From assembly GCA_022241785.1 (NCBI GenBank), contig JAKOMP010000015.1, positions 1 to 64,000 of the forward strand: a DNA stretch of 64,000 bases, written 5' to 3'. Below, piece after piece: positions 1-64,000 of this stretch. The DNA comes from Cyanocohniella sp. LLY (lineage in GTDB: Bacteria; Cyanobacteriota; Cyanobacteriia; Cyanobacteriales; Nostocaceae). Position 1 is the stretch's first letter, and the number at the start of each line of letters is the position of its first letter. The notes below the pieces were generated by a model. That model saw only the letters and a list, made by a program, of their open reading frames with translations. It made no database searches and was not told where the DNA came from. A program made the translations under genes and the position numbers.

Positions 1-71
1 TGTGAGATAACTTTTATATTGTCTAAATCAAGAAGCTCTGTTAAAATTTTAATATCTTTTCTGCTAGCCAT
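1..71 (-). CDS. ISL3-like transposase, N-terminus only (runs off window)
   Basis: Read on the minus strand, an ATG at 71 opens a frame of 23 codons (MASRKDIKILTELLDLDNIK, then VIS) that continues past the window edge. The LTELLDLDNIKV stretch resembles the start of cyanobacterial ISL3-family transposases, where a short helix precedes the zinc-ribbon domain. Only the extreme N-terminus is visible, so catalytic residues cannot be checked. Upstream is AT-rich with a TTGACA-like box near 130-140. The family call is from memory of the N-terminal motif and is moderate. Confidence 0.45.
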   Translation of the reverse strand, partial: MASRKDIKILTELLDLDNIKVIS

Positions 72-266
72 AATTGTAAATTTATATAAAAATAATCAGT
101 TTGTATTTACAGCTAACAATAAATACTCTTTAAATGTCAATATTTATAAGAGCTTTAGATAAAAAAAGATACGCTTTTAATATTTCTCTGGAGGCTATAA
201 CTAATAGTTTGGCATAACAGCTACTGAAGAACCAAATAATTCAAACACAAATAATACATTATTTTA

Positions 267-340
267 ATTACGAATTACGTTCGCGTAGCGTTTCCGATAG
301 CGCAGCGTGGCGTTAGCCATAGGAAATATTACGAATTACG
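267..340. repeat. Palindromic interspersed repeat flanked by 13-bp direct repeats
   Basis: ATTACGAATTACG occurs at 267-279 and again at 328-340, bracketing a GC-richer 48-bp block (280-327) containing TTCGCGTAGCG and GCAGCGTGGCGTTAGCC. Related blocks occur near 464-500, 34933-34960, 39358-39420, 39565-39612 and 54718-54785. The flanking direct repeats look like a target duplication, although the ATTACGA unit is itself repetitive. Confidence 0.6.
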
Positions 341-481
341 AATTATCCTCTCAACCATTGCCCTTACCTGTTCAGCATAAGGTGATTTTAATATGCAAAT
401 TATAATTAATGTGCCACTGAGTCATTAATTTTACTGTTAGCCGACACCAATCCAATAGTTAGACTCCGAGCGTTAGCGTAG

Positions 482-616
482 CTTACCGTAGGTATCGCAT
501 CCCTGAAAAAACTAGCTGGAGAAGAGGCACACCAACAATTACAGCAATTAGCGAATGATCAAAAAATCACCCCAGCTTTGCAACAAGGAATAGCGATCGC
601 TTTAGCTGAGTGGTAA
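482..616 (+). pseudogene. C-terminal relic of a HEAT-repeat-like protein
   Basis: The frame ending at the TAA at 614-616 encodes LKKLAGEEAHQQLQQLANDQ followed by KITPALQQGIAIALAEW. This reads like the last helices of a cyanobacterial HEAT/PBS-lyase-type repeat protein. Upstream the frame runs straight into a palindromic repeat (about 464-500) and closes with a stop at 479-481, so no start or body of the gene remains. The repeat seems to have replaced or split the gene. Family identity is an inference from the amphipathic Ala/Leu pattern. Confidence 0.4.
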
Positions 617-688
617 CCATAATACGTAAGTGAGATATTTGTGGAAGTTTGGTAGAGGAGGCCTATAGGTGCTTATTTAACATGGGTG

Positions 689-2074
689 CTAATTCAACTT
701 AATAGCCCTTAACCAGTTGCGTCTGTTATGCGGGACATTCTCAAAAGGCAATTTTACAGTAAAATTACTACCTGCGTTTAATTCACTGTATACGTCTATA
801 CTACAGTAGTGTGCATTAATAATAGCTTGGACTATAGCTAATCCTAATCCTGAACCACCAGTACTGCGAGAGCGATCGCTATTAACTCGATAAAAGCGGT
901 CAAAAATTCGGGGAATTTCTGCTGGGGGAATCCCAATACCTGTATCTTGCACTTGAATTACAGCTTGAGAATCATTGCAGTCTAAATAAACGGTGACTTT
1001 TCCGCCTGCTGGTGTATATTGAATGGCGTTGACAATTAAATTCGCAAACAAGCGATACAGTTGGTCTTCATTACCAATAATGGTTAAAGGTTGAGATACT
1101 TTAGCTACTGTGGTTAGTTGGATGTTAGAGGCGATCGCTAAAGCAGCAAATTCTTCGATTAAGTCATTGATAATATCATTCAAACAACAAACATAATGTT
1201 GCAGTGATAAAGATTGACGATCTAAACGAGTCAGCAATAATAAATCTACAACTAAATTTGTTAATCGCTGATTCTGACGCTGGATAGTTTGCAGAATCTC
1301 TCGCGTTTCTATTTCATCTAATTCAGCCAACAAAAGTGCTGATTCTACAGTGGCTTGGGTTGCAGCTAAAGGTGTCCGTAATTCATGTGCAGCATCGGCT
1401 GTAAATTGTTGCACTTGTTGATATGATGAATAAATTGGTTGCATAGCTAATCCTGCTAACCACCAACTAGCAAAACCCACAAAACCCATTGCTATTGGTA
1501 ATCCCAAAGCTAGAGTGAGTTTCATAGCGTTGAGATAACTATTAAAATCTTCCAGACTGCGCCCCACTTGAATATAGCCCCAATCACGATTATCTTGGGT
1601 GTGTAAATCAAAGGAAATTTGCTGATAAATAACACTTTGATTATCTGTTAAAGTTTGCCAAGTCTCCTGATTAAACTCTGAAGATAAACCCTCTGGATAA
1701 GCCCCCGCCATAGCGAATAAACCGCCAGAAGTATCAAAAAACCGCACATAATAATTACTTTGATTAATAGCACTTAAAACATGACGCTGAGAATTTGACT
1801 GGACTTGAATACAACTTTGACCAACTACACAAATATTAGGTAAAAGCTGTTGTATAACTGGTTCCAAGCGCCCCGGTTGCTGTAACTTCAGTTCAATACT
1901 ATCGTGTAGAGTTCCCGCCACAGACTGCAATTCCCGATTTAAAGTCACCCATTGAGTATGAGAAAGTACCCGATAAATCCCATATCCACAAAAACTTAAA
2001 ATCACAGCCATAACCAGTGCGTACCACAAAGTCAAACGTAGACGCGTCTGCTGAAACAATTTATTGTGATTCAT
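689..2074 (-). CDS. Two-component sensor histidine kinase, CopS/RppB (NrsS)-like
   Basis: Inner-membrane sensor kinase of 461 residues. Helices at about 13-36 and 185-208 bracket a periplasmic loop of about 145 residues with a Cys pair at C82 and C88. HisKA carries the phospho-acceptor H230 in FTADAAHELRTPL. The HATPase_c domain shows the N box and the G motifs DTGIGIPPAE and GGSGLGLAI. It is last in the operon, 53 bp after the response regulator; the gap holds a CTCTGCG-type repeat. By family and context it probably senses a periplasmic metal (Cu in Synechocystis CopS, Ni in NrsS); the metal cannot be read from sequence. The CxxxxxC pair is a candidate ligand or disulfide. ATG start at 2074. 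Confidence 0.85.
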   Translation of the reverse strand: MNHNKLFQQTRLRLTLWYALVMAVILSFCGYGIYRVLSHTQWVTLNRELQSVAGTLHDSIELKLQQPGRLEPVIQQLLPNICVVGQSCIQVQSNSQRHVLSAINQSNYYVRFFDTSGGLFAMAGAYPEGLSSEFNQETWQTLTDNQSVIYQQISFDLHTQDNRDWGYIQVGRSLEDFNSYLNAMKLTLALGLPIAMGFVGFASWWLAGLAMQPIYSSYQQVQQFTADAAHELRTPLAATQATVESALLLAELDEIETREILQTIQRQNQRLTNLVVDLLLLTRLDRQSLSLQHYVCCLNDIINDLIEEFAALAIASNIQLTTVAKVSQPLTIIGNEDQLYRLFANLIVNAIQYTPAGGKVTVYLDCNDSQAVIQVQDTGIGIPPAEIPRIFDRFYRVNSDRSRSTGGSGLGLAIVQAIINAHYCSIDVYSELNAGSNFTVKLPFENVPHNRRNWLRAIKLN

Positions 2075-2127
2075 AAAGCTTTACAGCTTAAAACTCTTAC
2101 TCTCTGCGCCTCTGCGTGAGACATTAA

Positions 2128-2808
2128 TCAATTAACATTAAACCGATATCCCAAACCATGTAAAGTTTCAATCACATGATCACATCCAACATTAGCTAAC
2201 TTACGACGCAACAACCGAATCTGTGCAGCCACCACATTACTAACAGGTTCTGCATTCACTTCCCAAAGTTGATTGCGAATTTGTTCAGTCGTAATAATTT
2301 GATGAGGATGCTTCATAAAATATTCCAGTAACTGAAACTCCTTATTAGTCAAAATAATTTCTTGTAAATTTTGACTAACAACTAAATTATTACCGTAATC
2401 TAAACTTAAATTACCCACAGTTAATTTTTGTGGTTTAAATTGAGGCGATCGCCTTTGCAAAGCGCGTAACCTTGCTAATAATTCCGCCATACCAAAAGGC
2501 TTGACTAAATAATCATCTGCACCTGCATCTAATCCAGCAACTTTATCTTCCATACTATCTTTTGCTGTCAACATCAACACAGGTAAAGGATTATTAAACT
2601 TACGCAATCTTTTACATAATTCCAAACCGGAACTTTTGGGCAACATCCAATCAAAAATAGCTAAAGTATATTGTGTCCAGCTGTTTTCCAAATATGCCCA
2701 GGCTTCATCACCATCAATTACCCAATCAACTAAATACTTATGTTGGGTAAGAGTCCGTTTAATCGCCGCCCCTAAATCTGGTTCATCTTCAACCAGTAAG
2801 ACTCTCAT
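2128..2808 (-). CDS. OmpR/PhoB-type response regulator, CopR/RppA-like
   Basis: 226 residues: receiver domain (about 1-118) with acidic pocket E7/D8, phospho-acceptor D53 in IFDWMLP and K103 in LVKPF, then an OmpR-type winged helix (about 125-226) ending LHGLGYRFNVN. It should be phosphorylated by the kinase encoded next and control the metal operon. Its ATG shares the ATGA overlap with the TGA of the upstream Uma2 gene, so the two are probably translationally coupled. A 7-bp direct repeat with 11-bp period in front of the operon (9658-9675) is a candidate site for it. Confidence 0.88.
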   Translation of the reverse strand: MRVLLVEDEPDLGAAIKRTLTQHKYLVDWVIDGDEAWAYLENSWTQYTLAIFDWMLPKSSGLELCKRLRKFNNPLPVLMLTAKDSMEDKVAGLDAGADDYLVKPFGMAELLARLRALQRRSPQFKPQKLTVGNLSLDYGNNLVVSQNLQEIILTNKEFQLLEYFMKHPHQIITTEQIRNQLWEVNAEPVSNVVAAQIRLLRRKLANVGCDHVIETLHGLGYRFNVN

Positions 2809-3404
2809 GCAAAAATTAATTGTAAATTTAAAACAAAACCAGGAAGCACATCTTCACCAGATAAACTTGTAGGAGATTGTAAAACTTCCACTGGTTGATG
2901 AGGACGATAAATTTGTACTTGTTGGTCACGGGGATTAATTAACCAACCAAGTTGTAAACCATTAGCTAAATATTCTCGCATCTTGGCTTGAGTATCCGCT
3001 AAATCATCAGTTTCAGAAACTAACTCCACCGCAAAATCAGGACATAAAGGCAGAAATTTCTTTCTTTGTTGTGGCGTGAGACTTTCCCATCTTTCTATTT
3101 TTATCCAAGAAGCATCAGGAGAACGAGTTGCACCATTGGGAAGTTTAAAGCCAGTGGAAGAATCAAAAGCCTTTCCCAATTTATATTGACGGTTCCAAAT
3201 ACCTAAATCAATATAAATTTCAAAATTACGGGTTCCCGTTTCTCCCCCCGTAGGTGACATAATAACTAATTCCCCCTCAGCAGATAATTCCAAACGCAAA
3301 TCTTTATTAGCCGCAACCACCTGGGCAAATTCGTCATCGGTAAATTGCAGATTAGCGGGTAATTGTAAAGTCAAAGTAGACACGTTGCTTTGCTCCGAAG
3401 TCAA
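2805..3404 (-). CDS. Uma2 family protein (putative PD-(D/E)XK fold)
   Basis: 199 residues with the Uma2 pattern: FTDDEFAQVVAANKDLRLE near the N-terminus, ATRSPDASWI, then PDFAVELVSETDDLADTQAK (Asp, Glu and Lys of the PD-(D/E)XK core) and YLANGLQLGWLINP. Uma2 proteins are abundant in cyanobacteria; no function is established, and nuclease activity is inferred only from the fold. The apparent start is TTG at 3404 without a good ribosome site; GTG seven codons later is an alternative. It sits inside the metal operon between the lipoprotein and the regulator, and its stop overlaps the regulator start by 4 nt. Confidence 0.8.
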   Translation of the reverse strand: MTSEQSNVSTLTLQLPANLQFTDDEFAQVVAANKDLRLELSAEGELVIMSPTGGETGTRNFEIYIDLGIWNRQYKLGKAFDSSTGFKLPNGATRSPDASWIKIERWESLTPQQRKKFLPLCPDFAVELVSETDDLADTQAKMREYLANGLQLGWLINPRDQQVQIYRPHQPVEVLQSPTSLSGEDVLPGFVLNLQLIFA

Positions 3405-3434
3405 AAGTCAAAATTAACGATATACATAAATCTA

Positions 3435-3920
3435 TTATCGGTTAAAACTAAAGCGCCCGGTTACCTTTTCACCTTTCACATCTGCGGTAATTCTCACTTG
3501 ATATTGACCAGACGTTGCTGCATTCAACATACCCGTATAGTGTTTATCTTTAGCATCATAGGTAAAAGGAATCGTTTGTTCTTTACCATCAGGCGTTTGA
3601 ATTAAAGCAGTGACATTAGCATTAGGTACAGTTTCATGAGTATCACCAGTGAGTAAATATAAATCTAAGTGACTTCCTCCAGTCTCTTTTTCAGCTAAAA
3701 ATTCTAAGTGATAGTTTCCTGTTTCTACAACTTGACCGCCTTTAGTGGGGCCGTGCTGGTGATTTGATTTAGCTATAGGTTCCAGCGAAGCCGCCGGAGT
3801 TTCAGTAATAGTAGTAGCTGGATTTTCTGTATTCGCTACTTCATTACCATTCCCACAAGCACCTACAAATAGCAGTCCAACGCTTCCTACAACAATCAAG
3901 CCTGATGTTAGTAATTTCAT
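3435..3920 (-). CDS. Periplasmic lipoprotein of the metal-efflux operon
   Basis: 161 residues. A signal peptide ends in the lipobox FVGAC (C22), followed by a Thr/Glu-rich linker and then KSNHQHGPTKGGQVVETGNY with H53 and H55, a likely metal-binding segment. The rest (about 65-161) is predicted beta-sandwich, ending VTGRFSFNR. It lies between the RND pump and the Uma2 gene on the same strand, which suggests a periplasmic metal-binding or chaperone role, in the position of CopC of the Synechocystis copBAC group. I cannot assign it to a named domain family with certainty. Confidence 0.7.
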   Translation of the reverse strand: MKLLTSGLIVVGSVGLLFVGACGNGNEVANTENPATTITETPAASLEPIAKSNHQHGPTKGGQVVETGNYHLEFLAEKETGGSHLDLYLLTGDTHETVPNANVTALIQTPDGKEQTIPFTYDAKDKHYTGMLNAATSGQYQVRITADVKGEKVTGRFSFNR

Positions 3921-3959
3921 TGATTTATTCCTTTGAATATTTAGTTAATAAAAAAGGTC

Positions 3960-4016
3960 GTAGTAAGGACTTTAGTCCTTTAAAAGCTTACAATAAAGCG
4001 ATAAATCGCTTACTAC
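3960..4016. repeat. 57-bp MITE-like double hairpin
   Basis: GTAGTAAG (3960-3967) and CTTACTAC (4009-4016) are terminal inverted repeats. Between them are two palindromes, AAGGACTTTAGTCCTT (3965-3980) and AGCGATAAATCGCT (3997-4010). It lies in the operon gap between the RND pump and the lipoprotein, so the transcript would carry two stem-loops there. A half copy is at 16107-16126. Confidence 0.7.
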
Positions 4017-4062
4017 AAACAAAACTTATTTGACATTTAATAATGTGTACCTAATTAATAAC

Positions 4063-7000
4063 TTACAAATCCCAAATTGCCTTCACAGCCTTACCATTTT
4101 CCATATTTACAGAAGTTTGTATTTGCTTAGGTATCAGGAACTTACCAAATTGAGCATACAAAGCAGGTAATACAATTAAGGTCAAAGCCGTAGAAGTAAA
4201 CAAACCACCCAAAACTACCACAGCCAGAGGTTGCAAAATTTCTTTACCTGCACCCGTACCAATCACCAAAGGAATCATCCCCAAAGCCGAAGTTAAAGCC
4301 GTCATTAAAATAGCAACTAAACGTTCCATTGAACCCTGAAAAAGCACTTCCTTTAACGGTATTCCCTGTGCCAACTTATGATTGTAATTATCTACTAACA
4401 ACAATCCATTACGAGTCGCCACACCAAATAAAGTAATAAATCCCACTAACGAAGCAACCGAAATTACACCACCTCCCAAAGCTATGGAAATAATACCCCC
4501 CACCAGTGCGAGAGGTAAGTTAACCATAATCATCAACATCGCTGCCACAGATTTAACAGCAAAGTACATTAAAATGGCAATGACAATAAACGCGATTCCC
4601 CCAAATAACAACAAATTTTGGGTAGCACGTTGTTCTGATTCAAATTGTCCGCCATATTGAATAAAATAACCTGTAGGTAACTGAATAGATTGACTAATTT
4701 GACTTTGAATATCATCCACCACAGAACCTAAATGTCTACCAGAAACATTGGCAGATACAACTATCAAACGGGAAACATTTTCCCGGTTAATTGTATTCGG
4801 CCCAGTTCCATAATCAACACTCGCAAGTTGCGCTAAAGGAATTTTTTGATTTGTCGGAGTATCTACTAATAAGTTACGAATTACATCTAAATTATTGCGT
4901 GATTCAGGCTGTAACCAAACTACTAAATCAAATAACTGTTGTCCTTCTAATACTTGAGACACAACTCGCCCATTCAAGGCTGTTTCTAACGTATGACTCA
5001 ACTCACCCACTGTTAAACCATAACGGGCGGCTGCTTCTCGGTTAAATTTAATTTGCACCTGTCTAATGGGGACTTGGGGTTCTAATTGTAAATCTACCAG
5101 TCCGGGAATATCACCCATGACATCTTCTACTGCTGACCCCAAACGGCGCAATTCTGGTAAATCAGGGCCAAATATTTTCACTGCGATCGCACTTCTTACA
5201 CCTGATAATACCTCATCCATGCGATGGGAAATAAAACCACCAATACTAGGCGCAACTCCGGGAATTTTGGCAAATTCTTCACGCAGTTTCTCAATACTCG
5301 CTTCCCGATTTTGCAATCCTTCTGCACTCAATTCCACATCTAAATGACCCAAGTTGACCCCACCCGCATCTGCATCACCAGGGGCGCGTCCTGACCTTAA
5401 CTGTACAGTTGTAAATCTGGGGTCGTCCTTGAGTGCATCCTGCAAAGCAAATCCTACTTGATTAGTCGCTTCTAAGGAACTTCCAGGATATAGCACCATT
5501 GCATTCACTAAAGATGATTCCTGAAACTCTGGTAAAAATACTCGTCCCAAGGTCGTTAAAATTATCAATGATGCTACTAAGGAAGCTGTAGCAATAACTA
5601 AAATAATTTTGGGAAAACGCGTCGCAAAACCGAGGATAGGCCGATAGACTCGCTGGGTAAAGCCACTCACCCAAGTATCATCTGTAGGTAGTTGTCGATT
5701 CGCTAATAAAATCGCGCAAAGTGCCGGCGATAAAGTCATCGCCACAAAAGTTGAGGCAAAAATTGATACCAAATAAGCAACACCCATTGGCGCAAATATC
5801 CGACCTTCTACACCTGTGAGTGTGAAAATCGGGGCAAAGACGACGGCGATAATTACTGTAGAGAAAATTACACTGACTCTCACCGCCACTGAAGTATCAT
5901 AAACAACCTTAAATGGATGTACCGGATTCCTGGCTGCTTGGTTCTGACGTAAACCCCGGTAACAGTTTTCCATGTCTACAATCGAGTCATCCACTACCGA
6001 ACCAATGGCTACAGCTAAACCTCCCAATGTCATGGTGTTAATTCCTTGACCAAACCAGCCGAGAATCATCATCCCAATCAGTACTGACAAAGGAATAGCA
6101 CTTAAAGTAATAATTGCAGTGCGCCAGTTCATCAAAAACATTAACAGGATAATGCAAACAATGATGATGCCATCTCTGAGGGAACTGGTAACGTTATGAA
6201 TAGCAGAAGCAATAAAGTTTTCTTGGCGAAAGGTTTCTGTCACTACGATATCTGCGGGTAAGCCAGCTTTCACTTCTGTCATGGCTTGTTCGATGGCTTT
6301 AGTAACTGTGGGTGTGTCGTTGTTTGGTTGTTTATTCACCATCACCACCACGGCTGGCTGTCCATCTAAACTACCATCACCGCGTTTTAAACCTGCACCT
6401 ATCCGCACATCTGCCACATCTTGTAGTAGTGCTGGTATATTGTTAGGTGAGGCGATCGCAGATTGTCCTAGTTCTTCAATAGACTCGATGCGTCCTAAAC
6501 CCCGAATAATTAGTTCTTGGTCGGGATTAATTAAAAAACCACCCGCAGCGTTAACGTTAGCGCCCCTAGCCGCCTCTGTGACTTCATTTAAAGTGACGTT
6601 GAAGGCTTGCAGTTTGGCAGGATCTACTAAAACTTGATACTGACGTACATCACCACCATAGGCTATGACTTGGGAAACACCGGGGACTGCAAGTAAGCGA
6701 TTGGTGACATCTGAGTCTACTAACCGCCGGATTTCCATGAGTGGGAGGGTTTCAGAGGTGAAGGCGTACTGTAAGACTGTGGCGATGGGAGAAGTTATCG
6801 GGGAAATTTGCGGGTTTTCTACACCCTCTGGCAGTTTTTGTTGTGCTTGTTGTAACCTTTCTGTTACGAGTTGCCTGGCTTGATAAACGTCTGTGTTCCA
6901 GTTGAAGATGACTTTGACGACGGAAATACCTACGGCTGAGGAGGAGCGCACGGTTTCTACTCCTGGTGTGCCGTTCATGGCACTTTCGATGGGTAGGGTG

Positions 7001-7194
7001 ATGAGGGATTCTACTTCTTCTGGTGCGAGTCCGGGGGCTTCGGTTTGAATTTCTACTTGGGGTGGGGCAAAGTCGGGGAGGACATCTAAGGGCATTTGGG
7101 TGAGGTTATAGATGCCTAAGCAGGTGATGATGATGGCACCGAGTACAACTATCCAGCGTTGGATAATTGACCACTTGAGGATGGTGTTGAGCAT
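4063..7194 (-). CDS. Heavy-metal efflux RND transporter permease (CusA/CzcA family)
   Basis: 1043 residues, the usual length for inner-membrane HME-RND pumps. N-terminal helix about 12-30 is followed by LTQMPLDVLPDFAPPQVEIQ, and a large periplasmic loop (about 35-335). TM4 carries acidic residues in GGLAVAIGSVVDDSIVDMEN (D402, D403, D407, E409), the proton-relay region. The second half repeats the layout and has VGFITLFGVATRNGLLLVDN. It should export metal ions, using proton flow, together with the adaptor encoded 60 bp upstream; the outer-membrane channel is not in the window. Context (DUF305, CopRS-like pair) favours copper, but Co/Zn/Ni cannot be excluded. Confidence 0.9.
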   Translation of the reverse strand: MLNTILKWSIIQRWIVVLGAIIITCLGIYNLTQMPLDVLPDFAPPQVEIQTEAPGLAPEEVESLITLPIESAMNGTPGVETVRSSSAVGISVVKVIFNWNTDVYQARQLVTERLQQAQQKLPEGVENPQISPITSPIATVLQYAFTSETLPLMEIRRLVDSDVTNRLLAVPGVSQVIAYGGDVRQYQVLVDPAKLQAFNVTLNEVTEAARGANVNAAGGFLINPDQELIIRGLGRIESIEELGQSAIASPNNIPALLQDVADVRIGAGLKRGDGSLDGQPAVVVMVNKQPNNDTPTVTKAIEQAMTEVKAGLPADIVVTETFRQENFIASAIHNVTSSLRDGIIIVCIILLMFLMNWRTAIITLSAIPLSVLIGMMILGWFGQGINTMTLGGLAVAIGSVVDDSIVDMENCYRGLRQNQAARNPVHPFKVVYDTSVAVRVSVIFSTVIIAVVFAPIFTLTGVEGRIFAPMGVAYLVSIFASTFVAMTLSPALCAILLANRQLPTDDTWVSGFTQRVYRPILGFATRFPKIILVIATASLVASLIILTTLGRVFLPEFQESSLVNAMVLYPGSSLEATNQVGFALQDALKDDPRFTTVQLRSGRAPGDADAGGVNLGHLDVELSAEGLQNREASIEKLREEFAKIPGVAPSIGGFISHRMDEVLSGVRSAIAVKIFGPDLPELRRLGSAVEDVMGDIPGLVDLQLEPQVPIRQVQIKFNREAAARYGLTVGELSHTLETALNGRVVSQVLEGQQLFDLVVWLQPESRNNLDVIRNLLVDTPTNQKIPLAQLASVDYGTGPNTINRENVSRLIVVSANVSGRHLGSVVDDIQSQISQSIQLPTGYFIQYGGQFESEQRATQNLLLFGGIAFIVIAILMYFAVKSVAAMLMIMVNLPLALVGGIISIALGGGVISVASLVGFITLFGVATRNGLLLVDNYNHKLAQGIPLKEVLFQGSMERLVAILMTALTSALGMIPLVIGTGAGKEILQPLAVVVLGGLFTSTALTLIVLPALYAQFGKFLIPKQIQTSVNMENGKAVKAIWDL

Positions 7195-7201
7195 AAGAAG
7201 A

Positions 7202-7236
7202 GGCAGGGGGCAGGGGGCAGGGGGCAGGGTGCAGGG
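7202..7236. repeat. Heptamer tandem repeat (GGCAGGG)x5
   Basis: Five 7-bp units, the last with one change (TGCAGGG), sit in the 60-bp gap between the adaptor and pump genes, within the expected transcript. This is the short tandem repeat class common in heterocystous cyanobacteria. Confidence 0.85.
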
Positions 7237-7254
7237 GGGAAAGACTTTAGGCTA

Positions 7255-8823
7255 TTAACAAAATGTTTCTTTTTTATCTCCTTCATCTTCCCCAACTTCC
7301 GCAGCTGCAAACTTGGGTTGGCGACGGTTTGACCAGAAGGCACCTGTGATGAAGGCTAAACAGGCGATCGCACTTCCTCCTATTGCAATCAGCCACAATG
7401 GTAAGCTGGATGTTGTGGGTTCTGGGGTGTGTTGATGTTCTGGGGTTGGGGGTTGATTGTCTCCGCGCAAGGATTGAGCATATAGTTGATTGGCGCGTTG
7501 GGTAACTACTAAGTCTCCCTCGAATAAGCCAGTTTTGACTTCTACCATGTCGCCGGAGGTTTGACCTAAGGTGACTTCTACTGGTTGATAGGCGTTGCCG
7601 TTTTGGATGTATACCTGATTGATGTTGTTGGCTTCGATGATGGCGGAACTGGGTATGGCTAGGATGGGTGATGATGTTTGGTCTGTGAGGACTTCTAGTT
7701 CGGCAAACATTCCTGGTTTGAGGATTCCGCCTGGGTTATTAATTTCTGCTTTTACGGGTACGACTCTTGTTTGTCCGACGACAGAATCAATTACGGTAAT
7801 GCGTCCAGTAAATATGCGGTCAGGGACAGAGGCAATTCTGACGCGGATTTGTTGCCCAATGCTGACTCGCTCTAAATCTTTTTCATATATATTGGCGGTG
7901 GCGAAGACTCGACTGTCATTGACAATGGTCATGAGTTTATCGCCTGCATCTTGGAATGATTGCCCCAAGGTGACTTCCCGCTCGGCAACTGTACCAGAAA
8001 TCGGGGCTGTGATGGTGACTAATCCTCTGGGGTTGTTGCGGATTCCTAGTTGTTGCAGTCGAGTTTCGTAAGTTGTGTTACTCAGCGTAATTTTTGATTT
8101 GGCTGCATCTACAGCAGCTTGGGCGCGTTGCAGTTGATTTTGGGCAGTAATGACATCACGGTGGCTGTTAGCTGTGGTTAATTGTGCTTGCGCTTGAGCG
8201 AGTTGAGTTTGAGATTCTAAAACATTACGCCGTGGTAAAGCACCCGCCTCAGCTAGTTCTTGGTCTTTGTCATATTTTTCTTGGGCAAAAGCTATTTGAG
8301 TTTGGGCTTGGGTAATTTCGGCGGCGGCTATTTCTTGAAAGCGATGGTAATTTTGTTGAGCTAATTTTACATCGGCTTGGGCTTGTTGTAATTCCGCCCG
8401 ACCTTGTGCCAATTTTTCCTCAGATTCTACACGTAGCGATACCAACTCCGGGCTAGATACCACAGCTACAGGTTGACCTCGTTTAACCACTGCACCCGGT
8501 TCCACCAATAGCTCTACCACTTTTGCCCCAGGAATGGGAGTAGTTACTTGGGCTTGTTGACTAGGTAGAGTTTCTATTTGTCCACTTGTTTTGATACTCA
8601 CTGCTAATGGCTGACGTTTCACCGGCTCAACCTTAATTCCTAGCCGTTGAGAAGTTTGGGCATCAACTTGAACAGGGGTGACAGAAGGTGTAGCATCACT
8701 TCCACTATGAAATTCATCACCGTGTCCAGGGTGAGCAATCACAACACCAGAATTAGCAAATAACAGAAAACTCAGCACAGTTCCCAGTGCTGGGGAAGGT
8801 AGAGAGTTAGGCATCGCTATCAA
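7255..8823 (-). CDS. Efflux RND transporter periplasmic adaptor (HlyD/CusB type)
   Basis: 522 residues. The N-terminal hydrophobic segment (about 11-30) is followed by a His cluster AHPGHGDEFH (H31, H34, H39). Next come a lipoyl/barrel-sandwich half-motif (VEPGAVVKRGQPVAVVSSPE), an Ala/Gln-rich coiled coil (about 130-250), the second lipoyl half (VTITAPISGTVAEREVTLGQ) and the beta-barrel and membrane-proximal domains. The tail has a further His-rich stretch (EHQHTPEP) and a C-terminal TM helix (about 475-497), unusual for the family. Start may be M1 or M4. It lies 6 bp after the DUF305 gene and upstream of the pump, so it is the adaptor of that pump. Confidence 0.88.
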   Translation of the reverse strand: MIAMPNSLPSPALGTVLSFLLFANSGVVIAHPGHGDEFHSGSDATPSVTPVQVDAQTSQRLGIKVEPVKRQPLAVSIKTSGQIETLPSQQAQVTTPIPGAKVVELLVEPGAVVKRGQPVAVVSSPELVSLRVESEEKLAQGRAELQQAQADVKLAQQNYHRFQEIAAAEITQAQTQIAFAQEKYDKDQELAEAGALPRRNVLESQTQLAQAQAQLTTANSHRDVITAQNQLQRAQAAVDAAKSKITLSNTTYETRLQQLGIRNNPRGLVTITAPISGTVAEREVTLGQSFQDAGDKLMTIVNDSRVFATANIYEKDLERVSIGQQIRVRIASVPDRIFTGRITVIDSVVGQTRVVPVKAEINNPGGILKPGMFAELEVLTDQTSSPILAIPSSAIIEANNINQVYIQNGNAYQPVEVTLGQTSGDMVEVKTGLFEGDLVVTQRANQLYAQSLRGDNQPPTPEHQHTPEPTTSSLPLWLIAIGGSAIACLAFITGAFWSNRRQPKFAAAEVGEDEGDKKETFC

Positions 8824-8829
8824 AAATCC

Positions 8830-9516
8830 TTACTTGTTATACCAAGCTTGTCGCCATTGTTTCATTTGATTAATTTCGGTTTCTTGCGCCTTGATAATTT
8901 CTTGGGATAAATTCTTAATTTCCGGGCGCTGAGACTTCTCCAAAGCATCTTGAGCCATGACTACAGCACCTTCATGGTGAGGAATCATCCCATTAATAAA
9001 GCGCAAATCAAATTCCTCATCAGCTGCACCCAAATCCATGCTCATCATCATGGCTTGCATTTGTTCTGGTGTCATCTCCATCATGTGACCCATTTCGGCA
9101 TGATAAGCCAAGGGTTTATCCCCAGCGTTAGGATACCAAGCCGCCCGCCACTCGCGCATTTGAGCAATTTCTTGGTTTTGGGCTGTAATGATTTCCTCGG
9201 CTAGCTGCTTCATCTCTGGACGTTGGGATTTTTCCTGAGCTTCCTTAGCCATATCTATCGCCCCTTGATGGTGCAGAATCATCCCATCAATGAACCGCAA
9301 ATCATAGCTAGCATCAGCTGGCCCTAAATCCATTGCATGATTCATCCCACCATGATGCATGTGCTGGTGATCAGTGGTTTCAGTTGCAGTAGTATTGGGG
9401 GTAGGGTTTTCAGCAGTGTTATTGGGAGAACAAGCCGTCAACGCTCCGCCAGACACAGATGTCAAGGCTACAAAACTCAACGCCAAAAAATTATTTCTCA
9501 AAAATTGATTTCGCAT
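8830..9516 (-). CDS. CopM-like DUF305 copper-binding lipoprotein, two DUF305 units
   Basis: 228 residues. Signal peptide with lipobox LTAC (C29), then a His/Met linker (HQHMHHGGMNHAM). Two DUF305 units follow at about 63-130 and 161-228, each with D-L-R-F-I-x-G-M-I and an HH pair (H82/H83; H180/H181). The link between them is Met-rich (MGHMMEMTPEQMQAMMMSM). DUF305 includes Synechocystis CopM, an extracytoplasmic Cu(I)-binding protein whose gene is next to copRS, which supports copper as substrate here. First gene of the operon, with the regulated promoter just upstream. Confidence 0.88.
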   Translation of the reverse strand: MRNQFLRNNFLALSFVALTSVSGGALTACSPNNTAENPTPNTTATETTDHQHMHHGGMNHAMDLGPADASYDLRFIDGMILHHQGAIDMAKEAQEKSQRPEMKQLAEEIITAQNQEIAQMREWRAAWYPNAGDKPLAYHAEMGHMMEMTPEQMQAMMMSMDLGAADEEFDLRFINGMIPHHEGAVVMAQDALEKSQRPEIKNLSQEIIKAQETEINQMKQWRQAWYNK

Positions 9517-9550
9517 AAGTTATTTTTCCAGCTATGGTTCTGCATTATAT

Positions 9551-9580
9551 TTTGTACTCTCCAGTTCACTAGAGAGTCAA
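9551..9580 (-). promoter_or_regulatory. MerR-type metal promoter/operator for the efflux operon
   Basis: On the minus strand, a -35-like TTGACT (9580-9575) overlaps a dyad: GAGAGT at 9572-9577 pairs with ACTCTC at 9556-9561, with inner arms ACT (9568-9570) and AGT (9563-9565). A -10-like TACAAA follows at 9556-9551, 35 nt before the DUF305 start. A dyad between the boxes with a stretched spacer is the classic layout of MerR-family (ZntR/CadR/CoaR-like) promoters. No merR gene is in the window. Confidence 0.55.
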
Positions 9581-9657
9581 GCTTGGCATTGATTGTTTCC
9601 CAGAACTAGTTGTGCAAGCATCGGTTTGATATGCAATATCTAGCTTTGCAGACAAAA

Positions 9658-9675
9658 ATGAAATCAAGATGAAAT
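9658..9675. promoter_or_regulatory. Direct repeat ATGAAAT with 11-bp period (OmpR-type site)
   Basis: ATGAAAT at 9658-9664 and 9669-9675 is a perfect 7-bp direct repeat one helical turn apart, as expected for an OmpR/PhoB-type dimer. It lies between the divergent DUF305 and htrA-like genes, 142 bp and 100 bp from their start codons. The operon-encoded response regulator is the obvious candidate ligand; this is inference. Confidence 0.4.
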
Positions 9676-9774
9676 GGTTGGAATTACTAGAATGAGAGTA
9701 GGAGGGATGGGAGGATAAGGGACAAGGGGAAGTAAGCAATGACTAATTACTAATGGCTAATTTCGCAATTTTGT

Positions 9775-10896
9775 ATGAAAAATTTTCTCCAACAACCAGC
9801 ACTTTATTTGGTATTACTTGTAACTGGTTGTGCCACTAACACAGGTATTAGGAATGCTCAACAACCTGTATTACCAAACATACTGCCGCAATCAGATGCA
9901 ACTATAGATGTCAATTATATAACTCGAGTTGTTCAAGAAGTGGGGCCAGCCGTGGTGCGAATTGACTCGACTCGGACTGTAGAAGTATCCCCAGACCCAG
10001 TATTTGAAAGATTTTTTCAGGGAGAGTTACCCACTAGAGAAGAAGTGCAACGGGGTCTTGGTTCAGGATTTATTACTACTGCTGATGGACTAATTTTTAC
10101 TAATGCCCATGTGGTGGCAAATGCAGATACTGTTACTGTACTGTTAAAGGATGGTCGCCGTTTGCAAGGTGAAGTAGTGGGTGCTGATTCTGTCACAGAT
10201 GTAGCTGTGGTGAAAATTCCGGCGACAGAATTACCGACAGTGAAGCTAGGTAACTCAGATAATTTAAACCCAGGAGAGTGGGCGATCGCAATAGGCAATC
10301 CCCTCGGATTAGATAACACCGTTACCCAAGGAATTATCAGTGCTACACAGCGTTCTGTGGCGGCTTTGGGTGTACCAGCCGAGCGAGTTGATTTTATCCA
10401 AACCGATGCAGCCATTAATCCCGGTAACTCTGGCGGACCTTTGCTGAATGCTCAAGGAGAAGTAATCGGGATGAATACCGCCATCATCCAGGGAGCGCAA
10501 GGATTAGGCTTTGCCATTCCCATCAACACGGCTCAACGAATTGCACAACAATTAATAGAAAAAGGACGCGTAGATCATCCATATATCGGGCTGCAAATGG
10601 CTCAATTGAGTCCAGAATTGCGTGAGAAAATTAATCAAAGTGATGTTGATATTCAAATTACTCAAGATACTGGTGTCATTGTTTTAGGAGTCGCCCGCAA
10701 CTCACCTGCTTTTCGTGGCGGTTTACGTCCAGGCGACATTATTGAAACCATGAATAATGTAGCTATTCAAGATGTCAAGCAAGTACAACAACAAGTAGAA
10801 AATACCAATATTGGTAATCCCATACAAATTACTGTTAGTCGCAACGGTAGCCAACAGGTATTAACAATCCGACCAGAAGCATTACCGACAAAATAG
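9775..10896 (+). CDS. HtrA/Deg-type serine protease, lipoprotein form with one PDZ
   Basis: 373 residues. A short signal peptide ends in lipobox LVTGC (C19), so it is probably membrane-tethered by lipid. The trypsin-like S1C domain has the triad H112 (FTNAHVV), D142 (VTDVAVVKIP) and S219 (NPGNSGGPLL). One PDZ domain (about 275-370) contains GGLRPGDIIETMN. It should degrade or refold damaged periplasmic proteins, like cyanobacterial HhoA/HhoB/HtrA. It is divergent from the metal operon and may share its regulatory region. The lipobox replaces the usual TM anchor. ATG at 9775. Confidence 0.9.
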   Translation: MKNFLQQPALYLVLLVTGCATNTGIRNAQQPVLPNILPQSDATIDVNYITRVVQEVGPAVVRIDSTRTVEVSPDPVFERFFQGELPTREEVQRGLGSGFITTADGLIFTNAHVVANADTVTVLLKDGRRLQGEVVGADSVTDVAVVKIPATELPTVKLGNSDNLNPGEWAIAIGNPLGLDNTVTQGIISATQRSVAALGVPAERVDFIQTDAAINPGNSGGPLLNAQGEVIGMNTAIIQGAQGLGFAIPINTAQRIAQQLIEKGRVDHPYIGLQMAQLSPELREKINQSDVDIQITQDTGVIVLGVARNSPAFRGGLRPGDIIETMNNVAIQDVKQVQQQVENTNIGNPIQITVSRNGSQQVLTIRPEALPTK

Positions 10897-10911
10897 GAAA
10901 TTACTATAGTG

Positions 10912-10952
10912 ACTTTTCATGTCATGTGGAAAAGTCCCCGAAAAATCTAACT
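10912..10952. repeat. Truncated end of the ACTTTTCA MITE-like family
   Basis: The block starting ACTTTTCATGTCATGTGG and continuing AAAAGTCCCCG..AAATCTAACT matches the left end of the element at 43944-44061 and, inverted, the right end of 54501-54711. The rest is missing; a different repeat begins at 10981. Confidence 0.65.
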
Positions 10953-10980
10953 TCTAAGCAACAGGAACTAAATAATTCCC

Positions 10981-11056
10981 GTAGGTTGGGTTGACGTAAG
11001 GAAACCCAACATCCTCTAGACTTTGTTGGGTTGCGCTATCGCTTAACCCAACCTAC
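10981..11056. repeat. 76-bp palindromic repeat, nested inverted repeats
   Basis: GTAGGTTGGGTT (10981-10992) and AACCCAACCTAC (11045-11056) are perfect 12-bp terminal inverted repeats. A second hairpin, AACCCAACA (11003-11011) with TGTTGGGTT (11024-11032), lies inside. It is 85 bp downstream of the htrA-like gene, where it could act as an RNA stem-loop. A related half copy is embedded at about 34979-35010. Confidence 0.75.
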
Positions 11057-11537
11057 TTTTTCTCTTAAGTGAACCGTATTGGGATCAAAATGCTGTTAGG
11101 CAACTTGATAAGACTTGTGTGTACACCGTAGCCTAGTAGGAGAGAGACTTTTAATTTCTAATTTAGAAGTTAAATTTTCCACAGCTAACTCAAAAGACAT
11201 ATCTCAATTCTCTATCGTTTGCTAGAGGCAAAAAAATCACATTTATCTATACTTGCGGTGATATTTGCAACCCGTTTAAAATACCAATAAACCTTTTCTA
11301 ATTACGAATTATCATGCAAGGATTTCGCTTAGGTTCTATTTTCGGGAGGTAAATCCCCATAAACCTGTCTTAGTTATTAATATTTTTCCTTATCCTCTGG
11401 ATTGATTTTAAGCGCTGGTATCTTTTAGGCTAATATTAATCGCTACGACTTAATTACAGCCAATCATTTGCCTACTTGAATCAACGCTAACAAAATTTAG
11501 GTCAGGCAGCTTAATTTTTGACGCAATGATTGTAATG
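11057..11537. other. Non-coding stretch with a possible protease relic
   Basis: No intact gene is visible. The only coding-like signal is the 11314-11430 fragment. Otherwise it is AT-rich with an ATTACGAATTA unit at about 11301-11312, and forms the downstream flank of the minus-strand gene at 11538. Confidence 0.5.
11314..11430 (+). pseudogene. Possible N-terminal relic of a site-2 protease (M50) gene
   Basis: From an ATG at 11314 the frame reads MQGFRLGSIFGR, stop, IPINLS, stop, LLIFFLILWIDFKRW. With the stops at 11350-11352 and 11374-11376 ignored, this resembles the start of cyanobacterial rhomboid-like/M50 site-2 proteases (xGSIFGIPI..S W..FF.L). The remainder of the gene is absent. Resemblance is from memory of the family and the fragment is short, so this is tentative. 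Confidence 0.3.
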
Positions 11538-11927
11538 TTATTTGAAAGGGTTTTTTGGAGAAAATTTACCATTTTTAGGGCTGTATTCAGAGCAATCTTT
11601 CGCCTGTTCGGTGAGAACTAAAGAAGGTTCTACGGCACACTTGAGATAATGATTATTAGAGTAAAATCGACAATTGCGACAGGGTACTTGATGTAAAGAC
11701 TTAATACTAAAGACCATTTTATGATCTAAAACAGTCCGAATTTTTTGTAGTATCAAGAAAAAAACTACCCAACTTAAAATTAAGGCAATTGGCGATAAAG
11801 TGAGAGCTATATCAGAGACATCTAAGCTATCTTGTTGTGGGGGTTCTGATCTAATTTCGCTCTGAATTACCTGACGCAATTTGAGATTATTAGCTACTTT
11901 ATTTGGCAGGATTGGCTCGGAAGACAT
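11538..11927 (-). CDS. Conserved cyanobacterial small membrane protein with four-Cys motif
   Basis: 129 residues: a polar N-terminus, one TM helix at about 44-62, then a soluble tail with C83, C86, C97 and C112 in VPCRNCRFYSNNHYLKCAVE and CSEYSP. The CxxC-x10-C-x14-C spacing suggests a metal or redox site. Proteins of this shape recur in cyanobacteria without known function. Stop at 11538, ATG at 11927. It stands alone, flanked by AT-rich gaps. Confidence 0.75.
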   Translation of the reverse strand: MSSEPILPNKVANNLKLRQVIQSEIRSEPPQQDSLDVSDIALTLSPIALILSWVVFFLILQKIRTVLDHKMVFSIKSLHQVPCRNCRFYSNNHYLKCAVEPSLVLTEQAKDCSEYSPKNGKFSPKNPFK

Positions 11928-12624
11928 ATTATTTAACCTCGGCTATCTAATTTTTGTGTGTTTGTTTTGATACAAAACTAATTGGTAATTTTAGAGCCAC
12001 AATCTGTAATTAATTAAGTAAGTACGAAAATAGCCAATCAATAAGAAATTAAATTTTGATTAGCTTTTTGCAGCCTGAGAATATAGTAAAAATAGGTATA
12101 TAGTAATACTTCCTCTATAAGTTGTAAAATTAAAGAAGACATAGAGGAATAAACCTCAAGCCCAGTCCCAGAAAGCCAAGCATAAAAAAAATCTTTCAAA
12201 AATGATTTAAAACTGCTATAGAAAATAAATAATTTATACTCTGGATAGTTAGTTATTTTTAAACTCTCCACTAGTATATTGGGGAAATTTCTAGCCGAGC
12301 AAATCATGAGACAACAGGTATTCTTAATTTTTGTTTGGTTAATTTAAGACAAAACCTGTATTTCCTTATGCTTCAATTATATGTTTAACAAAATATAATT
12401 TATCGTATATCTGCCGATAGTTTTGTTCATAATTTTTAATTATATATCCAAAGGAGTATATTAATAAAATGACTTATATTCACAGTGGCTCATGTTAAAA
12501 TTTTATCCATTATTAAGTCTTTATTAAAAATATAATTACTCTTTAAGCCAGTTTGTAATTAAGTACTATATGCGGTAAAATTTGGAAGAATTAATGTAAT
12601 TACATAGTATATAGGGGTATTATC
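11928..12624. other. AT-rich 0.7-kb gap with no supported gene
   Basis: Very AT-rich. An open frame on the minus strand (12038-12307, 89 codons) has no recognisable family, no ribosome site and a composition like the surrounding non-coding DNA, so I do not call it. The right end should hold the promoter of the holin-like gene at 12625. Confidence 0.5.
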
Positions 12625-12975
12625 ATGTTGAGTATTGTTCTCACTTGGATAGTTACCAGCGTCAGCTTTTTGATTATTTCTCGACTTCCCTTAGGAATTG
12701 AAATTGATAATTTTGGTAAAGCCGCTATTTCTGCGGCTGTTTTTGGCATATTGAATGCCATTCTCTTGCCAATTCTCACTTTTTTTGCATTTCCATTTAT
12801 TCTCTTGAGTTTTGGATTATTTTTCTTTATATTGAATGCCATCATTTTTGCACTAGCTGCTGCCTTAGTTCCAGGTTTTACCCTGAGATGGGGTTTTTGG
12901 AGTGCATTACTGGGATCTTTTACTTTAGCAATTGTGAATTCTATTCTCTTGAGTATTGTGCGGACAGCAGTATAA
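12625..12975 (+). CDS. Phage holin family 4 / DUF360-like small membrane protein
   Basis: 116 residues, almost entirely hydrophobic, with four predicted TM helices (about 3-20, 30-55, 57-82, 90-112). The ILNAILLPILTFFAFPF segment is typical of the Phage_holin_4_2 family, a chromosomal membrane protein family widespread in cyanobacteria and not evidence of a prophage. Function is unknown. It ends 64 bp before the lipoprotein SOD gene on the same strand. ATG at 12625. Confidence 0.8.
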   Translation: MLSIVLTWIVTSVSFLIISRLPLGIEIDNFGKAAISAAVFGILNAILLPILTFFAFPFILLSFGLFFFILNAIIFALAAALVPGFTLRWGFWSALLGSFTLAIVNSILLSIVRTAV

Positions 12976-13039
12976 AATACTCTTTGCTGTTGAAATCAGA
13001 GTAAAGTCTGAATTTTTGATAACTAAAAAATAGACGTAA

Positions 13040-13855
13040 ATGAGAAAATTTATGGCAAAATTTTTGCGAGGTAAAATAGGCTTTTTTCTTTCAGGATTGC
13101 TTCTGACAGTTCTGCTAATTTCTTGTCAAACAGTACCCAGTGCTGAATCACAACCTGCAACTCCTACCGCAACTACCACTACTACAAATTTCCCTCCTGT
13201 CGCTTCTCCTGATGGTGAACTGAGTGCGGACACAGCAAAATTACCACCATTACCCTATGATTTTGGGGCATTAGGCAAAGCTATTGATGCGGAAACGATG
13301 AAACTACATCATGATGCACATCACGCTAGCTATGTGAATAACCTCAACGATGCCTTAAAACAGGAGCCAGAATTACAAAAAAGAAGTGTAGAATCTTTGC
13401 TCCGGGATTTAGACAGTGTTCCCGAAAATATTCGGACAACGGTACGCAACAATGCTGGTGGGCATCTTAACCATACTATTTTCTGGCAAATCATGAGTCC
13501 TGATGGTGGTGGCGAACCAACAGGGGAAATTGCCCAAGAAATTAACCAAACATTTGGTGATTTTGCCAGCTTTCAAAAACAGTTTAACGAAGCAGGAGGC
13601 AATCGCTTCGGTAGTGGTTGGGTATGGTTAGTGCGTAACCCAGCCGGAGGACTGGAAATAGTCACCACACCTAATCAAGACAATCCCATTATGGATGGTG
13701 CGTATTATCCGATTATGGGTAACGACGTGTGGGAACATGCATATTACCTGAGATATCGCAACCGTCGCGCAGAGTATTTAAATAATTGGTGGAACGTAGT
13801 CAACTGGCCAGAAATCAATAGGCGATCGCAAGCTTCATTACAAACTGGTAATTAG
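13040..13855 (+). CDS. sodA: Membrane-tethered (lipoprotein) Mn/Fe superoxide dismutase
   Basis: 271 residues. A signal segment (about 11-28) ends in lipobox LISC (C29), followed by a Thr/Pro-rich linker and then the SOD fold (about 67-265). Metal-ligand regions are visible: [29 protein letters not shown] and [23 protein letters not shown] (Val rather than Ala) favours the Mn type. It should remove superoxide at the outer face of the membrane. Anabaena is known to have a membrane-bound MnSOD. Only 13 bp separate it from the flavocytochrome gene, suggesting an operon. Start could be M1 or M5. Confidence 0.9.
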
Positions 13856-13868
13856 GAAAAAAGCTGCT

Positions 13869-15203
13869 ATGAAAAGTTTGTTAATGCACAGTCCTGTAGT
13901 CGTAGCAGCAGGTTGGATAGGGGCTTATATATTTATTACCGTTTTGCCCCTACTAATTTTGCTCATATATCGGCCGACAGGTAGAGAGTTTTGGACTGAA
14001 TTTTCTGTGGCTTTGGGTTTCATTGGTCTAGCGATGATGGCGCTACAATTTGCCCTCACAGCCCGTATCAATCGCATAGAAGCATCCTATGGTGTTGATA
14101 TCATTCTGCAATTTCACCGCTACATCTCTTTAGTAGCATTTGCCTTTATTCTGATTCACCCATTAATTTTGTTCGTGGTGCAGCCAGAAACGCGAGCGCT
14201 GTTAAACTTTTTTACAGCCCCTTGGCGTGCTAGAGCCGCAGTTTTAGGGACTTTAGCCTTAATTTTGTTAATTGTCACAACAATTTGGCGTCAACAGTTG
14301 AAAATTCCCTATGAACCTTGGCGCACATCTCATGGGATTTTGGCAGTCCTGGCAATTAGTTTGGGGCTAGCACATGGCTTAGGGGTAGGCTATTACTTAA
14401 ATCTGTTTTGGAAAGCGGTTTTGTGGACAGCGATCGCGCTGACTGCCCTCTGGCTACTGATATATGTGCGTTTAGTCAAACCCATGTTCATGACCAAAAA
14501 GCCTTATCTCGTAGAAGAAGTACGTCAAGAACGGGGAGATGTCTGGACATTAGCATTAAGACCTAGAGGACACGAAGGTTTTCAGTTTCAGCCTGGTCAA
14601 TTTGCTTGGATTACCTTGGGTATATCACCATTTCGGATGCGAGAACATCCTTTTTCCATGTCATCTAGCGGAGACAATACTGAACGCATTGAGTTTAGTA
14701 TCAAGGCATTGGGAGACTTTACCAAAAGAATCAAAGACGTAACACCCGGAACCAAAGCTTTTCTTGACGGCCCCTATGGAGTTTTCACCACTGACAGGTA
14801 TGAAGATACGGCTGGATTTGTCTTAATTGCCGGTGGTATTGGGATCACGCCGATGATTAGTATGCTATTAACCCATGCAGAACGCCAAGATGAACGCCCT
14901 TACATATTAATCTATGCCAGCAAAACTTGGGATGACGTTACTTTCCGTGAAGAACTGCATGAATTGCAGCAAAAATTAGACCTAACCGTTGTCCATGTCC
15001 TCAAAGATGCTCCAGAAGATTGGTCAGGGGAAACAGGCTATGTAGATAAGGAACTCTTAGGACGTTATCTACCCAAACGTAGAGGTACAAGGCAGTATTT
15101 TATTTGTGCATCACCCAAAATGATGGATCAGGTAGAAGCAGCGTTGCATCAACTGGAGGTTCCCACAACTAATATCCACATGGAACACTTTAATCTGGTT
15201 TAA
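13869..15203 (+). CDS. NOX/ferric-reductase-like flavocytochrome (FRD plus FAD/NAD domains)
   Basis: 444 residues. Six or so TM helices (about 10-200) carry two bis-heme His pairs, H83/H97 and H155/H169, each 14 apart, as in the ferric-reductase/NOX family. The cytosolic half has the FAD motif REHPFSMSS (about 258-266), GPYGVF and the pyridine-nucleotide motif AGGIGITPMIS (321-331). Electrons from NAD(P)H would cross the membrane to an acceptor outside (Fe(III), Cu(II) or O2). Located 13 bp after sodA. Which acceptor is used cannot be read from sequence. Confidence 0.85.
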   Translation: MKSLLMHSPVVVAAGWIGAYIFITVLPLLILLIYRPTGREFWTEFSVALGFIGLAMMALQFALTARINRIEASYGVDIILQFHRYISLVAFAFILIHPLILFVVQPETRALLNFFTAPWRARAAVLGTLALILLIVTTIWRQQLKIPYEPWRTSHGILAVLAISLGLAHGLGVGYYLNLFWKAVLWTAIALTALWLLIYVRLVKPMFMTKKPYLVEEVRQERGDVWTLALRPRGHEGFQFQPGQFAWITLGISPFRMREHPFSMSSSGDNTERIEFSIKALGDFTKRIKDVTPGTKAFLDGPYGVFTTDRYEDTAGFVLIAGGIGITPMISMLLTHAERQDERPYILIYASKTWDDVTFREELHELQQKLDLTVVHVLKDAPEDWSGETGYVDKELLGRYLPKRRGTRQYFICASPKMMDQVEAALHQLEVPTTNIHMEHFNLV

Positions 15204-15307
15204 AGACAAAGAGGTGCTGAGGTAACGTAGAGTTTTTGTAAATAGCCATTTCACGTGTTCCCTGTTCACTATTTTCCCAAAGTCCCATATTTGATTAAAT
15301 TTGAATT

Positions 15308-15532
15308 ATGCGCTACAGCATCATGCTTCAATTGGTGACAGGCATCACCACAATTTTAGTGGGTACTGCTGCCTTCTTTGCTTGGTTACAAACTCGTTCT
15401 TCTCCCAGAGAAACTACAGTCACACGCAATAGTGAGTATTTCACGTCGTATTACTTTATTTATTCTGTCAGTTCTGGCCGCGATCGCACTCATTTTGATT
15501 GCATCTCCCGCAGTCATCATCCCTCCACCTAA
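15308..15532 (+). CDS. Possible small membrane protein overlapping the DUF2459 start
   Basis: ATG at 15308 opens a 74-codon frame whose first 45 residues look real: one TM helix (about 6-27) and a short polar tail (WLQTRSSPRETTVTRNSE). After that it overlaps the DUF2459 gene out of frame for 101 bp and composition becomes unconvincing (Arg/His/Ser-rich). Either it is a genuine overlapping gene, or a small gene has lost its own stop. No family recognised. Confidence 0.3.
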   Translation: MRYSIMLQLVTGITTILVGTAAFFAWLQTRSSPRETTVTRNSEYFTSYYFIYSVSSGRDRTHFDCISRSHHPST

Positions 15533-16016
15533 ACCAATCCAGCCAGTCACCGTCTACGTCATTGATCAGGGTTTACATTCCCGATTAGTTTTACCCGATA
15601 ATGACAACAAATTAATTCAATATGCTTATGGTGATTGGCGTTACTTTGCATTAAACCAGCAAAACTTGGGTAGTGGAATTGCTGCACTGCTGATTCCTAC
15701 TCAGGGAACCCTCGGTAGAAGAGAATATCAAGACTTAGCCGAGATGAAGCAGACTCTCAATAGCAATAACAGTGTCCTGAGTTTTCCCGTAGCCCAACTT
15801 GACGTGATCCGGCTAAAACAATCATTGGATAAACGCTTTAATCAAAATATTTCCACCCAAATATTCAACCCGCTAAATAAAATGTACTTTGTGCAAGACG
15901 ATTTAGATTACACCTTATACCACAATAGTAATCATGAATTAGTTGTATGGCTAGAAGCATTAGATTGTCGAGTTGAAGGCTTTGTTCTGTTAGCTGATTT
16001 TAAAATATCAGAATAA
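15432..16016 (+). CDS. DUF2459 (TIGR02117-like) membrane-anchored protein
   Basis: From GTG at 15432 the protein is 194 residues: an N-terminal TM helix (about 8-30), then the conserved VTVYVIDQGLHSRLVLP, YAYGDWRYFALNQQNLGSG and PTQGTLGRREYQ blocks of DUF2459. The frame is open upstream to 15378, but those 18 residues are not hydrophobic-signal-like, so GTG is preferred. Function unknown; the domain faces the periplasm by topology. The C-terminus (LLADFKISE) is shorter and less conserved than usual. Confidence 0.7.
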   Translation: MSISRRITLFILSVLAAIALILIASPAVIIPPPKPIQPVTVYVIDQGLHSRLVLPDNDNKLIQYAYGDWRYFALNQQNLGSGIAALLIPTQGTLGRREYQDLAEMKQTLNSNNSVLSFPVAQLDVIRLKQSLDKRFNQNISTQIFNPLNKMYFVQDDLDYTLYHNSNHELVVWLEALDCRVEGFVLLADFKISE

Positions 16017-16106
16017 AAAATCGAGTCTTGGCGTATGAAATAATTTTATTTTTTCAACCTATACTACTAAGTAGGTAAACATAATTCAATATAAAAAAAT
16101 TTGTTC

Positions 16107-16126
16107 GTAGTAAGCGATTTATCGCT
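16107..16126. repeat. Half copy of the GTAGTAAG hairpin element
   Basis: GTAGTAAGCGATTTATCGCT matches, inverted, one arm of the 3960-4016 element. It lies in the 262-bp gap before the frame-broken membrane protein, where nothing else is recognised. Confidence 0.55.
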
Positions 16127-16284
16127 CTCTTAGCACTTTTCAAAGAGATAGAGCCGCTGACTAAAAACTTTTATTTTATTAAGCCTTTCTATTTCATCCA
16201 TAATGCTGATTGCATTTATGTCAGATAAATAGGAAAATTAGTAAGTTGAAAAATTTATAGAATTTAGCAAATTCAGTTATGTCT

Positions 16285-16305
16285 ATGAAACTTACTAAAA
16301 AAAAA
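16285..16305 (+). other. A9 run splitting the reading frame of the downstream gene
   Basis: An ATG at 16285 (another in frame at 16279) starts MKLTKKK and reaches nine A residues at 16297-16305; in that frame translation ends at a stop at 16339-16341. The other frame, open from 16299, gives TDIHRNLWRERLIAILALIN and flows directly into the 16365 gene. One extra A, or a -1 slip on the run, would join the two into a sensible N-terminus with a first TM helix. Confidence 0.65.
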
Positions 16306-16364
16306 CTGATATTCACCGCAATCTCTGGCGAGAACGTCTAATTGCCATTCTTGCTTTAATTAAT

Positions 16365-17699
16365 TTGATGTTGGTGTTTTTTGATATCAGCTATCTATAT
16401 GCACGGGATTTTTATTTACAAATTATCCCCAGTCTTGTGCAAAACTACGACCCAATTAAAGGTATTAAACCTCATCCAGAAACCGAGAATTATCTTCAGC
16501 AAGTAGAGACATTAGAAGCCCAAGTTATAGCCTCTGGCTTACCATCGCCTCAAGTAGAAACAGAATTAGCCCAATTACGTCTACTAAGTTTACAAATCAT
16601 TGAAGATAATCCCTTTGCTGTAGCAGATAAAAGCAGTACTCTGGAAAAAATTCAAGACGAAATGCGTCAACGAACAGGAATTACTTCTGCTCGTAATGCT
16701 TTTGCTAATTTTTGGAGTCAAGCCTACCTTCAACAAGCTGGTTGGCAACAAGAAATTGATTTTTGGAATAGTGAAATTCGCCATTTGATTCAAGCAAATT
16801 ATTATCGAGACATTAATAAATATGGTAAATTTATTGACTATTTTTGGCTAATTGATTTGCCATTTGTAGTGATATTTGCTTTAAACTTTTTATCGCGTAC
16901 CTTTCAAACCAGTCGCCGCAATCCTCATCTCAATTGGTTAGAAGCAATGTTGCGCCGTTGGTATGATTTTTTCTTAGTGATTCCTGTAGCTCGATGGTTG
17001 CGAGTTATTCCCGTAACTATTCGTCTTTACCAAGCAGAATTATTAAATCTTGATCCTTTCAAGGCACAAATTAACCATGACTTTGCTGTGGGATTCGCCC
17101 AAGAAATGACAGAAATGGTGGGTGTTCAAGTCATAGATCAAATGCAAGACTCAATTCAACGAGGAGATGTTTCCCGTTGGTTGTTTCACCCAGAGTCTCG
17201 TCGTCCTTATGTACAAATAAATAACCAAAATGAAGCAACAGTGATTGCCAATCGCTTGGTAAAAGTTAGCATCTATGATGTTCTACCGCACATCCAGCCT
17301 GATATCGAAGCTTTAATACATCACACTATTGCAAGTACCTTAAATGAGTCTCCTGTATTCCGACAATTGCAAAATTTTCCGGGATTAAATCAATTACCTC
17401 ATCAATTAACTGAACAATTAGCGGCAAATTTAACGCAATCTGCTTACACAACCTTAGTGAAAGCATTAGAAGACCCCGTTGGTGCAGAAATAACTGCTAA
17501 ATTAACCAAGAATTTTCGGGAGATATTAGAGAACGAATTGCAGAAAAAGCATAATCTCCGTGAACTAGAACAATTACTTGTAGATATGTTAGAAGAAGTC
17601 AAAATTAATTACGTGAAAAATCTCGCAGAAGGAGGTATCGAAAAAGCTGTAGAAGAAGTGGAAAGTTTACAAAGAAAATTTAATCGTTATAGAGAGTAG
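16365..17699 (+). CDS. Conserved cyanobacterial membrane protein, N-terminus out of frame
   Basis: The uninterrupted part begins with TTG 16365 / ATG 16368 and encodes 444 residues. It starts in the middle of a TM helix (LMLVFFDISYLYARDFY), has a central membrane pair (about 165-185 and 199-217, with ARWLRVIPVTIRLY), and a long helical C-terminal half ending in a charged coiled coil. The expected start lies upstream in another frame across an A9 run (16285-16305). It resembles a large uncharacterised family in filamentous cyanobacteria; no function known. Its TAG stop lies in the first unit of a heptamer array. Confidence 0.7.
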   Translation: MMLVFFDISYLYARDFYLQIIPSLVQNYDPIKGIKPHPETENYLQQVETLEAQVIASGLPSPQVETELAQLRLLSLQIIEDNPFAVADKSSTLEKIQDEMRQRTGITSARNAFANFWSQAYLQQAGWQQEIDFWNSEIRHLIQANYYRDINKYGKFIDYFWLIDLPFVVIFALNFLSRTFQTSRRNPHLNWLEAMLRRWYDFFLVIPVARWLRVIPVTIRLYQAELLNLDPFKAQINHDFAVGFAQEMTEMVGVQVIDQMQDSIQRGDVSRWLFHPESRRPYVQINNQNEATVIANRLVKVSIYDVLPHIQPDIEALIHHTIASTLNESPVFRQLQNFPGLNQLPHQLTEQLAANLTQSAYTTLVKALEDPVGAEITAKLTKNFREILENELQKKHNLRELEQLLVDMLEEVKINYVKNLAEGGIEKAVEEVESLQRKFNRYRE

Positions 17700-17749
17700 G
17701 GAGTAGGGAGTAGGGAGTAGGGAGTAGGGAGTAGGGAGTAGGGAGTAGG
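17694..17749. repeat. Heptamer tandem array (GAGTAGG)x8
   Basis: Eight perfect 7-bp units. The first unit includes the TAG stop (17697-17699) of the preceding gene, so the array begins inside the coding sequence. Shorter relatives occur at 26361-26388, 28880-28915, 43872-43902 and 44076-44105. Confidence 0.95.
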
Positions 17750-17797
17750 GAATCAAAACAAGTGTTAGCAATTGTCAATTACATGAGGTGTGTATAA

Positions 17798-17830
17798 CCT
17801 CTAGTCTCTAACCTCTAGCCTCTAGCCTCT
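17798..17830. repeat. CCTCTAG-type heptamer repeat
   Basis: Imperfect 7-bp units (CCTCTAG, TCTCTAA, CCTCTAG, CCTCTAG) in the gap before the 17906 gene. Related arrays are at 25630-25662 and 39240-39262. Confidence 0.75.
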
Positions 17831-17905
17831 CACAAAAGAGAAACGCTATTTTTTCATTAAAATTAAGATACCCATTCCATAATTCTGAAAAACTGAGAAA
17901 AAACA

Positions 17906-18337
17906 ATGATGAATGTGGGATTTTTTAACAGGCTTCCTGTAATGCCCCTAGTACTACTCTGGTTAGCGTATGCTCTTTTGGGGTGGTATCTTGCTGCTCA
18001 TCATATCATTTGGTTGACGGGAGCTTTTATAGTTACCCTAGCCATAGCAATCGTCCGTAAAAGTATTGCTTGGTTAGAGCGATTAGTGGAATTTGGCTCG
18101 AGAATATTGGTTGTAATTTTATTTTTAAGTTTATCAATCGCTTTGGTAGAAACTTGGTCAATTTTCTTCAGTCTCTTTCTCATACCTATAGCGACTACAT
18201 TTTTAGCTGACTTAGAAATGCGTTTTGCTGGCTTCAATAAATTGGATTCTTTTTGGGTTTTAACTATCCTTGCTGTGTTTGGTTTAATTACAGGGGAAAT
18301 GATAGACATTCTGATTTTCCCTAGCAGCAGATTTTAA
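17906..18337 (+). CDS. Conserved hypothetical membrane protein
   Basis: 143 residues, M1 or M2 start, with four predicted TM helices (about 12-30, 35-52, 64-103 as a pair, 118-138). Acidic residues ADLEMRFAGF and GEMIDIL lie at helix ends. No family recognised; composition and length look like a conserved cyanobacterial membrane protein. It converges on the 18344 gene with 6 bp between stops. Confidence 0.65.
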   Translation: MMNVGFFNRLPVMPLVLLWLAYALLGWYLAAHHIIWLTGAFIVTLAIAIVRKSIAWLERLVEFGSRILVVILFLSLSIALVETWSIFFSLFLIPIATTFLADLEMRFAGFNKLDSFWVLTILAVFGLITGEMIDILIFPSSRF

Positions 18338-18343
18338 GCATAA

Positions 18344-18742
18344 TTACTCATTGATTTGATAGCGCACGATCTTCCTGACATGATCAATTGACATACCTAA
18401 CTCTTGAGCGATCGCAGTCTCTAATAAGCTGATATCTGTCACCGGAACTTGAAAATTTCGGGTATTAGAGTCTGTAGTTTTAACTATTACTTGACTAAGT
18501 CCCCGATGGCGATCAATTTCCGCTCGAATCATCAATAAATGTATCGAGAGATGGAATTCTGGTCGGGTATCAGTCTGAAGTTTATTTACCGCGTTGTAAG
18601 GTCGGCTGAACACCTTTTCTGCAACTAGGTTACCACTAGACCAAAAGACAATACCCAAAAGAGGTAAAGGAAGCCAAAATTCCCATCCTAGAAAATTTAA
18701 GGGTTTCAGCAAACGACGTAAATACATAACTATGATCCTCAA
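18344..18742 (-). CDS. Conserved hypothetical single-pass membrane protein
   Basis: 132 residues. One TM helix at about 22-41 (FWLPLPLLGIVFW), then a soluble domain with a strand-rich middle (HLSIHLLMIRAEIDRHRGLS, VIVKTTDS) and a helical end that looks like a small helix-turn-helix (ETAIAQELGMSIDHVRKIV). Function unknown. M1 or M6 could be the start. Convergent with 17906-18337. Confidence 0.65.
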   Translation of the reverse strand: MRIIVMYLRRLLKPLNFLGWEFWLPLPLLGIVFWSSGNLVAEKVFSRPYNAVNKLQTDTRPEFHLSIHLLMIRAEIDRHRGLSQVIVKTTDSNTRNFQVPVTDISLLETAIAQELGMSIDHVRKIVRYQINE

Positions 18743-19054
18743 TCAGTAGTTAATACCAAGTTGCCTCAAAAACAGGACTTACGCCAGCAAAATTTGTCAT
18801 TTTGACTAAAACAGGCTCCGTGTAGGATTCTCGTATCATGCCGGAGGCTCTAGCAATCCCAGAGTTATAGGCGATTACGTCGCTATGTACCCCTTGGTGA
18901 AGGCTAACACTAACGTAATAACGTAATTATATGAATTTTGCGTATGTCAGCAAAAATACTCACTCTCCAGACTGTTAAAAATCCTACTACTGGAGGAAGA
19001 CAGATTGAGTTATTTTTTCTATCCTATAAAGAAGTAAGAGCAAAACTTGTGACG

Positions 19055-19729
19055 ATGCGAATACTTTTAGTAGAAGACGATTTAGAACAATTAGAACCCT
19101 TGCAAACAGCGTTGTCACAAGCTGGACATATTGTAGACGGAGTAGAAGATGGTGAGATTGCTCAGTGGGTGATTAGCCAAAGAGATTATGATTTACTGAT
19201 TCTGGACTGGATGTTACCAGAAATTAGCGGATTGGATTTGTGCCGTCAGTATCGACAAGCAGGGAAACAATCACCTATATTGATGCTGACTGCCAAAGAT
19301 ACCACTTTAGATAAAGTAACAGGTTTAGATGCAGGTGCTGATGATTACCTGGTCAAACCCACAGATTTATTTGAGTTACTCGCACGAGTACGGGCATTAG
19401 GCAGGCGATCGCCCCAGTGGCAAGGAGATATTCTGCAACTTGCCGACTTGGAATTACATACTTCTAATCTCACAGTCACAAAAGGGCAGGCATCTGTAGA
19501 GTTATCAACCCGTGAGTTTCAACTATTAGAATACCTCATGCATCACCCGCATCAAGTTGTCAGCCGTAATCAAATAGAACAAGCATTATGGGAATGGGGC
19601 AGCGAACCAGAAAGTAACGCTACAACAACACTAGTCCGCCGTCTTAGACAACGTTTGCAATTAGTAGATGCTGCTGATTGGATTGAAACAGTTTATGGTA
19701 TGGGTTATCGGATTAATCCCAGGGAGTAG
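19055..19729 (+). CDS. OmpR/PhoB-type response regulator, second RppA/CopR-like copy
   Basis: 224 residues from ATG 19055. The frame is open back to 18938, but the extra 39 residues do not resemble a receiver domain. Receiver: E7/D8/D9 pocket, phospho-acceptor D51 in LILDWMLP, K101 in LVKPT. C-terminal winged helix ends VYGMGYRINPRE. It is closely similar in layout to the metal-operon regulator at 2128-2808 and pairs with the kinase 64 bp downstream. Target genes are unknown; mgtE follows the kinase. Confidence 0.85.
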   Translation: MRILLVEDDLEQLEPLQTALSQAGHIVDGVEDGEIAQWVISQRDYDLLILDWMLPEISGLDLCRQYRQAGKQSPILMLTAKDTTLDKVTGLDAGADDYLVKPTDLFELLARVRALGRRSPQWQGDILQLADLELHTSNLTVTKGQASVELSTREFQLLEYLMHHPHQVVSRNQIEQALWEWGSEPESNATTTLVRRLRQRLQLVDAADWIETVYGMGYRINPRE

Positions 19730-19793
19730 GAAAGAAGAAGCAAAATGTAGGGATAACCAATAACCAATGACCATTGATCAATAACCCAAACAG

Positions 19794-21077
19794 ATGTTCA
19801 ACCGTAGCCGTCGCAATTTAGCCCGTTGGTTTACTTTATCGATGGGAAGTATTTTGATCATGTTTGCCGGCACGCTGTACTATCAGGAATCGCTGCAACA
19901 GCTGGAGATTATAGATTCACTCCTCTACAAAAAAGCTAGGGTGATTACAGGAAATGTCAAGTACAAACCGCATCAGGGAAAGGAACAAGTCTTTCTGGGT
20001 AATGTCCCCCTGCTAGGCAATAACCCACCATCTCCAGATAGTGAAGTTGTTTATGCACGTTGGTACGATGCTGAAGGTCAACTGAAGCGGTTCTTTGGGC
20101 AAATTCCACCGGAAAAGTTAAGGGAAACTTTTGAATTTCAGACGATTAAACTTAGCAATGATCAGGATTCTTCATCATCAACAGTTATTTGGCTACGTCA
20201 AATCACCCTCCCAGTGCAGCATAATGACCAGGTAATCGGCTATCTGCAAATGGCACTACCGATGACCCGCGCTCAAGAGACTTTAAGAAAATTTCTGCTG
20301 TTGTTGGTATTTACAGTATTAATCGCTTTAGGCTTGACAAGCCTTGCGGGATGGTTCTTAGGAGGACTGGCGATGCTACCAATTCGCCATAGTTACCAAC
20401 AACTCCAGCGCTTCACTGCTAACGCTTCTCATGAATTACGCGCCCCTTTGGCAGCAATCCTCAGTAATGCTCAGGTGGGCTTGCTAGCTCCCATTGATGA
20501 CGGTGCTACTAAGCATCTGCGTTTAGAAAAGACTGTAGAAGTTGCCAAATCCATGAATACTCTCATTGGTAACCTCCTATTTCTGGCACGTCGGGCGGGG
20601 TGTTTAGTTCCAGAATCTTTGAGATATGTTGATTTGAGTGATTTGCTAGAGGAATTATTAGACTCCCAAACTATCAAAGCGGCTGCCCAGCATTTACATA
20701 TAAAGAGTGATTTACCAAAACACTCAATTGTGATGGACGCAGATCCTGATCTCCTACGTCAAGCAATCATGAATCTCTTGAGTAACGCTTGTAAATATAC
20801 ACCTCCGGGCGGGAAAGTAGAGTTACGTTTATTTACTGATTATGGTCAGGTAGTAATTCAAGTAGAAGATAACGGTATTGGCATTCCTGCCGAAGATTTA
20901 CCGCATATATTTGAGCGGTTTTATCGGGTGGATAAGCAACGCACACGTTCTGCTGGTGGTTTTGGCTTAGGATTGGCGATCGCTCAACAAATTGTCGCCG
21001 CCCATGACGGTCATCTTAGTGTTCGCAGTCAAGTAGGGCAAGGTTCTTTGTTTCAAATTGAATTGCCATTGACATGA
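19794..21077 (+). CDS. Sensor histidine kinase, second RppB/CopS-like copy
   Basis: 427 residues: TM helices at about 12-30 and 166-190 with a periplasmic domain of about 135 residues between them; HisKA with H213 in FTANASHELRAPLAA; HATPase with N box LLSNACKYTPPGG, DNGIGIPAEDLPHIFERFYR and GGFGLGLAI. Unlike the kinase at 689-2074 the periplasmic domain has no Cys, so the signal is probably different. Partner of the regulator just upstream; signal unknown. Confidence 0.85.
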   Translation: MFNRSRRNLARWFTLSMGSILIMFAGTLYYQESLQQLEIIDSLLYKKARVITGNVKYKPHQGKEQVFLGNVPLLGNNPPSPDSEVVYARWYDAEGQLKRFFGQIPPEKLRETFEFQTIKLSNDQDSSSSTVIWLRQITLPVQHNDQVIGYLQMALPMTRAQETLRKFLLLLVFTVLIALGLTSLAGWFLGGLAMLPIRHSYQQLQRFTANASHELRAPLAAILSNAQVGLLAPIDDGATKHLRLEKTVEVAKSMNTLIGNLLFLARRAGCLVPESLRYVDLSDLLEELLDSQTIKAAAQHLHIKSDLPKHSIVMDADPDLLRQAIMNLLSNACKYTPPGGKVELRLFTDYGQVVIQVEDNGIGIPAEDLPHIFERFYRVDKQRTRSAGGFGLGLAIAQQIVAAHDGHLSVRSQVGQGSLFQIELPLT

Positions 21078-21255
21078 TACTAGCCTGTTACCTAAAGGAT
21101 GATGGGGACTCAATTCCCAGACTTTACCCAAATTTGATCAAGGTCATTGATCTGACAATTGCATTTGTTGTTTATACTTGGTCATAGTTCAACTCAAATA
21201 GCATCAAATCAAAGCTCAAATACACTGCCTGAATTAGCTACCCTCCAGTTCACCT

Positions 21256-22623
21256 ATGCAAAGCAGATCCCGACAAGAGATACAGGAGTTAGTACGCGAG
21301 CAGCTGCAAGTATTACTCGAACAAAAAAACTTTCAAGGCGCTAAGGCTTTGTTAGTTCCCGTCCAATTTGCAGATATTGCTGAAGCAATAGAAAGGTTAC
21401 CAGAAGCTACCCAGGCGATCGCCTTTCGGTTGTTGTCTAAAGAAGAAGCGATAGAGGTGTTTGAATACCTCGATCCCAGTGTGCAGCAGACGCTATTAGA
21501 AGATTTTAAGCGTCAGGATGTACAAGAAATTGTTGATCGTATGTCGCCTGACGATCGCGCTCGCCTATTTGATGAATTACCTGCCAAAGTTGTCCGGCGA
21601 CTATTACAACAACTCAGTCCGGTGGAACGGGACGCAACGGCTTTGCTATTAGGTTACACACCTAATACGGCTGGGCGCATTATGACTCCTGAGTATTTGT
21701 CACTCAAAGAAAATGTCACTGTGACTCAGGCCTTAGTCCAAATTCGTTCTTTAGCTAATTTAAGAGAAACCATTTATTACATTTATGTCACTGATGATGC
21801 TCGGCGTTTGACTGGCATTCTCTCTCTCCGGGATTTGATTATCGCTCAACCAGAACAAACTATTGGCAGCATCATGACTCGTGATGTGGTCTTTGTGAAC
21901 ACAGGTACAGACCAAGAAGAAGTTGCCCGGACAATTCAGCACTACGACTTTGTAGCAATGCCTGTAGTAGATACAGAGCAACGGCTTGTAGGAATTGTCA
22001 CTGTAGATGATGTTCTGGATATTTTAGAACAAGAAACCACCGAAGATATCTATACCTTGGGGGGACTAGAATCTGGTGGTGATAATTATTTCCAAACTAA
22101 CTTATTTACTGTTGCCCGTAAGCGCGTAGTCTGGTTATTAATTCTATTGGTCACTAATAGTGCTACGGCAGCGGTGATTACTAACCAAGAAGATATTTTA
22201 GAAAAGGTCGTTGCCTTAACTGCTTTTATACCCTTGTTAATTGACACAGGTGGTAACGTCGGAGCGCAGTCTTCCACCGTTGTTATTCGGGGTTTGAACA
22301 CAGAAGATGTCCGTCCTCAAGAAGCTTTGGGCGTAATCAAACGAGAAGCGATCGCAGGTGTCTTGTTAGGAGGAATGTTAGGTGCAGTCGTAGTCATTTG
22401 GGCCTTTTTCTTGCAAGGAGACTGGGGCGTAGCCATTACTGTCGGCATTAGTTTATTTTCTATATGCATTTTAGCCTCAATATCTGGTTCCGCCTTGCCA
22501 TTTTTGTTCCGTAAATTGGGGCTAGACCCTGCTTTAATGTCAGCACCATTCATTACCACAGCTGTTGATGTATTGGGAGTTTTAATTTATCTCAACACTG
22601 CTAGATGGATTTTAGGTTTGTAA
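21256..22623 (+). CDS. mgtE: Magnesium transporter MgtE
   Basis: 455 residues with the full MgtE layout: N-terminal helical MgtE_N superhelix (about 30-130), two CBS domains (about 135-250, including RIMTPEYLSL and IMTRDVVFVNTGTD), and five C-terminal TM helices with the pore signature DTGGNVGAQSSTVVIRGL. It is a Mg2+-gated inner-membrane channel/transporter. It lies 178 bp after the RppB-like kinase on the same strand; whether they are co-transcribed is unclear. ATG at 21256. Confidence 0.93.
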   Translation: MQSRSRQEIQELVREQLQVLLEQKNFQGAKALLVPVQFADIAEAIERLPEATQAIAFRLLSKEEAIEVFEYLDPSVQQTLLEDFKRQDVQEIVDRMSPDDRARLFDELPAKVVRRLLQQLSPVERDATALLLGYTPNTAGRIMTPEYLSLKENVTVTQALVQIRSLANLRETIYYIYVTDDARRLTGILSLRDLIIAQPEQTIGSIMTRDVVFVNTGTDQEEVARTIQHYDFVAMPVVDTEQRLVGIVTVDDVLDILEQETTEDIYTLGGLESGGDNYFQTNLFTVARKRVVWLLILLVTNSATAAVITNQEDILEKVVALTAFIPLLIDTGGNVGAQSSTVVIRGLNTEDVRPQEALGVIKREAIAGVLLGGMLGAVVVIWAFFLQGDWGVAITVGISLFSICILASISGSALPFLFRKLGLDPALMSAPFITTAVDVLGVLIYLNTARWILGL

Positions 22624-23034
22624 TCAAGTTGTGAGGCATGATATCCCATTAAATAGGAAATTATTGACTAAAATACATCTGTTGAAAACCGCCTGAAGAT
22701 AGATTTTATGGCTGGTAAAATCATGCATGAGATAGACGACAAAAAAGATTTATACTATTAAATAAAAAGCCATTAATTATATATGTATATTTTATTTTTC
22801 TAATGGGCTGTTGTCACTTTTTGGTCACATTTATTGTTAATAATAAAAATATGGGAGGAATTGCTTACTCCTCAATACTTTTGCTTATTTGATCCAATTT
22901 ATTCACATTAACAAAGTGTGAGTCAATAAATTGAGTTCAAATTCACACCTCTGATTCTAATTTACAACTAATAGACCACCTGAGAAAACTTGTACCAACT
23001 TCAGTTTTTGACCCATAACTCACAAGGATTCACC
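22624..23034. other. AT-rich gap between mgtE and the barrel gene
   Basis: No gene seen. An imperfect inverted repeat AGCCATTA / TAATGGGCT lies at about 22768-22809 in an AT-rich stretch and may form a stem-loop after mgtE. The right half should contain the promoter and leader for the 23035 gene, which has a good AAGGA ribosome site at 23023-23027. Confidence 0.45.
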
Positions 23035-23697
23035 ATGACTATTAATCTTGTCAATAAAACTGTTTCCTTCTTAGGTGTCACAGCTGCAATAGTTGGTTTA
23101 AGCGCATTTCCAGCTAATGCTGAAGGAACATCACAAACACTATCGGTTGTGGGTACAGATGAGACTACCTCAGCTGTTGACTTGCAACTAGAACCCAATA
23201 CACAAACCATTCCCCAAGAGAACCCAATAGTTGAACAACCAGAACCAACTCCACTAATAGCGCAAGAAGTTGTACCTGGGACAGCTACCCGTTCAGGGCC
23301 TAGTTACATCGGCGTTGGCGGTAACATTGGCTTTGGTGGCGGAACAACCCTAAGTCAAGGTTCTTTTGCCGTGTTCAGCAAAGTTGGTTTGACGGAAAAC
23401 TTTTCTGCCCGTCCCGCAGCTTTTTTTGGTGATAATACATTGTTTCTCATTCCTGTGACAGTTGACTTTCCAGTTCAAGCAGTCACAGATACAGGAGAAC
23501 AACAACTCAGCATCGCTCCTTATGTGGGAGGAGGCGCTGCTATTTCCACAGGTAGAGACAGCACAGTCGGTTTTCTACTTACAGGCGGTGTCGATGTCCC
23601 CATCTCACCTGAATTCACAGCAACAGCTGGCGTCAATGTCGGCTTTATTGATGAGACAGAAGTAGGGTTGTTACTAGGGGTGGGGTACAATTTCTAA
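23035..23697 (+). CDS. Outer-membrane beta-barrel-like protein
   Basis: 220 residues from ATG 23035, chosen because AAGGA precedes it by 7 nt and a clean signal peptide (cut after PANA) follows. After an acidic, Pro/Thr-rich linker (about 25-80), the rest is Gly-rich alternating beta strands (YIGVGGNIGFGGG, YVGGGAAISTG) ending GVGYNF with a terminal Phe, as in outer-membrane barrels. It probably forms a small eight-strand-type barrel. No specific family recognised. Confidence 0.7.
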   Translation: MTINLVNKTVSFLGVTAAIVGLSAFPANAEGTSQTLSVVGTDETTSAVDLQLEPNTQTIPQENPIVEQPEPTPLIAQEVVPGTATRSGPSYIGVGGNIGFGGGTTLSQGSFAVFSKVGLTENFSARPAAFFGDNTLFLIPVTVDFPVQAVTDTGEQQLSIAPYVGGGAAISTGRDSTVGFLLTGGVDVPISPEFTATAGVNVGFIDETEVGLLLGVGYNF

Positions 23698-23744
23698 ATT
23701 GAATGTAAGTGTTGAATTATGAATCCTGTTTAAGAGGTTTCCTG

Positions 23745-24149
23745 ATGATTAAACGATACTTACTTCAGTTGACAATTGCGGCCATTGCAGTCACAATACC
23801 CATGCTGTCAATACCTGAAGTTGTGGCACAAACAACCCGGATTGTGGACTTGCAACGCCCTCAAGGTATGACAATTACTGGAAGAGTAGAAAGCATTGTT
23901 GGCAATAATTTTGTTCTCAATGATGGTAGTGGAAGAATTATTGTTGATGCTGGCCCTCGTTGGTGGCATCGTATTAATCTTTCACAAGGAGAACAAGTTA
24001 CTGTCACAGGTGAATTGGGATCAAGGGGCGACGAATTTGATGCTTTTACTATTACTCGCGCTGATAAATCAGTCGTTAATATTCGTCCTCAAGAAGGCCC
24101 ACCTCCTTGGGCTGGTGGTCCTCACCGAGTCCCACGACGCCAACAGTAG
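23745..24149 (+). CDS. Exported OB-fold-like small protein
   Basis: 134 residues from ATG 23745 (the open frame extends upstream, but a signal peptide begins here). Signal peptide to about residue 29 (EVVAQ), then a five-strand pattern: MTITGRVESIVGNNFVLNDG, GRIIVDAGPRWWHRINLSQG, EQVTVTGELGSRGDEFDAF. It resembles the bacterial OB-fold (YgiW/BOF-like) domains of periplasmic proteins. The tail is Pro/Arg-rich. Probably a periplasmic binding protein; role unknown. Follows the barrel gene by 47 bp. Confidence 0.6.
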   Translation: MIKRYLLQLTIAAIAVTIPMLSIPEVVAQTTRIVDLQRPQGMTITGRVESIVGNNFVLNDGSGRIIVDAGPRWWHRINLSQGEQVTVTGELGSRGDEFDAFTITRADKSVVNIRPQEGPPPWAGGPHRVPRRQQ

Positions 24150-24230
24150 TGCTGAGTCGTGAGTTCTGAAAGTCTTGAGTATACCGAGGAAGATTTTTCA
24201 CTCAGCACTCAACACTTATGAGGTATTAAT

Positions 24231-25583
24231 GTGAGTAGCCAGGAAAACTACAATTCATTTGAGTTAGGAGCAAAACCCGAAGCAGCAGAACCTAAACCAC
24301 TGTTGACATTACCAGATGCCATAGCAGTGATTGTTGGTATAGTCATTGGGGCAGGTATTTTTCAAACACCCGCCCTAGTGGCAGCTCAAGCAGGCAGTAA
24401 TATAAATGTACTGCTATTGTGGCTGGCTGGTGGCATAGTATCTCTAGTGGGAGCGCTGTGCTATGCAGAATTGGCGACGGCTTATCCCAGCGTGGGGGGT
24501 GTATATTATTACCTTAAGCGATCATTTGGGCGAGAAGTCGCCTTTTTATTTGCCTGGGCAAGAATGACTGTAATTCAAACAGGTTCCATTGTGCTGTTGG
24601 CATTTGTTTTTGGCGATTATGCTTCTCAGATATGGCGCTTTGGTACATTTTCATCTTCTGTTTATGCAGCAATAGCGATCGCTTGCTTAACTGCTTTAAA
24701 TATCCTCGGTTTGCAACAAGGTAAGTGGGCCCAAAACTTACTGACTTTGGCGAAAGTACTGGGTTTATTACTAGTAGTACTTTTGGGAATCACTGCTGTT
24801 CCTAACACCACAGTGCCTACAGAACCTGCAACCTCTGGAAATTGGGGGTTAGCAATGGTGTTTGTGCTGCTATCCTACGGGGGCTGGAATGAAGCAGCGT
24901 ATATTTCAGCCGAAATACACAATAAGGAACGCAACATTCTGCGATCGCTACTTTGGAGTATTGGCATTATCACCGCCATTTACCTGCTGATTAATTTTGC
25001 TTACCTGCGGGGGCTAGGTTTAGCCAACATGGGTAATTCAGAAGCAGTAGCCGCAGATTTAATGCGTTCTCTGTGGGGTGAACCAGGAGCCTGGTTTATC
25101 AGCCTACTGATTGCTGTCTGTACTTTAGGAGCCATCAACGCCACAATCTTGACAGGCGCACGTACTAATTATGCACTCGGTCAAGATTTTTCGTTGTTTA
25201 GCTTTATGGGACGCTGGCAAAAAAGCAGCACTCCAGTCCGAGCCTACTTATTACAACTAGCGATCGCCCTAGCACTAGTTGTATTAGGCACAATCACCCG
25301 TGGTGGATTTGAAACAATGGTGGATTATACCGCACCCGTGTTTTGGTTTTTCTTCCTGCTATCAGGGGTATCGCTGTTCATCCTGCGAATGCGGGAACCA
25401 CACATCCTGCGACCATTTCGGGTACCGTTTTATCCTTTAACGCCATTACTATTTTGTGCGGTTTGCGGCTACTTACTTTATTCCAGCATGGCTTATACCG
25501 GTGTGGGCGCACTTGTAGGCGTTTTAGTTGTAGTAGCCGGGATTCCCCTGTTGTTTTGGAATCGCCACCGTCAAGGGAGATGA
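24231..25583 (+). CDS. APC-superfamily amino-acid permease
   Basis: 450 residues with about 12 TM helices. The APC signature near TM1 is clear: AIAVIVGIVIGAGIFQTPAL, with the unwound GIVIGAGIF helix, and later GGVYYYLKRSFGREVAF and EIHNKERNI. It should import or exchange amino acids across the inner membrane; substrate cannot be assigned. The start is GTG at 24231 (VSSQENYNS); no ATG fits better. It ends directly at a GGGACAT repeat array. Confidence 0.85.
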   Translation: MSSQENYNSFELGAKPEAAEPKPLLTLPDAIAVIVGIVIGAGIFQTPALVAAQAGSNINVLLLWLAGGIVSLVGALCYAELATAYPSVGGVYYYLKRSFGREVAFLFAWARMTVIQTGSIVLLAFVFGDYASQIWRFGTFSSSVYAAIAIACLTALNILGLQQGKWAQNLLTLAKVLGLLLVVLLGITAVPNTTVPTEPATSGNWGLAMVFVLLSYGGWNEAAYISAEIHNKERNILRSLLWSIGIITAIYLLINFAYLRGLGLANMGNSEAVAADLMRSLWGEPGAWFISLLIAVCTLGAINATILTGARTNYALGQDFSLFSFMGRWQKSSTPVRAYLLQLAIALALVVLGTITRGGFETMVDYTAPVFWFFFLLSGVSLFILRMREPHILRPFRVPFYPLTPLLFCAVCGYLLYSSMAYTGVGALVGVLVVVAGIPLLFWNRHRQGR

Positions 25584-25662
25584 GGGACATGGGGACATGG
25601 GGGACATGGGGACTTGGAGAAAAAACTTCCTAGCCTCTAGCCCCTAACCTCTAGCCTCTTCC
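25584..25662. repeat. GGGACAT and CTAGCCT heptamer repeats
   Basis: Units of GGGACAT with extra G residues (25584-25615) start one base after the permease stop, then CTAGCCTCTAGCC-type units (25630-25662). Both are 7-8-bp tandem repeats filling the gap before the 25711 gene. Confidence 0.8.
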
Positions 25663-25710
25663 CAAAACTGATCACTGAAAATTACACGCTTTCGACAAAG
25701 GAGAAAAATC

Positions 25711-26352
25711 ATGGACTTTAAAAAAATCCTGTTTTTAGTGGCTACAGGAGTTAGTTTGACAAGTCTTGGAGTTGCAGGATGCACAACACAAGAGCGGGAC
25801 TTTGAAGCAGGAACAGAACCTCCTACTTTGGCTGGACAAACTGAAACCCCTGCCACAACTCAACCTCAAGAACGCCCTGGTGATGTGCCTTATGTACCCA
25901 CACCTCAGTCAGTAGTAGATGCCATGTTAGAAGTGGCACAAGTTAATGAAAACGATGTCCTGTATGACTTGGGTAGTGGTGACGGACGCATCGTCATAAC
26001 AGCTGCTCAAAAGTTTGGTACTAGAGGCGTAGGTGTAGATATTGACCCCGAACGGATAGCAGAAGCTAACCAAAATGCTGAACAAGCCGGGGTGACTGAT
26101 CGCGTACAATTTGTCCAACAAGACTTATTTAAATCAGACTTTAGTGAAGCCACAGTAGTAACACTTTATTTACTACCCGATATCAACGTGAGACTCCGCC
26201 CTCAGCTATTGCAGCAACTCAAACCTGGAACTCGCATTGTCTCCCACGCTTTTGACATGGGTGAGTGGCAACCAGAGCAAACATTAAATGTGGATGGCCG
26301 GACAGTTTATTATTGGGTCGTACCTGAAGAAGTACCAGCCAATTTGCAATAA
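25711..26352 (+). CDS. SAM-dependent methyltransferase with a lipoprotein signal
   Basis: 213 residues. N-terminal signal with lipobox GVAGC (C24) and a Thr/Pro-rich linker, then a class I methyltransferase fold: YVPTPQSVVDAMLEVA, motif I DLGSGDG (86-92), VGVDIDPERI, VQQDLFKSDFSEATVV and LLPDINVRL. A good ribosome site (AAAGGAG, 25698-25704) supports the ATG at 25711. A SAM enzyme outside the cytoplasm is odd because SAM is not known there; either the signal is not used for export, or the fold has another role. Target unknown. Confidence 0.75.
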   Translation: MDFKKILFLVATGVSLTSLGVAGCTTQERDFEAGTEPPTLAGQTETPATTQPQERPGDVPYVPTPQSVVDAMLEVAQVNENDVLYDLGSGDGRIVITAAQKFGTRGVGVDIDPERIAEANQNAEQAGVTDRVQFVQQDLFKSDFSEATVVTLYLLPDINVRLRPQLLQQLKPGTRIVSHAFDMGEWQPEQTLNVDGRTVYYWVVPEEVPANLQ

Positions 26353-26360
26353 GTATTATA

Positions 26361-26388
26361 GGGAGTAGGGAGTAGGGAGTAGGGAGTA
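26361..26388. repeat. Heptamer array (GGGAGTA)x4
   Basis: Four perfect units just after the methyltransferase gene; same unit as the 17694-17749 array. Confidence 0.9.
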
Positions 26389-26474
26389 AGGGGGAAGATT
26401 TTCAATGAGTACCAACATCTTTGTTTTTCATCTCCCTCATCTTCCCTATCTCCCAATCGTTCTAATAAAGAATC

Positions 26475-27284
26475 ATGAAAGGATTAAAAGGAAAAAACGC
26501 TTTAATTACAGGTGCAACTTCAGGTATTGGCAAGGCGATCGCTATCAAATTGGCCCAAGAAGGTTGTAATATCGCTATTAATTACCGCAGCAGCCCTGAA
26601 CCTGGTTTAGAAACTGAAGAAATGGCTTTGAAAAAGGCCTGTGGAGATATAGATAATTGTGGTGTGAAGTCGCTGTTGGTAAAAGGCGATGTCTCCGAAG
26701 AGTCAGATGTTGTGGATATGGTCAACAGTGTAGTTGATTCATTTGGTAGTTTAGATATTTTGATTAACAATGCAGGGATTCAAACAGAATGCCCATCTCA
26801 TGAAGTAACTACCGCAGACTTCGATAAGGTGCTGAATGTTAATCTCCGGGGTGCTTTTATTTGCGCCCGTGAAACTATTAAACACCTCCTATCTCAAAAT
26901 ATTCCCGGGACAATCATTAATATCTCCAGTGTCCACGAAATTATTCCCAGACCAAGTTATCTCAGCTATTCTATTAGCAAAGGTGGGATGGAAAACCTCA
27001 CCAAAACCCTAGCATTAGAATACGCCAAGCAAAATATCCGCGTAAATGGCGTGGCCCCTGGTGCTACCGTTACACCAATAAATGATGCTTGGATCAATGA
27101 CCCAGAAAAAAAAGAGAGTGTAGAAAGTCATATTCCCATGAATCGTGCTGGTACTACCGACGAAATGGCAGCAGCTGTCGCTTTTTTAGCATCCGATGAC
27201 GCAGCCTACATCACTGGTCAAACTTTATTTGTTGATGGTGGACTGACTTTGTATGCTGATTTCCGAGAAAATTGGTCAGCTTAA
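26475..27284 (+). CDS. Short-chain dehydrogenase/reductase (glucose 1-dehydrogenase-like)
   Basis: 269 residues with the classical SDR layout: TGATSGIGK nucleotide-binding loop (12-20), DILINNAG (94-101), catalytic S151/S152, Y165 and K169 in PSYLSYSISKGG, and the C-terminal INDAWINDP and GQTLFVDGGLTLY blocks typical of the glucose 1-dehydrogenase subgroup. NAD(P)-dependent and cytosolic; substrate is not fixed by sequence. ATG at 26475 with AAAG upstream. It is 22 bp from the next gene. Confidence 0.85.
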   Translation: MKGLKGKNALITGATSGIGKAIAIKLAQEGCNIAINYRSSPEPGLETEEMALKKACGDIDNCGVKSLLVKGDVSEESDVVDMVNSVVDSFGSLDILINNAGIQTECPSHEVTTADFDKVLNVNLRGAFICARETIKHLLSQNIPGTIINISSVHEIIPRPSYLSYSISKGGMENLTKTLALEYAKQNIRVNGVAPGATVTPINDAWINDPEKKESVESHIPMNRAGTTDEMAAAVAFLASDDAAYITGQTLFVDGGLTLYADFRENWSA

Positions 27285-27306
27285 ATAGCATTTATCTGGC
27301 TAAAAT

Positions 27307-28629
27307 ATGTCAACTAGAGAGAAAGACTCAAAACGAACTCAAAGAACCAACAAAAATCGCTTATTGTATTTGGGCGGTGGCATTGTTACTTTCATCATGC
27401 TCGTTTTGGGCTTTCTCTACCTGCGAGGATTTTTCCGCCAAGAAGTGGAGCATGAGATTACTAATGTTCCCAGTGTGGACGATCCTCGATTTCCCTTATT
27501 AATAGTCGGATTAACTGATGCGATCGCTACCAATGGTGAATTAACTGGGTTTTGGGTAGGGCCAGATGATATTTATGCAGCTCGCAATCAAGCAATTCGC
27601 AATGCCAAACGCACGATTCACTTTGAAACATACTACATGACCCCCGGAAGGCGTGCCGATGATTTTGCCGCTGCTTTAATCGAACGTGCCCAAGCCGGAG
27701 TTAAAGTACAACTTTTGGTAGATGACTATGGTACAAGTTCTATTACTAATGAATATTGGCAAAGATTACGACAATCCGGTGCAGAAGTTAAATTCTTTCG
27801 TGAATTTGATTGGCGATCGCCCCTAGACTACAATTCTCGTACCCACCGCAAATTATTATTGCTAGATGGACAACAAGCAATGTTAGGTGGTGCAGGAGTT
27901 TCTGATAAATGGGATGGTGATCCGGATATAGGTGATCGCGCTCCTTGGTTAGAACTGGAAGTGAGTTATACAGGAGAAATTACCAGTATTCTGGAAGGCC
28001 TATTTATGCGGAATTGGGCTTATGTGGGCGGAACAGTGGATCTGGGACAAGACCTAATTCAGTCACTGTCAGAATCAGGAACACCACTATATATTACAGA
28101 TAGTACTTCCAAGCTAAATGAATCAACAATTAGGATGCTATTTCAAGTTAGCTTTCTTGCAGCTAGAGAACGAATTTGGATTAGTAGCCCTTATTTTGTA
28201 CCTGATGTTAATACACGTAATGTACTGATTCAAGCCAAACAAAATGGTATTGACGTGCGTGTTTTGACGATGGGAGAAAAAAATGATAAGCCACTGGTGC
28301 ATTTGGCATCCCGCGAATTATATGGCGAACTTCTACAAGCAGGAGTGCAAATTTGCGAGTATCAACCAAGTATGAGTCATGCCAAAATAGCCTTAATTGA
28401 TAATCAGTGGGTGAGTACGGGTAGCGCGAATTTTGATCCACGTAGTTATATGCACAATGACGAATTAAATGTTTCGACCAACAAGCCAGAACTCATCACA
28501 AAAATTGACAATTTCTTTGTAGATGCACTAGCCAAGAGTAATTGTATTACACATTCACAATGGGAAAATCGGCCTGTGACAGAACAAATTCGTGGTCGTT
28601 TTGGGTTACTGTTTAAACCTTTACTATAA
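27307..28629 (+). CDS. Phospholipase D-like / cardiolipin synthase-like protein
   Basis: 440 residues: an N-terminal TM helix (about 19-40), then two PLD units. HKD motifs are complete: H180-x-K182-x4-D187 (THRKLLLLDG) and H358-x-K360-x4-D365 (SHAKIALIDN), each followed by Gly/Ser (GGAGVSD; GSANFDPRS). HFETYYMTPGRRADDF fits the cardiolipin synthase branch. It should be a membrane-anchored transphosphatidylase making cardiolipin or related lipid; a hydrolase role is possible. It follows the SDR gene closely and may be co-transcribed. Confidence 0.85.
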   Translation: MSTREKDSKRTQRTNKNRLLYLGGGIVTFIMLVLGFLYLRGFFRQEVEHEITNVPSVDDPRFPLLIVGLTDAIATNGELTGFWVGPDDIYAARNQAIRNAKRTIHFETYYMTPGRRADDFAAALIERAQAGVKVQLLVDDYGTSSITNEYWQRLRQSGAEVKFFREFDWRSPLDYNSRTHRKLLLLDGQQAMLGGAGVSDKWDGDPDIGDRAPWLELEVSYTGEITSILEGLFMRNWAYVGGTVDLGQDLIQSLSESGTPLYITDSTSKLNESTIRMLFQVSFLAARERIWISSPYFVPDVNTRNVLIQAKQNGIDVRVLTMGEKNDKPLVHLASRELYGELLQAGVQICEYQPSMSHAKIALIDNQWVSTGSANFDPRSYMHNDELNVSTNKPELITKIDNFFVDALAKSNCITHSQWENRPVTEQIRGRFGLLFKPLL

Positions 28630-28947
28630 CTAAACCTCTGCAAGGTGGTAATAAGGAAGGGGAAATTAATCCCAAAATTGGTATAGATCCAGGACTTACG
28701 TAACCAACTACGTATTTCCGTCATTGCGACCGTAGGGAAGCAATCTCAAAGCATTGATTTTCGTGGCGAGTGGTAAGTCCTAAGATCAACTAAACATGCC
28801 ACCAAATATATTTATAAAATAATATTTTTCCTCTCCTAGAAAGATGCGCTTACAAGACGCACAATGCGAGATTGATTTTTATTCCCTACTCCCTACTCCC
28901 CACTCCTCACTCCCTTCCTAAAATGTTGAATTTTGAATACTTAAACC
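28630..28947. other. Gap holding a MITE-like repeat and CTCCCTA units
   Basis: Contains the 91-bp element at 28691-28781 and a run of CCCTACT-type heptamers at about 28880-28915. The rest is AT-rich; a promoter for the invertase gene is expected near the right end but none is distinctive. Confidence 0.5.
28691..28781. repeat. 91-bp MITE-like element, 9-bp perfect terminal inverted repeats
   Basis: AGGACTTAC (28691-28699) and GTAAGTCCT (28773-28781) are perfect inverted ends. The interior GTCATTGCGACC (28720-28731) with AGGGAAGCAATC recurs at 50813-50840. A lone AGGACTTACG end is at 18774-18783. No coding capacity. Confidence 0.7.
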
Positions 28948-30351
28948 ATGACACGTACAATTGATAAATATCATCAACTAGATCCAGAAGCCTGGAAACT
29001 ACTAGAAGAATCCATATTTTATTACCAAGGAAAACCCGTTGGCACTGTAGCAGCCCATGATCCAGAATTAGACGCACTCAACTATGACCAATGTTTCTTC
29101 CGAGATTTTGTGTCTTCAGCTTTGGTGTTTCTCATGGAGGGAAAACCAGAAATTGTCCGCAATTTCTTAGTGGAAACCCTAAAAATGCAAAGCCATGAAA
29201 AATACATGGACTGCTTTGAACCAGGGGAAGGATTAATGCCTGCCAGTTTTAAAGTAGTGCATCATGGTGATGAAGAAGTTTTAGTTGCTGATTTTGGGGA
29301 ACATGCGATCGCTCGTGTCCCGCCCATTGATTCTTGTATGTGGTGGCTAATTCTGCTACGGGCTTACGAAAAAGCTACAGGTGATGTAGAACTGGCTCGT
29401 CAACCAGACTTTCAAGCCGGAATTAAGTTAATTTTGGATCTTTGTTTGGTGCATCGGTTTTCCATGTACCCCACCATGTTGGTTCCCGATGGCGCATTTA
29501 TGATAGATAGGCGCATGGGAGTCTACGAACATCCACTAGAGATTCAAGTATTATTTTATGCCTCCATGATTGCCGCTAGAGAATTTTTAGTTCCAGAAGG
29601 CGATGGCGAAGAATACATCAGTAAAGTGAATGGCCGCTTAGGTGCTTTGAAGTATCACGTCCGTAACTATTACTGGATAGACCTCCAGCGATTAAGCGAA
29701 ATTTATCGCTATAAAGGTGAAGAATTTGGCAAAGAAGTCGCCAACAAATTCAATATTTACGCAGAAGCTATTCCCCATTGGTTAACTGAATGGTTACCCG
29801 AAGATGGCGGATATTTAGCAGGTAATTTGGGCCCAGGACGCATGGACTTTCGGTTTTTTGCTCTGGGAAATCTCATGGCTATTTTGTCTTCGTTAGCCAG
29901 CGAAGCAGAATCTCAAAGCATCATGAATTTATTTGCTCATCGCTGGGAAGATTTAATCGGTCAAATGCCAGTGAAAATCTGCTATCCCGCCTTAGAAGGT
30001 GAAGAGTGGCGCATGATTACCGGATGTGACCCGAAAAATAGGGCTTGGTCATATCACAATGGCGGTAACTGGCCCGTCTTGCTGTGGTTATTTGCCGCCG
30101 CCGCCGAAAAAACAGGTCGAGTAGAACTAGCTCAACAAGCGATCGCCGTGGCTAAACAGCGGTTAATTCAGGACAAATATCCCGAATATTACGATGGTAA
30201 AAATGGCCGTCTCATTGGCAAAGAAGCACGGCTTTATCAAACTTGGAGTATTGCGGGATTGATAGCAGCAAAACAGTTTATTGATAACCCTGAGCATTTA
30301 AAACTGATCACTTTTGATGAAATTAGTGATAGTCCAGGTTGTCGTCTGTAG
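28948..30351 (+). CDS. invA: Alkaline/neutral invertase (GH100), InvA-like
   Basis: 467 residues, one shorter than Anabaena InvA. It hydrolyses sucrose to glucose and fructose in the cytosol. The (alpha/alpha)6 GH100 signatures are all present: [40 protein letters not shown], then the catalytic acid region with D187 in [17 protein letters not shown] and the nucleophile region with E413 in KYPEYYDG. Both match the known Anabaena catalytic pair after an offset of one. In heterocystous strains sucrose is the vegetative-cell-to-heterocyst carbon carrier, so this enzyme fits diazotrophic growth. The InvA rather than InvB assignment rests on length. Confidence 0.9.
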
Positions 30352-30481
30352 ATTGTCGGCTGATTCAATTCTTAAACCGGAAGTATTGTGCATTTAACCT
30401 GGTCTTCATCATCGTACTGTAAGCATTAAATAACTGTCAGTATCCAGCTGAACCACCAGGATATCAAACGGAGTTAGACCA

Positions 30482-32398
30482 ATGCACAGTCCACAAAAGA
30501 CTCAGCTTACCCAAGTTGCCATCGCCTTCACACTTGCGGCGGGATTAATTGCGGCGATCGCCTCGCCATCCACGGCGGGGACTTTTCGCGTTAATCCCTA
30601 CCTACAGCAACCATCCACAGATGGCATGTATTTTACTTGGTTCACGGAACAAGATACGGCTGGTACCCTGACAATAACTGGGCCTAGTCTGAACAATCCC
30701 CTGACATTTACCAGTGTCCCTAATTTGCAGCCAGAACTTGCCTACACCACTGCTGAGAAAAACCAAAATATTCCTGGACTCACCCCAGGCTCTTGGTTAC
30801 TGAGTGACAACAACTATAAACATGCTGTGGATGTGCGGGGACTACAGGCGGGAACAACTTATGAATATACAGTCACCCAAGGGTCGAGTATATTTAATTC
30901 CAACTTTAAAACTGCTCCCAGCAAAGACGACTGGACTAGCATCCGTTTTATGGCCATGGCCGACAGCGAAACCGAACCACTAGGACGCTCTACCTACCGT
31001 GAATGGCAACCGGGCGCTTTAGCAGCTAACTCGGCCATGCGCCCAGATTTAAATGATAGTCAATGGGCTAACACCTTCGGCACAGCAGGTACTGGTGGGT
31101 TACAAACCCTACGTTATGCGTTGACAGAAACCGAAGGTTACAAACGCAACTTAGAAATAGTCAACAGCCGCCAACCAGACTTTTTAGTTATGCCCGGCGA
31201 TTTAGTCCAAGGCGGTGGCTATCAACCTGGTTGGGATGAATTTTTCCGCCACAATGCCGGCGAATTTGACAGTGGACTTTCTAGTTATCCAATAATTCCC
31301 GCCCTGGGTAATTGGGAAAATTTCGGCGCACTCAATGGCGGTTATGGTACCGACGCTGATGGGCGTTTTGGCCCGAAGTTTGGCCGTGATAAGTATCATG
31401 TATACTTTGATGCCCCCGACAACGGGACACCAGAACATCAAGACAACTACTATCGCATCGACTATGGCCCCATCACCATCATCACCTTAGACAGTTCTAA
31501 CGGTGAACCAGATGATCGCCGGAGTAACTATGGCGGTGAAGAACAACCACCTAAAATCAGCGGGCGCGATTACACGGGCCCTGGTACCGATACCCAAGAA
31601 AACTACACCCGCGAACAGTATGAGGCGGCTGGTGGCACTGATCTGGCAGACTTCAACCCTGGTAGTCCCCAGTGGAATTGGGCAGAAGCACAGTTAGAAG
31701 ATGCCCGGAACCAAGGTCAAATGATCTTCGTGCAGTTCCATCATGCACCTTATAGCAGTGGTGAACATGGACAACCAATGAACCATGAATTATCCACAGG
31801 TCAAGGTGGTACACCCATGCGCCAATATCACAGTATGTTCGAGCAATACGGAGTTTTAGCTGTATTATCTGGGCATAGCGAAATGTTTGAGCGTAGCTTT
31901 GTGGATGAAAACGGCGACGGCATCGGTGTACATTACTATGATGTCGGTGTAGCTGGTGACGGCTTACGTGGAGAAAAACGCGATGGTTCCAGCTTGAGTG
32001 ACCCCCTACTGAAATACAACAGTTTCAGCAAATGGACTGCTGACCAAAACGCAGGTGAATTTTGGCAAGAAATGGCAGGTGCTTTGCAATTAGTCGATGG
32101 CGGCAAACACTATGGTCATCTAGAAGTAAATGTGGAACGAGTTGGTGAAGGGGAAAGCGGTTACGCCAAGATTACACTGTTGCCAGTATATAGCTTTCCT
32201 CTCCTCGATTCAAACTATAATCTGGTACGTACCGAGCGCCGTGTTTATGGTGATGAGATTACCCTACTAGCTGGTGTCGATGGGCAAATCGTCAAACCAG
32301 TTCCAGAACACAGATCTATTCTTGGGTTGTTGGCATTGGGATTTTGTACAGCCGCAATCAAATTTCCTAAAAGCCGTAAAACAAAGCCTGTTGTTTAA
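30482..32398 (+). CDS. Exported calcineurin-like metallophosphatase with PEP-CTERM-like tail
   Basis: 638 residues: signal peptide (about 11-32, cut near STAG), a beta-sandwich (about 36-145) like the N-domain of purple acid phosphatases, then the metallophosphatase domain with ADSE (D161), MPGDLVQGG (D240), ALGNWEN (N277), QFHHAP (H420/H421) and SGHSEMF (H465). Two positions differ from the textbook motifs: DSE instead of DxH and GNWE instead of GNHE, so the catalytic His is a Trp. The C-terminus has VPEHRSILGLLALGF then KFPKSRK, a PEP-CTERM-like sorting signal with VPEH for VPEP. Probably a secreted phosphoesterase; activity is uncertain. Confidence 0.8.
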   Translation: MHSPQKTQLTQVAIAFTLAAGLIAAIASPSTAGTFRVNPYLQQPSTDGMYFTWFTEQDTAGTLTITGPSLNNPLTFTSVPNLQPELAYTTAEKNQNIPGLTPGSWLLSDNNYKHAVDVRGLQAGTTYEYTVTQGSSIFNSNFKTAPSKDDWTSIRFMAMADSETEPLGRSTYREWQPGALAANSAMRPDLNDSQWANTFGTAGTGGLQTLRYALTETEGYKRNLEIVNSRQPDFLVMPGDLVQGGGYQPGWDEFFRHNAGEFDSGLSSYPIIPALGNWENFGALNGGYGTDADGRFGPKFGRDKYHVYFDAPDNGTPEHQDNYYRIDYGPITIITLDSSNGEPDDRRSNYGGEEQPPKISGRDYTGPGTDTQENYTREQYEAAGGTDLADFNPGSPQWNWAEAQLEDARNQGQMIFVQFHHAPYSSGEHGQPMNHELSTGQGGTPMRQYHSMFEQYGVLAVLSGHSEMFERSFVDENGDGIGVHYYDVGVAGDGLRGEKRDGSSLSDPLLKYNSFSKWTADQNAGEFWQEMAGALQLVDGGKHYGHLEVNVERVGEGESGYAKITLLPVYSFPLLDSNYNLVRTERRVYGDEITLLAGVDGQIVKPVPEHRSILGLLALGFCTAAIKFPKSRKTKPVV

Positions 32399-32401
32399 AC
32401 G

Positions 32402-32451
32402 TAGGCGGGTTTGCTCTGTATAGCCGTTACTTCCAGTCGCCTGGTACAAGA
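32402..32451. repeat. Partial copy of the AGTCGCCTGG repeat
   Basis: TTCCAGTCGCCTGGTACAAG and the preceding TAGCCGTTAC match the right end of the element at 39330-39524. It directly follows the phosphatase stop. Confidence 0.65.
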
Positions 32452-32459
32452 CGTCAGTT

Positions 32460-32506
32460 AATGCCACTGTGTTTTGAGGAATTTTCCCTACTACCGCAGT
32501 GGCATT
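32460..32506 (+). terminator. Stem-loop after the metallophosphatase gene
   Basis: AATGCCACTG (32460-32469) pairs perfectly with CAGTGGCATT (32497-32506), a 10-bp stem with a 27-nt loop, followed by CGCTTTTA. The long loop and short T run make it a weak intrinsic terminator. Confidence 0.4.
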
Positions 32507-32707
32507 CGCTTTTATGGCCATACAAACTTATACAATTTTTGCCAACACTGAATATCACAGAGAAATTACAGAACCCAGATTTCTAAAGGAATTTACCCTC
32601 AAAAGTCGTAAATTTCATATCCAAAATTATCTGAGCTTATTGAAAAAATATCCAAATAAAGACTATTATTCTCAATAAGCACTTATAGTTAAAGACTAAT
32701 TGCGACT

Positions 32708-33223
32708 ATGTATACCACGACTTCATTAAAAGCAGAACTAAATGCCAAAGGATGGAGACTAACTCCACAGAGGGAAATAATTTTGCAAGTGTTTCAGAAT
32801 CTCTCGCGGGGTAAACATTTGAGTGCGGAAGATGTCTTCGACTTGCTAAATAAGCGTGGCGAGAATATTAGTTTATCTACCATTTATCGCACTCTCAAGT
32901 TAATGACACGTATGGGTATTCTCAGAGAGTTAGAGTTAGCAGAAATACATAAGCACTACGAATTAAATACTGCTTCTCCTCACCACCACCATCATATGGT
33001 TTGCGCCCAATGTAATATGACCATTGAATTTGAGAACAATTCCATCCTCAAGCAAGCATCAAAACAGGTAGAAAAATCGGGATTGGAATTAATCGACTGT
33101 CAATTAACAATTTATACTATCTGTCCGGAGGCAGTACGCCGGGGATGGCCGGCAATTATGCCTAGTGATTGGCAATGTTCTGGAGCAATTCGGGCAAATC
33201 AATCCTCAGATATAGATGAATGA
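32708..33223 (+). CDS. Fur-family transcriptional repressor
   Basis: 171 residues: winged-helix DNA-binding domain (about 1-85, with GWRLTPQREIILQVFQ and SLSTIYRTLKLM), a HHHHH metal-binding stretch (about 92-96), one CxxC (C99, C102) and C131/C139. The second CxxC of typical Fur is reduced to ICPEA, so the structural zinc site may be incomplete. The tail (RRGWPAIMPSDWQCSG) is longer than in Fur proper. It could be an iron (FurA-like) or peroxide (PerR/FurC-like) sensor; I cannot decide. It could act on the iron locus at the right end of the window. Confidence 0.85.
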   Translation: MYTTTSLKAELNAKGWRLTPQREIILQVFQNLSRGKHLSAEDVFDLLNKRGENISLSTIYRTLKLMTRMGILRELELAEIHKHYELNTASPHHHHHMVCAQCNMTIEFENNSILKQASKQVEKSGLELIDCQLTIYTICPEAVRRGWPAIMPSDWQCSGAIRANQSSDIDE

Positions 33224-33249
33224 GGACTAGGAACTGCTATTGCCAGAAG

Positions 33250-34077
33250 CTACCCTTTAACACCACTACCAGTTTCTGTGGGTACAATGTAGCGCTGTAA
33301 AAATAAAAATAATAACAGTACTGGGGCAATAGAAATTATTGAACCAGCCGCTACTAAACGCCAATCTAGAGAAAATGTACCTGCTAATTTTGCTACTCCC
33401 AAAGGTAGGGTATATAAGCTTTCATCTTGGATGACAATTAAAGGCCAAAGAAAGTCACTCCAAGCACCAATGAAGACGAAAATAGCTAAGGTTACCAATG
33501 CCGGGTGAATAGCTGGTATCATCACAAACCACCATAAGCCCAACTCAGAACTGCCATCCATCCGGGCGGCTTCTTCTAATTCTTTGGGTACACCCATAAA
33601 AGCTTGCCGCAGTAAAAAAATGCCAAAAGCAGAGGCTAAACTGGGAAAAATGATACCAAGATAAGTGTTTCGCAACCCTAGCTGGACTGTCAAAATATAC
33701 AAAGGAATCATCACGATTTGAAACGGAATCATAATCGTGGCGACGATGGCCATAAAAATTGAGTTTCGTCCGACAAATGACAATCGGGCTAAGGGGTAAG
33801 CCGCTAAAGCACAGAAGAATAAATTTAAGCCTACTGTCAATATTGCGACTAAGGTACTGTTATACAAGTACTGGGCAAAAGGTAGAGATTGCCAAACCCG
33901 CACAAAGTTATTCAGTGTTGGTTCACTAGGTAATAACTGCGGTGGTGACTGTAAAATATTTTCTGTGGGTGATTTTAAAGCTGTACTGATGAGCCACAGC
34001 AAAGGAAACAAGGTCAACAAGGCGATCGCAGCTAATAAAGCGTAGATGAAGATAGTTTTTAGCCGGGAATTTCGCAT
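33250..34077 (-). CDS. Carbohydrate ABC transporter permease (MalG/UgpE family), orphan
   Basis: 275 residues, six TM helices, with the EAA loop EELEEAARMDGSSELGLWWF that docks the ATPase, and the N-terminal LFPLLWLISTALKSPTEN typical of MalG-type subunits. It should form the membrane channel of a sugar or glycerol-phosphate importer. Neither the partner permease, the binding protein nor the ATPase is nearby, so the rest of the system must be encoded elsewhere. Ends 27 bp from the convergent Fur gene. Confidence 0.85.
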   Translation of the reverse strand: MRNSRLKTIFIYALLAAIALLTLFPLLWLISTALKSPTENILQSPPQLLPSEPTLNNFVRVWQSLPFAQYLYNSTLVAILTVGLNLFFCALAAYPLARLSFVGRNSIFMAIVATIMIPFQIVMIPLYILTVQLGLRNTYLGIIFPSLASAFGIFLLRQAFMGVPKELEEAARMDGSSELGLWWFVMIPAIHPALVTLAIFVFIGAWSDFLWPLIVIQDESLYTLPLGVAKLAGTFSLDWRLVAAGSIISIAPVLLLFLFLQRYIVPTETGSGVKG

Positions 34078-34149
34078 TTTCGTTAAATATTTTTCTGCGC
34101 TAGGACTGGTAAGGTAATGATAAACCCTGTAGCTGCAACCGGTGTGGAG

Positions 34150-34368
34150 TTAACGGCAATTTTTTAAATGCCGGGGTTGACTGACCTTAAAATTAGACAA
34201 GCAACCTTCCAGATAAGGACAGTCTTCACACTTCATTTCTTTCCCTGGATTGGCACAGCCACAGGGAGGATTTATGAAACATTCAGCAGGTTCACGGGGA
34301 GTAGAATACTTTTTAAGTATTAAATTTAAAGCTGCTTCTTGTAGACAAAAAATGATATCTTTAACCAT
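34150..34368 (-). CDS. Small Cys-rich protein
   Basis: 72 residues with eight Cys: C8, C30, C36, C38, C47, C50, C56 and C71. The core CGCANPGKEMKCEDCPYLEG suggests a zinc or Fe-S binding knot. The N-terminal helix (VKDIIFCLQEAALNLILKK) is amphipathic. No family recognised; the dense Cys pattern argues against a random frame. ATG at 34368; AT-rich flanks. Confidence 0.5.
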   Translation of the reverse strand: MVKDIIFCLQEAALNLILKKYSTPREPAECFINPPCGCANPGKEMKCEDCPYLEGCLSNFKVSQPRHLKNCR

Positions 34369-34494
34369 AAAAATATTTAAAATAAATTTGTTATCAAATG
34401 GTTAATAATTAGCTGATATATATAAAAAATCAGAAATTAAAAATCAATATAAATTACCTAAAAATCTCTATCTTTTTAATATATATGGTAAAGT

Positions 34495-34695
34495 TTAAAC
34501 GACAGACCACCGATTCCAGGCTGAAATTTTATCTTCTACTATAAATTCTCTTTTCTCAGAGTTGGCACTTTCAGCTACTAAAACTTTCAAAGTTACAATC
34601 TGTATATTGTTAATAACTTTATGTCCGTAACCAATAACTTTCCCTAAATGCCCTGTTTGTTGATTTAGTACGTAGTCACCAATGGTGAATATCAT
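34495..34695 (-). CDS. Small conserved hypothetical protein (SH3-like)
   Basis: 66 residues: MIFTIGDYVLNQQTGHLGKV, VIGYGHKV, VTLKVLVAES and KISAWNRW. The short strand pattern with GDYVLN..G..GKVIGYG resembles small SH3-like barrel proteins common in Nostocales. Function unknown. ATG at 34695. Confidence 0.6.
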   Translation of the reverse strand: MIFTIGDYVLNQQTGHLGKVIGYGHKVINNIQIVTLKVLVAESANSEKREFIVEDKISAWNRWSVV

Positions 34696-34878
34696 GGCAT
34701 TATTAAAACAAATTAGTAAATATATACATAATTATTTGTACGTTTTCATTCTCTATAAGCTAGTCAAGAAAAACCTCACACTTGGACTATGTTTTCTTTC
34801 TATCTTAAGTAATATTTTTTTTACAAGACTTTATTCCTTTCGATATATAGGATGACTATTTGATTTTTGAACCAACAT

Positions 34879-35045
34879 GTAGTGGACTGACACGCCTAAA
34901 TTAGTGAAAAAAATTGTAGATTGGGTTAAGGCTTTGCGTTCGCGTAGCGTGCCGTAGGCAAACCAAACGCTGCCAATAATGTTGGGTTTCCTACGTCAAG
35001 CCGACCTACATCTAATACACTATGTTAGCTGTGTCAGTCCACTAC
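34879..35045. mobile_element. 167-bp MITE-like element, 15-bp perfect TIRs
   Basis: GTAGTGGACTGACAC (34879-34893) and GTGTCAGTCCACTAC (35031-35045) are perfect inverted ends. The interior holds a palindromic-repeat fragment (GCGTTCGCGTAGCGTGCCG, about 34937-34955) and a TGTTGGGTT..CCGACCTAC half of the 10981-11056 repeat. No coding capacity, so it would need a transposase in trans. Confidence 0.75.
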
Positions 35046-35079
35046 GTATTTTTTCAGAAATCAAACCGGATTTCTATAG
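35042..35079. repeat. Dispersed 38-40-bp repeat, copy 1
   Basis: CTACGTATTTTTTCAGAAAT followed by CAAACCGGATTTCTATAG. Other copies: 39630-39669 (same orientation) and 50635-50673 (inverted). Here it lies 25 bp after the crtO stop. Confidence 0.75.
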
Positions 35080-35103
35080 TAATCCTCTATGAAATTAGTT
35101 AAA

Positions 35104-36798
35104 TTAACTAATTCCAAATACTGACTCGACAGTTGATTTAATGGAATCCCTTGCATCTCTAAAACCTTGAGCAATGGGATGTTTTGCCTGTAAAAATACA
35201 CGCGCACAATTACGTCCTGGCATTCCGGAAATTGAACCACCTGGATGTGTCCCCGCACCAGTCAAAAATAGATTTTCAATTGGTGTTTTGTAATTAGCTA
35301 ATTCTGGCAAAGGACGGAAAAACACCATTTGATCTAATGTCATATCAACATGGTAGTAATTTCCTTTATATGCGCCTAATCTTTCTCCCAACTCGGCGGG
35401 ACTTTCTACACGACGAGCAATAGTGGCTGTTTTTACATTGGGGGAGTAATCTGCTAATTTATCAATCACCCTGTCTGCAACTTTGTTTTTTAATTCATCT
35501 GTCCAACCCGTACCTTTTAAACCTGTGCCTTCTGCACCCGCTATTTGATAAGGAGCAAAAAACTCAATCCATACAGTATGTTTTCCTGGGGGGGCTAAAC
35601 TTGGATCAAGGGCGCTAGGTATGACCACATACATTGATGGGTCTGAATCAGGGATTTCGCCCAAAGTACATTTACTATGGGCCTGTTCAACGTGAAGAAC
35701 AGAATCTGCAATCAAAATAGACCCAGTAAGATATTCATCTTTGTGTTCGTGGTGTGGAAAGTGCAGAGGTTCATCTAATGCTAAATCTATCTTGAGAATA
35801 GTTTCGTTGTTGTTGACAATGCGGCGTTCTAATCTTTCCCATAAATCTGGGTCTGCTGCATCGATATCACTCTTATCAGTCATTTGCAAGAATAACCGCT
35901 TGGCATCGATATTAGAAATTACACCGTACTTAGCACGATATTCGTGACCACCCGCTATTCTTACGCCTGCTGCTTTGCCATCATCAATTAAGACCTTTTC
36001 TACATGCTGGTCTGTGAGAATTACGCCACCTTTACTTGTGACCAAATTCACCAAGGCTTGTACAAGTGCGCCAGTTCCACCGCGGGGTCTGGCCATACCA
36101 GGGTTATGACGCATCGCCATCATAATTGCACCAATGGCAATGGTTTTTTGCGACGGTGGCGCACCGAGCTCTGCTGCTAACCTTGCTAGTGGTGCTTTGA
36201 GAAATTCTGAATCGAACCACTCGTTCAGTAAATCTTCAGAGCTGGTCAGCATATTACGCACAAAGTCGAGGGTTTTATTCGGTGAACCAATGACTGAAAA
36301 TAAATCTTTCAGTTTTTTAATATCATAATTGCCAAAAATATCTACAACTGACTTTGGTGGTGCATTAAACATGGGAATCATCGCACCCAAAGCTCGTTGC
36401 CAATAGTCTGTAAATTCTGCATATTTTTTAGCATCTCTTTCACTGTAACGGGCAATTTCTGCACAAGTTTTTTCCAGTGATTGATGTGCTAAGAAATATT
36501 TGCCATCAGGATGAGGACAAAAAACAACTGGGTCACAGTACAAATATTCTAACCCGTATTTTTCCAATTCTAATTCTTCAACAACTGGCCCCAAATGAAT
36601 AAATTCGTGGTCGATGGCACACAAATTAAATTTAAATCCTGGTGCAGTTTCTGGTAAGCATTCTTCAGTAGTGGCAGCACCTCCGGGAACTGAACGTTTT
36701 TCTAATAGCAGGACGCTATACCCAGCTTTTAGCAAATAAGCGGCGCAAACTAGACCGTTATGTCCAGCCCCAATAATGACAACATCGTACTCTTGCAT
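35104..36798 (-). CDS. crtO: Beta-carotene ketolase CrtO
   Basis: 564 residues, close to Synechocystis CrtO (Slr0088) along its length as I recall it: VVIIGAGHNGLVCAAYLL dinucleotide fold (6-23), LLEKRSVPGGAATTE, LCAIDHEFIHLGPV, NEWFDSEFLKAPLARL, GGTGALVQALVNLV, and the C-terminal LTGAGTHPGGSISGMPGRNC flavin motif. FAD enzyme that adds a keto group to beta-carotene, giving echinenone, in the membrane. The C-terminal 25 residues (after ARVFLQAKHP) extend beyond the Synechocystis protein. ATG at 36798. Confidence 0.92.
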   Translation of the reverse strand: MQEYDVVIIGAGHNGLVCAAYLLKAGYSVLLLEKRSVPGGAATTEECLPETAPGFKFNLCAIDHEFIHLGPVVEELELEKYGLEYLYCDPVVFCPHPDGKYFLAHQSLEKTCAEIARYSERDAKKYAEFTDYWQRALGAMIPMFNAPPKSVVDIFGNYDIKKLKDLFSVIGSPNKTLDFVRNMLTSSEDLLNEWFDSEFLKAPLARLAAELGAPPSQKTIAIGAIMMAMRHNPGMARPRGGTGALVQALVNLVTSKGGVILTDQHVEKVLIDDGKAAGVRIAGGHEYRAKYGVISNIDAKRLFLQMTDKSDIDAADPDLWERLERRIVNNNETILKIDLALDEPLHFPHHEHKDEYLTGSILIADSVLHVEQAHSKCTLGEIPDSDPSMYVVIPSALDPSLAPPGKHTVWIEFFAPYQIAGAEGTGLKGTGWTDELKNKVADRVIDKLADYSPNVKTATIARRVESPAELGERLGAYKGNYYHVDMTLDQMVFFRPLPELANYKTPIENLFLTGAGTHPGGSISGMPGRNCARVFLQAKHPIAQGFRDARDSIKSTVESVFGIS

Positions 36799-36868
36799 GT
36801 TTGTAACAAATAGATTATTTAATACTATTATAAATTGTTGTAATTAATATTTTTCTAAGATTTAGCAG

Positions 36869-37636
36869 TTATTTAATATTATTGATTATTTCTATTTGTG
36901 ATTCCGATATTTGTTTGACGTTAGCTTCTATTAAAAGTATCAAGCTTGCTTCTAAAACTTGCATATCGATGATTCTAAATGCTATATCTTCCCACTTAAA
37001 ATATGGTAAATTTTCTAGTTCTTGGATTTTTTGGCTCAATGCTAAAATTAGTTCTACAGAAATTCCCTTTCCTTCAGTACAGGTAACACTTTCTAGCATT
37101 ATAGGTTGAGAATTAGTCCTGGGGTGAAGAATTACCGTGGCACCGAACAGATGAGTGTTTTTTGGAGATTTTATTAGTAGTTTTGCATTCAATCCTATTT
37201 TGCCATTTCCAGGTAAAAATAATTCGATGTTTTGCGGGTCAAAACTGATTATTTCACCATCCATATCTAACTGAAAATTTTGTGCCAAGCTGCGCGTATA
37301 TTCTGAAGTCAAAGCGCGGTTAATATCCGCTGTGGTGAGTACAATACGAGCAATGGCATTGACTGGCTCATTTAGTTCAATTTGACCAAAAATAGCACTT
37401 AAGGGATTAATAGCAATACTATCTGTTTCCAGTTGTATTTCTTGCACGCGAATATTTGGTTGGATTACCAATCCTTGACCTGTAATGGAAACCCCATCTG
37501 CTTGTCCCTGAAGCATTTGCAAGATATCAGTTTGTATATCTACATCAATTTTTTCAGATCCATCTAGTTTCTCAGATAGCCTGCGTTTAGCTTCTTGCGA
37601 TAGTAACTGTTCCTCTAAGGTTTGTTCGTCACTCAT
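36869..37636 (-). CDS. DUF2993 (LmeA-like) protein
   Basis: 255 residues without signal peptide. Mixed alpha/beta with repeated long strands: GLVIQPNIRVQEIQLETDSI, NAIARIVLTTADINRALTSE and GKIGLNAKLLIKSP are typical DUF2993 blocks. Such proteins bind hydrophobic ligands or membranes in other bacteria; in cyanobacteria the role is unknown. It is 70 bp upstream of crtO on the same strand, so co-expression is plausible. Confidence 0.75.
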   Translation of the reverse strand: MSDEQTLEEQLLSQEAKRRLSEKLDGSEKIDVDIQTDILQMLQGQADGVSITGQGLVIQPNIRVQEIQLETDSIAINPLSAIFGQIELNEPVNAIARIVLTTADINRALTSEYTRSLAQNFQLDMDGEIISFDPQNIELFLPGNGKIGLNAKLLIKSPKNTHLFGATVILHPRTNSQPIMLESVTCTEGKGISVELILALSQKIQELENLPYFKWEDIAFRIIDMQVLEASLILLIEANVKQISESQIEIINNIK

Positions 37637-38105
37637 GAATTATTAATTTACTGCATCCTATTATTGGTTAATTTAAACGTTGGACACTCTTGAGTGTATC
37701 TACAGGAAGATATATGCAAATATGAGTAGATTCAAAATAAAATCAGCACTTACACCCTAAAAGAAAGCAGTCTCACAAACCAAGCTGTGATTAGCAGGCT
37801 ACAAAACATTCATTTTTCATGATGTCGAGCAAAAGAAATATTTGTTATAAGTAGAAATACGTTATTACGAAAATCCTAAATTTGACGTTGATATATTTTG
37901 CTTAATTGCTGATAATATCCAAAAAATACAATTTTCCAGTCTTTTATGTAAGGATACCTGCGGTATATACATAACTAGTAAAAAATTTTTATACCCTTAA
38001 TGGTTACAAAGTGCTTGTCACTTGATGAAATAATCTTCCTGGAAAACGGGAAAACTATGGTTACCCCCGAATGGGGAAATTTCCATGTAAGTCCCCAATA
38101 GGAAC
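37637..38105. other. Divergent promoter gap
   Basis: 0.47 kb between divergent genes, AT-rich with no gene. Near the right end CCCCGAATGGGG (38066-38077) can form a short stem-loop in the leader of the 38106 gene. No clear binding site recognised. Confidence 0.4.
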
Positions 38106-38717
38106 ATGCTCAAAAAATCTCTATTTAATCGTTTGATTTTGCCTTTTTCTCTAGTTCCCTGGCTGTGCGTGGGAGTATTGTTTGACTCCAAAGCTGAGGC
38201 GCTACCAGGCTACAGTACAGAAGAAGTAACTACCTGGATTAAAGCACATCCTACACTCCGTCCTAGACCTGGCGAGAAATTGTTTATCCAGAAAAGTGAT
38301 ACCGCTGCTCAACGATTCACCTTTCAAGCATCTGTGTTACCTCCGGGTAGAGTGGCATTAACTCAAGACCGGAGCCGGATTCGTAATGAACGCCTGACAA
38401 TGTATGATGCCATTAACGGTATGACTTTTCAGCGTCTCCAGGAATCTTTGCGGGTAATTTATGGCTTGGATATCTATCAAGACTTTAATCGCGCTCAAAT
38501 AGTATACGAATATCCTAACCAGAGTGCCATTAACTCGGCTCGTATGGCTAGAACGCCTATTAGGGAAGCTTTACGAGGAGAATTACGAGTAGGCGATCGC
38601 TATGCCTATTGGCTGGAAATTGCCCAACCCCAAGGAGGTAAAGCTTTCACAGGTCAGATGACGGTTTTACTCAAAGCTGACCTTGATAAGTTGGAATCTG
38701 AATTGCGAACTCGTTAA
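38106..38717 (+). CDS. Conserved exported protein of unknown function
   Basis: 203 residues. A signal peptide (about 1-33, SKAEA) is followed by LPGYSTEEVTTWIKAHPTLR and a beta-rich domain ending with a charged helix (LLKADLDKLESELRTR). It looks like a conserved cyanobacterial periplasmic protein; I recognise no domain. ATG at 38106. Confidence 0.65.
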   Translation: MLKKSLFNRLILPFSLVPWLCVGVLFDSKAEALPGYSTEEVTTWIKAHPTLRPRPGEKLFIQKSDTAAQRFTFQASVLPPGRVALTQDRSRIRNERLTMYDAINGMTFQRLQESLRVIYGLDIYQDFNRAQIVYEYPNQSAINSARMARTPIREALRGELRVGDRYAYWLEIAQPQGGKAFTGQMTVLLKADLDKLESELRTR

Positions 38718-38777
38718 ATATTTGGCGTTTGCTGTGGGTTCGGCTGAACCCAGCCTGCGGCAAGTCGCCAAGTCACC

Positions 38778-39146
38778 TTATAATCCTCCTAATCCCACAG
38801 GAGAAGGGGTTTGCCAAACACCAGAAAAGATGCTTTCGGTAGCTAAAGAAATTCTGAGTAAATCTTCCTTCAATAGAGGTGGCCAATCAACTCCTGCTTT
38901 GCGCCCAGCGACAAATATCTGTTGCGCCTTGACACCTAGCTGATAAAGAGCAAAAGCTAATTCTCGGTCGAGATTAGGTGCATCTTTTATAGATTCAAAC
39001 ACCACCTTCAACGCTAACAAAATCGAAGTTATCTGACCGGGTACTGGTGGTTTTCCCAGTTTCATTCGCATTAATAAAGCATCTGGGTTTTCCTCAGTTG
39101 TTAATGTCTGGGCTACGAGGAGTTTGCGAGCTGTTTCGTAATTCAT
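38778..39146 (-). CDS. Conserved cyanobacterial helical protein
   Basis: 122 residues, all-alpha pattern: MNYETARKLLVAQTLTTEEN, DALLMRMKLGKPPVPGQITS, FALYQLGVKAQQIFVAGRKA and GVDWPPLLKEDLLRISLATE. A short conserved family found in many cyanobacteria, sometimes labelled dethiobiotin-synthetase-like in databases, though the P-loop of that enzyme is absent. Function unknown. Converges with the 38106 gene. Confidence 0.7.
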   Translation of the reverse strand: MNYETARKLLVAQTLTTEENPDALLMRMKLGKPPVPGQITSILLALKVVFESIKDAPNLDRELAFALYQLGVKAQQIFVAGRKAGVDWPPLLKEDLLRISLATESIFSGVWQTPSPVGLGGL

Positions 39147-39663
39147 GTATCCAGCTTATCTTAGTTGATAGCACAGCAAGAGTACCTACATCCAAGTTAC
39201 TATGAGGATGTCACTTACAGTGTTTTTCGGTGGGTGCACTCTAGAGGTTAGAGGCTAGGGACTAGAAAAATATACTCATTTATATATATGACTTCTATTT
39301 AATTATTGAAAAAACTCTGTATACCTCAGATCTTGCACCTAGCCCTGGCGATTAAAAAGATGCCTCCGGCACGCTACGCGGTAAGCGCAGCTATGCCCTT
39401 TAGGGCTTTACGCGGCTATACAAACCAAGTCCGCCTGCGCGGACTCACGAAAAATCAAGGGTTTCCAACTCGCGTAGGCGGTCTTTCCTGTGTAGCCGTG
39501 ACTTCCAGTCGCCTGGTGCAAGATGTAAGATACTCAAAAAATATTCTTTCCTACTCCCCACTCCCGTACCCTTCGGGAAGCTACGCTAACGGCTGACGCT
39601 CACGGCGAAGCCTACTCCCTACTCCCAGCCTACGCAAATAATTTTAGAAATCAAACCGGATTC
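39147..39663. other. Repeat-filled gap (517 bp)
   Basis: Contains CTAGAGG-type heptamers (39240-39262), the 195-bp element (39330-39524), CCCTACT heptamers interleaved with a GGGAAGCTACGCTAACGG palindromic fragment (39543-39628) and the dispersed repeat 39630-39669. An open frame across it (39306-39596) is made of repeat sequence and not a gene. Confidence 0.65.
39330..39524. mobile_element. 195-bp composite MITE-like element, 10-bp TIRs
   Basis: ATCTTGCACC (39330-39339) and GGTGCAAGAT (39515-39524) are inverted ends. Inside are GCCTCCGGCACGCTACGCGG, TATGCCCTTTAGGGC and AGTCCGCCTGCGCGGACT palindromes. Right-end fragments recur at 32402-32451 and part of the interior at 54718-54785. No coding capacity. 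Confidence 0.65.
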
Positions 39664-39669
39664 CTATAT
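39630..39669. repeat. Dispersed 38-40-bp repeat, copy 2
   Basis: CTACGCAAATAATTTTAGAA followed by ATCAAACCGGATTCCTATA. It includes the TAG stop of crtD (39664-39666), so the repeat forms the end of that coding sequence. Confidence 0.75.
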
Positions 39670-41187
39670 GTGCGAAGATTCTGCTTCTATTTGTCTGACA
39701 ACTGTTAATGCTGAATAACTGACTCCAGCGGTACCTTCTCCGGGATGGGTAGAGTCACCCACTAACCACAAATGCTTGATGGGTGTACGATTGGCAAAGC
39801 CAAAGGGGCCAAAGGTGGGTATTCTTTGACCTATACCGCCGACGATACCGCGATCGCGCGCTGTGTAATGAGCAAAGCTCCGGGGTGTGGCGGCTTCTAC
39901 ATGAATGATGGTTTCTGGTTTTAAATAAAAATATTGCGCCAGACGAGCGATCGCATCTTCTGTATACTTCTGTTTGAGTCCTTGATAATTGTCGGTAGAC
40001 CACCACGGTGCAGGATCGACAAAAGTTGAAGCAATAATTGTCGCCTTCCCTTCTGGTGCGCGTCCATCTCCCGAATGACTGACGGAAACAAATAAAGAAT
40101 TATTTTCGCCTATGGGGCCATTGGCATCATACATAAATTGCAGGTGTGGTGGACAATCCAATGGTATGGCGCTGGCATCTACACCCAAATAAACTACAAA
40201 TGCACCCGACGCTTGGGGTAATTTTTCCACACGATTTTTATACCCGGATGGTGCTGTTTCGCCCAATAGTTGCACTAAGTTCTGCACTGTGACGTTAGCC
40301 ACTACATGATCTACAACTTCTGTCGAGACTTCCCCTGTTTGCTGATTTCTGATGACCACAGCATGGGCTTTGTTTTTTTCTACTTTGATTTGTTCTACAG
40401 TGTGGCGCATGAATAATTTACCGCCATCTCTCTCTAAGGATGCAACCAGGCGATCGCTTAATACTTGCATACTACCTTGGAGGTGAAATAACCCTTGGGG
40501 TAATTGCGAGACACTCAACGCCGTTGCAGCGTAAAGTAAAGCTGTTTCTTCGGCGTTAACTTGGGAATACAGCTTTAATTGCAAATCTAAAAACGTCCTC
40601 AGGCGATAATCATTACCTAGTCCGTAAAATTTTAAAGCATCGCCAACAGTAAATAAGGTGTAAGGGACAGTAATTAATGTACTGGGGCGCACCGCCTGAG
40701 TTAACTGCCACAAATCCCATAAATTACGCGGTGGTAGCACCGGATCACGTCCTTGAAATTGCCAACTAGCCTCAAATAACACCGCCATCATTTGCCAAAA
40801 CGGTTCACTACCGGGAAATTGGCGTTGGCGTTCCTCTCGCCATTTCGCTGGATCACGCCAAACATTAATTGGTGTACTTTCACCAGGTAAATACACCGCA
40901 CAAGCCGGGTCACAAGGTGTGGCTTCGGGTAAATCTATGGCTAATTCTGAGAATATGCGGTGATGAATCCCTCCAGGTTCTAATCCTGCTACCTGAGTTG
41001 CACCGACATCAAAGGTAAATCCGCGACGTTTAAATGTAGAAGCACAACCACCGGGAACTAAGGCTTGGTCAAGAATTAAAACGCTGTAACCCCTATGGGC
41101 TAACAAAGCCGCAGCTGTCAATCCGCCGATTCCTGCACCAATGACAGCAACACGGGATTTGGTTTTGTGAGTAGAAATATTGGACAT
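39664..41187 (-). CDS. crtD: C-3',4' desaturase CrtD (carotenoid)
   Basis: 507 residues, a CrtI-type FAD desaturase: VAVIGAGIGGLTAAALLAHR (13-32), DQALVPGGCASTFKRRGFTF, DVGATQVAGLEPGGIHHRIF, and the C-terminal LWLVGDSTHPGEGTAGVSYS flavin motif. This pattern matches cyanobacterial CrtD, which desaturates the C-3',4' bond of the acyclic end of myxol-type carotenoids. It is 2.5 kb from crtO on the same strand but separated by other genes. Its last codon and stop lie in a dispersed repeat. ATG at 41187. Confidence 0.82.
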   Translation of the reverse strand: MSNISTHKTKSRVAVIGAGIGGLTAAALLAHRGYSVLILDQALVPGGCASTFKRRGFTFDVGATQVAGLEPGGIHHRIFSELAIDLPEATPCDPACAVYLPGESTPINVWRDPAKWREERQRQFPGSEPFWQMMAVLFEASWQFQGRDPVLPPRNLWDLWQLTQAVRPSTLITVPYTLFTVGDALKFYGLGNDYRLRTFLDLQLKLYSQVNAEETALLYAATALSVSQLPQGLFHLQGSMQVLSDRLVASLERDGGKLFMRHTVEQIKVEKNKAHAVVIRNQQTGEVSTEVVDHVVANVTVQNLVQLLGETAPSGYKNRVEKLPQASGAFVVYLGVDASAIPLDCPPHLQFMYDANGPIGENNSLFVSVSHSGDGRAPEGKATIIASTFVDPAPWWSTDNYQGLKQKYTEDAIARLAQYFYLKPETIIHVEAATPRSFAHYTARDRGIVGGIGQRIPTFGPFGFANRTPIKHLWLVGDSTHPGEGTAGVSYSALTVVRQIEAESSHI

Positions 41188-41323
41188 TAATAATAAATTT
41201 TACAATTCTTAACATTACTACTCATAATTTTACCAAAAAAAAGCTGAGTCAGAAATGAGGAAACGAAACTCTACTCAGCATTCCCGAACTTAAATTTTTG
41301 GGCTGTTGAAAATCTCCAAATAA

Positions 41324-41337
41324 AAGCCTTTTGGCTT
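41324..41337 (-). terminator. Small hairpin after the 41365 gene
   Basis: On the minus strand AAGCC, AAAA loop, GGCTT, then TTATTT. It is 28 bp past the stop of the 41365-42075 gene. Short 5-bp stem, so a weak candidate. Confidence 0.4.
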
Positions 41338-41364
41338 CCGCGCAGTAGTACTAGGCGATGGCTT

Positions 41365-42075
41365 CTATCTTTCATTTGCAGAGGATAAACGAACTATGCT
41401 ACGTAGTTCTCGCAGACATAACCTTGTAAAATAAATAAGCCAAAGACTAATACCTATTAGTTTCGATATATCTTCTAGTTTATTATTAAATTCGTTACGA
41501 GAGATTACATCAAGCACAAGTGATAATGCCAAAAATCCTACGGCAGCAGATAAAATAATAAACTCAGTTTTCTTGACAAATTTCCTGGTTCTTACAGTAA
41601 ACAATATAGTAATTAATGCATAAAATAGATAAATTAAATTTTCTGGAATACCCATTTGAGGAAAAACTTCATCATGCAATAAGAATAAATCGTCGAGCAT
41701 TATAAAAGTTGTGAACAATCCTGAAGATAATAAAAATTTAGATGATTCCCTATAGCGATTATTTTGTTTTACTACTGCATAAGTCAACAGACAAATTGCA
41801 GCACAAGAACACCATAATAATATACCAATATTTGAAAAAAGACCTGTGTAGAAAGGTGCATTAGTAATTGATAATGGATCTCTCGTTAACAAATCCATAG
41901 TATCATTTACTACTAATTTAAAAATTAGAACAATTAAAGCAAATGGTATAACAGTTGCTAAAAATGTAAGAACTACAATTTTAAGTTGATCACTTAGTCT
42001 TGTTTGATGAGGAGTAATTAACTTTATATCAATTAAATTTTTCATTGTTCTGATTTCCAAATTTTGCTCATGCAA
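41365..42075 (-). CDS. Hypothetical six-helix membrane protein with acidic/His motif
   Basis: 236 residues (M1, or M11 giving 226). Predicted TM helices at about 31-51, 73-99, 112-128, 141-159, 169-189 and 203-217. Between helices lies LDDLFLLHDEVFPQMGIPEN, with paired Asp and His/Asp/Glu that look like a metal site or catalytic cluster. I recognise no family. Composition is AT-rich compared with the carotenoid genes beside it. Confidence 0.55.
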   Translation of the reverse strand: MHEQNLEIRTMKNLIDIKLITPHQTRLSDQLKIVVLTFLATVIPFALIVLIFKLVVNDTMDLLTRDPLSITNAPFYTGLFSNIGILLWCSCAAICLLTYAVVKQNNRYRESSKFLLSSGLFTTFIMLDDLFLLHDEVFPQMGIPENLIYLFYALITILFTVRTRKFVKKTEFIILSAAVGFLALSLVLDVISRNEFNNKLEDISKLIGISLWLIYFTRLCLRELRSIVRLSSANER

Positions 42076-42596
42076 TTAATACGGATAAGTTCCAAAAATC
42101 TGCTTTTTTAAATTGGCATGATTTTACATTGATGAAAGATTACTAAAATTACATAGATTGACGAAAAGGTTGATAAATATAGGTTTAATTAACACTAAGA
42201 AGTGCCTCAAATATTAGTTTGAGTAAACAAATTATTTTTTTAATTAAATGGGGCTTGTTTAACCAGAATTATCCTAAGCACTGATTTAGCAAACCTTTAA
42301 GATTAAGCTCAGGTTAAGTAAAATTTAATTAATGATTATGGTTGCATATATATCAAAAAGAATCAAGCTTGTAATGTCTTGTTTTACGTAATTTTTCATG
42401 AAAGCTGTCTTCTTTATCAAAATTGCGTAAAGGAATAGATAAATAAGCAAACATTTATGTGCTTATTTATACAAACAATGAAAGCCAATAATAATCTTAA
42501 ACAAACTCTCGATTCCTGTAGTTAACAAGATCAAGATGCTGTTGGAATTGGTAGATAAGATGAAAGAGTAACAAAGCTTTTTACTCCCTACTACCC
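42076..42596. other. AT-rich 0.5-kb gap
   Basis: Between divergent genes. No coding signal, no named repeat apart from a CTCCCTACTACCC heptamer-like end just before the M16 start (about 42583-42596). Probably two promoters; none recognised with confidence. Confidence 0.4.
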
Positions 42597-43868
42597 ATGA
42601 CCTCAACCTTGCTAAAATTTCCGCGGATTAATGCTCCAACACTACACAAGTTACCCAATGGTTTGACCATAGTAGCGGAGCAAATGCCAGTGGAAGCTGT
42701 GAATCTCAGCTTGTGGATCAATGTTGGCTCGGCGGTAGAATCTGATGCTATTAACGGGATGGCTCACTTTTTAGAGCATATGATTTTTAAAGGAACCGAG
42801 CGATTAGCCAGCGGTGAATTTGAACGTCAAATTGAAGAGCGGGGTGCTGTTACTAATGCTGCCACTAGCCAAGACTATACTCATTACTATATAACCACGG
42901 CTCCCAAGGATTTTGCCGAGCTAGCGCCACTACAAATAGATGTAGTATTTAATCCCAGTATTCCTGATGATGCCTTTGAACGGGAACGTTTGGTAGTTTT
43001 AGAAGAAATTCGGCGTTCTGAGGATAATCCCCGGCGGCGGACATTTAGAAGAGCGATGGAGACAGCGTTTGCCAAGTTACCTTATCGCCGTGCAGTTTTG
43101 GGGCCAGAAGAAGTAATTTCCCAACTCAAAGCTCAACAAATGCGTGATTTTCATGCTAATTGGTATCAACCCCAGTCAATTACGGCGGTAGCTGTGGGTA
43201 ATTTACCTGTGGAAGAATTAATAGCAACTGTGGCTGAGGGACTTAATAGTCAACAATTAACAGTTAACAGTCACCAGGTAGAGGTTAATCCTGAACCTGC
43301 GTTTACAGAAATTGTCCGGCAGGAATTTATTGATGAAAGTCTTCAGCAAGCACGGATAGTTATGGTGTGGCGGGTTCCAGGGTTAGGACAATTAGATGAT
43401 ATTTATGGTTTAGATGTTTTAGCCGGAATTTTAGGACATGGACGCACATCAAGATTTGTGCGGGACTTGCGGGAAGAACGGGGATTAGTCACTTCCATAG
43501 CTGTGAGCAATATGAGTAATCTACTACAAGGGACATTTTATATTTCCGCTAAATGTGAAGTAGAAAATTTACCAGCTGTCGAAGAAGCGATCGCCCAACA
43601 TATCCGGACACTACAAACAGAGTTAATCTCAGAAAAAGAAATTGCGCGTGTGCGGCGACGGGTAGCCAACAGATATATATTTGGTAACGAAACCCCAGGC
43701 GATCGCGCTGGTTTATATGGTTATTATCAATCTATGATTGGAGACTTAGAACCTGCATTTAACTACCCAAATCATATTCAAAGCCAAGAAGCAACAGATT
43801 TACTCTTAGCTGCAAATCAGTACCTGTGTCCAGAAGCTTATGGTGTAGTTGTACTGAAACCATATTAA
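42597..43868 (+). CDS. M16-family (insulinase/processing peptidase-like) zinc protease
   Basis: 423 residues: two M16 halves. The inverted zinc motif is intact, H57-F-L-E60-H61 in GMAHFLEHMIFKGT, with the third ligand E137 (VVLEEIRRSED), so this is the catalytic type. The C-terminal half has VANRYIFGNETPGDRA. Between the halves is a low-complexity insert (217-231, NSQQLTVNSHQVEVN) encoded by TTAACAGTTAACAGT-type repeats. The usual inactive partner is not adjacent. Probably a cytosolic or thylakoid peptide-degrading or presequence-like protease. ATG at 42597. Confidence 0.88.
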   Translation: MTSTLLKFPRINAPTLHKLPNGLTIVAEQMPVEAVNLSLWINVGSAVESDAINGMAHFLEHMIFKGTERLASGEFERQIEERGAVTNAATSQDYTHYYITTAPKDFAELAPLQIDVVFNPSIPDDAFERERLVVLEEIRRSEDNPRRRTFRRAMETAFAKLPYRRAVLGPEEVISQLKAQQMRDFHANWYQPQSITAVAVGNLPVEELIATVAEGLNSQQLTVNSHQVEVNPEPAFTEIVRQEFIDESLQQARIVMVWRVPGLGQLDDIYGLDVLAGILGHGRTSRFVRDLREERGLVTSIAVSNMSNLLQGTFYISAKCEVENLPAVEEAIAQHIRTLQTELISEKEIARVRRRVANRYIFGNETPGDRAGLYGYYQSMIGDLEPAFNYPNHIQSQEATDLLLAANQYLCPEAYGVVVLKPY

Positions 43869-43943
43869 ATTAGGGAGTGGTGAGTAGGGAGTAGGGAGTA
43901 GGAGGAAAGACTTTGTATAATAATCTCCTTCCTGACTTTCCTG

Positions 43944-44061
43944 ACTTTTCATCTCATGTGGAAAAGTCCACGGCAAATCTAACTGACAAACCAGGGATTC
44001 AAAGTCTCTCGCCTCGCAGGAGAGAGATTTAGAGAGAGGTTTTCCAGATACCGTGAAAAAT
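43944..44061. mobile_element. 118-bp MITE-like element (ACTTTTCA family)
   Basis: Ends ACTTTTCATC (43944-43953) and CGTGAAAAAT (44052-44061) are imperfect inverted repeats. The interior (AAGTCCACGGCAAATCTAAC, GATTCAAAGTCTCTC, GCAGGAGAGAGATTTAGAGA) matches the 54501-54711 element in inverted orientation. Flanked by GGGAGTA heptamers on both sides. Confidence 0.7.
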
Positions 44062-44113
44062 TAGCCTGACTTTCCCCACTCCCTACTCCCTATTCCCTAC
44101 TCCCAATTTAAAG

Positions 44114-45001
44114 ATGTGGACTGAAATTGATACTTATATCAGCCAAGTAACTGGCGAAAAATTTCAAACTCAGCACAAGCATAGTGTCAGTGGTGGGTGT
44201 ATTAACCAAGGTTATGCTATCTCTGATGGTGAGCAGAGTTATTTTGTCAAGCTCAATCAAGCATCCCAAGTGGCGATGTTTGAAGCTGAGGCGCTGGGCT
44301 TAGAAGAAATGCTAGCGACAAATAGCATTCGTGTTCCCAAAGCGATTTGCTGGGGTACGGTTGGTAATTCTGGCTATATCGTCTTGGAATGGCTAGAAAT
44401 GGGAGGCGGTACTTCGACTACGCTCAGTAACCGTAATAGCAAATCTTCCCAAGAAATGGGACGTCAACTAGCGGCGATGCACAAAGCTACTAGCAACAAA
44501 GGTTTTGGTTGGAAAATTAATAATACTATTGGTTCCACACCCCAAATTAATACCTGGACAGCAGACTGGGCAGAATTTTATGCACAACATCGCCTGAGTT
44601 ATCAATTTCAGTTAGCTAGGCGACGGGGGGGGAGTTTTCCCAAACAAGATAAGTTAATGGCGGCTATTCCTGAATTACTAGCCGGTTATGACGTGCAGCC
44701 ATCCTTAGTGCATGGTGATTTGTGGGGTGGGAATGCTGGGTGTACTGTTGCGGGAGAACCTGTGATATTTGATCCTGCAACTTATTTTGGTGATAGAGAA
44801 GTAGATATCGCCATGACAGAATTATTTGGTGGGTTTCCCGCTGGGTTTTACCAAGGTTATAACGAGGTGTTTGCTTTAGATGCAGGTTATGAGCAAAGAA
44901 AAACACTGTACAACTTGTATCACATCCTCAATCACTTCAATTTATTTGGTGGTGGTTATGCTTCCCAAGCTAACCGGATGATTGACCAAATTTTGCGATG
45001 A
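44114..45001 (+). CDS. Fructosamine kinase family protein
   Basis: 295 residues, aminoglycoside-phosphotransferase-like fold. Signatures: VSGGCINQGY (nucleotide loop region), SYFVKLN (Lys of the ATP site), IVLEWLEMG hinge, LVHGDLWGGNAG with catalytic D202, and FDPATYFGDREVDIAM (Mg-binding Asp). It phosphorylates ketosamines on glycated proteins, a repair step; bacterial members prefer ribulosamine/erythrulosamine. Cytosolic. ATG at 44114. Confidence 0.88.
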   Translation: MWTEIDTYISQVTGEKFQTQHKHSVSGGCINQGYAISDGEQSYFVKLNQASQVAMFEAEALGLEEMLATNSIRVPKAICWGTVGNSGYIVLEWLEMGGGTSTTLSNRNSKSSQEMGRQLAAMHKATSNKGFGWKINNTIGSTPQINTWTADWAEFYAQHRLSYQFQLARRRGGSFPKQDKLMAAIPELLAGYDVQPSLVHGDLWGGNAGCTVAGEPVIFDPATYFGDREVDIAMTELFGGFPAGFYQGYNEVFALDAGYEQRKTLYNLYHILNHFNLFGGGYASQANRMIDQILR

Positions 45002-45050
45002 ATTTCCACTGTAATTAAAAACTTATACGTATCTTTCCCTCACATCTCCA

Positions 45051-45662
45051 GTGAAACACTATCAACAACAACTCAACGCTTTCCCCAGGGACTACCTGAA
45101 CAACTTGTGGGGAGAAATCCAGGCTTGTCCTTACTTTGCTGTCAATAACCTCAACCGTGATTTTGTTGGGACTAAAGGCTTTTCTGTTGTCTTCAAGCGA
45201 TCGCACATCCCCACAGTAGAACAAAAATTCCCTTACTTCAAGCCATATCTAGATTTAGCTCTCCAACCAAGTTGTAATGCTTTTTACCTTAATCCCTTAC
45301 AACTTAAGGAAGGTTCCCGTGTCGATCCTCATATAGATCGATCCTTGCGTTCCTACTGCAAAACCATCGAACCACCTATGTTTGTCAGTGTCCTTTATGT
45401 GCGCATACCAGAGAATCTGGAGGGCGGAGAACTGGTACTCAAGTCGCACAAACGCCAACTGGGACAAATTAAACCACAGGTAAATACTTTGCTTCACTTT
45501 CAAGGTGATTTAACGCACTCAGTCAATGCAGTAAAAACACCAGGAAATCGTTTGAGCTTAGTTTGTGAACAATATAGTTTGAGTGAAGCCGAACTGGCAG
45601 AGATACCAGAGTTTACCATTGAGTCAAGAATTGCTCTCTCCACCGCAAAAAAACGCAATTGA
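45051..45662 (+). CDS. 2OG-Fe(II) oxygenase-like protein
   Basis: 203 residues. The double-stranded beta-helix metal triad is visible: H94-x-D96 in VDPHIDRS and H156 in LTHSVNAV, plus R167 in PGNRLSLVCEQY for 2-oxoglutarate. LYVRIPENLEGGELVL is the usual core strand pair. Substrate unknown. Start is GTG at 45051, 49 bp after the fructosamine kinase stop, so they may share a transcript. Confidence 0.75.
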   Translation: MKHYQQQLNAFPRDYLNNLWGEIQACPYFAVNNLNRDFVGTKGFSVVFKRSHIPTVEQKFPYFKPYLDLALQPSCNAFYLNPLQLKEGSRVDPHIDRSLRSYCKTIEPPMFVSVLYVRIPENLEGGELVLKSHKRQLGQIKPQVNTLLHFQGDLTHSVNAVKTPGNRLSLVCEQYSLSEAELAEIPEFTIESRIALSTAKKRN

Positions 45663-45784
45663 TACCGAGTTGCAGTCAAAGATAGTAACTTAGCCTGGGA
45701 GTGGGGAACTCGGGGCCCCCTCTGGGGATAAGGGGTAATAGGGAATAGGGAGTAGGAATATTATGTTTGAACGCAACTTAGTAT

Positions 45785-45820
45785 GACATCCTCCCCCAAA
45801 TTAACTTCGGGGGATTCTCG
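45785..45820. mobile_element. Solo IS200/IS605-type end hairpin
   Basis: GACATCCTCCCCC, then AAATTAACTTC, then GGGGGATTCTC forms a C5/G5 hairpin with the flanks (GACATCCTCCCC, GGGATTC) typical of IS200/IS605-family terminal hairpins in cyanobacteria. No transposase is nearby, so it looks like a leftover end. It lies 79 bp upstream of tatC. Confidence 0.5.
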
Positions 45821-45898
45821 GCTCAAACAGTAATACACTTGGGGTCTTACCAGCAAAAAGATAAAATAGTTAACAAATGTTGCCTGTTGAGCTGACTA

Positions 45899-46693
45899 AT
45901 GACACCCTCACAAGATGTAAACGCTGTAACTATTCCTGATATTGACCAGGAAGACTACGACAACTCAGAATTAGATCCTCTAAGTGAGTTGCCAGATGAA
46001 GTCGAAATGTCTCTTTTCGACCACCTAGAAGAATTGCGACAGCGGATTTTTTATGCTCTGATTGCTGTTGTCATATTTGTTGTGGGCTGTTTCATCGCTG
46101 TTAAACCAATTGTCCAGCTACTAGAAGTCCCAGCCCAGGGTGTAAAATTTCTGCAACTTGCTCCTGGAGAATATTTCTTTGTCTCCATCAAAGTAGCAGG
46201 CTATAGCGGCTTGGTACTTTCCAGTCCCTTTATTCTTTATCAAATTATCCAATTCATTCTCCCAGGACTAACTCGCCGTGAACGCCGCTTGTTAGGACCT
46301 GTGGTTTTCGGTTCTAGTATCTTGTTTGCGGCTGGTTTAGTATTTGCTTACTTGCTTCTGATTCCAGCAGCTTTAAATTTTTTCATTAGTTATGGTACAG
46401 ATGTCGTCGAACAACTGTGGTCAATTGACAAGTATTTTGAATTTGTGCTGCTGCTGTTATTTAGTACTGGCCTAGCATTTCAAATTCCCATCATCCAATT
46501 GTTGCTTGGTAATTTGGGAATTGTTTCGTCGGAAAAAATGATTGCTGGCTGGCGTTATGTGATTATCGGTGCAGTTGTGCTAGGTGCTGTCCTTACGCCT
46601 TCTACTGACCCCCTGACCCAAAGTCTCTTAGCTGGTGCAGTATTAGGACTTTACTTTGGTGGTATCGGTCTAGTTAAACTTACAGGTAAATGA
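45899..46693 (+). CDS. tatC: Twin-arginine translocase subunit TatC
   Basis: 264 residues: an acidic N-terminal extension (about 1-36), then [20 protein letters not shown], the conserved TatC start, and six TM helices with [32 protein letters not shown] and the C-terminal [20 protein letters not shown]. It recognises twin-arginine signals of folded exported proteins. tatA is not beside it, as usual in cyanobacteria. ATG at 45899. Confidence 0.93.
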
Positions 46694-46705
46694 CACAGTT
46701 AAGAT

Positions 46706-46746
46706 TCTCCCGACTGTAATGGTTTTGAACAAGGTCGGGAGATTTT
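46706..46746 (+). terminator. Intrinsic terminator of tatC
   Basis: TCTCCCGAC (46706-46714) pairs with GTCGGGAGA (46734-46742), a perfect 9-bp stem, followed by TTTT. It lies between convergent tatC and the pseudouridine synthase gene, and could serve both. Confidence 0.75.
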
Positions 46747-46773
46747 GGATTTTCGTTGTCTCACAAAAATTTC

Positions 46774-47709
46774 TTAAGAAGACATAGCAACTCGTCGCCG
46801 CAGAACTTCTAATAAAGTCGTCAATGTTTGAGGAGGGGGTGCTGTCACCTCAATCCAATCTTCAGAGATGGGATGCTGTAACTTCAAGCGCCAAGCGTGT
46901 AGTGCTTGACCTGTCAAGTTTACTCCCACAGAATGACCAGAACTATAGATAGGGTCGCCCACAATAGGATGACCGATTTTGGCACTGTGGACGCGAATTT
47001 GATGCGTCCGTCCGGTTTCTAATTGAAAGAGGATTAATGTGTAATTTCCTAAACGTTCTAAAACTTGCCAATGGGTGATAGCAGAACGTCCACCTTTTTC
47101 TATGGGGACAACTGCCATTTTTTTTCGGTCTTGGGGATGGCGGCCAATAGGTAAATCTACGCTACCGCTGGCAGTTTTTGGCGCACCGTAAACCACACCT
47201 AAGTATTCTCGCCGGGCGGTTTTTGCCTGGAGTTGCGCTTGCAGACTTTGATAAGCAATATCGGTTTTAGCAATAGCGATCGCACCTGTTGTATCCTTAT
47301 CTAATCGATGTACAATTCCTGGTCGTTGGACTCCGCCAATTCCCGGAAGATGAGGACAGTGTGCCAATAAAGCATTTACCAAAGTGCCATCGGGATGACC
47401 AGGTGCAGGATGAACAACTAAACCAGCAGGTTTGTTAAGAATGAGTAACTGTTCGTCTTCGTAGAGGATATCTAGGGGAATATCCTCGGCTTGCAGTTCC
47501 AAAGGTTGGACTTCGGGAATTTCTAGGATGATGCGATCGCCTGCTTTGACATTGATTTTTTTGGTTGTGCAGACTTTACCATTAAGTTGGACGTTACCCT
47601 GTTCAATTAACTGTTGAATGCGAGAACGCGATAAATCGGGTAATTCTTGGGCAAGATAGCGGTCAAGGCGTGCGCCTGTATCTTCTAGTTGTAAAATAAA
47701 TTCGGTCAC
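46774..47709 (-). CDS. RluA-family pseudouridine synthase (RluD-like)
   Basis: 311 residues: S4 RNA-binding domain (about 13-60, RLDRYLAQELPDLSRSRIQQ), then the synthase domain with VHRLDKDTTG (catalytic D137) and LETGRTHQIRVH. It isomerises uridine in rRNA; RluD (23S helix 69) is the best guess by length and S4 domain. Its GTG start overlaps the stop of the upstream Uma2 gene by 4 nt (GTGA), so expression is probably coupled. Confidence 0.88.
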   Translation of the reverse strand: MTEFILQLEDTGARLDRYLAQELPDLSRSRIQQLIEQGNVQLNGKVCTTKKINVKAGDRIILEIPEVQPLELQAEDIPLDILYEDEQLLILNKPAGLVVHPAPGHPDGTLVNALLAHCPHLPGIGGVQRPGIVHRLDKDTTGAIAIAKTDIAYQSLQAQLQAKTARREYLGVVYGAPKTASGSVDLPIGRHPQDRKKMAVVPIEKGGRSAITHWQVLERLGNYTLILFQLETGRTHQIRVHSAKIGHPIVGDPIYSSGHSVGVNLTGQALHAWRLKLQHPISEDWIEVTAPPPQTLTTLLEVLRRRVAMSS

Positions 47710-48380
47710 AATTGCTCTGGATTAATTCCTCGTTCTTGTAGTAAAGCACGAAGAGCTTGTAATTCTGCTTCTGCTTGTTCCGCCCGTTGGCGTTCTTGTT
47801 CTCGTTGCTGGTCTAGTTCTTCATAACTGAGAAACCTCTGTCCATTAGGACGATAAATCAGAAGTTCGCCATCTGATAATTCAAAGCGGATACCTAAACG
47901 GGGACTTACCCAACCAGACATTTCGGGAATTTCGGCTAATTCATTCCCGGAACGTAACCAACCGCTTAACTCGGATGTATCGGGGTCATATAAATAATAT
48001 TCTTCTACCCCATAGCGCTCATAAAATTTGTATTTGGCAATCATTTCCTTGGCACTATTACCAGGAGAGAGAATTTCAAACACCACTTGCGGGGGGATAT
48101 TATCTTCTCGCCATTGGAGATAAGAACCTCGATCTTGTTTTGGTCTGCCAAAAACTACCATAGCATCAGGCGCTCTGCGGGTCGTGTTGCTTCCCTCCAC
48201 GGGATACCATAGCAAGTCGCCAGCAACGAATACATGAGGATCATTAGCAAACAACAAATCCAAGTTTTTTTTAATCAACACAATCAATTCAAACTGCTTA
48301 GTATTGTCCGCCATTGGCTGTCCATCGCTGTCAGGGTAGATGATGCCTTGTTGGTTAGAAGATGCTAGCTGGGTAACCAT
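47706..48380 (-). CDS. Uma2 family protein with C-terminal coiled coil
   Basis: 224 residues. Uma2 core: FVAGDLLWYPVEGSNTTRRA, PDAMVVFGRPK, VVFEILSPGNSAKEMIAKYK and YGVEEYYLYDPD, giving the Asp-x-Glu-x-Lys pattern of the PD-(D/E)XK fold. The last 40 residues are a Glu/Gln/Arg coiled coil (DQQREQERQRAEQAEAELQA), common in cyanobacterial members. Function unknown. It precedes rluD-like with a 4-nt overlap, like the Uma2 gene at 2805-3404 with its regulator. Confidence 0.85.
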   Translation of the reverse strand: MVTQLASSNQQGIIYPDSDGQPMADNTKQFELIVLIKKNLDLLFANDPHVFVAGDLLWYPVEGSNTTRRAPDAMVVFGRPKQDRGSYLQWREDNIPPQVVFEILSPGNSAKEMIAKYKFYERYGVEEYYLYDPDTSELSGWLRSGNELAEIPEMSGWVSPRLGIRFELSDGELLIYRPNGQRFLSYEELDQQREQERQRAEQAEAELQALRALLQERGINPEQL

Positions 48381-49492
48381 TGCAGTGATTCTCTTTTAAC
48401 GGGTGGCACTATTAATTTTAACATTGTCACATAAATAACTAAATGCTTCACTAGGATTATAAATACATCTTCTTCTATGCATAATTGATATTAAAAAATT
48501 TGAGGACAGAGCATAATTTTTAGCTTTTCCTAATTACGTACAAGTACGGTAAACCTTGTAAAACTTGCTTTTCCGGAAAAATATCTAAAATTATTGCCAT
48601 ATTGTCATTTATATTTTCTTTACTTATTTATCATTATATTTATACTGTTTGTTTTACTTTTATGGGAAAAATATAGTAACCTAAAAATTAGTAAGTGATT
48701 TACTTACTATTGATCATTTAGCTACAAAAGCTATTTTTGTTGTATGTACTCTATTTTTGGAATTTGGCTATAAATTTTTGGTTGTAACATTTCACAATGG
48801 CAAAGGGATTGATCACCGCTTAATCCGAATCATGCTTTCCAGTGCTTGAAGTGATTGCCTTCTGCTGATTCGAGTGATGTCACATTTCACTACAAACCAT
48901 CGTGTAGTGTAAATTATCAGGTAGCTTGCTTTTGGCGTAAATCCACCAATTATGTGGTGCAAGCGTTGATTTTACCAAAGCCTGACTCGGGAGAAACTCT
49001 ACAATCTCACACTGCGGTAAAAAGTGGATCTGAAACTAGGTTTAGTGTAAAAAATTACACTTTTACTAAGCAATAGTGACCCTTTAACCTCTATTTATCG
49101 GCAATATCTACCTCAAATATACGTAGTCTATTCTTTTATTTGCTACTGATGGGCTAGAGCCAATAGTCTATGTCTAGCACTTGGGTTACTGTTGAATTAA
49201 CTAGATTAGTAGATCAAATTTATTTTGAAATACTGTTTTTTGGCAACAAGTCGGGTCATCTGGCAATTTAGCAACAGCATTTCTGGGTCTACCACGGTGA
49301 ATTGTAGATTGATGAACTACAGCTTACCAGATATTGGGAAATTAGGAGTTAGGGGTGAAGAATCTCTGTACTAACTCAAATTTGACCGCTATATTTATCT
49401 GAACACTGTCTTTGAAAATTTCACTGTGAATTTCGCGAAGGTTATTCACTATTTTCGCCTGCGGATGTTAATTATAACTCAAATCTGTGCCG
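48381..49492. other. 1.1-kb gap upstream of patA
   Basis: The longest gap in the window. No convincing gene: the one open frame (48855-49076) starts with TTG and has no family signal. It holds a 21-bp perfect inverted repeat (48689-48709) and AT-rich promoter-like DNA. Probably a long regulatory leader of patA, or a non-coding RNA; neither can be shown here. Confidence 0.5.
48689..48709. promoter_or_regulatory. 21-bp perfect inverted repeat
   Basis: TAGTAAGT (48689-48696), GATTT spacer, ACTTACTA (48702-48709). It is 331 bp upstream of the Uma2 start and 784 bp upstream of patA. Could be a dimeric regulator site; ligand unknown. Confidence 0.35.
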
Positions 49493-50560
49493 ATGAAGAC
49501 ACTTCCCATTAGTAGATATAGATTTTTCCAAAAACTCCAGCCCATATCTCTGTTGAAAAAAATCACCAGCAAGACTGTGACGGGCTGTTTGCAAGTATTT
49601 AGCACATCAGGTTCTTGGTCAATATATATCGAAGAGGGTAAGTTAATTTATGCCTGTTACTCCGAGAAAATGTTTGAGCCGCTTTACAGAAACTTGCAAA
49701 GCTTAAGTCAACAAATAGCAACTCTTCCTCAAGGGATTGATGAACAGTTGCAGGCGATATTTGAAACTGGGATTGAAAATCAGACAATACCCAACCCAGA
49801 TTATTTGGCAATTTGCTGGTTAGTCAGTCAAAAATATATTAGTCCGGCTCAAGCAGCAATACTTATAGAGAAGTTGGCGCTAGAAGTATTAGAGTCATTT
49901 CTCCGCTTGGAAGAGGGAAGTTTTGAATTTATTCCAGATAGCTTTTTGGATGATATGCCAAAATACTGCCATCTAAATCTCCGCTTACTAGTTGAACAGT
50001 GTCAAAACTATGGTCGTGATAGACGTTATCCTGAGACATCACCGCATGTAAATCAGCCACAATATCAGACATCAACGGCTAAGAAATCGCCTAGAGTGAG
50101 TGAAGAGAAGAAAGCAACCCACTCTCATGGCACATCAAGTAATAATATTAATACTAATAATAACGGTCAGCAGATTCAACCACCTGTTGAAAAAAAACTT
50201 TATACAATCTTCTGTATTGATAACAGTCCTACAATAATCAATACCATTAAAAATTTTCTAGATGATCAGATATTTTCTGTGATTGGAGTTACTAATTCAT
50301 TAAATGCTTTAATGCAAATTCTTGGCACAAAACCAGACATAATTTTATTAGATGTTGATATGCCTAATTTAGATGGTTATGAACTATGTTCGTTGCTACG
50401 TAAGCACTCATCTTTCAAAAATACCCCCGTGATTATGGTAACTGCTAAAACAGGGGTGTTAGATAGAGTAAGAGCAAAGTTAGTTAGAGCTTCAGGGTTT
50501 TTAGCCAAGCCTTTTTCCCAAGGAGACTTATTAAAAATAATTTTTCAAAACATTGAATAA
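49493..50560 (+). CDS. patA: Heterocyst pattern-formation protein PatA
   Basis: 355 residues from ATG 49493 (a GTG two codons earlier is less likely). Matches Anabaena PatA in layout and sequence as I recall it: MKTLPISRYRFFQK, SLLKKITSKTVTGCLQVFST and YIEEGKLIYACYSEKMFEPL in the PATAN/DUF4388 domain, an Asn/Ser-rich linker (about 180-232), and a receiver domain with D287 (ILLDVDMPNLDG) and K339. The acidic pocket has only D243 (CIDNSP), as in PatA. PatA positively regulates differentiation of intercalary heterocysts. The linker is about 25 residues shorter than in Anabaena. Strong marker for a heterocystous strain. Confidence 0.9.
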   Translation: MKTLPISRYRFFQKLQPISLLKKITSKTVTGCLQVFSTSGSWSIYIEEGKLIYACYSEKMFEPLYRNLQSLSQQIATLPQGIDEQLQAIFETGIENQTIPNPDYLAICWLVSQKYISPAQAAILIEKLALEVLESFLRLEEGSFEFIPDSFLDDMPKYCHLNLRLLVEQCQNYGRDRRYPETSPHVNQPQYQTSTAKKSPRVSEEKKATHSHGTSSNNINTNNNGQQIQPPVEKKLYTIFCIDNSPTIINTIKNFLDDQIFSVIGVTNSLNALMQILGTKPDIILLDVDMPNLDGYELCSLLRKHSSFKNTPVIMVTAKTGVLDRVRAKLVRASGFLAKPFSQGDLLKIIFQNIE

Positions 50561-50634
50561 TTGGTTATGGAAAGTGGTATCGGAGTTTGATAATAAAGTA
50601 GTTTGCTAGACTTTAGTTCAATTATTATTTTAAA

Positions 50635-50673
50635 TATAGGAATCCGGTTTGATATCTGAAATTATTTACGTAG
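50635..50673. repeat. Dispersed 38-40-bp repeat, copy 3 (inverted)
   Basis: TATAGGAATCCGGTTTGATA followed by TCTGAAATTATTTACGTAG is the reverse complement of copies 35042-35079 and 39630-39669 with few changes. Confidence 0.75.
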
Positions 50674-50974
50674 TCAGGTAAAAGGCAAAAGGCAATACGC
50701 AAAAGGGTTCCAGGGAATTTAGGTGTACGGAGTTTTGTTCAAAAATCAAATATGAGTCCTATAACATCAGTTCGGGTTAAGAAATAAATATCATAATTCC
50801 AGTAAAAAAATGGTCATTGCGACCAAAGGGAAGCAATCCCAAAACCCCTGTGTTCGAGTCGTTCCACTTTGTTTCACTCGCGGCGGTATATCGTAAGTAT
50901 TCAGCCAGAAGCACGACAGCATCGGGTTTGAGATTATCCCGGACTCAGGTTAAATGATATCTTTTAAGACATGA

Positions 50975-51018
50975 AAATAAAAAAATTAGAACCCCATCTG
51001 TTTAAATAAACTGGGGTT
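50975..51018 (-). terminator. Intrinsic terminator of the cbiG-cobJ gene
   Basis: On the minus strand AACCCCA (51018-51012) pairs with TGGGGTT (50996-50990), with a 15-nt loop, followed by CTAATTTTTTTATTTT. It is 8 bp past the stop of the cobalamin gene. Confidence 0.65.
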
Positions 51019-51026
51019 ATCAGTGT

Positions 51027-52769
51027 TTAAAAAGTCTTTTCTGTGGTATATCGCCTGGGTGTATAAACTGAAATGCTACCGTCACTACGCTGAATTGTGC
51101 GGGTTTGGCTGGAACCAACTAAAATCACTGTCCGCATATCCGCTACATCTGGCGTTAATTCTTGAAGTTTGATCACTTGCACCATTTGTCCTGGTCTACC
51201 GAGATTGCGTGCTAGCACTACCGGAGTATCTGGTGTTCTATACTGCAATAAAATATTTCTGGCTTCTGTCAGTTGCCAAGTGCGCTCTTGAGAAACAGGA
51301 TTGTAGAAAGCGATCGCAAAATCAGCTTGAGCCGCCGCCGCAATTCGTTGTTCGATAATTAACCAAGGTTTCAAAATATCAGACAGAGAAATCGCGCAGA
51401 AGTCGTGTCCCAGTGGTGCGCCAATGGCCGCCGCCGCCGCTTGCATGGCCGAGATACCCGGTGCAACGTGAATATCAATACTTTCCCATTCGGGTTTAGG
51501 GTGGCGATCGCATACCTCAAATACAGCCGCAGCCATTGCATATATCCCAGGATCACCAGACGACACTACAGCTACATATCGCCCTGATGCTGCCAAATCT
51601 AGCGCCATCGTGGCCCTGGCGATTTCTTCACGGTTATCTGACTCATGCCGTTGTTTACCATCAGCTAGAGAACCAATTAAATTGATGTATGTTTTGTAAC
51701 CCACTAAATCAGTTGCCGATTTGAGTATTTCTTTCACCTCTGGAGACATCCATTTAGAATCACCCGGCCCAGTGCCAATAATTGCTAACCGCCCTCTGGG
51801 TTGACCGATGGTGCTGGGGTCGATGGGTGTGGAAGCAATGGCGATCGCTAGGTGGGGAGACGAGGAGATGGGCAAGTGGGAAGATGAGGAGGTAGCTTTT
51901 ATCGCTATAGCTTGGGCGGGGCTGTAACCTTGTAAAATAAGGTTTTCTAGCTGATTTGGGGTAAAAAAGCGAATAGGAACGTTGAAGGCGTTAGCAATGG
52001 CTTGGATGCTGGGATCTGCGGCTATGGTGATAGGGGCAAATATTCCGGCTACTGATGCTGCGGCGAGATTGGCATCGGCTAATAGCTGTTGTATTGAGTC
52101 TACACTAATAGAGGTTTCAGAAAGAGCGATCGCAATCGCAATAGTGGCTGGATGATAAACCAGGCGATTGGGTGCCGGAGTTACTAAGTGTTCTGTAACC
52201 TGGATGGTTAAATTACCGTTGGGGTCTATGGGTAGTTGACTATTACTCAACCAAGGTGCTGTACCTTCTAGTTTTACCTGTGCGCCAGCTAATAAATCTG
52301 AAATAAACTTCTTGGCATCGTCTGGGTTAGCTAAATGATATCCAGGGGGAGGAGATAATAACGCTGTGCGGAAACGAATATCACCTGTGGTAGTAATTGC
52401 AGGTTGAACATCCAACACCTCAGCAATGCGTCGCGCCAAATCATTCACGCCATTGAGTCCACCCAAAAGCGGAACCACAGTACTACCATCTTCGGCTACA
52501 GCTAATAATGGGGGTTCCTGTTTTTTATCTGAAAGCATTGGTGCTAGAGTTCTGATGAGAATACCGGCAGCACAAATACCAATTAACGGTGTTCCCTCTG
52601 CGAACAACTCCCGCAATGTTTCGCCAAAATTCGTGAAGCTGACATCAACATTAGACGTGCGACCCGCCAAACCGTATAATGTTGCCCCTGGCAAGGCATT
52701 GATAATTTTTCGGGCTACTGGCACACTATTTTCACCCAGTACTATAACGGCAGGTGCAATCTTGGTCAT
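51027..52769 (-). CDS. cobJ: CbiG-CobJ fusion (cobalamin precursor lactone hydrolase / precorrin-3B C17-methyltransferase)
   Basis: 580 residues. N-terminal CbiG part (about 1-310): ALPGATLYGLAGR, FAEGTPLIGICAAGILIRTL, VVPLLGGLNGVNDLARRIAE. C-terminal CobJ/CbiH methyltransferase (about 325-575): RLAIIGTGPGDSKWMSPEVK (SAM-binding start), LVGYKTYINLI, VVSSGDPGIYAMAAAVFEVC and the ARNLGRPGQMVQVIKLQ block. It performs ring contraction and C17 methylation in corrin synthesis. Such fusions are common in cyanobacteria. Divergent from dacB with 155 bp between. ATG at 52769. Confidence 0.92.
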   Translation of the reverse strand: MTKIAPAVIVLGENSVPVARKIINALPGATLYGLAGRTSNVDVSFTNFGETLRELFAEGTPLIGICAAGILIRTLAPMLSDKKQEPPLLAVAEDGSTVVPLLGGLNGVNDLARRIAEVLDVQPAITTTGDIRFRTALLSPPPGYHLANPDDAKKFISDLLAGAQVKLEGTAPWLSNSQLPIDPNGNLTIQVTEHLVTPAPNRLVYHPATIAIAIALSETSISVDSIQQLLADANLAAASVAGIFAPITIAADPSIQAIANAFNVPIRFFTPNQLENLILQGYSPAQAIAIKATSSSSHLPISSSPHLAIAIASTPIDPSTIGQPRGRLAIIGTGPGDSKWMSPEVKEILKSATDLVGYKTYINLIGSLADGKQRHESDNREEIARATMALDLAASGRYVAVVSSGDPGIYAMAAAVFEVCDRHPKPEWESIDIHVAPGISAMQAAAAAIGAPLGHDFCAISLSDILKPWLIIEQRIAAAAQADFAIAFYNPVSQERTWQLTEARNILLQYRTPDTPVVLARNLGRPGQMVQVIKLQELTPDVADMRTVILVGSSQTRTIQRSDGSISVYTPRRYTTEKTF

Positions 52770-52924
52770 CCTGGAAATAAATATTTTGCAAAAGTTGATA
52801 TCCTTTCAAATGAAACCACAGATGGATACAGATAAACACAGATTATCTGGTGCTAACAGTCTAAATATTTGTGGGATAACCATAGTAAATAGTTTTTGAA
52901 TCAATAAAAAACGTAACTTGAGTG

Positions 52925-54394
52925 ATGTCTACCAAAATTACCCTGAGCTTGTTATTTCTCTTCTTCAGTACCCAAATAGCTGTTACTCAACAAGTAGCTA
53001 AAGCACAAATACCAACACAAGTCAGACCATCTACCACCACAAAGAGAATTTGTCCCGCACAACTACAGTCAGCGGTGGATGCTGTCACTAATAGCCCTCA
53101 ATTTAATCGCGTGCGTTGGGGTATTTTAGTAAAAAACCTAGCTTCTGAGCAAGTTCTTTACAATCGAGACGCTCAAAAATACTTTACTCCAGCCTCCACA
53201 ACTAAGTTATTGACAACAGCCGCAGCATTAGAACAATTGGGGGGGAATTTTCGTATCCGCACCTCTGTTTATCAAGATGGTGATGGTGTTTTGCGTGTAG
53301 TCGGTAGGGGAGATCCCAGTTTAAAGGTTCCGCAACTGCAAGTATTAGCCCAGCAGTTACGCCAGCAAGGTATTAGTCAAGTTAACCAGTTGATTGCTGA
53401 TGATAGTTATTTTCAAGGAGAAATTGTTCATCCTAGTTGGGAATGGGAAGATTTGATAGCTTACTATGGCGCACCAGTAAACAGTTTAATTGTGAATGAA
53501 AACGCTTCCTTATTAAGTATTACGCCCCAAACAGTAGGGAACCCATTACAAATCAGGTGGAATGAACCCTTTGAAGCATATCAATGGCGAGTGGAAAACA
53601 ATTCTGTCACGACGCAAAAAGATGAACCGGGTTTCGTCGCAGTCAGCCGTGACTTAAAAGGGCCAGTCTTGCAAATTCAAGGGCAGATGGCTGTAAATTC
53701 AACACCTAATATTAGAGCTATAGCTATTTTTGATCCTGTGCAAAATTTCTTGCGTCACTTCCGTCAGACTTTGGTAAGGGAAGGAATTACTGTAGGACAA
53801 ACATCTAATGGTACTGGTGGTCAGAATGAACGGGAATTAGCAGCAGTTGAGTCACCACCATTATCTGAGCTATTAGTGGAGACAAATGTTAATAGTAATA
53901 ATTTGTATGCGGAAGCTTTACTGAGGGCTTTAGCTATTAAACAACCAATAAAAAATAATCAAACTACTGCTGATGTAGGCTTGGAAGTAGTTAAGAGAAC
54001 TTTAACTCAATTAGGAGTTGATCCCACAAGTTACATAATAGTAGATGGTTCTGGTTTATCTCGCAAAAACCTTATTAGTCCAGAAGCCTTGGTGCAAACT
54101 TTACAAGCAATGGCAAAATCACCACAAGCGGAAATTTTTCGTGCTTCCCTCCCGGTTGCTGGTGTGAGTGGTACTTTAAAAAATCGCTTGCTTGACACGT
54201 CTGCTGTTGGCAATGTGCAAGCAAAAACAGGCACAATGACGGGTGTAGTTTCTTTATCTGGATACGTGAATGCGCCTAATTATGAGCCATTAGCTTTTAG
54301 TATGGTTGTGAATCACTCTGAACAGCCTGCTAGTGTTGTGCGCCAAGCAATGGATGAAATTGTATTTTTATTAACGCAGTTGCAGCGTTGTTGA
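52925..54394 (+). CDS. dacB: D-alanyl-D-alanine carboxypeptidase/endopeptidase (PBP4, DacB)
   Basis: 489 residues from ATG 52925 (GTG 52922 precedes it directly). Signal peptide (about 1-27, VAKAQ), then the class C PBP motifs: SxxK with S91 and K94 (TPASTTKLLTTAA), SxN in NVNSNNLYAEALLR, and KTG in VQAKTGTMTGVVSLSGY. The insert domain (WEWEDLIAYYGAPVNSLIVN) is typical for PBP4. Periplasmic cell-wall maturation or recycling. Confidence 0.9.
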   Translation: MSTKITLSLLFLFFSTQIAVTQQVAKAQIPTQVRPSTTTKRICPAQLQSAVDAVTNSPQFNRVRWGILVKNLASEQVLYNRDAQKYFTPASTTKLLTTAAALEQLGGNFRIRTSVYQDGDGVLRVVGRGDPSLKVPQLQVLAQQLRQQGISQVNQLIADDSYFQGEIVHPSWEWEDLIAYYGAPVNSLIVNENASLLSITPQTVGNPLQIRWNEPFEAYQWRVENNSVTTQKDEPGFVAVSRDLKGPVLQIQGQMAVNSTPNIRAIAIFDPVQNFLRHFRQTLVREGITVGQTSNGTGGQNERELAAVESPPLSELLVETNVNSNNLYAEALLRALAIKQPIKNNQTTADVGLEVVKRTLTQLGVDPTSYIIVDGSGLSRKNLISPEALVQTLQAMAKSPQAEIFRASLPVAGVSGTLKNRLLDTSAVGNVQAKTGTMTGVVSLSGYVNAPNYEPLAFSMVVNHSEQPASVVRQAMDEIVFLLTQLQRC

Positions 54395-54500
54395 AGATAA
54401 AAATATACAGCTAGCTGTGATGTTATTCTTCTTTTAGGCTTTGTGCAAAATCGGCGGATTTCCCTCAGCTAAGAGTAGGCGATAAGCCTAACGGCATCTA

Positions 54501-54711
54501 ACTTTTCACGGTATCTGAAAAACCTCTCTCTAAATCTCTCTCCTGCGAGGAGGAGCCACTGCGTTGCGCGGGTTCCCAAGGCACTCCGTTGGGCGGGCAA
54601 TGCCCGACTTAAAGGAAGTGCTGCCGCGTTGTAGCAAGTGGCGTTAGAGACTTTGAATTCCTGATTTGTCAGTTAGATTTTCCGTGGACTTTTCCATATG
54701 ACGTGAAAAGT
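54501..54711. mobile_element. MITE-like element (ACTTTTCA family) with nested insertion
   Basis: Ends ACTTTTCACG (54501-54510) and CGTGAAAAGT (54702-54711) are perfect 10-bp inverted repeats. The outer parts match the 118-bp copy at 43944-44061 in inverted orientation, but about 95 bp of unrelated palindromic repeat sequence (about 54551-54648, including TTGGGCGGGCAATGCCCGAC) interrupts it. Confidence 0.7.
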
Positions 54712-54717
54712 CAGAAC

Positions 54718-54785
54718 GGCATGGCTAGAGCCTCCAGCACGCACCGCAGTAAGCGCAGCTATGCCCGCTAGGGCTTTACCGCTTG
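54718..54785. repeat. Palindromic interspersed repeat
   Basis: GCCTCCAGCACGCACCGCAG, TAAGCGCAGCTATGCCC and TAGGGCTTTACCGC match the block at 39361-39415. It immediately follows the 54501-54711 element. Confidence 0.65.
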
Positions 54786-54830
54786 CTACTTAACTTCACA
54801 ATAAGAGTCAATATCATCATGGTACAAATC

Positions 54831-56621
54831 CTAAATCCCAGACTGTACACGCCACAAACTTGCATACATCCCATCAAGCTCTAGTAAATCCTCGTGCTTA
54901 CCTTGCTCGACAATTTGACCATCATCCATCACGTAAATACAATGACTATGGCGAATTGTCGATAAACGATGTGCGATCGCAATGGTAGTCCGATTTACAG
55001 TAATCTTATCTAAAGAGCGTTGAATTGCCGCTTCCGTCTCATTATCTACCGCAGATGTCGCTTCATCCAAAATCAAAATCGGCGGATTTTTTACCACTGC
55101 TCTAGCTATAGCTATTCGTTGGCGTTGTCCCCCAGATAACTTTTGTCCTCGTTCCCCAACTATCGTGTCATAACCTTGAGATAACTGCATAATAAAATCA
55201 TGTGCCTCAGCAATTTTCGCTGCATGAATAATTGCTGCATCAGTAGCGTCAAAAGTCCCGTAGGCTATATTTTCTGCCACTGTACCATGAAATAAAAATA
55301 CATCTTGACTCACTAAACCAATGCTGCGACGCAAATCAGATAAATTCAACTTTTGAATATCAATGCCATCAATGGTAATTTTTCCCGCAGAAACATCATA
55401 AAAGCGCAATAATAGTTTGACTAAAGTGCTTTTACCTGAACCTGTAGAACCAACAACCGCAATGGTTTTTCCCGCAGGAATATGTAAAGATAAATCTTTA
55501 ATTATCGTTCCACTATTTCTATAAGCAAAAGTAATATTTTTAAACTCAACTTCTCCCTGTACTTCCTCAACAACTAAAGGCATATCTCCCGTAATAATTT
55601 GGATGGGAGTATCTAACAAATCCATCACTCGTTTTGTGGAAGCCATCGCCCGTTGATAACGGTCAAAGGTTTCTCCTAAAAATACCAATGGCCACAATAA
55701 TCTTTGGACTAAAACTAATAAAACACTATAATTACCGATAGATATCCTACCAGAATACGCTGCCATACCTCCCAGAAATAATAAAGCCGTAAACCCAACT
55801 AAAACCAACATTCTAATTACAGGCACAAAAGCCGCAGAAAGTTTAATTGCTTTGGCATTACTTCTTTTATAAGCTTCGCTTTCTGTTGCTAATCTCGCAC
55901 TTTCATATTTTTCGGCTGTGAAACTTTTAATTGTGGTAATACCACTAATATTATTAGCTAACCGAGAATTTAGAAAACTCACCTTTTCCCTAACATCAGC
56001 ATAACGAGGTTCAAGACGCTTTTGATATACTAATGAACCCCAGAGAATAAAAGGCATTGGTAGCATTGCTGCTAAGGTGATATTCAAAGGTAAAATGAAG
56101 AATGCACCACCAATTAAAATTATAAATGAAGTTGTAACTTGGATAATTTCATTAGCTCCCCCATTTAAAAAGTCTTCGAGTTGATTGATATCATCACCGA
56201 GAATAGACATCAAACCGCCTGTACTACTATCTTCAAAATAAGCCGATTCTAATTCTTGTAAATGATCGTAGGCATCTAAGCGTAAATTATGTTGAATATT
56301 TTGGGCTAAGTTTCGCCAAAGTCTATTATATGCATACTCAGAAAGTGATTCAAATATCCAAACAATCACAGTAATTAGTGAAAGTAGAGCAAATTGCCAT
56401 AAGACTTCTGTAATTCCCAATTTGGCAATAAAAGAATCTTGCTGTTGGACTAATATATCTACAGCGACACCGATTAACCAAGGTGGTGCTAAATCTAAAA
56501 TTGTATTGATAATGGAATAGGTTGTAGCTTGATAAATTTGTGCGCGGTATTTTTTGCCGTAGTTAAGTAATCGTTGCAGGGGAGGAAGTTTATTTACTAT
56601 TATGTCAACTTTTGCAGGCAT
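54831..56621 (-). CDS. ABC exporter, fused membrane and ATPase domains (copy 1)
   Basis: 596 residues. Six-helix type I exporter domain (about 1-330) and ATPase domain with Walker A GSTGSGKST, Q loop VSQDVFLF, signature LSGGQRQRIAIARA, Walker B ILILDEATSAVD and switch AIAHRLST. The closing part (SHCIYVMDDGQIVEQGKHED, YASLWRVQSGI) is nearly the same as in the exporter at 62106-63881. As part of an iron/siderophore locus it may export a siderophore or process an imported one; a lipid exporter is possible. It lies 277 bp after the FecB-type gene on the same strand. Confidence 0.85.
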   Translation of the reverse strand: MPAKVDIIVNKLPPLQRLLNYGKKYRAQIYQATTYSIINTILDLAPPWLIGVAVDILVQQQDSFIAKLGITEVLWQFALLSLITVIVWIFESLSEYAYNRLWRNLAQNIQHNLRLDAYDHLQELESAYFEDSSTGGLMSILGDDINQLEDFLNGGANEIIQVTTSFIILIGGAFFILPLNITLAAMLPMPFILWGSLVYQKRLEPRYADVREKVSFLNSRLANNISGITTIKSFTAEKYESARLATESEAYKRSNAKAIKLSAAFVPVIRMLVLVGFTALLFLGGMAAYSGRISIGNYSVLLVLVQRLLWPLVFLGETFDRYQRAMASTKRVMDLLDTPIQIITGDMPLVVEEVQGEVEFKNITFAYRNSGTIIKDLSLHIPAGKTIAVVGSTGSGKSTLVKLLLRFYDVSAGKITIDGIDIQKLNLSDLRRSIGLVSQDVFLFHGTVAENIAYGTFDATDAAIIHAAKIAEAHDFIMQLSQGYDTIVGERGQKLSGGQRQRIAIARAVVKNPPILILDEATSAVDNETEAAIQRSLDKITVNRTTIAIAHRLSTIRHSHCIYVMDDGQIVEQGKHEDLLELDGMYASLWRVQSGI

Positions 56622-56898
56622 TGTAATCAGTAGAAATTAGGAATATTTACAGTTCTCACTAAATCAGGGGAATGGCAATTAATGAAAACACACAAATTTT
56701 ACTGTTTCTGCATGTTTTAGTCTATCCAAAAACTGCAAATTCTTATCCGAAAATGGTAAAAAGGCAAATTTCGCCATTCCGTATTTAGTAAGCAGATAAA
56801 TGACTAAAAGTATTGTGAAAATAACACATATTGATGATAGGCGAATGTTTAAGTGGATTCAATGAAAAAATTTATCTATACAAATACACAGACACAAT

Positions 56899-57852
56899 TC
56901 AAGGCGTGTTGACAAGATATTTAAATAAGTCATCAATTACTGCATCAGCCGCAAGTAAATTTCCGGCTCGCCAAGTTAGATAATCCATAGAGTAAACGTG
57001 ATTTTGTTGAACGGCTCGCAGCTTTTTCCACAGTGGTTTTTGCTTGAGTTCTTCTATAAATTTTTGGTCATCATCAGTTAAGGTTCCCACAAACAAAATA
57101 TCACCGTCTACTTTCTCTAATTCTTCAAGTGAAAAATAAATTTGTGTAAAAGGTACGATAACATCTTGTGATTTGGGACGTTGCAGTCCCGCATCTTTGA
57201 GAATAGAATCGGGAAAAGAGTTCTTACCTTCGCTGAATATCACACCGGGGGCTAAAAAGACAAGAGAAATTTCTTGATTTTGATAGCGATTTCCTAAAGC
57301 TGCTTTGAGTTTTTCCACTCGCTGATAATAATATTTCCAAGCTTGTTCTGCCGCTTCTTGTTTTCCTAAAACCAGAGTGACAAAATCAAATAAGTCTCGC
57401 CAAGTTTTATTTTGCCAATTAAATAGTACAGTAGGAGCAATTTTTGAAAGTAGAGGATAAAATTGACTTTCGGCATCCCAACCTATAATAATATCGGGCT
57501 TAAGCAGTAAAATTTTTTCTAGATTAGGTGCAGAAATTCCTAATGACTGAATACCATCTACTTTACCCTCTAGATATGTATTTTCGCCCAGCATATCAAT
57601 ATAGGTACTTCCCAGGGGCTTAACTCCAAGGGTAAGCGCATTACCTAAAGTCGGTAAAGAAAAAGTGACAACACGCTGGGGGTTGCTGGGGACACAAGTT
57701 GTACCCATTGTGTGTTGAATGATACGGCAATTTGCACTTGCTAAATTAGTAGCAGAAACTGTATTTTGAACTGTGTGACGGCTACAACCTGTAATCAGTG
57801 CAAAAATTACCAGCATTAATACTAAACAACGTATCCAAGAGCGTATTGTCAT
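56899..57852 (-). CDS. Iron-siderophore ABC transporter substrate-binding lipoprotein (FecB/FhuD-like)
   Basis: 317 residues. Signal peptide with lipobox LITGC (C23), then a class III binding fold: NPQRVVTFSLPTLGNALTLG, LEKILLLKPDIIIGWDAESQ, the long central helix, and YFSLEELEKVDGDILFVGTL. It should bind ferric siderophore in the periplasm and hand it to an ABC permease, which is not in the window. It follows the TonB receptor by 68 bp and is probably in its operon. Confidence 0.88.
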   Translation of the reverse strand: MTIRSWIRCLVLMLVIFALITGCSRHTVQNTVSATNLASANCRIIQHTMGTTCVPSNPQRVVTFSLPTLGNALTLGVKPLGSTYIDMLGENTYLEGKVDGIQSLGISAPNLEKILLLKPDIIIGWDAESQFYPLLSKIAPTVLFNWQNKTWRDLFDFVTLVLGKQEAAEQAWKYYYQRVEKLKAALGNRYQNQEISLVFLAPGVIFSEGKNSFPDSILKDAGLQRPKSQDVIVPFTQIYFSLEELEKVDGDILFVGTLTDDDQKFIEELKQKPLWKKLRAVQQNHVYSMDYLTWRAGNLLAADAVIDDLFKYLVNTP

Positions 57853-57920
57853 TGTTTTTGGAGTTAATCAGCTTTTCTGACCAGATAAAATTTAGACAAG
57901 AATCAATACAATTAAAACAA

Positions 57921-60503
57921 CTAAAACTGTACTGAAACTGACCCGGTAACTGTAAAAGGTAAACCTTGAGTAATGTTGGCTCGATTGTTTGAACCGGAAG
58001 CATAACGAATATCGAAAAGGTTTTCCACACCTAATCTAAAGGTCAAATTATTCACTCTGTAAGCCGCACCTAAATCAACTCGTAGGTAACTAGGAAGCTC
58101 AAAGCTATTTTCGTTATCTCCTTTTCTTTCACCTACATAAACTAAACCTGAACCTAAACTTAAACCTCTGAGAGAACCTTCAGTAAAATCGTACTTACCA
58201 TAAAGACCTACGCTATGTTGTGGACTATTAATCGGACGATTTCCTTCTTGGACAGGTATGACACTTTGGGTAATTACTGAATCTTGGTAAGTGTAAGCTG
58301 CAATTAAGCTAAAATTATCGGTTACTTTGCCATTAATGTCTAATTCAAATCCTCGACTACGAACATCACCTACAAGGATGCTGAAATCAGGATCACTAGG
58401 ATCGGCTTCTGCAATGTTTGTTTGCGTTAAATTAAACAATGCAGTCGTGATAGTTAGCCTATCATTTAATAGATTGACTTTAGCCCCCAGTTCATATTGA
58501 GTAGCTTTTCTAGGGTCAGGAAAACTACCGTCTGCAAGTAAACCAAATTGCGGCTCTATGGATTTACTAAAGCTAGTATAAATTGCAGCTGAATCTGTTA
58601 GGTTATAAACTAAACCAAGACTAGGGGAAATAAAATTATCTGCACTACCAGTTACAGAATCAAATCCGCCATAGCGCAAACCAGCCAGTAACCGAAATTG
58701 TCCAAGTTTCACAAAATCTTGAATGTAAACGCCCCACTGACTGTCACTAAAATCAACTTTACGATTAGTAAGTCCAGTGGGAATTGGAACATCAAAAGTA
58801 GGGTTGGCAATATCAATACTGCCAAAAAAACCAGCATTTACACCATTGAATCTGGAACGATAATAATTGTACTCAACACCTGTAAGTAACTTATGTTCTG
58901 AGGCTCCAATATTGAAGTCTCCTCGGATTTCACCCCGGAGATTGTATTGATTATAGTCATCAAAAATGGTACGATAGAAACGTGTTAAATTATCACCTTC
59001 AAAACCCAACGCCACAAAAATTGGATTAGCTTCTCTTTGGGTATTAAAGTATTGACCACTAAGATTAACTGACCATTGCTCACTAATGGGCTGATCTAAA
59101 TAGGCGGCTATGCGATAATGATTGTAAATTTGGCTATTGCGAGGGTCTGTATAACTGCGGTCGTAAAAAATCTGCCCATCAGAGAATTTAGCTCCAGTAT
59201 TAAAGTCTTTATCTTGTCGATAATACTCGGTTTCAATTGTTAAAGAACCACCTCCACCCGTTAAAAAAGTGAGTGAGGGAGCAACAAAAATGCGGTTATC
59301 TTCAATGTTTTCTACAAAGTAATCTGAATCTTGAAAAGCTAGAACAAGCCGATAAAGTAAATTTCTGTCTTGAGTTAACGGCCCTGTTAAATCAACCTCA
59401 CCACGATAAAAATTAAAGCTACCTACATTAGCCGTAAATGTATAACTGGGTGTAGCTTGAGGCTTTTTGGTAATATAGTTAACTACTCCACCAGGCGCAC
59501 CTGTACCGTATAGTAAGGATGAAAAACCTTTCAAAATTTCCAAACGTTCGATATTAGCAAAGTCTCTCACTAAAGAACGGTTATTATCTCGTAACCCATT
59601 GATATAAACTTGGCTACCTACATTGAAGCCACGAATTTGAAAGTCAGTGAAGAGTCCACCCTGTGCAATATCTCCTGCTGTCACTCCACTAATATAAGGA
59701 GCTAAATCTTCTACTCGTCGGGGCGCTCTATCCTGAATAAATTCCTCTGTTATGACACCAATTGATGCTGGTGTTTCTAGTAGTGGAATATCAAGCCTAC
59801 TTCCAGTAGTAGCATTCGGCACACGATATCCACCTTGTTCTCCTGTGACTACCAACTCAATAATTTCATCTGGTTGTGCAACGGCTTCTACTGGTAGTGT
59901 CTCAGTTGTCGGTATTTCATCTGCTGGTGGCGTTTCCGGCTCCTGTGATGGTGGCTGCATAGCCGTTGTCTCAGGTCTCACGCCAAAAATTAAACCCTCG
60001 TCGCTATCAAATAATTCAACTTTGGGCAAACTCGTCTCGCCTGTCACTGTCAATCGGATAGTCTTTGCATCGAGATTACTTACAGTCACTACCGTGATTC
60101 CATCAGCAGGATTTTCTTGGCGGAACTCACTACCAGAGGGCAAATTTAACTGAGTATTAGGAATATCTACAATAAAATTATTACCTTCACTCTTACTTAC
60201 AGGCTGCAACTGATCTGAACCTGTAGTCTCTAATATTACTTCCAATTCCTGCTCTGTTTGCCCTAGCTTTACACCCGTTACCTGAATTATTCCTTGGGCA
60301 AGCCACTGTTTAACTGTAGTCGCTGGGCGCTTAACTTCGTTTAAATCAGGGATTTTTGGACTACTTTTAGCCGCAGTTGCCACAGACGTATTGAGATCAG
60401 GATTAATACGGTCTAAACTTGTTTCCGCCCCGGCTGGCAAGGCAACTAGTCCCCAGAAAGAGCCAAGCATCAAGACTTTCAACCAGCAATAATTTGACAC
60501 CAC
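57921..60503 (-). CDS. TonB-dependent siderophore receptor with N-terminal AMIN domain
   Basis: 860 residues. Signal peptide (cut near PAGA), an AMIN domain (about 70-170, VTGVKLGQTEQELEVILETT), a Pro/Glu-rich linker, plug (VTGEQGGYRVPNATTGSRLD, PRRVEDLAPYISGVTAGD, GTGAPGGVVNYITKKP) and a 22-strand barrel ending GSVSVQF with terminal Phe. The TonB box is not obvious. AMIN-TonB receptors are typical of filamentous cyanobacteria. Imports ferric siderophore through the outer membrane. A 17-bp direct repeat upstream (60574-60612) suggests control by the AraC regulator. ATG at 60503. Confidence 0.92.
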   Translation of the reverse strand: MVSNYCWLKVLMLGSFWGLVALPAGAETSLDRINPDLNTSVATAAKSSPKIPDLNEVKRPATTVKQWLAQGIIQVTGVKLGQTEQELEVILETTGSDQLQPVSKSEGNNFIVDIPNTQLNLPSGSEFRQENPADGITVVTVSNLDAKTIRLTVTGETSLPKVELFDSDEGLIFGVRPETTAMQPPSQEPETPPADEIPTTETLPVEAVAQPDEIIELVVTGEQGGYRVPNATTGSRLDIPLLETPASIGVITEEFIQDRAPRRVEDLAPYISGVTAGDIAQGGLFTDFQIRGFNVGSQVYINGLRDNNRSLVRDFANIERLEILKGFSSLLYGTGAPGGVVNYITKKPQATPSYTFTANVGSFNFYRGEVDLTGPLTQDRNLLYRLVLAFQDSDYFVENIEDNRIFVAPSLTFLTGGGGSLTIETEYYRQDKDFNTGAKFSDGQIFYDRSYTDPRNSQIYNHYRIAAYLDQPISEQWSVNLSGQYFNTQREANPIFVALGFEGDNLTRFYRTIFDDYNQYNLRGEIRGDFNIGASEHKLLTGVEYNYYRSRFNGVNAGFFGSIDIANPTFDVPIPTGLTNRKVDFSDSQWGVYIQDFVKLGQFRLLAGLRYGGFDSVTGSADNFISPSLGLVYNLTDSAAIYTSFSKSIEPQFGLLADGSFPDPRKATQYELGAKVNLLNDRLTITTALFNLTQTNIAEADPSDPDFSILVGDVRSRGFELDINGKVTDNFSLIAAYTYQDSVITQSVIPVQEGNRPINSPQHSVGLYGKYDFTEGSLRGLSLGSGLVYVGERKGDNENSFELPSYLRVDLGAAYRVNNLTFRLGVENLFDIRYASGSNNRANITQGLPFTVTGSVSVQF

Positions 60504-60525
60504 TGATCACACCATTAATAAAAAT

Positions 60526-60553
60526 GACTTTCAATAAAAATACCGTGAAAGTC
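60526..60553. promoter_or_regulatory. Inverted repeat GACTTTC / GAAAGTC before the receptor gene
   Basis: GACTTTC (60526-60532) and GAAAGTC (60547-60553) are perfect 7-bp arms with a 14-nt spacer, overlapping AATAAAAAT direct repeats at 60517-60525 and 60533-60541. It lies 23-50 bp before the start codon, probably in the promoter or leader. Confidence 0.35.
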
Positions 60554-60573
60554 TGTGTTAACCAAGACTAATC

Positions 60574-60612
60574 CGATAGGTAGACGGAATATTTTCGATA
60601 GCTAAACGGAAT
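60574..60612 (-). promoter_or_regulatory. 17-bp direct repeat, candidate AraC/PchR-type operator
   Basis: CGATAGGTAGACGGAAT (60574-60590) and CGATAGCTAAACGGAAT (60596-60612) match at 15 of 17 positions with a 22-bp period, two helical turns. AraC-family activators bind such tandem half-sites next to promoters. It sits 71-109 bp upstream of the receptor start; the second unit runs over the stop of the AraC gene. Confidence 0.6.
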
Positions 60613-61597
60613 TTTTTCCCAGTTTTTGGTATTCCTTGGGGTTCATGCCAAACTGCTTGCGGAATGCAGCAGCAAAAGGACTGCGGCTGTTGTAACCCAT
60701 TGCATGAGCAATTTCGGTAATTTTCATTTCTCCTATTTCCAGCAGTTGTCGCGCTTGTTCAAGTTTGTAATTACGCAAATAGCCAAATACTGTTGTGCCA
60801 AAACAACAACGAAAGCCCCGTTTTAAGGTGCATTCATTTAAACCAACTTGTCGCGCTAATTCGTGTAAGGAGGGTGGATTGTCCAAGCGTTGCAGGATGA
60901 TTTCCCTGGCGTGGTGGATTCTATCGACTACATCTGGTTGTAAAGGCTGAATATTGGTTTTACCATCACGCATCTCTACTTCTTGTGCTAGTAGCATTCC
61001 CATCAATTCCAGCACCTTACTTTCTAGATACATCCGTTTGGCAATACTCCGATAGGGACAGTGTAAAATTTGCTGCGCCACTCTCTGCATCGGTAAAGTG
61101 GCATTGCCACAGCGATGGTAATACTGATCACAGGGTCGAATTAAGTGCTGCAACTGTTTTGGTAATTCTCCTTCACTATTTCCCGCAAAGGAACGCAGTA
61201 CATCAGGCTGCATCGTAAATTCAACCTCAAGAAATGGCTGTTCGGGATCACACTGAGTTTTTCTTTGAGGAACCAAACCACTGCCTTGAAAAATATACTT
61301 TCCGCTACCTATGGATGTATATTTATCTTCATGTTCCCCTGAAAAATGAAAATGGTAATTTAGCCAACATTCTGTTTCTAGGTCTTCAGTAATCATGCGA
61401 TCGCACAACCGCAAATCACCAATAGCTAACTCCAAACCCTGACGCAGCTTGATTTCTCGCCAATAGCCTTGTCCCAGTACCTTTGGGTAATCATATATCA
61501 CATCTAACTGATCATCGGGGTCTGGATATTGGCAACTGTTTTCTGTCTTTTGATACAACAGCTCGTGGAAGGTTTGCTCGGAGATAGTGATAGTCAT
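60602..61597 (-). CDS. AraC-family transcriptional regulator (PchR-like)
   Basis: 331 residues. The N-terminal 220 residues are a ligand-sensing domain of the PchR/YbtA kind (YWREIKLRQGLELAIGDLRL, HFHFSGEHEDKYTSIGSGKY). The C-terminal double HTH (about 229-330) is LHELARQVGLNECTLKRGFR and ITEIAHAMGYNSRSPFAAAF, then FGMNPKEYQK. PchR-like regulators sense ferric siderophore and activate receptor genes. Located 98 bp upstream of the TonB receptor on the same strand. ATG at 61597. Confidence 0.88.
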   Translation of the reverse strand: MTITISEQTFHELLYQKTENSCQYPDPDDQLDVIYDYPKVLGQGYWREIKLRQGLELAIGDLRLCDRMITEDLETECWLNYHFHFSGEHEDKYTSIGSGKYIFQGSGLVPQRKTQCDPEQPFLEVEFTMQPDVLRSFAGNSEGELPKQLQHLIRPCDQYYHRCGNATLPMQRVAQQILHCPYRSIAKRMYLESKVLELMGMLLAQEVEMRDGKTNIQPLQPDVVDRIHHAREIILQRLDNPPSLHELARQVGLNECTLKRGFRCCFGTTVFGYLRNYKLEQARQLLEIGEMKITEIAHAMGYNSRSPFAAAFRKQFGMNPKEYQKLGKNSV

Positions 61598-61684
61598 AGT
61601 TAATATTACAGAGTATAAAAGTAAAATTTATCTCAAAAATTACGTAATAATTTGAGCAAAAATTGAGTTTTAGTTTTAATTAAA

Positions 61685-61699
61685 TGAGAATTATTTTTA
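61685..61699. promoter_or_regulatory. Fur-box-like sequence before the AraC gene
   Basis: TGAGAAT-T-ATTTTTA fits the 7-1-7 Fur consensus (TGATAAT-N-ATTATCA) at 11 of 14 positions. It is 88 bp upstream of the AraC start codon in a very AT-rich stretch, so chance similarity is possible. Confidence 0.4.
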
Positions 61700-61827
61700 A
61701 AATTGTTGCATATTAACAGTGTAGTGGGCAATTATTCATTCCCGGAAATAACTGATGATTTCCTGACATAGATTTTTGAACCACTGGCAGCGATACAATA
61801 AACACAAATCCATAAAAGGCGGTCTTT

Positions 61828-62070
61828 ATGGCGACACAACTCGATAAAACCAAAGAGCCACAAAATCTGGTAATCTCTTGGGAAGCGTTGCCGGATGATT
61901 TTCAACTAGAGGATGAACCAGTGGAAAATACAGGTCAGCCAATCTTGGCTGGTGCTTTGCGTGAAAGCTTAGAAATTAGCGGTTTCATCCAACCGCAGAT
62001 GTTGATTGCTTCCAATTTTGGTCTTTGTGTAACTGTTAACGGATTTCTGTACTTATACGCTTCTTTGTAA
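61828..62070 (+). pseudogene. Truncated Uma2 family gene (N-terminal third)
   Basis: 80 codons: QNLVISWEALPDDFQLEDEP, GQPILAGALRESLEISGFIQ and PQMLIASNFGLCVTVNG are the N-terminal blocks of a common cyanobacterial Uma2 subtype, normally followed by the PD-(D/E)XK core. Here the frame degenerates to FLYLYASL and stops, so the catalytic core is missing. It lies between the AraC gene and the second ABC exporter, in opposite orientation to both. Confidence 0.65.
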
Positions 62071-62105
62071 GACAAGCTGTAATCATCAAAAAAAGTTAGC
62101 AAGTA

Positions 62106-63881
62106 TTAATGAATTCCAGACTGTACGCGCCACAGACTGGCATAAATACCATCCCGTGCGAGTAACTCCTCGTGTTTACCCTGCTCGACAATTTGACCAC
62201 GATCCATCACATATATGCAATGACTGTGGCGAATTGTGGAAAGACGATGAGCGATCGCTATAGTTGTGCGATTTTGGGTAATCATCGCCAGTGACTTTTG
62301 GATAGCTGCTTCCGTTTCATTATCTACCGCAGAGGTCGCCTCATCTAAAATCAAAATTGGTGGGTCTTTGAGAATAGCACGGGCGATCGCAATCCTTTGT
62401 CTTTGTCCACCAGAAAGTTTCTGACCTCTTTCACCAACGATAGTATCGTACTGGAGCGGTAGTTGCTCGATAAATTCATCAGCCTGGGCTAATTTGGCAG
62501 CGTGGATAATTTCTTCATGACTTGCATCAAAACTGCCATAAGCAATATTTTCCGCCACTGTACCGTGAAATAAAAACACATCCTGACTCACCCAACCGAT
62601 ACAGCGCCGCAGTTCTAAGAGTTGCAATTCCCGAATATCAATACCATCAACCAGAATTTGTCCGCCTTGGACTTCGTAAAAGCGCAGCAGTAATTTGACT
62701 AGGGTACTTTTACCAGAACCAGTTGCACCAACAATGCCAATATTTGCCCCAGGGGGAATATGCAATGATAAATCTTGCAGTACATTGGTGCGTCCGTTGT
62801 ATGCAAAGTTGATATTGTCAAAATGCACCTCACCGCGTACTTTTGGTAAAGTACGGTTTCCTATGGGAATAGCAATGGGAGTATCCAACAATCCCATAAC
62901 TCGATTAATGGAAGCGATCGCCCGTTGATACTGATCCATGATGTTACTCAAACTGGCAAACGGCCAGAGTAATTGCTGGACAATGAACACCATGAAACCG
63001 TAAGTTCCCACAGTTAACTGATTATTCGCCACTGCAACCCCACCAAAAAACAATGTGGCGATGAAACCGATTACAACCACTAATCGAATTGCTGGATAAA
63101 AAGCAGCACTAAGTGCGATCGCTCTAGAGTTACTGCGGCGATAGGCTTCACTTTCAGATGAGACACGTTCTCTTTCGTAGGTTTCAGCAGTAAAGCTTTT
63201 AATTGTGGCAATCCCTGAGAGGTTATTAGCTAAACGACTATTAATAAATCCAGCTTGATCACGCACATCTGCATAACGGGGTGCGAGTCGTTTTTGAAAT
63301 GCTAAAGAACCCCAGAATATGAAGGGTGTGGGTAGGATTGCCAACCAAGCTACATTGGGGGCAATGAGAATAAATGAACCGCCTACAGCTAAAATAGTGG
63401 TAATAAATTGCAGAATACTAGCTGCACCAGAATCAAGAAATCTTTCTAATTGATTGATATCATCATTTAATATTGACAAAAGTGTGCCTGTAGAGCGTTC
63501 TTCAAAGTAGCTCAGTTCTAGTTCTTGTAGATGACTATAAGCATCAAGACGTAGCTCATGCTGCATAGTTTGGGCAAGGTTGCGCCACAAGCGATCATAA
63601 ATAAATTCAGACAGTGATTCTAAAGTCCAAATTAGTAAAGTTAATAATGATAGTATTGCCAGTTGTCCAATGATGTTAGTAATCCCAAATTTGGCAATGA
63701 TAGAGTTCTCTTTTTCCACCACGATATCTACTGCCACACCTATTAAATACGATGGTGCCAGGTCGAAGATTTTATTGAGGATGGTAAAGATTATAGCAGT
63801 CCATACTTGAGGGCGGTAGTTTTTGGCGTAGTGTAACAACCGTAGGAGGGGATGCTGTTTGGTTAATGGTAAAGAGGTCAT
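62106..63881 (-). CDS. ABC exporter, fused membrane and ATPase domains (copy 2)
   Basis: 591 residues, same layout as the exporter at 54831-56621: six-helix domain (about 1-325), Walker A GATGSGKST, VSQDVFLFHGTVAENIAYG, LSGGQRQRIAIARA, ILILDEATSAVD and AIAHRLST. Long stretches of both halves match copy 1 closely, so the two are paralogs that may form a heterodimer or handle related substrates. 27 bp after the preceding gene (63909-64000), so in an operon with it. ATG at 63881. Confidence 0.85.
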   Translation of the reverse strand: MTSLPLTKQHPLLRLLHYAKNYRPQVWTAIIFTILNKIFDLAPSYLIGVAVDIVVEKENSIIAKFGITNIIGQLAILSLLTLLIWTLESLSEFIYDRLWRNLAQTMQHELRLDAYSHLQELELSYFEERSTGTLLSILNDDINQLERFLDSGAASILQFITTILAVGGSFILIAPNVAWLAILPTPFIFWGSLAFQKRLAPRYADVRDQAGFINSRLANNLSGIATIKSFTAETYERERVSSESEAYRRSNSRAIALSAAFYPAIRLVVVIGFIATLFFGGVAVANNQLTVGTYGFMVFIVQQLLWPFASLSNIMDQYQRAIASINRVMGLLDTPIAIPIGNRTLPKVRGEVHFDNINFAYNGRTNVLQDLSLHIPPGANIGIVGATGSGKSTLVKLLLRFYEVQGGQILVDGIDIRELQLLELRRCIGWVSQDVFLFHGTVAENIAYGSFDASHEEIIHAAKLAQADEFIEQLPLQYDTIVGERGQKLSGGQRQRIAIARAILKDPPILILDEATSAVDNETEAAIQKSLAMITQNRTTIAIAHRLSTIRHSHCIYVMDRGQIVEQGKHEELLARDGIYASLWRVQSGIH

Positions 63882-63908
63882 GGTAAATGCTGAATTTAGA
63901 GAAAATAA

Positions 63909-64000
63909 TTAATCAGAATTACCTGGGGTTTCATTAATTAATACAGGGGGTATTTGGGTGAAAATAGCAGACTGTAATATTTCAGGAAGCTGTTTCCAAA
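63909..64000 (-). CDS. C-terminal end of an unidentified gene (runs off window)
   Basis: On the minus strand the last 29 codons before a TAA at 63909-63911 read WKQLPEILQSAIFTQIPPVL and INETPGNSD. Good codon use and the 27-bp distance to the ABC exporter start support a real upstream gene of the same operon. Too short to name. Confidence 0.5.
   Translation of the reverse strand, partial: WKQLPEILQSAIFTQIPPVLINETPGNSD

Follow-up and report, generated by a model that had tools for sequence, protein, structure and literature searches.

A nine-A run interrupts a membrane-protein gene in Cyanocohniella and two Nodularia genomes and is a probable site of transcriptional slippage

A gene for a membrane protein in the cyanobacterium Cyanocohniella sp. 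LLY is interrupted near its 5' end by a run of nine adenines (A9). Because this break is kept in two species of Nodularia and the protein encoded beyond it is under strong selection, we consider it most likely, with a probability of about two in three, that its expression depends on transcriptional slippage that adds one A to the message. A sequence-only reading of this DNA had listed slippage among several possibilities; persistence of the break under selection in three genomes makes it the best remaining one. Comparison of the genomes marks the run as a conserved recoding site; we infer that slippage occurs there, that it arises mainly during transcription, and its rate. Positions given below are those of ‘the window’, by which we mean the whole 64,000-nucleotide stretch analysed (contig JAKOMP010000015.1, positions 1 to 64,000, forward strand).

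The run occupies positions 16297-16305 of the (+) strand. An ATG at 16279 and a second ATG at 16285 lie in a common frame that enters the run after six codons and reads MSMKLTKKKLIFTAISGENV; this short frame (16279-16341, + strand) ends at TAA 16339-16341, and its product has 20 residues. The frame that encodes the membrane protein (16299-17699, + strand) comprises 466 codons and a stop at 17697-17699, and it opens immediately behind TAA 16296-16298. Its first ATG, GTG or TTG codon is TTG 16365 and the next is ATG 16368, both of which fall within the codons of the first transmembrane (TM) helix (16335-16397, + strand; LIAILALINLMLVFFDISYLY). Passage from the ATG frame into the long frame requires one additional A, or a slip of -1. 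The earlier claim that the frame of ATG 16285 and the TM frame are one base apart at the run is thus confirmed. No other A or T run of nine or more occurs on either strand of the 64-kb window, the G+C content of which is ~40%. The pattern ATG-N15-A9-C, which was derived from the site itself, matches once in the 6.78-Mb genome, and its reversed control matches twice.

Transcriptional slippage would act here as follows. Counted from the A of ATG 16279, the run begins 18 bases on, and it interrupts the frame on the DNA. RNA polymerase would slip on the nine A, and a fraction of the mRNA would acquire one extra A. From these messages the full protein would be made, ~473 residues from ATG 16279 and with its first TM helix complete; unslipped mRNA would yield the 20-residue peptide alone.

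Strongly hydrophobic stretches occur at least twice in the protein, and its C-terminal part is long and helical. In the AlphaFold2 model, residues 6-42 of the main open reading frame (ORF), which include the first hydrophobic stretch, form a helix (block pLDDT 82-86 over most of its length), and the second stretch (16842-16895, + strand; FWLIDLPFVVIFALNFLS) lies in a helix of residues 182-207. The model is poor past residue 250, and its mean pLDDT is 64.3 and its pTM 0.45. Searches with the window protein gave no Pfam match above the cut-off and no NCBIfam match, no match in PDB sequences at E <= 0.001 (best 0.22), and no fold match to the model in Foldseek at E <= 0.001. The segment 16842-17040 (FWLIDLPFVVIFALNFLSR...LRRWYDFFLVIPVARWLRVIPVTIRLYQ) is reminiscent of the S2-S4 segments of voltage sensors, a likeness that has no support from database matches. 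The family to which the protein belongs is widespread: 212 of the 217 genomes of the window's family contain a match, as do 371 of 388 genomes sampled from its order. Two copies are present in the window genome: the A9 gene, which we term class A, and a paralogue with its frame intact, termed B (G000:C179:80908-82266) and 47% identical to the first. Judged by score, class A occurs in ~30 of the 217 family genomes, at 57-82% identity to the window copy.

The closest class A copies come from a single genus, Nodularia, and were found in G101 and in G099 (Nodularia sp. LCM1.Bin15, REBL01000142.1). In both, ATG-ACA-ATG is followed by three further codons and then by exactly nine A, at the same offset as in the window and with an early stop past the run. 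The three copies form one clade in the tree (support 100/100), so the A9 may stem from a single event. Alignment of homologues, proposed earlier as a check on whether the run is conserved, shows it at the matching place in G101 and G099; every intact copy in the clade, three in number, has A9. The break goes beyond chance, since two further species retain this run with its offset. Conservation of AAA codons was considered as a proof of constraint and rejected as too weak: the chance that three lysine codons are all AAA in three genomes is ~0.23.

Selection acts on the shifted frame. Over the long frame, dN/dS is 0.12 between the window and G101 (dS 0.90), 0.11 between the window and G099 (dS 1.02), and 0.14 between G101 and G099 (dS 0.43). 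These low values match those of the intact paralogue B (0.09-0.21, six pairs) and of five neighbouring genes compared between the window and G101 (0.06-0.16), which indicates that the frame-broken gene is under constraint equal to that of intact genes. A recent mutation or a sequence error, as the earlier reading allowed, is very unlikely given an A9 at equal offset in G101 and G099, dS of up to 1.02 and dN/dS of 0.11-0.14. That the gene is dead or dying, or that one assembly error was made three times over, is most improbable. In favour of a dead gene, class A is absent or deleted in three Nodularia genomes: G098 and G100 have paralogue B alone, and G102 has lost the class A start and most of the gene, its 109 C-terminal residues being joined to the upstream ORF. 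Against it stand dN/dS at the level of intact genes and a long frame of 464-466 codons with no other stop in the window, G101 and G099, which are three separate assemblies. Since three of five genomes of the genus are without an intact copy, the class A gene is dispensable within Nodularia.

Translation could in principle begin inside the long frame, at TTG, GTG or a rare start such as AUU or CUG, with the short ORF as a relic or a leader. The window does have TTG 16365 and ATG 16368, and ATT codons stand at codons 15, 17 and 21 of the long frame in all three genomes. We nevertheless regard internal initiation as very improbable. The first usual internal start varies (TTG at codon 23 in the window, TTG at codon 10 in G101, GTG at codon 26 in G099), none that is common to the three was found ahead of the first TM helix, and TTG 16365 lies within that helix. 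Residues encoded ahead of TTG 16365 are conserved in the protein family, A16 and N22 being invariant in 33 sequences. The 20 codons from the A9 run to TTG 16365, the window's first usual start, were compared separately. Silent changes numbered 6.0 of 16.0 sites and replacing changes 5.0 of 44.0 in the first pair (p 0.03), 8.0/15.8 and 6.0/44.2 in the second (p 0.006), and 3.0/17.2 and 1.0/42.8 in the third (p 0.065), an excess of silent changes that is significant in two of the three pairs. Changes in these codons are mostly silent, which argues that this stretch is also translated in the long frame.

Most class A relatives begin at, or about three codons from, the place where the window gene would begin if its frame were whole. 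An in-frame start precedes the first TM helix in 56 of 61 homologue loci, and the suggestion that homologues might start at the position of 16368 is thereby contradicted. Starts at 16365 or 16368 were rejected, since internal starts differ within the clade and relatives start upstream. The count is restricted to these 61 loci (53 of class A and 8 of paralogue B), and leaves out other class A matches that were listed without a locus; L034 was excluded (it is from the same genome as L006), and L035/L044 and L036/L060, which have identical start regions, are apparently duplicate genomes. Within the family, the majority of class A loci have their start 17 codons ahead of the anchor Arg in a RERLIAI/FERLIAI motif, the place of ATG 16279 when the missing base is counted; in the sister group the distance is 14 codons. 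Five loci have no such start: those of the three A9 genes, that of G188, and L025, the G033 locus, whose TTG is in the wrong frame.

Beyond the Nodularia clade, the frame is intact in every examined class A locus but two. In G188 (L024/L147, G188:C303:4500-8500) a run of eight A just past the start breaks the class A frame, whereas the run in the sister genomes G185 and G189 is A9 and in frame; dN/dS stays low, at 0.21 between G188 and either sister, and 0.20 between the sisters. In G033 (L025/L144, G033:C142:39500-42500) the class A gene is broken by nine T within the first TM helix and the remaining frame is open; between G033 and G035, dN/dS is likewise low (dN 0.046, dS 0.46, ratio ~0.10). 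The sequence presents the G033 T9 as a second, independent 5'-end homopolymer break in the class A family. Both cases are from one assembly each, and may be recent, may be errors, or may be further slippage sites. Stops within the gene were seen as one TAA in L009 and one TAG in L048.

These breaks bear on phase variation, in which run length would shift during replication and some cells would express the protein while A9 cells would not. The gene suits this reading in that it encodes a membrane protein and has its run near the 5' end, as do the two further breaks in the family, and in that length differs in another genus (A8 in G188, A9 in G185 and G189). Phase variation would predict mixed lengths, however, and all three clade genomes have A9. 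Nine A is also short for a contingency locus, and we judge phase variation quite unlikely.

Programmed -1 ribosomal frameshifting into the long frame would give an identical product. The heptamer A_AAA_AAA, of the X_XXY_YYZ type, is in phase with the frame of ATG 16279, the direction of the slip fits, and the shift has the same direction in the window, G101 and G099; constant direction leans toward ribosomal shifting according to the portion of the GeneTack authors' paper (PMC3711429) drawn on here. Against this, the region upstream of the run is without a Shine-Dalgarno-like motif (AGGA, GGAG, GAGG or AAGG) in all three genomes, and RNA folds in the ~80 nt past the run (z -0.64, -1.36 and -1.60) differ from one another, none being significant or common. 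Ribosomal frameshifting is unlikely in our estimate. We prefer transcriptional slippage because nine A is a published slippage length, because no ribosomal stimulator was seen, and because a transposase with a comparable joint has runs of different length in two genomes (9 and 10). The gene shows three properties of transcriptional slippage genes: a run of at least nine A/T at the joint, a length kept in those homologues that need the shift, and a shifted frame under purifying selection. In the relevant passages of Baranov 2005 (PMC1088944), a run of nine with length conserved among homologues is held to be very likely purposeful slippage. Counting against slippage, Traverse and Ochman (PMC5574713, in the part used here) detected no frame-restoring transcription error in E. 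coli or Buchnera.

The transposase, of IS630 type, is in G101, where A9 links its HTH_Tnp_IS630 half to its DDE_3 half in the same 0 to -1 layout as in the membrane gene; a related copy in the window genome has A10, and its shifted part holds one TGA. Across 1.2 Mb of G101, in a census that counted A runs of at least eight and left out coding-strand T runs, there were 123 runs, 19 of them of at least nine. Six places had a break-like layout. Judged by eye, the IS630 transposase accounts for one of them, in two others the long ORF has a start codon soon past the run, and the remaining three concern short ORFs. Among these six, IS630 alone was compared with a family library. Five other runs of at least nine are in frame inside ORFs of at least 100 codons, and the only convincing break among runs of this length is that of IS630.

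Conserved slippage sites known so far are mostly in insertion sequence (IS) elements, in a few chromosomal genes (dnaX) and in AT-rich endosymbionts. The present candidate is unusual in that the gene is not mobile and sits in the large genome of a free-living cyanobacterium. One group of comparable IS elements is found in Nostoc, which belongs to the same bacterial family as the window's organism (Nostocaceae). IS elements with A8-A10 in Nostoc sp. PCC 7120, which PMC1088944 lists in the portion cited as users of transcriptional slippage, and in Deinococcus and others, are alike in having an A run at the joint of two frames and a conserved shifted frame; they differ in that their two-ORF layout serves transposases, whereas the window gene is non-mobile and has its run 18 bases past the reading-frame start. 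The slippage-corrected poly(A) frameshifts of Buchnera and Blochmannia, as described in the sections of PMC3017870 consulted, likewise concern cellular genes that carry a poly(A) indel and show no decay in at least two species, but these are AT-rich, reduced endosymbionts with >100 long poly(A) tracts in genes, and the window genome is 6.8 Mb, with ~40% G+C in the window and A9 rare there. Thermus dnaX, in the relevant excerpts of PMC1088944 and PMC3711429, also has A9 in a chromosomal gene; there it is reading without slippage that yields the full-length product, and slippage a shorter one, whereas the unslipped product of the window gene is 20 residues. Among open-licence PMC papers none was found that deals with this gene or with Nodularia slippage, and the parts of two papers on cyanobacterial frameshifts that were covered (PMC10272220 and PMC3542288) hold nothing on this gene.

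Slippage may be just tolerated at this site, the gene product being needed in small amounts. A bolder and doubtful proposal is that A9 is a throttle: RNA polymerase slippage would fix how much of the membrane protein is made full-length in the Nodularia clade, keeping that fraction low or varying it with conditions, and 5'-end runs (A9 in Nodularia, A8 in G188, T9 in G033) would represent an expression switch evolved repeatedly in free-living cyanobacteria. With its frame broken in species as far apart as a dS near 1, this non-mobile gene provides a clean natural system for measuring cyanobacterial slippage. An annotation pipeline, for its part, could label such a selected gene a pseudogene or trim its first TM helix.

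The surroundings of the gene have features of their own. Tandem repeats of the GGGAGTA type extend from its stop codon (17690-17750). Upstream, an ORF at 15378-16016 has TTG as its sole listed start and is without a Pfam match. In G102 (L067, 5595-6302) a deletion has joined the initial portion of its counterpart in frame to the last 109 residues of the class A gene, which makes a chimeric ORF of 235 aa. Farther upstream, a 444-aa ORF resembling a transmembrane oxidoreductase (13869-15203) is shortened to one of 92 aa in G101 (L068, 6761-7039).

Follow-up and report, generated by a model that had tools for sequence, protein, structure and literature searches.

Between the gene of an AraC-family regulator and that of a TonB-dependent siderophore receptor in Cyanocohniella sp. 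LLY lies a 17-bp direct repeat, which raises the question of what the repeat does and which protein reads it. The window, that is the whole stretch of 64,000 nucleotides analysed here, lies on contig C227 of a 6.78 Mb genome. Judged from sequence comparisons, the repeat is most probably (about 90%) an operator with two half-sites belonging to the neighbouring PchR/IutR-like AraC regulator, which would activate the TonB-receptor promoter.

The repeat and its gene neighbourhood

The features of the locus are listed below in minus-strand order.

62106 to 63881, minus strand: further gene for an MsbA-type ABC transporter, upstream of the regulator
60602 to 61597, minus strand: PchR/IutR-like AraC-family regulator, 331 aa, with HTH_18 at residues 247-325
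60665 to 60691, minus strand: second recognition helix of the regulator, codons 303-311, NSRSPFAAA; residues 305-309 track operator type
60594 to 60615, minus strand: operator half-site 1 (distal), AAAATTCCGTTTAGCTATCGAA, containing the copy 60596-60612 and the AraC TAG stop at 60602-60604
60572 to 60593, minus strand: operator half-site 2 (promoter-proximal), AATATTCCGTCTACCTATCGGA, containing the copy 60574-60590
60537 to 60542, minus strand: TATTTT, predicted -10 hexamer of the receptor promoter, standing 46 bp past the half-site 2 TCCG as counted from its T
60520 to 60538, minus strand: weak and uncertain match to a Fur box, TTTATTGAAAGTCATTTTT, which overlaps the predicted start of transcription
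57921 to 60503, minus strand: TonB-dependent siderophore receptor with an N-terminal AMIN domain, the predicted target
56899 to 57852, minus strand: Fe-siderophore periplasmic binding protein, 68 bp past the receptor
54831 to 56621, minus strand: MsbA-type ABC transporter gene, downstream in minus-strand order

The two copies, CGATAGGTAGACGGAAT at 60574-60590 and CGATAGCTAAACGGAAT at 60596-60612, are identical at 15 of 17 positions with a period of 22 bp, and each is an exact match to CGATAGNTANACGGAAT. On the minus strand, which carries the genes, the element reads AAAAT-TCCGTTTAGCTATCG-AAAATAT-TCCGTCTACCTATCG. A chance origin was ruled out by dinucleotide shuffles of the surrounding 300 bp, which gave a 15/17 repeat at period 22 in 0 of 2000 cases and at any period from 15 to 30 in 1 of 2000. 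The preliminary description had given the length, identity and period of the repeat exactly, and the 71 bp that it had placed between repeat and receptor proved correct, with the receptor ORF starting (GTG) at 60503. It had missed that the copy 60596-60612 is partly coding, as the final 11 bp of the AraC gene, with the TAG stop, fall within it.

On the minus strand the genes run in the order MsbA-type ABC transporter, AraC regulator, repeat, TonB receptor, Fe-siderophore binding protein and MsbA-type ABC transporter. The binding-protein gene is probably in the same operon as the receptor, and both ABC transporter genes are possibly part of the same uptake locus. The regulator has the two marks of the PchR/IutR kind, an AraC DNA-binding domain and a gene placed directly upstream of a TonB siderophore receptor, and its relatives keep this gene order. 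Five PchR-like regulators besides this one and twelve TonB-receptor plug domains were found in the genome. The named relatives of the regulator are cyanobacterial, many of them from Nostocales; two contigs labelled as Candidatus Gracilibacteria MAG (L035 and L047) carry close relatives (72% and 50% identity) and are probably misbinned cyanobacterial DNA. Elsewhere in the window, a short open frame in the gap that separates the regulator from the ABC gene upstream of it (61829-62070, MATQLDKTKEPQNLVISWEALPDDFQ...) looks like a truncated gene remnant, and a tandem heptamer-type repeat from 17689 onward, with matches at periods 21, 28 and 35, is of a kind common in cyanobacterial genomes.

Recurrence of the repeat at regulator-receptor loci

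For 80 relatives of the regulator from named genomes, the stretch 3' of the regulator was examined for direct repeats of at least 14/17. Two half-sites of about 17 bp in direct orientation and about two helical turns apart, as in an AraC-type operator, were found not only in the window but with periods of 20-23 bp in 47 of the 80 loci, for which shuffles expect 0.4. Each of the other periods from 10 to 60 occurred in no more than two loci, and 33 of the 80 loci had no repeat at this threshold. Upstream of the regulator, where it was sought as an autoregulation copy, no such repeat was found in 75 loci. Fifty anchored operators gave the half-site consensus AAAAT-TCCG-NYTAGCGTTCAA, in which CC is invariant, TCCG nearly constant and positions 7-14 subtype-specific.

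Within the genome of the window, the regulator-receptor gaps of paralogous pairs on C37 and on C227 (just beyond the window) hold TCCGTYTAGCGTTCA repeats with periods of 21 and 22. The C154 receptor has TCCGTTTGGGGCAAG twice at 21 bp, its regulator being separated by other DNA, the C111 receptor has a single strong half-site, and two paralogous pairs (L011 and L013) have degenerate versions only. On C154 of this genome (G000; L014 and L029), the PchR-like regulator lies about 1.5 kb from the likely operator and receptor with an opposite-strand ORF between them, as if the pair had been split by an insertion, and one TAA was counted inside the tblastn match.

The repeat had also been put forward as a search motif for the whole regulon, and this proposal stood only in part. 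The literal single motif is useless as a stand-alone search tool, since with up to 3 mismatches it gave 125 matches genome-wide versus 160 for a reversed control, and only its paired occurrence on C37 was informative. A CCGTYTA pair pattern had 3 matches versus 5 for the reversed control, a count that itself proves nothing, and all 3 sit between a PchR-like regulator and a receptor. We built a profile (R1) from sequence only and scanned whole genomes with it regardless of gene position. In the own genome it found five sites with E<0.2, each directly upstream of a TonB receptor, the next match having E=0.77. The wider family motif does find sites before TonB receptors; the exact CTATCG-type half-site pair occurs once in the genome. 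Because the exact pair is unique and the sites of the wider motif adjoin paralogous regulators, the regulon of the window regulator is probably this single receptor operon.

Across 60 genomes of the family, the own genome included, 23 of the 25 fetched R1 matches with E<1e-3 had a same-strand receptor downstream, the training loci having been picked for regulator adjacency, not receptor adjacency, and some scanned genomes perhaps being training genomes. One of the two exceptions is cut by the contig end; the other (L148) follows a regulator, with no receptor in the fetched stretch. Neither a regulator nor a receptor gene accompanied the weaker matches in the family genomes (0/5). When 291 genomes of the class were scanned, matches were obtained in 42 genomes from 12 families, with 27 new loci: 18 sites before a TonB receptor, five before an MsbA-type ABC gene, two before ExbB (Pfam was run on one, and the other has a near-identical site), one before an MFS gene and one running off the contig. 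At L159 and L173, the contig end was taken into account in placing the operator. The occurrence of the same operator before MsbA-type ABC transporters, an MFS gene or ExbB (L165, L171, L173, L176 and L178-L181) suggests that further siderophore-uptake genes belong to the regulon in other cyanobacteria.

Promoter geometry and the direction of control

The operator keeps a fixed position upstream of the -10 of its target, as expected of the AraC type: counted from the T of TCCG in half-site 2, a TANNNT hexamer follows at exactly 46 bp in 36 of 50 loci, which represent 18 of 25 sequence clusters, and the same offset was found in 22 of 27 further loci. Conservation of a -35 is at most weak, with matches of at least 4/6 in 19 of the 50 loci versus about 14% of control positions, a modest excess. 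About 30 bp separate the end of the operator from the predicted -10 and, with so weak a -35, RNA polymerase would therefore need a bound activator. Lying upstream of the -10 at a fixed spacing and ending just before the place of a -35, the operator takes the usual position of an activator site.

The I1-I2 sites of AraC at araBAD are likewise head-to-tail 17-bp half-sites, about 21 bp apart and upstream of the promoter, each read by two helix-turn-helices. The operator in the window differs from them in sequence and effector, ends farther from the -10 and overlaps the stop codon of the regulator gene. In the window, two subunits of the regulator would sit head-to-tail on the same side of the double helix, 22 bp being about two turns; in each, the first helix-turn-helix would read the near-constant TCCG and the second the variable CTATCG part. 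Under iron limitation, repression by FurA would be relieved, the regulator would load its ligand, presumably a ferri-siderophore or iron, and the receptor promoter would be activated. We infer the binding, its sign, the effector and the role of FurA partly from work on Synechocystis and Anabaena (PMC11221513, PMC12282138, PMC4005646).

This kind of regulator is already known, since in Synechocystis PchR-like IutR proteins have been reported to bind the promoters of TonB receptors. In that study, the IutR proteins bind these promoters in gel shifts and activate them, are needed for receptor induction under iron limitation, and differ in their targets among the three paralogues of PCC 6803 (PMC11221513). 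Like the window regulator, they are PchR-like, and their genes immediately precede those of TonB receptors. Anabaena PCC 7120 has twelve TonB-receptor genes placed immediately after a regulator gene; in 2009 the mechanism by which cyanobacteria control their TonB receptors was still described as unknown (PMC2771747), the regulators being identified in 2024 (PMC11221513). The available text of the 2024 study presents three possible ChIP motifs as a figure only and describes no repeat geometry, -10 spacing, stop overlap or helix relation; a broad regulon was inferred there from IutR1 ChIP-seq, in contrast to the narrow one predicted here. Newly described here are the operator anatomy, the half-site that contains the stop codon of the regulator gene, and an apparent helix-to-site code.

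Outside cyanobacteria, PchR of Pseudomonas aeruginosa with its PchR-box (Michel et al. 2005, cited in PMC8477383) is likewise, by its description, an activator of the AraC family that controls a siderophore receptor operon jointly with Fur; the effector there is Fe-pyochelin (PMC8477383). YbtA is similar by description, being of the AraC family, activating genes for a siderophore receptor and for uptake, and having putative repeat sites beside Fur boxes; it differs in that its sites are described as pseudopalindromes and that it also controls siderophore biosynthesis (PMC8725597).

The example of PchR, described as a repressor when unloaded and an activator when loaded with Fe-pyochelin (PMC8477383), brings up the strongest alternative, namely that the same operator and regulator act mainly to repress, or repress without ligand and activate with it. 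We consider this quite unlikely, as the operator stands upstream of the -10 at a fixed spacing without covering it and the -35 is at most weak, and the Synechocystis iutR triple mutant loses induction with no gain of expression (PMC11221513).

A Fur-type signal may lie closer to the receptor gene. The match at 60520-60538 agrees with the E. coli consensus at 12 of 19 positions, which 2% of shuffles equalled, and a weak inverted-repeat signal was seen across loci at the same offset, which is suggestive of Fur boxes near the receptor promoter. A perfect 8-bp inverted repeat, GACTTTCA / TGAAAGTC, flanks the predicted -10 (60526-60533 / 60546-60553) and is only partly kept in orthologous loci; it is possibly due to chance or part of a Fur-like site.

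Recognition helix and stop-codon overlap

If the adjacent regulator reads the repeat, its DNA-contacting residues would be expected to vary with the site. In 49 loci, the distance between operators followed the distance between DNA-binding domains with the N-terminal domain controlled (partial r=0.46, 0/2000 permutations), while the converse partial correlation for the N-terminal domain was absent (-0.12), phylogeny being controlled only partly in this comparison. The four best columns, residues 309, 307, 305 and 306, map to the second recognition helix when the regulator is aligned with SoxS, and columns 302, 309, 306, 307 and 305 were still near the top (r about 0.4) in 24 dereplicated loci. 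The high rank of columns 328 and 330 is trivial, because the operator encodes them. The pairing of helix and site comes close to a code. Regulators with RSYFA mostly have CGTTCAA sites and those with RSPFA have CTATCG, as in the window, or CTCTCG; RGYFA goes with GGATCAA or GATCAA, LPSFS with GAATAA and LTAFG with TTGAGCCGAAT. Hardly any variation is seen in TCCG or in the first helix (N-D/E-C-T-L-K-R/Q-G-F). Within the genome, the L010 and L012 regulators (both RSYFA) share one site and the RSPFA regulator of the window has its own.

These results bear on whether the repeat is instead a site of FurA or of some unlinked factor, with the AraC neighbour incidental. Anabaena TonB-receptor genes are predicted or known FurA targets (PMC4005646), and a few sites (L115 and L133) have no adjacent AraC gene. 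However, the element at 60574-60612 is a direct repeat with an invariant CC, unlike the AT-rich 19-bp inverted repeat of a Fur box and the FurA consensus AAATAAATTCTCAATAAAT (PMC4005646), and its variable part changes together with the recognition helix of the AraC protein encoded next to it, so that we regard this explanation as very improbable. The preliminary assignment of the repeat to the adjacent AraC regulator as its operator is strongly supported by recurrence, by the fixed -10 distance, by own-genome sites found only before TonB receptors and by the tracking of the helix. With a defined operator, a fixed promoter spacing and a helix-to-site relation, sequence alone would suffice to match regulators with receptors and to foresee which of the siderophore circuits are insulated and which possibly cross-talk.

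Half-site 1 holds the final codons of the regulator, AAT TCC GTT TAG (N S V stop), and the T of TCCG lies exactly 6 bp before the regulator stop in 23 of 50 loci. The terminal Ser is TCC in all 23, partly by construction because the operators were anchored on TCCG, while TCC makes up 9.7% of the Ser codons in the rest of these genes; with no selection for TCCG, TCC was found in 31 of 36 regulators ending in Ser-x-stop. The stop type follows the operator type, TAG in TCTAGC sites and TGA in TTTGAGC sites, and the stop trinucleotide is repeated in the non-coding copy in 13 of the 23 loci. The terminal TCC bias, the tracking of the operator by the stop and the recurrence of the trinucleotide in the non-coding copy together point to selection on the DNA and not on the protein tail. 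An operator half-site placed over the stop of its own regulator is a clear case of mutual constraint between coding and regulatory sequence.

No terminator was found between regulator and receptor, so that with the stop overlap the regulator transcript may run through the repeat; action in RNA (as leader, terminator or in translational coupling of regulator and receptor) or an origin as a recombination relic is nevertheless the least probable explanation of all, as in other loci the repeat is found about 110 bp beyond the stop or without a regulator gene beside it, the -10 distance is kept in 36 of 50 loci, and a relic would not preserve the fixed period, the -10 spacing and the near-invariant TCCG. 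With the operator reading retained, a broader and as a whole rather doubtful picture can be drawn, in which the operator would be DNA under double constraint that ties a regulator to its own receptor, with built-in feedback and a readable specificity code insulating parallel siderophore circuits. The half-site would dictate the last codons and stop of the regulator (TCC-NNN-stop) in many cyanobacterial lineages, transcription of the regulator through its own operator would provide feedback, and recognition helix 2, varying against the constant TCCG, would form a natural code. At L065 (about 1190-1240), half-site 1 is without a stop, and the reading frame continues through the operator to a TAG in half-site 2, giving the tail NKNSVKDKFYSV.
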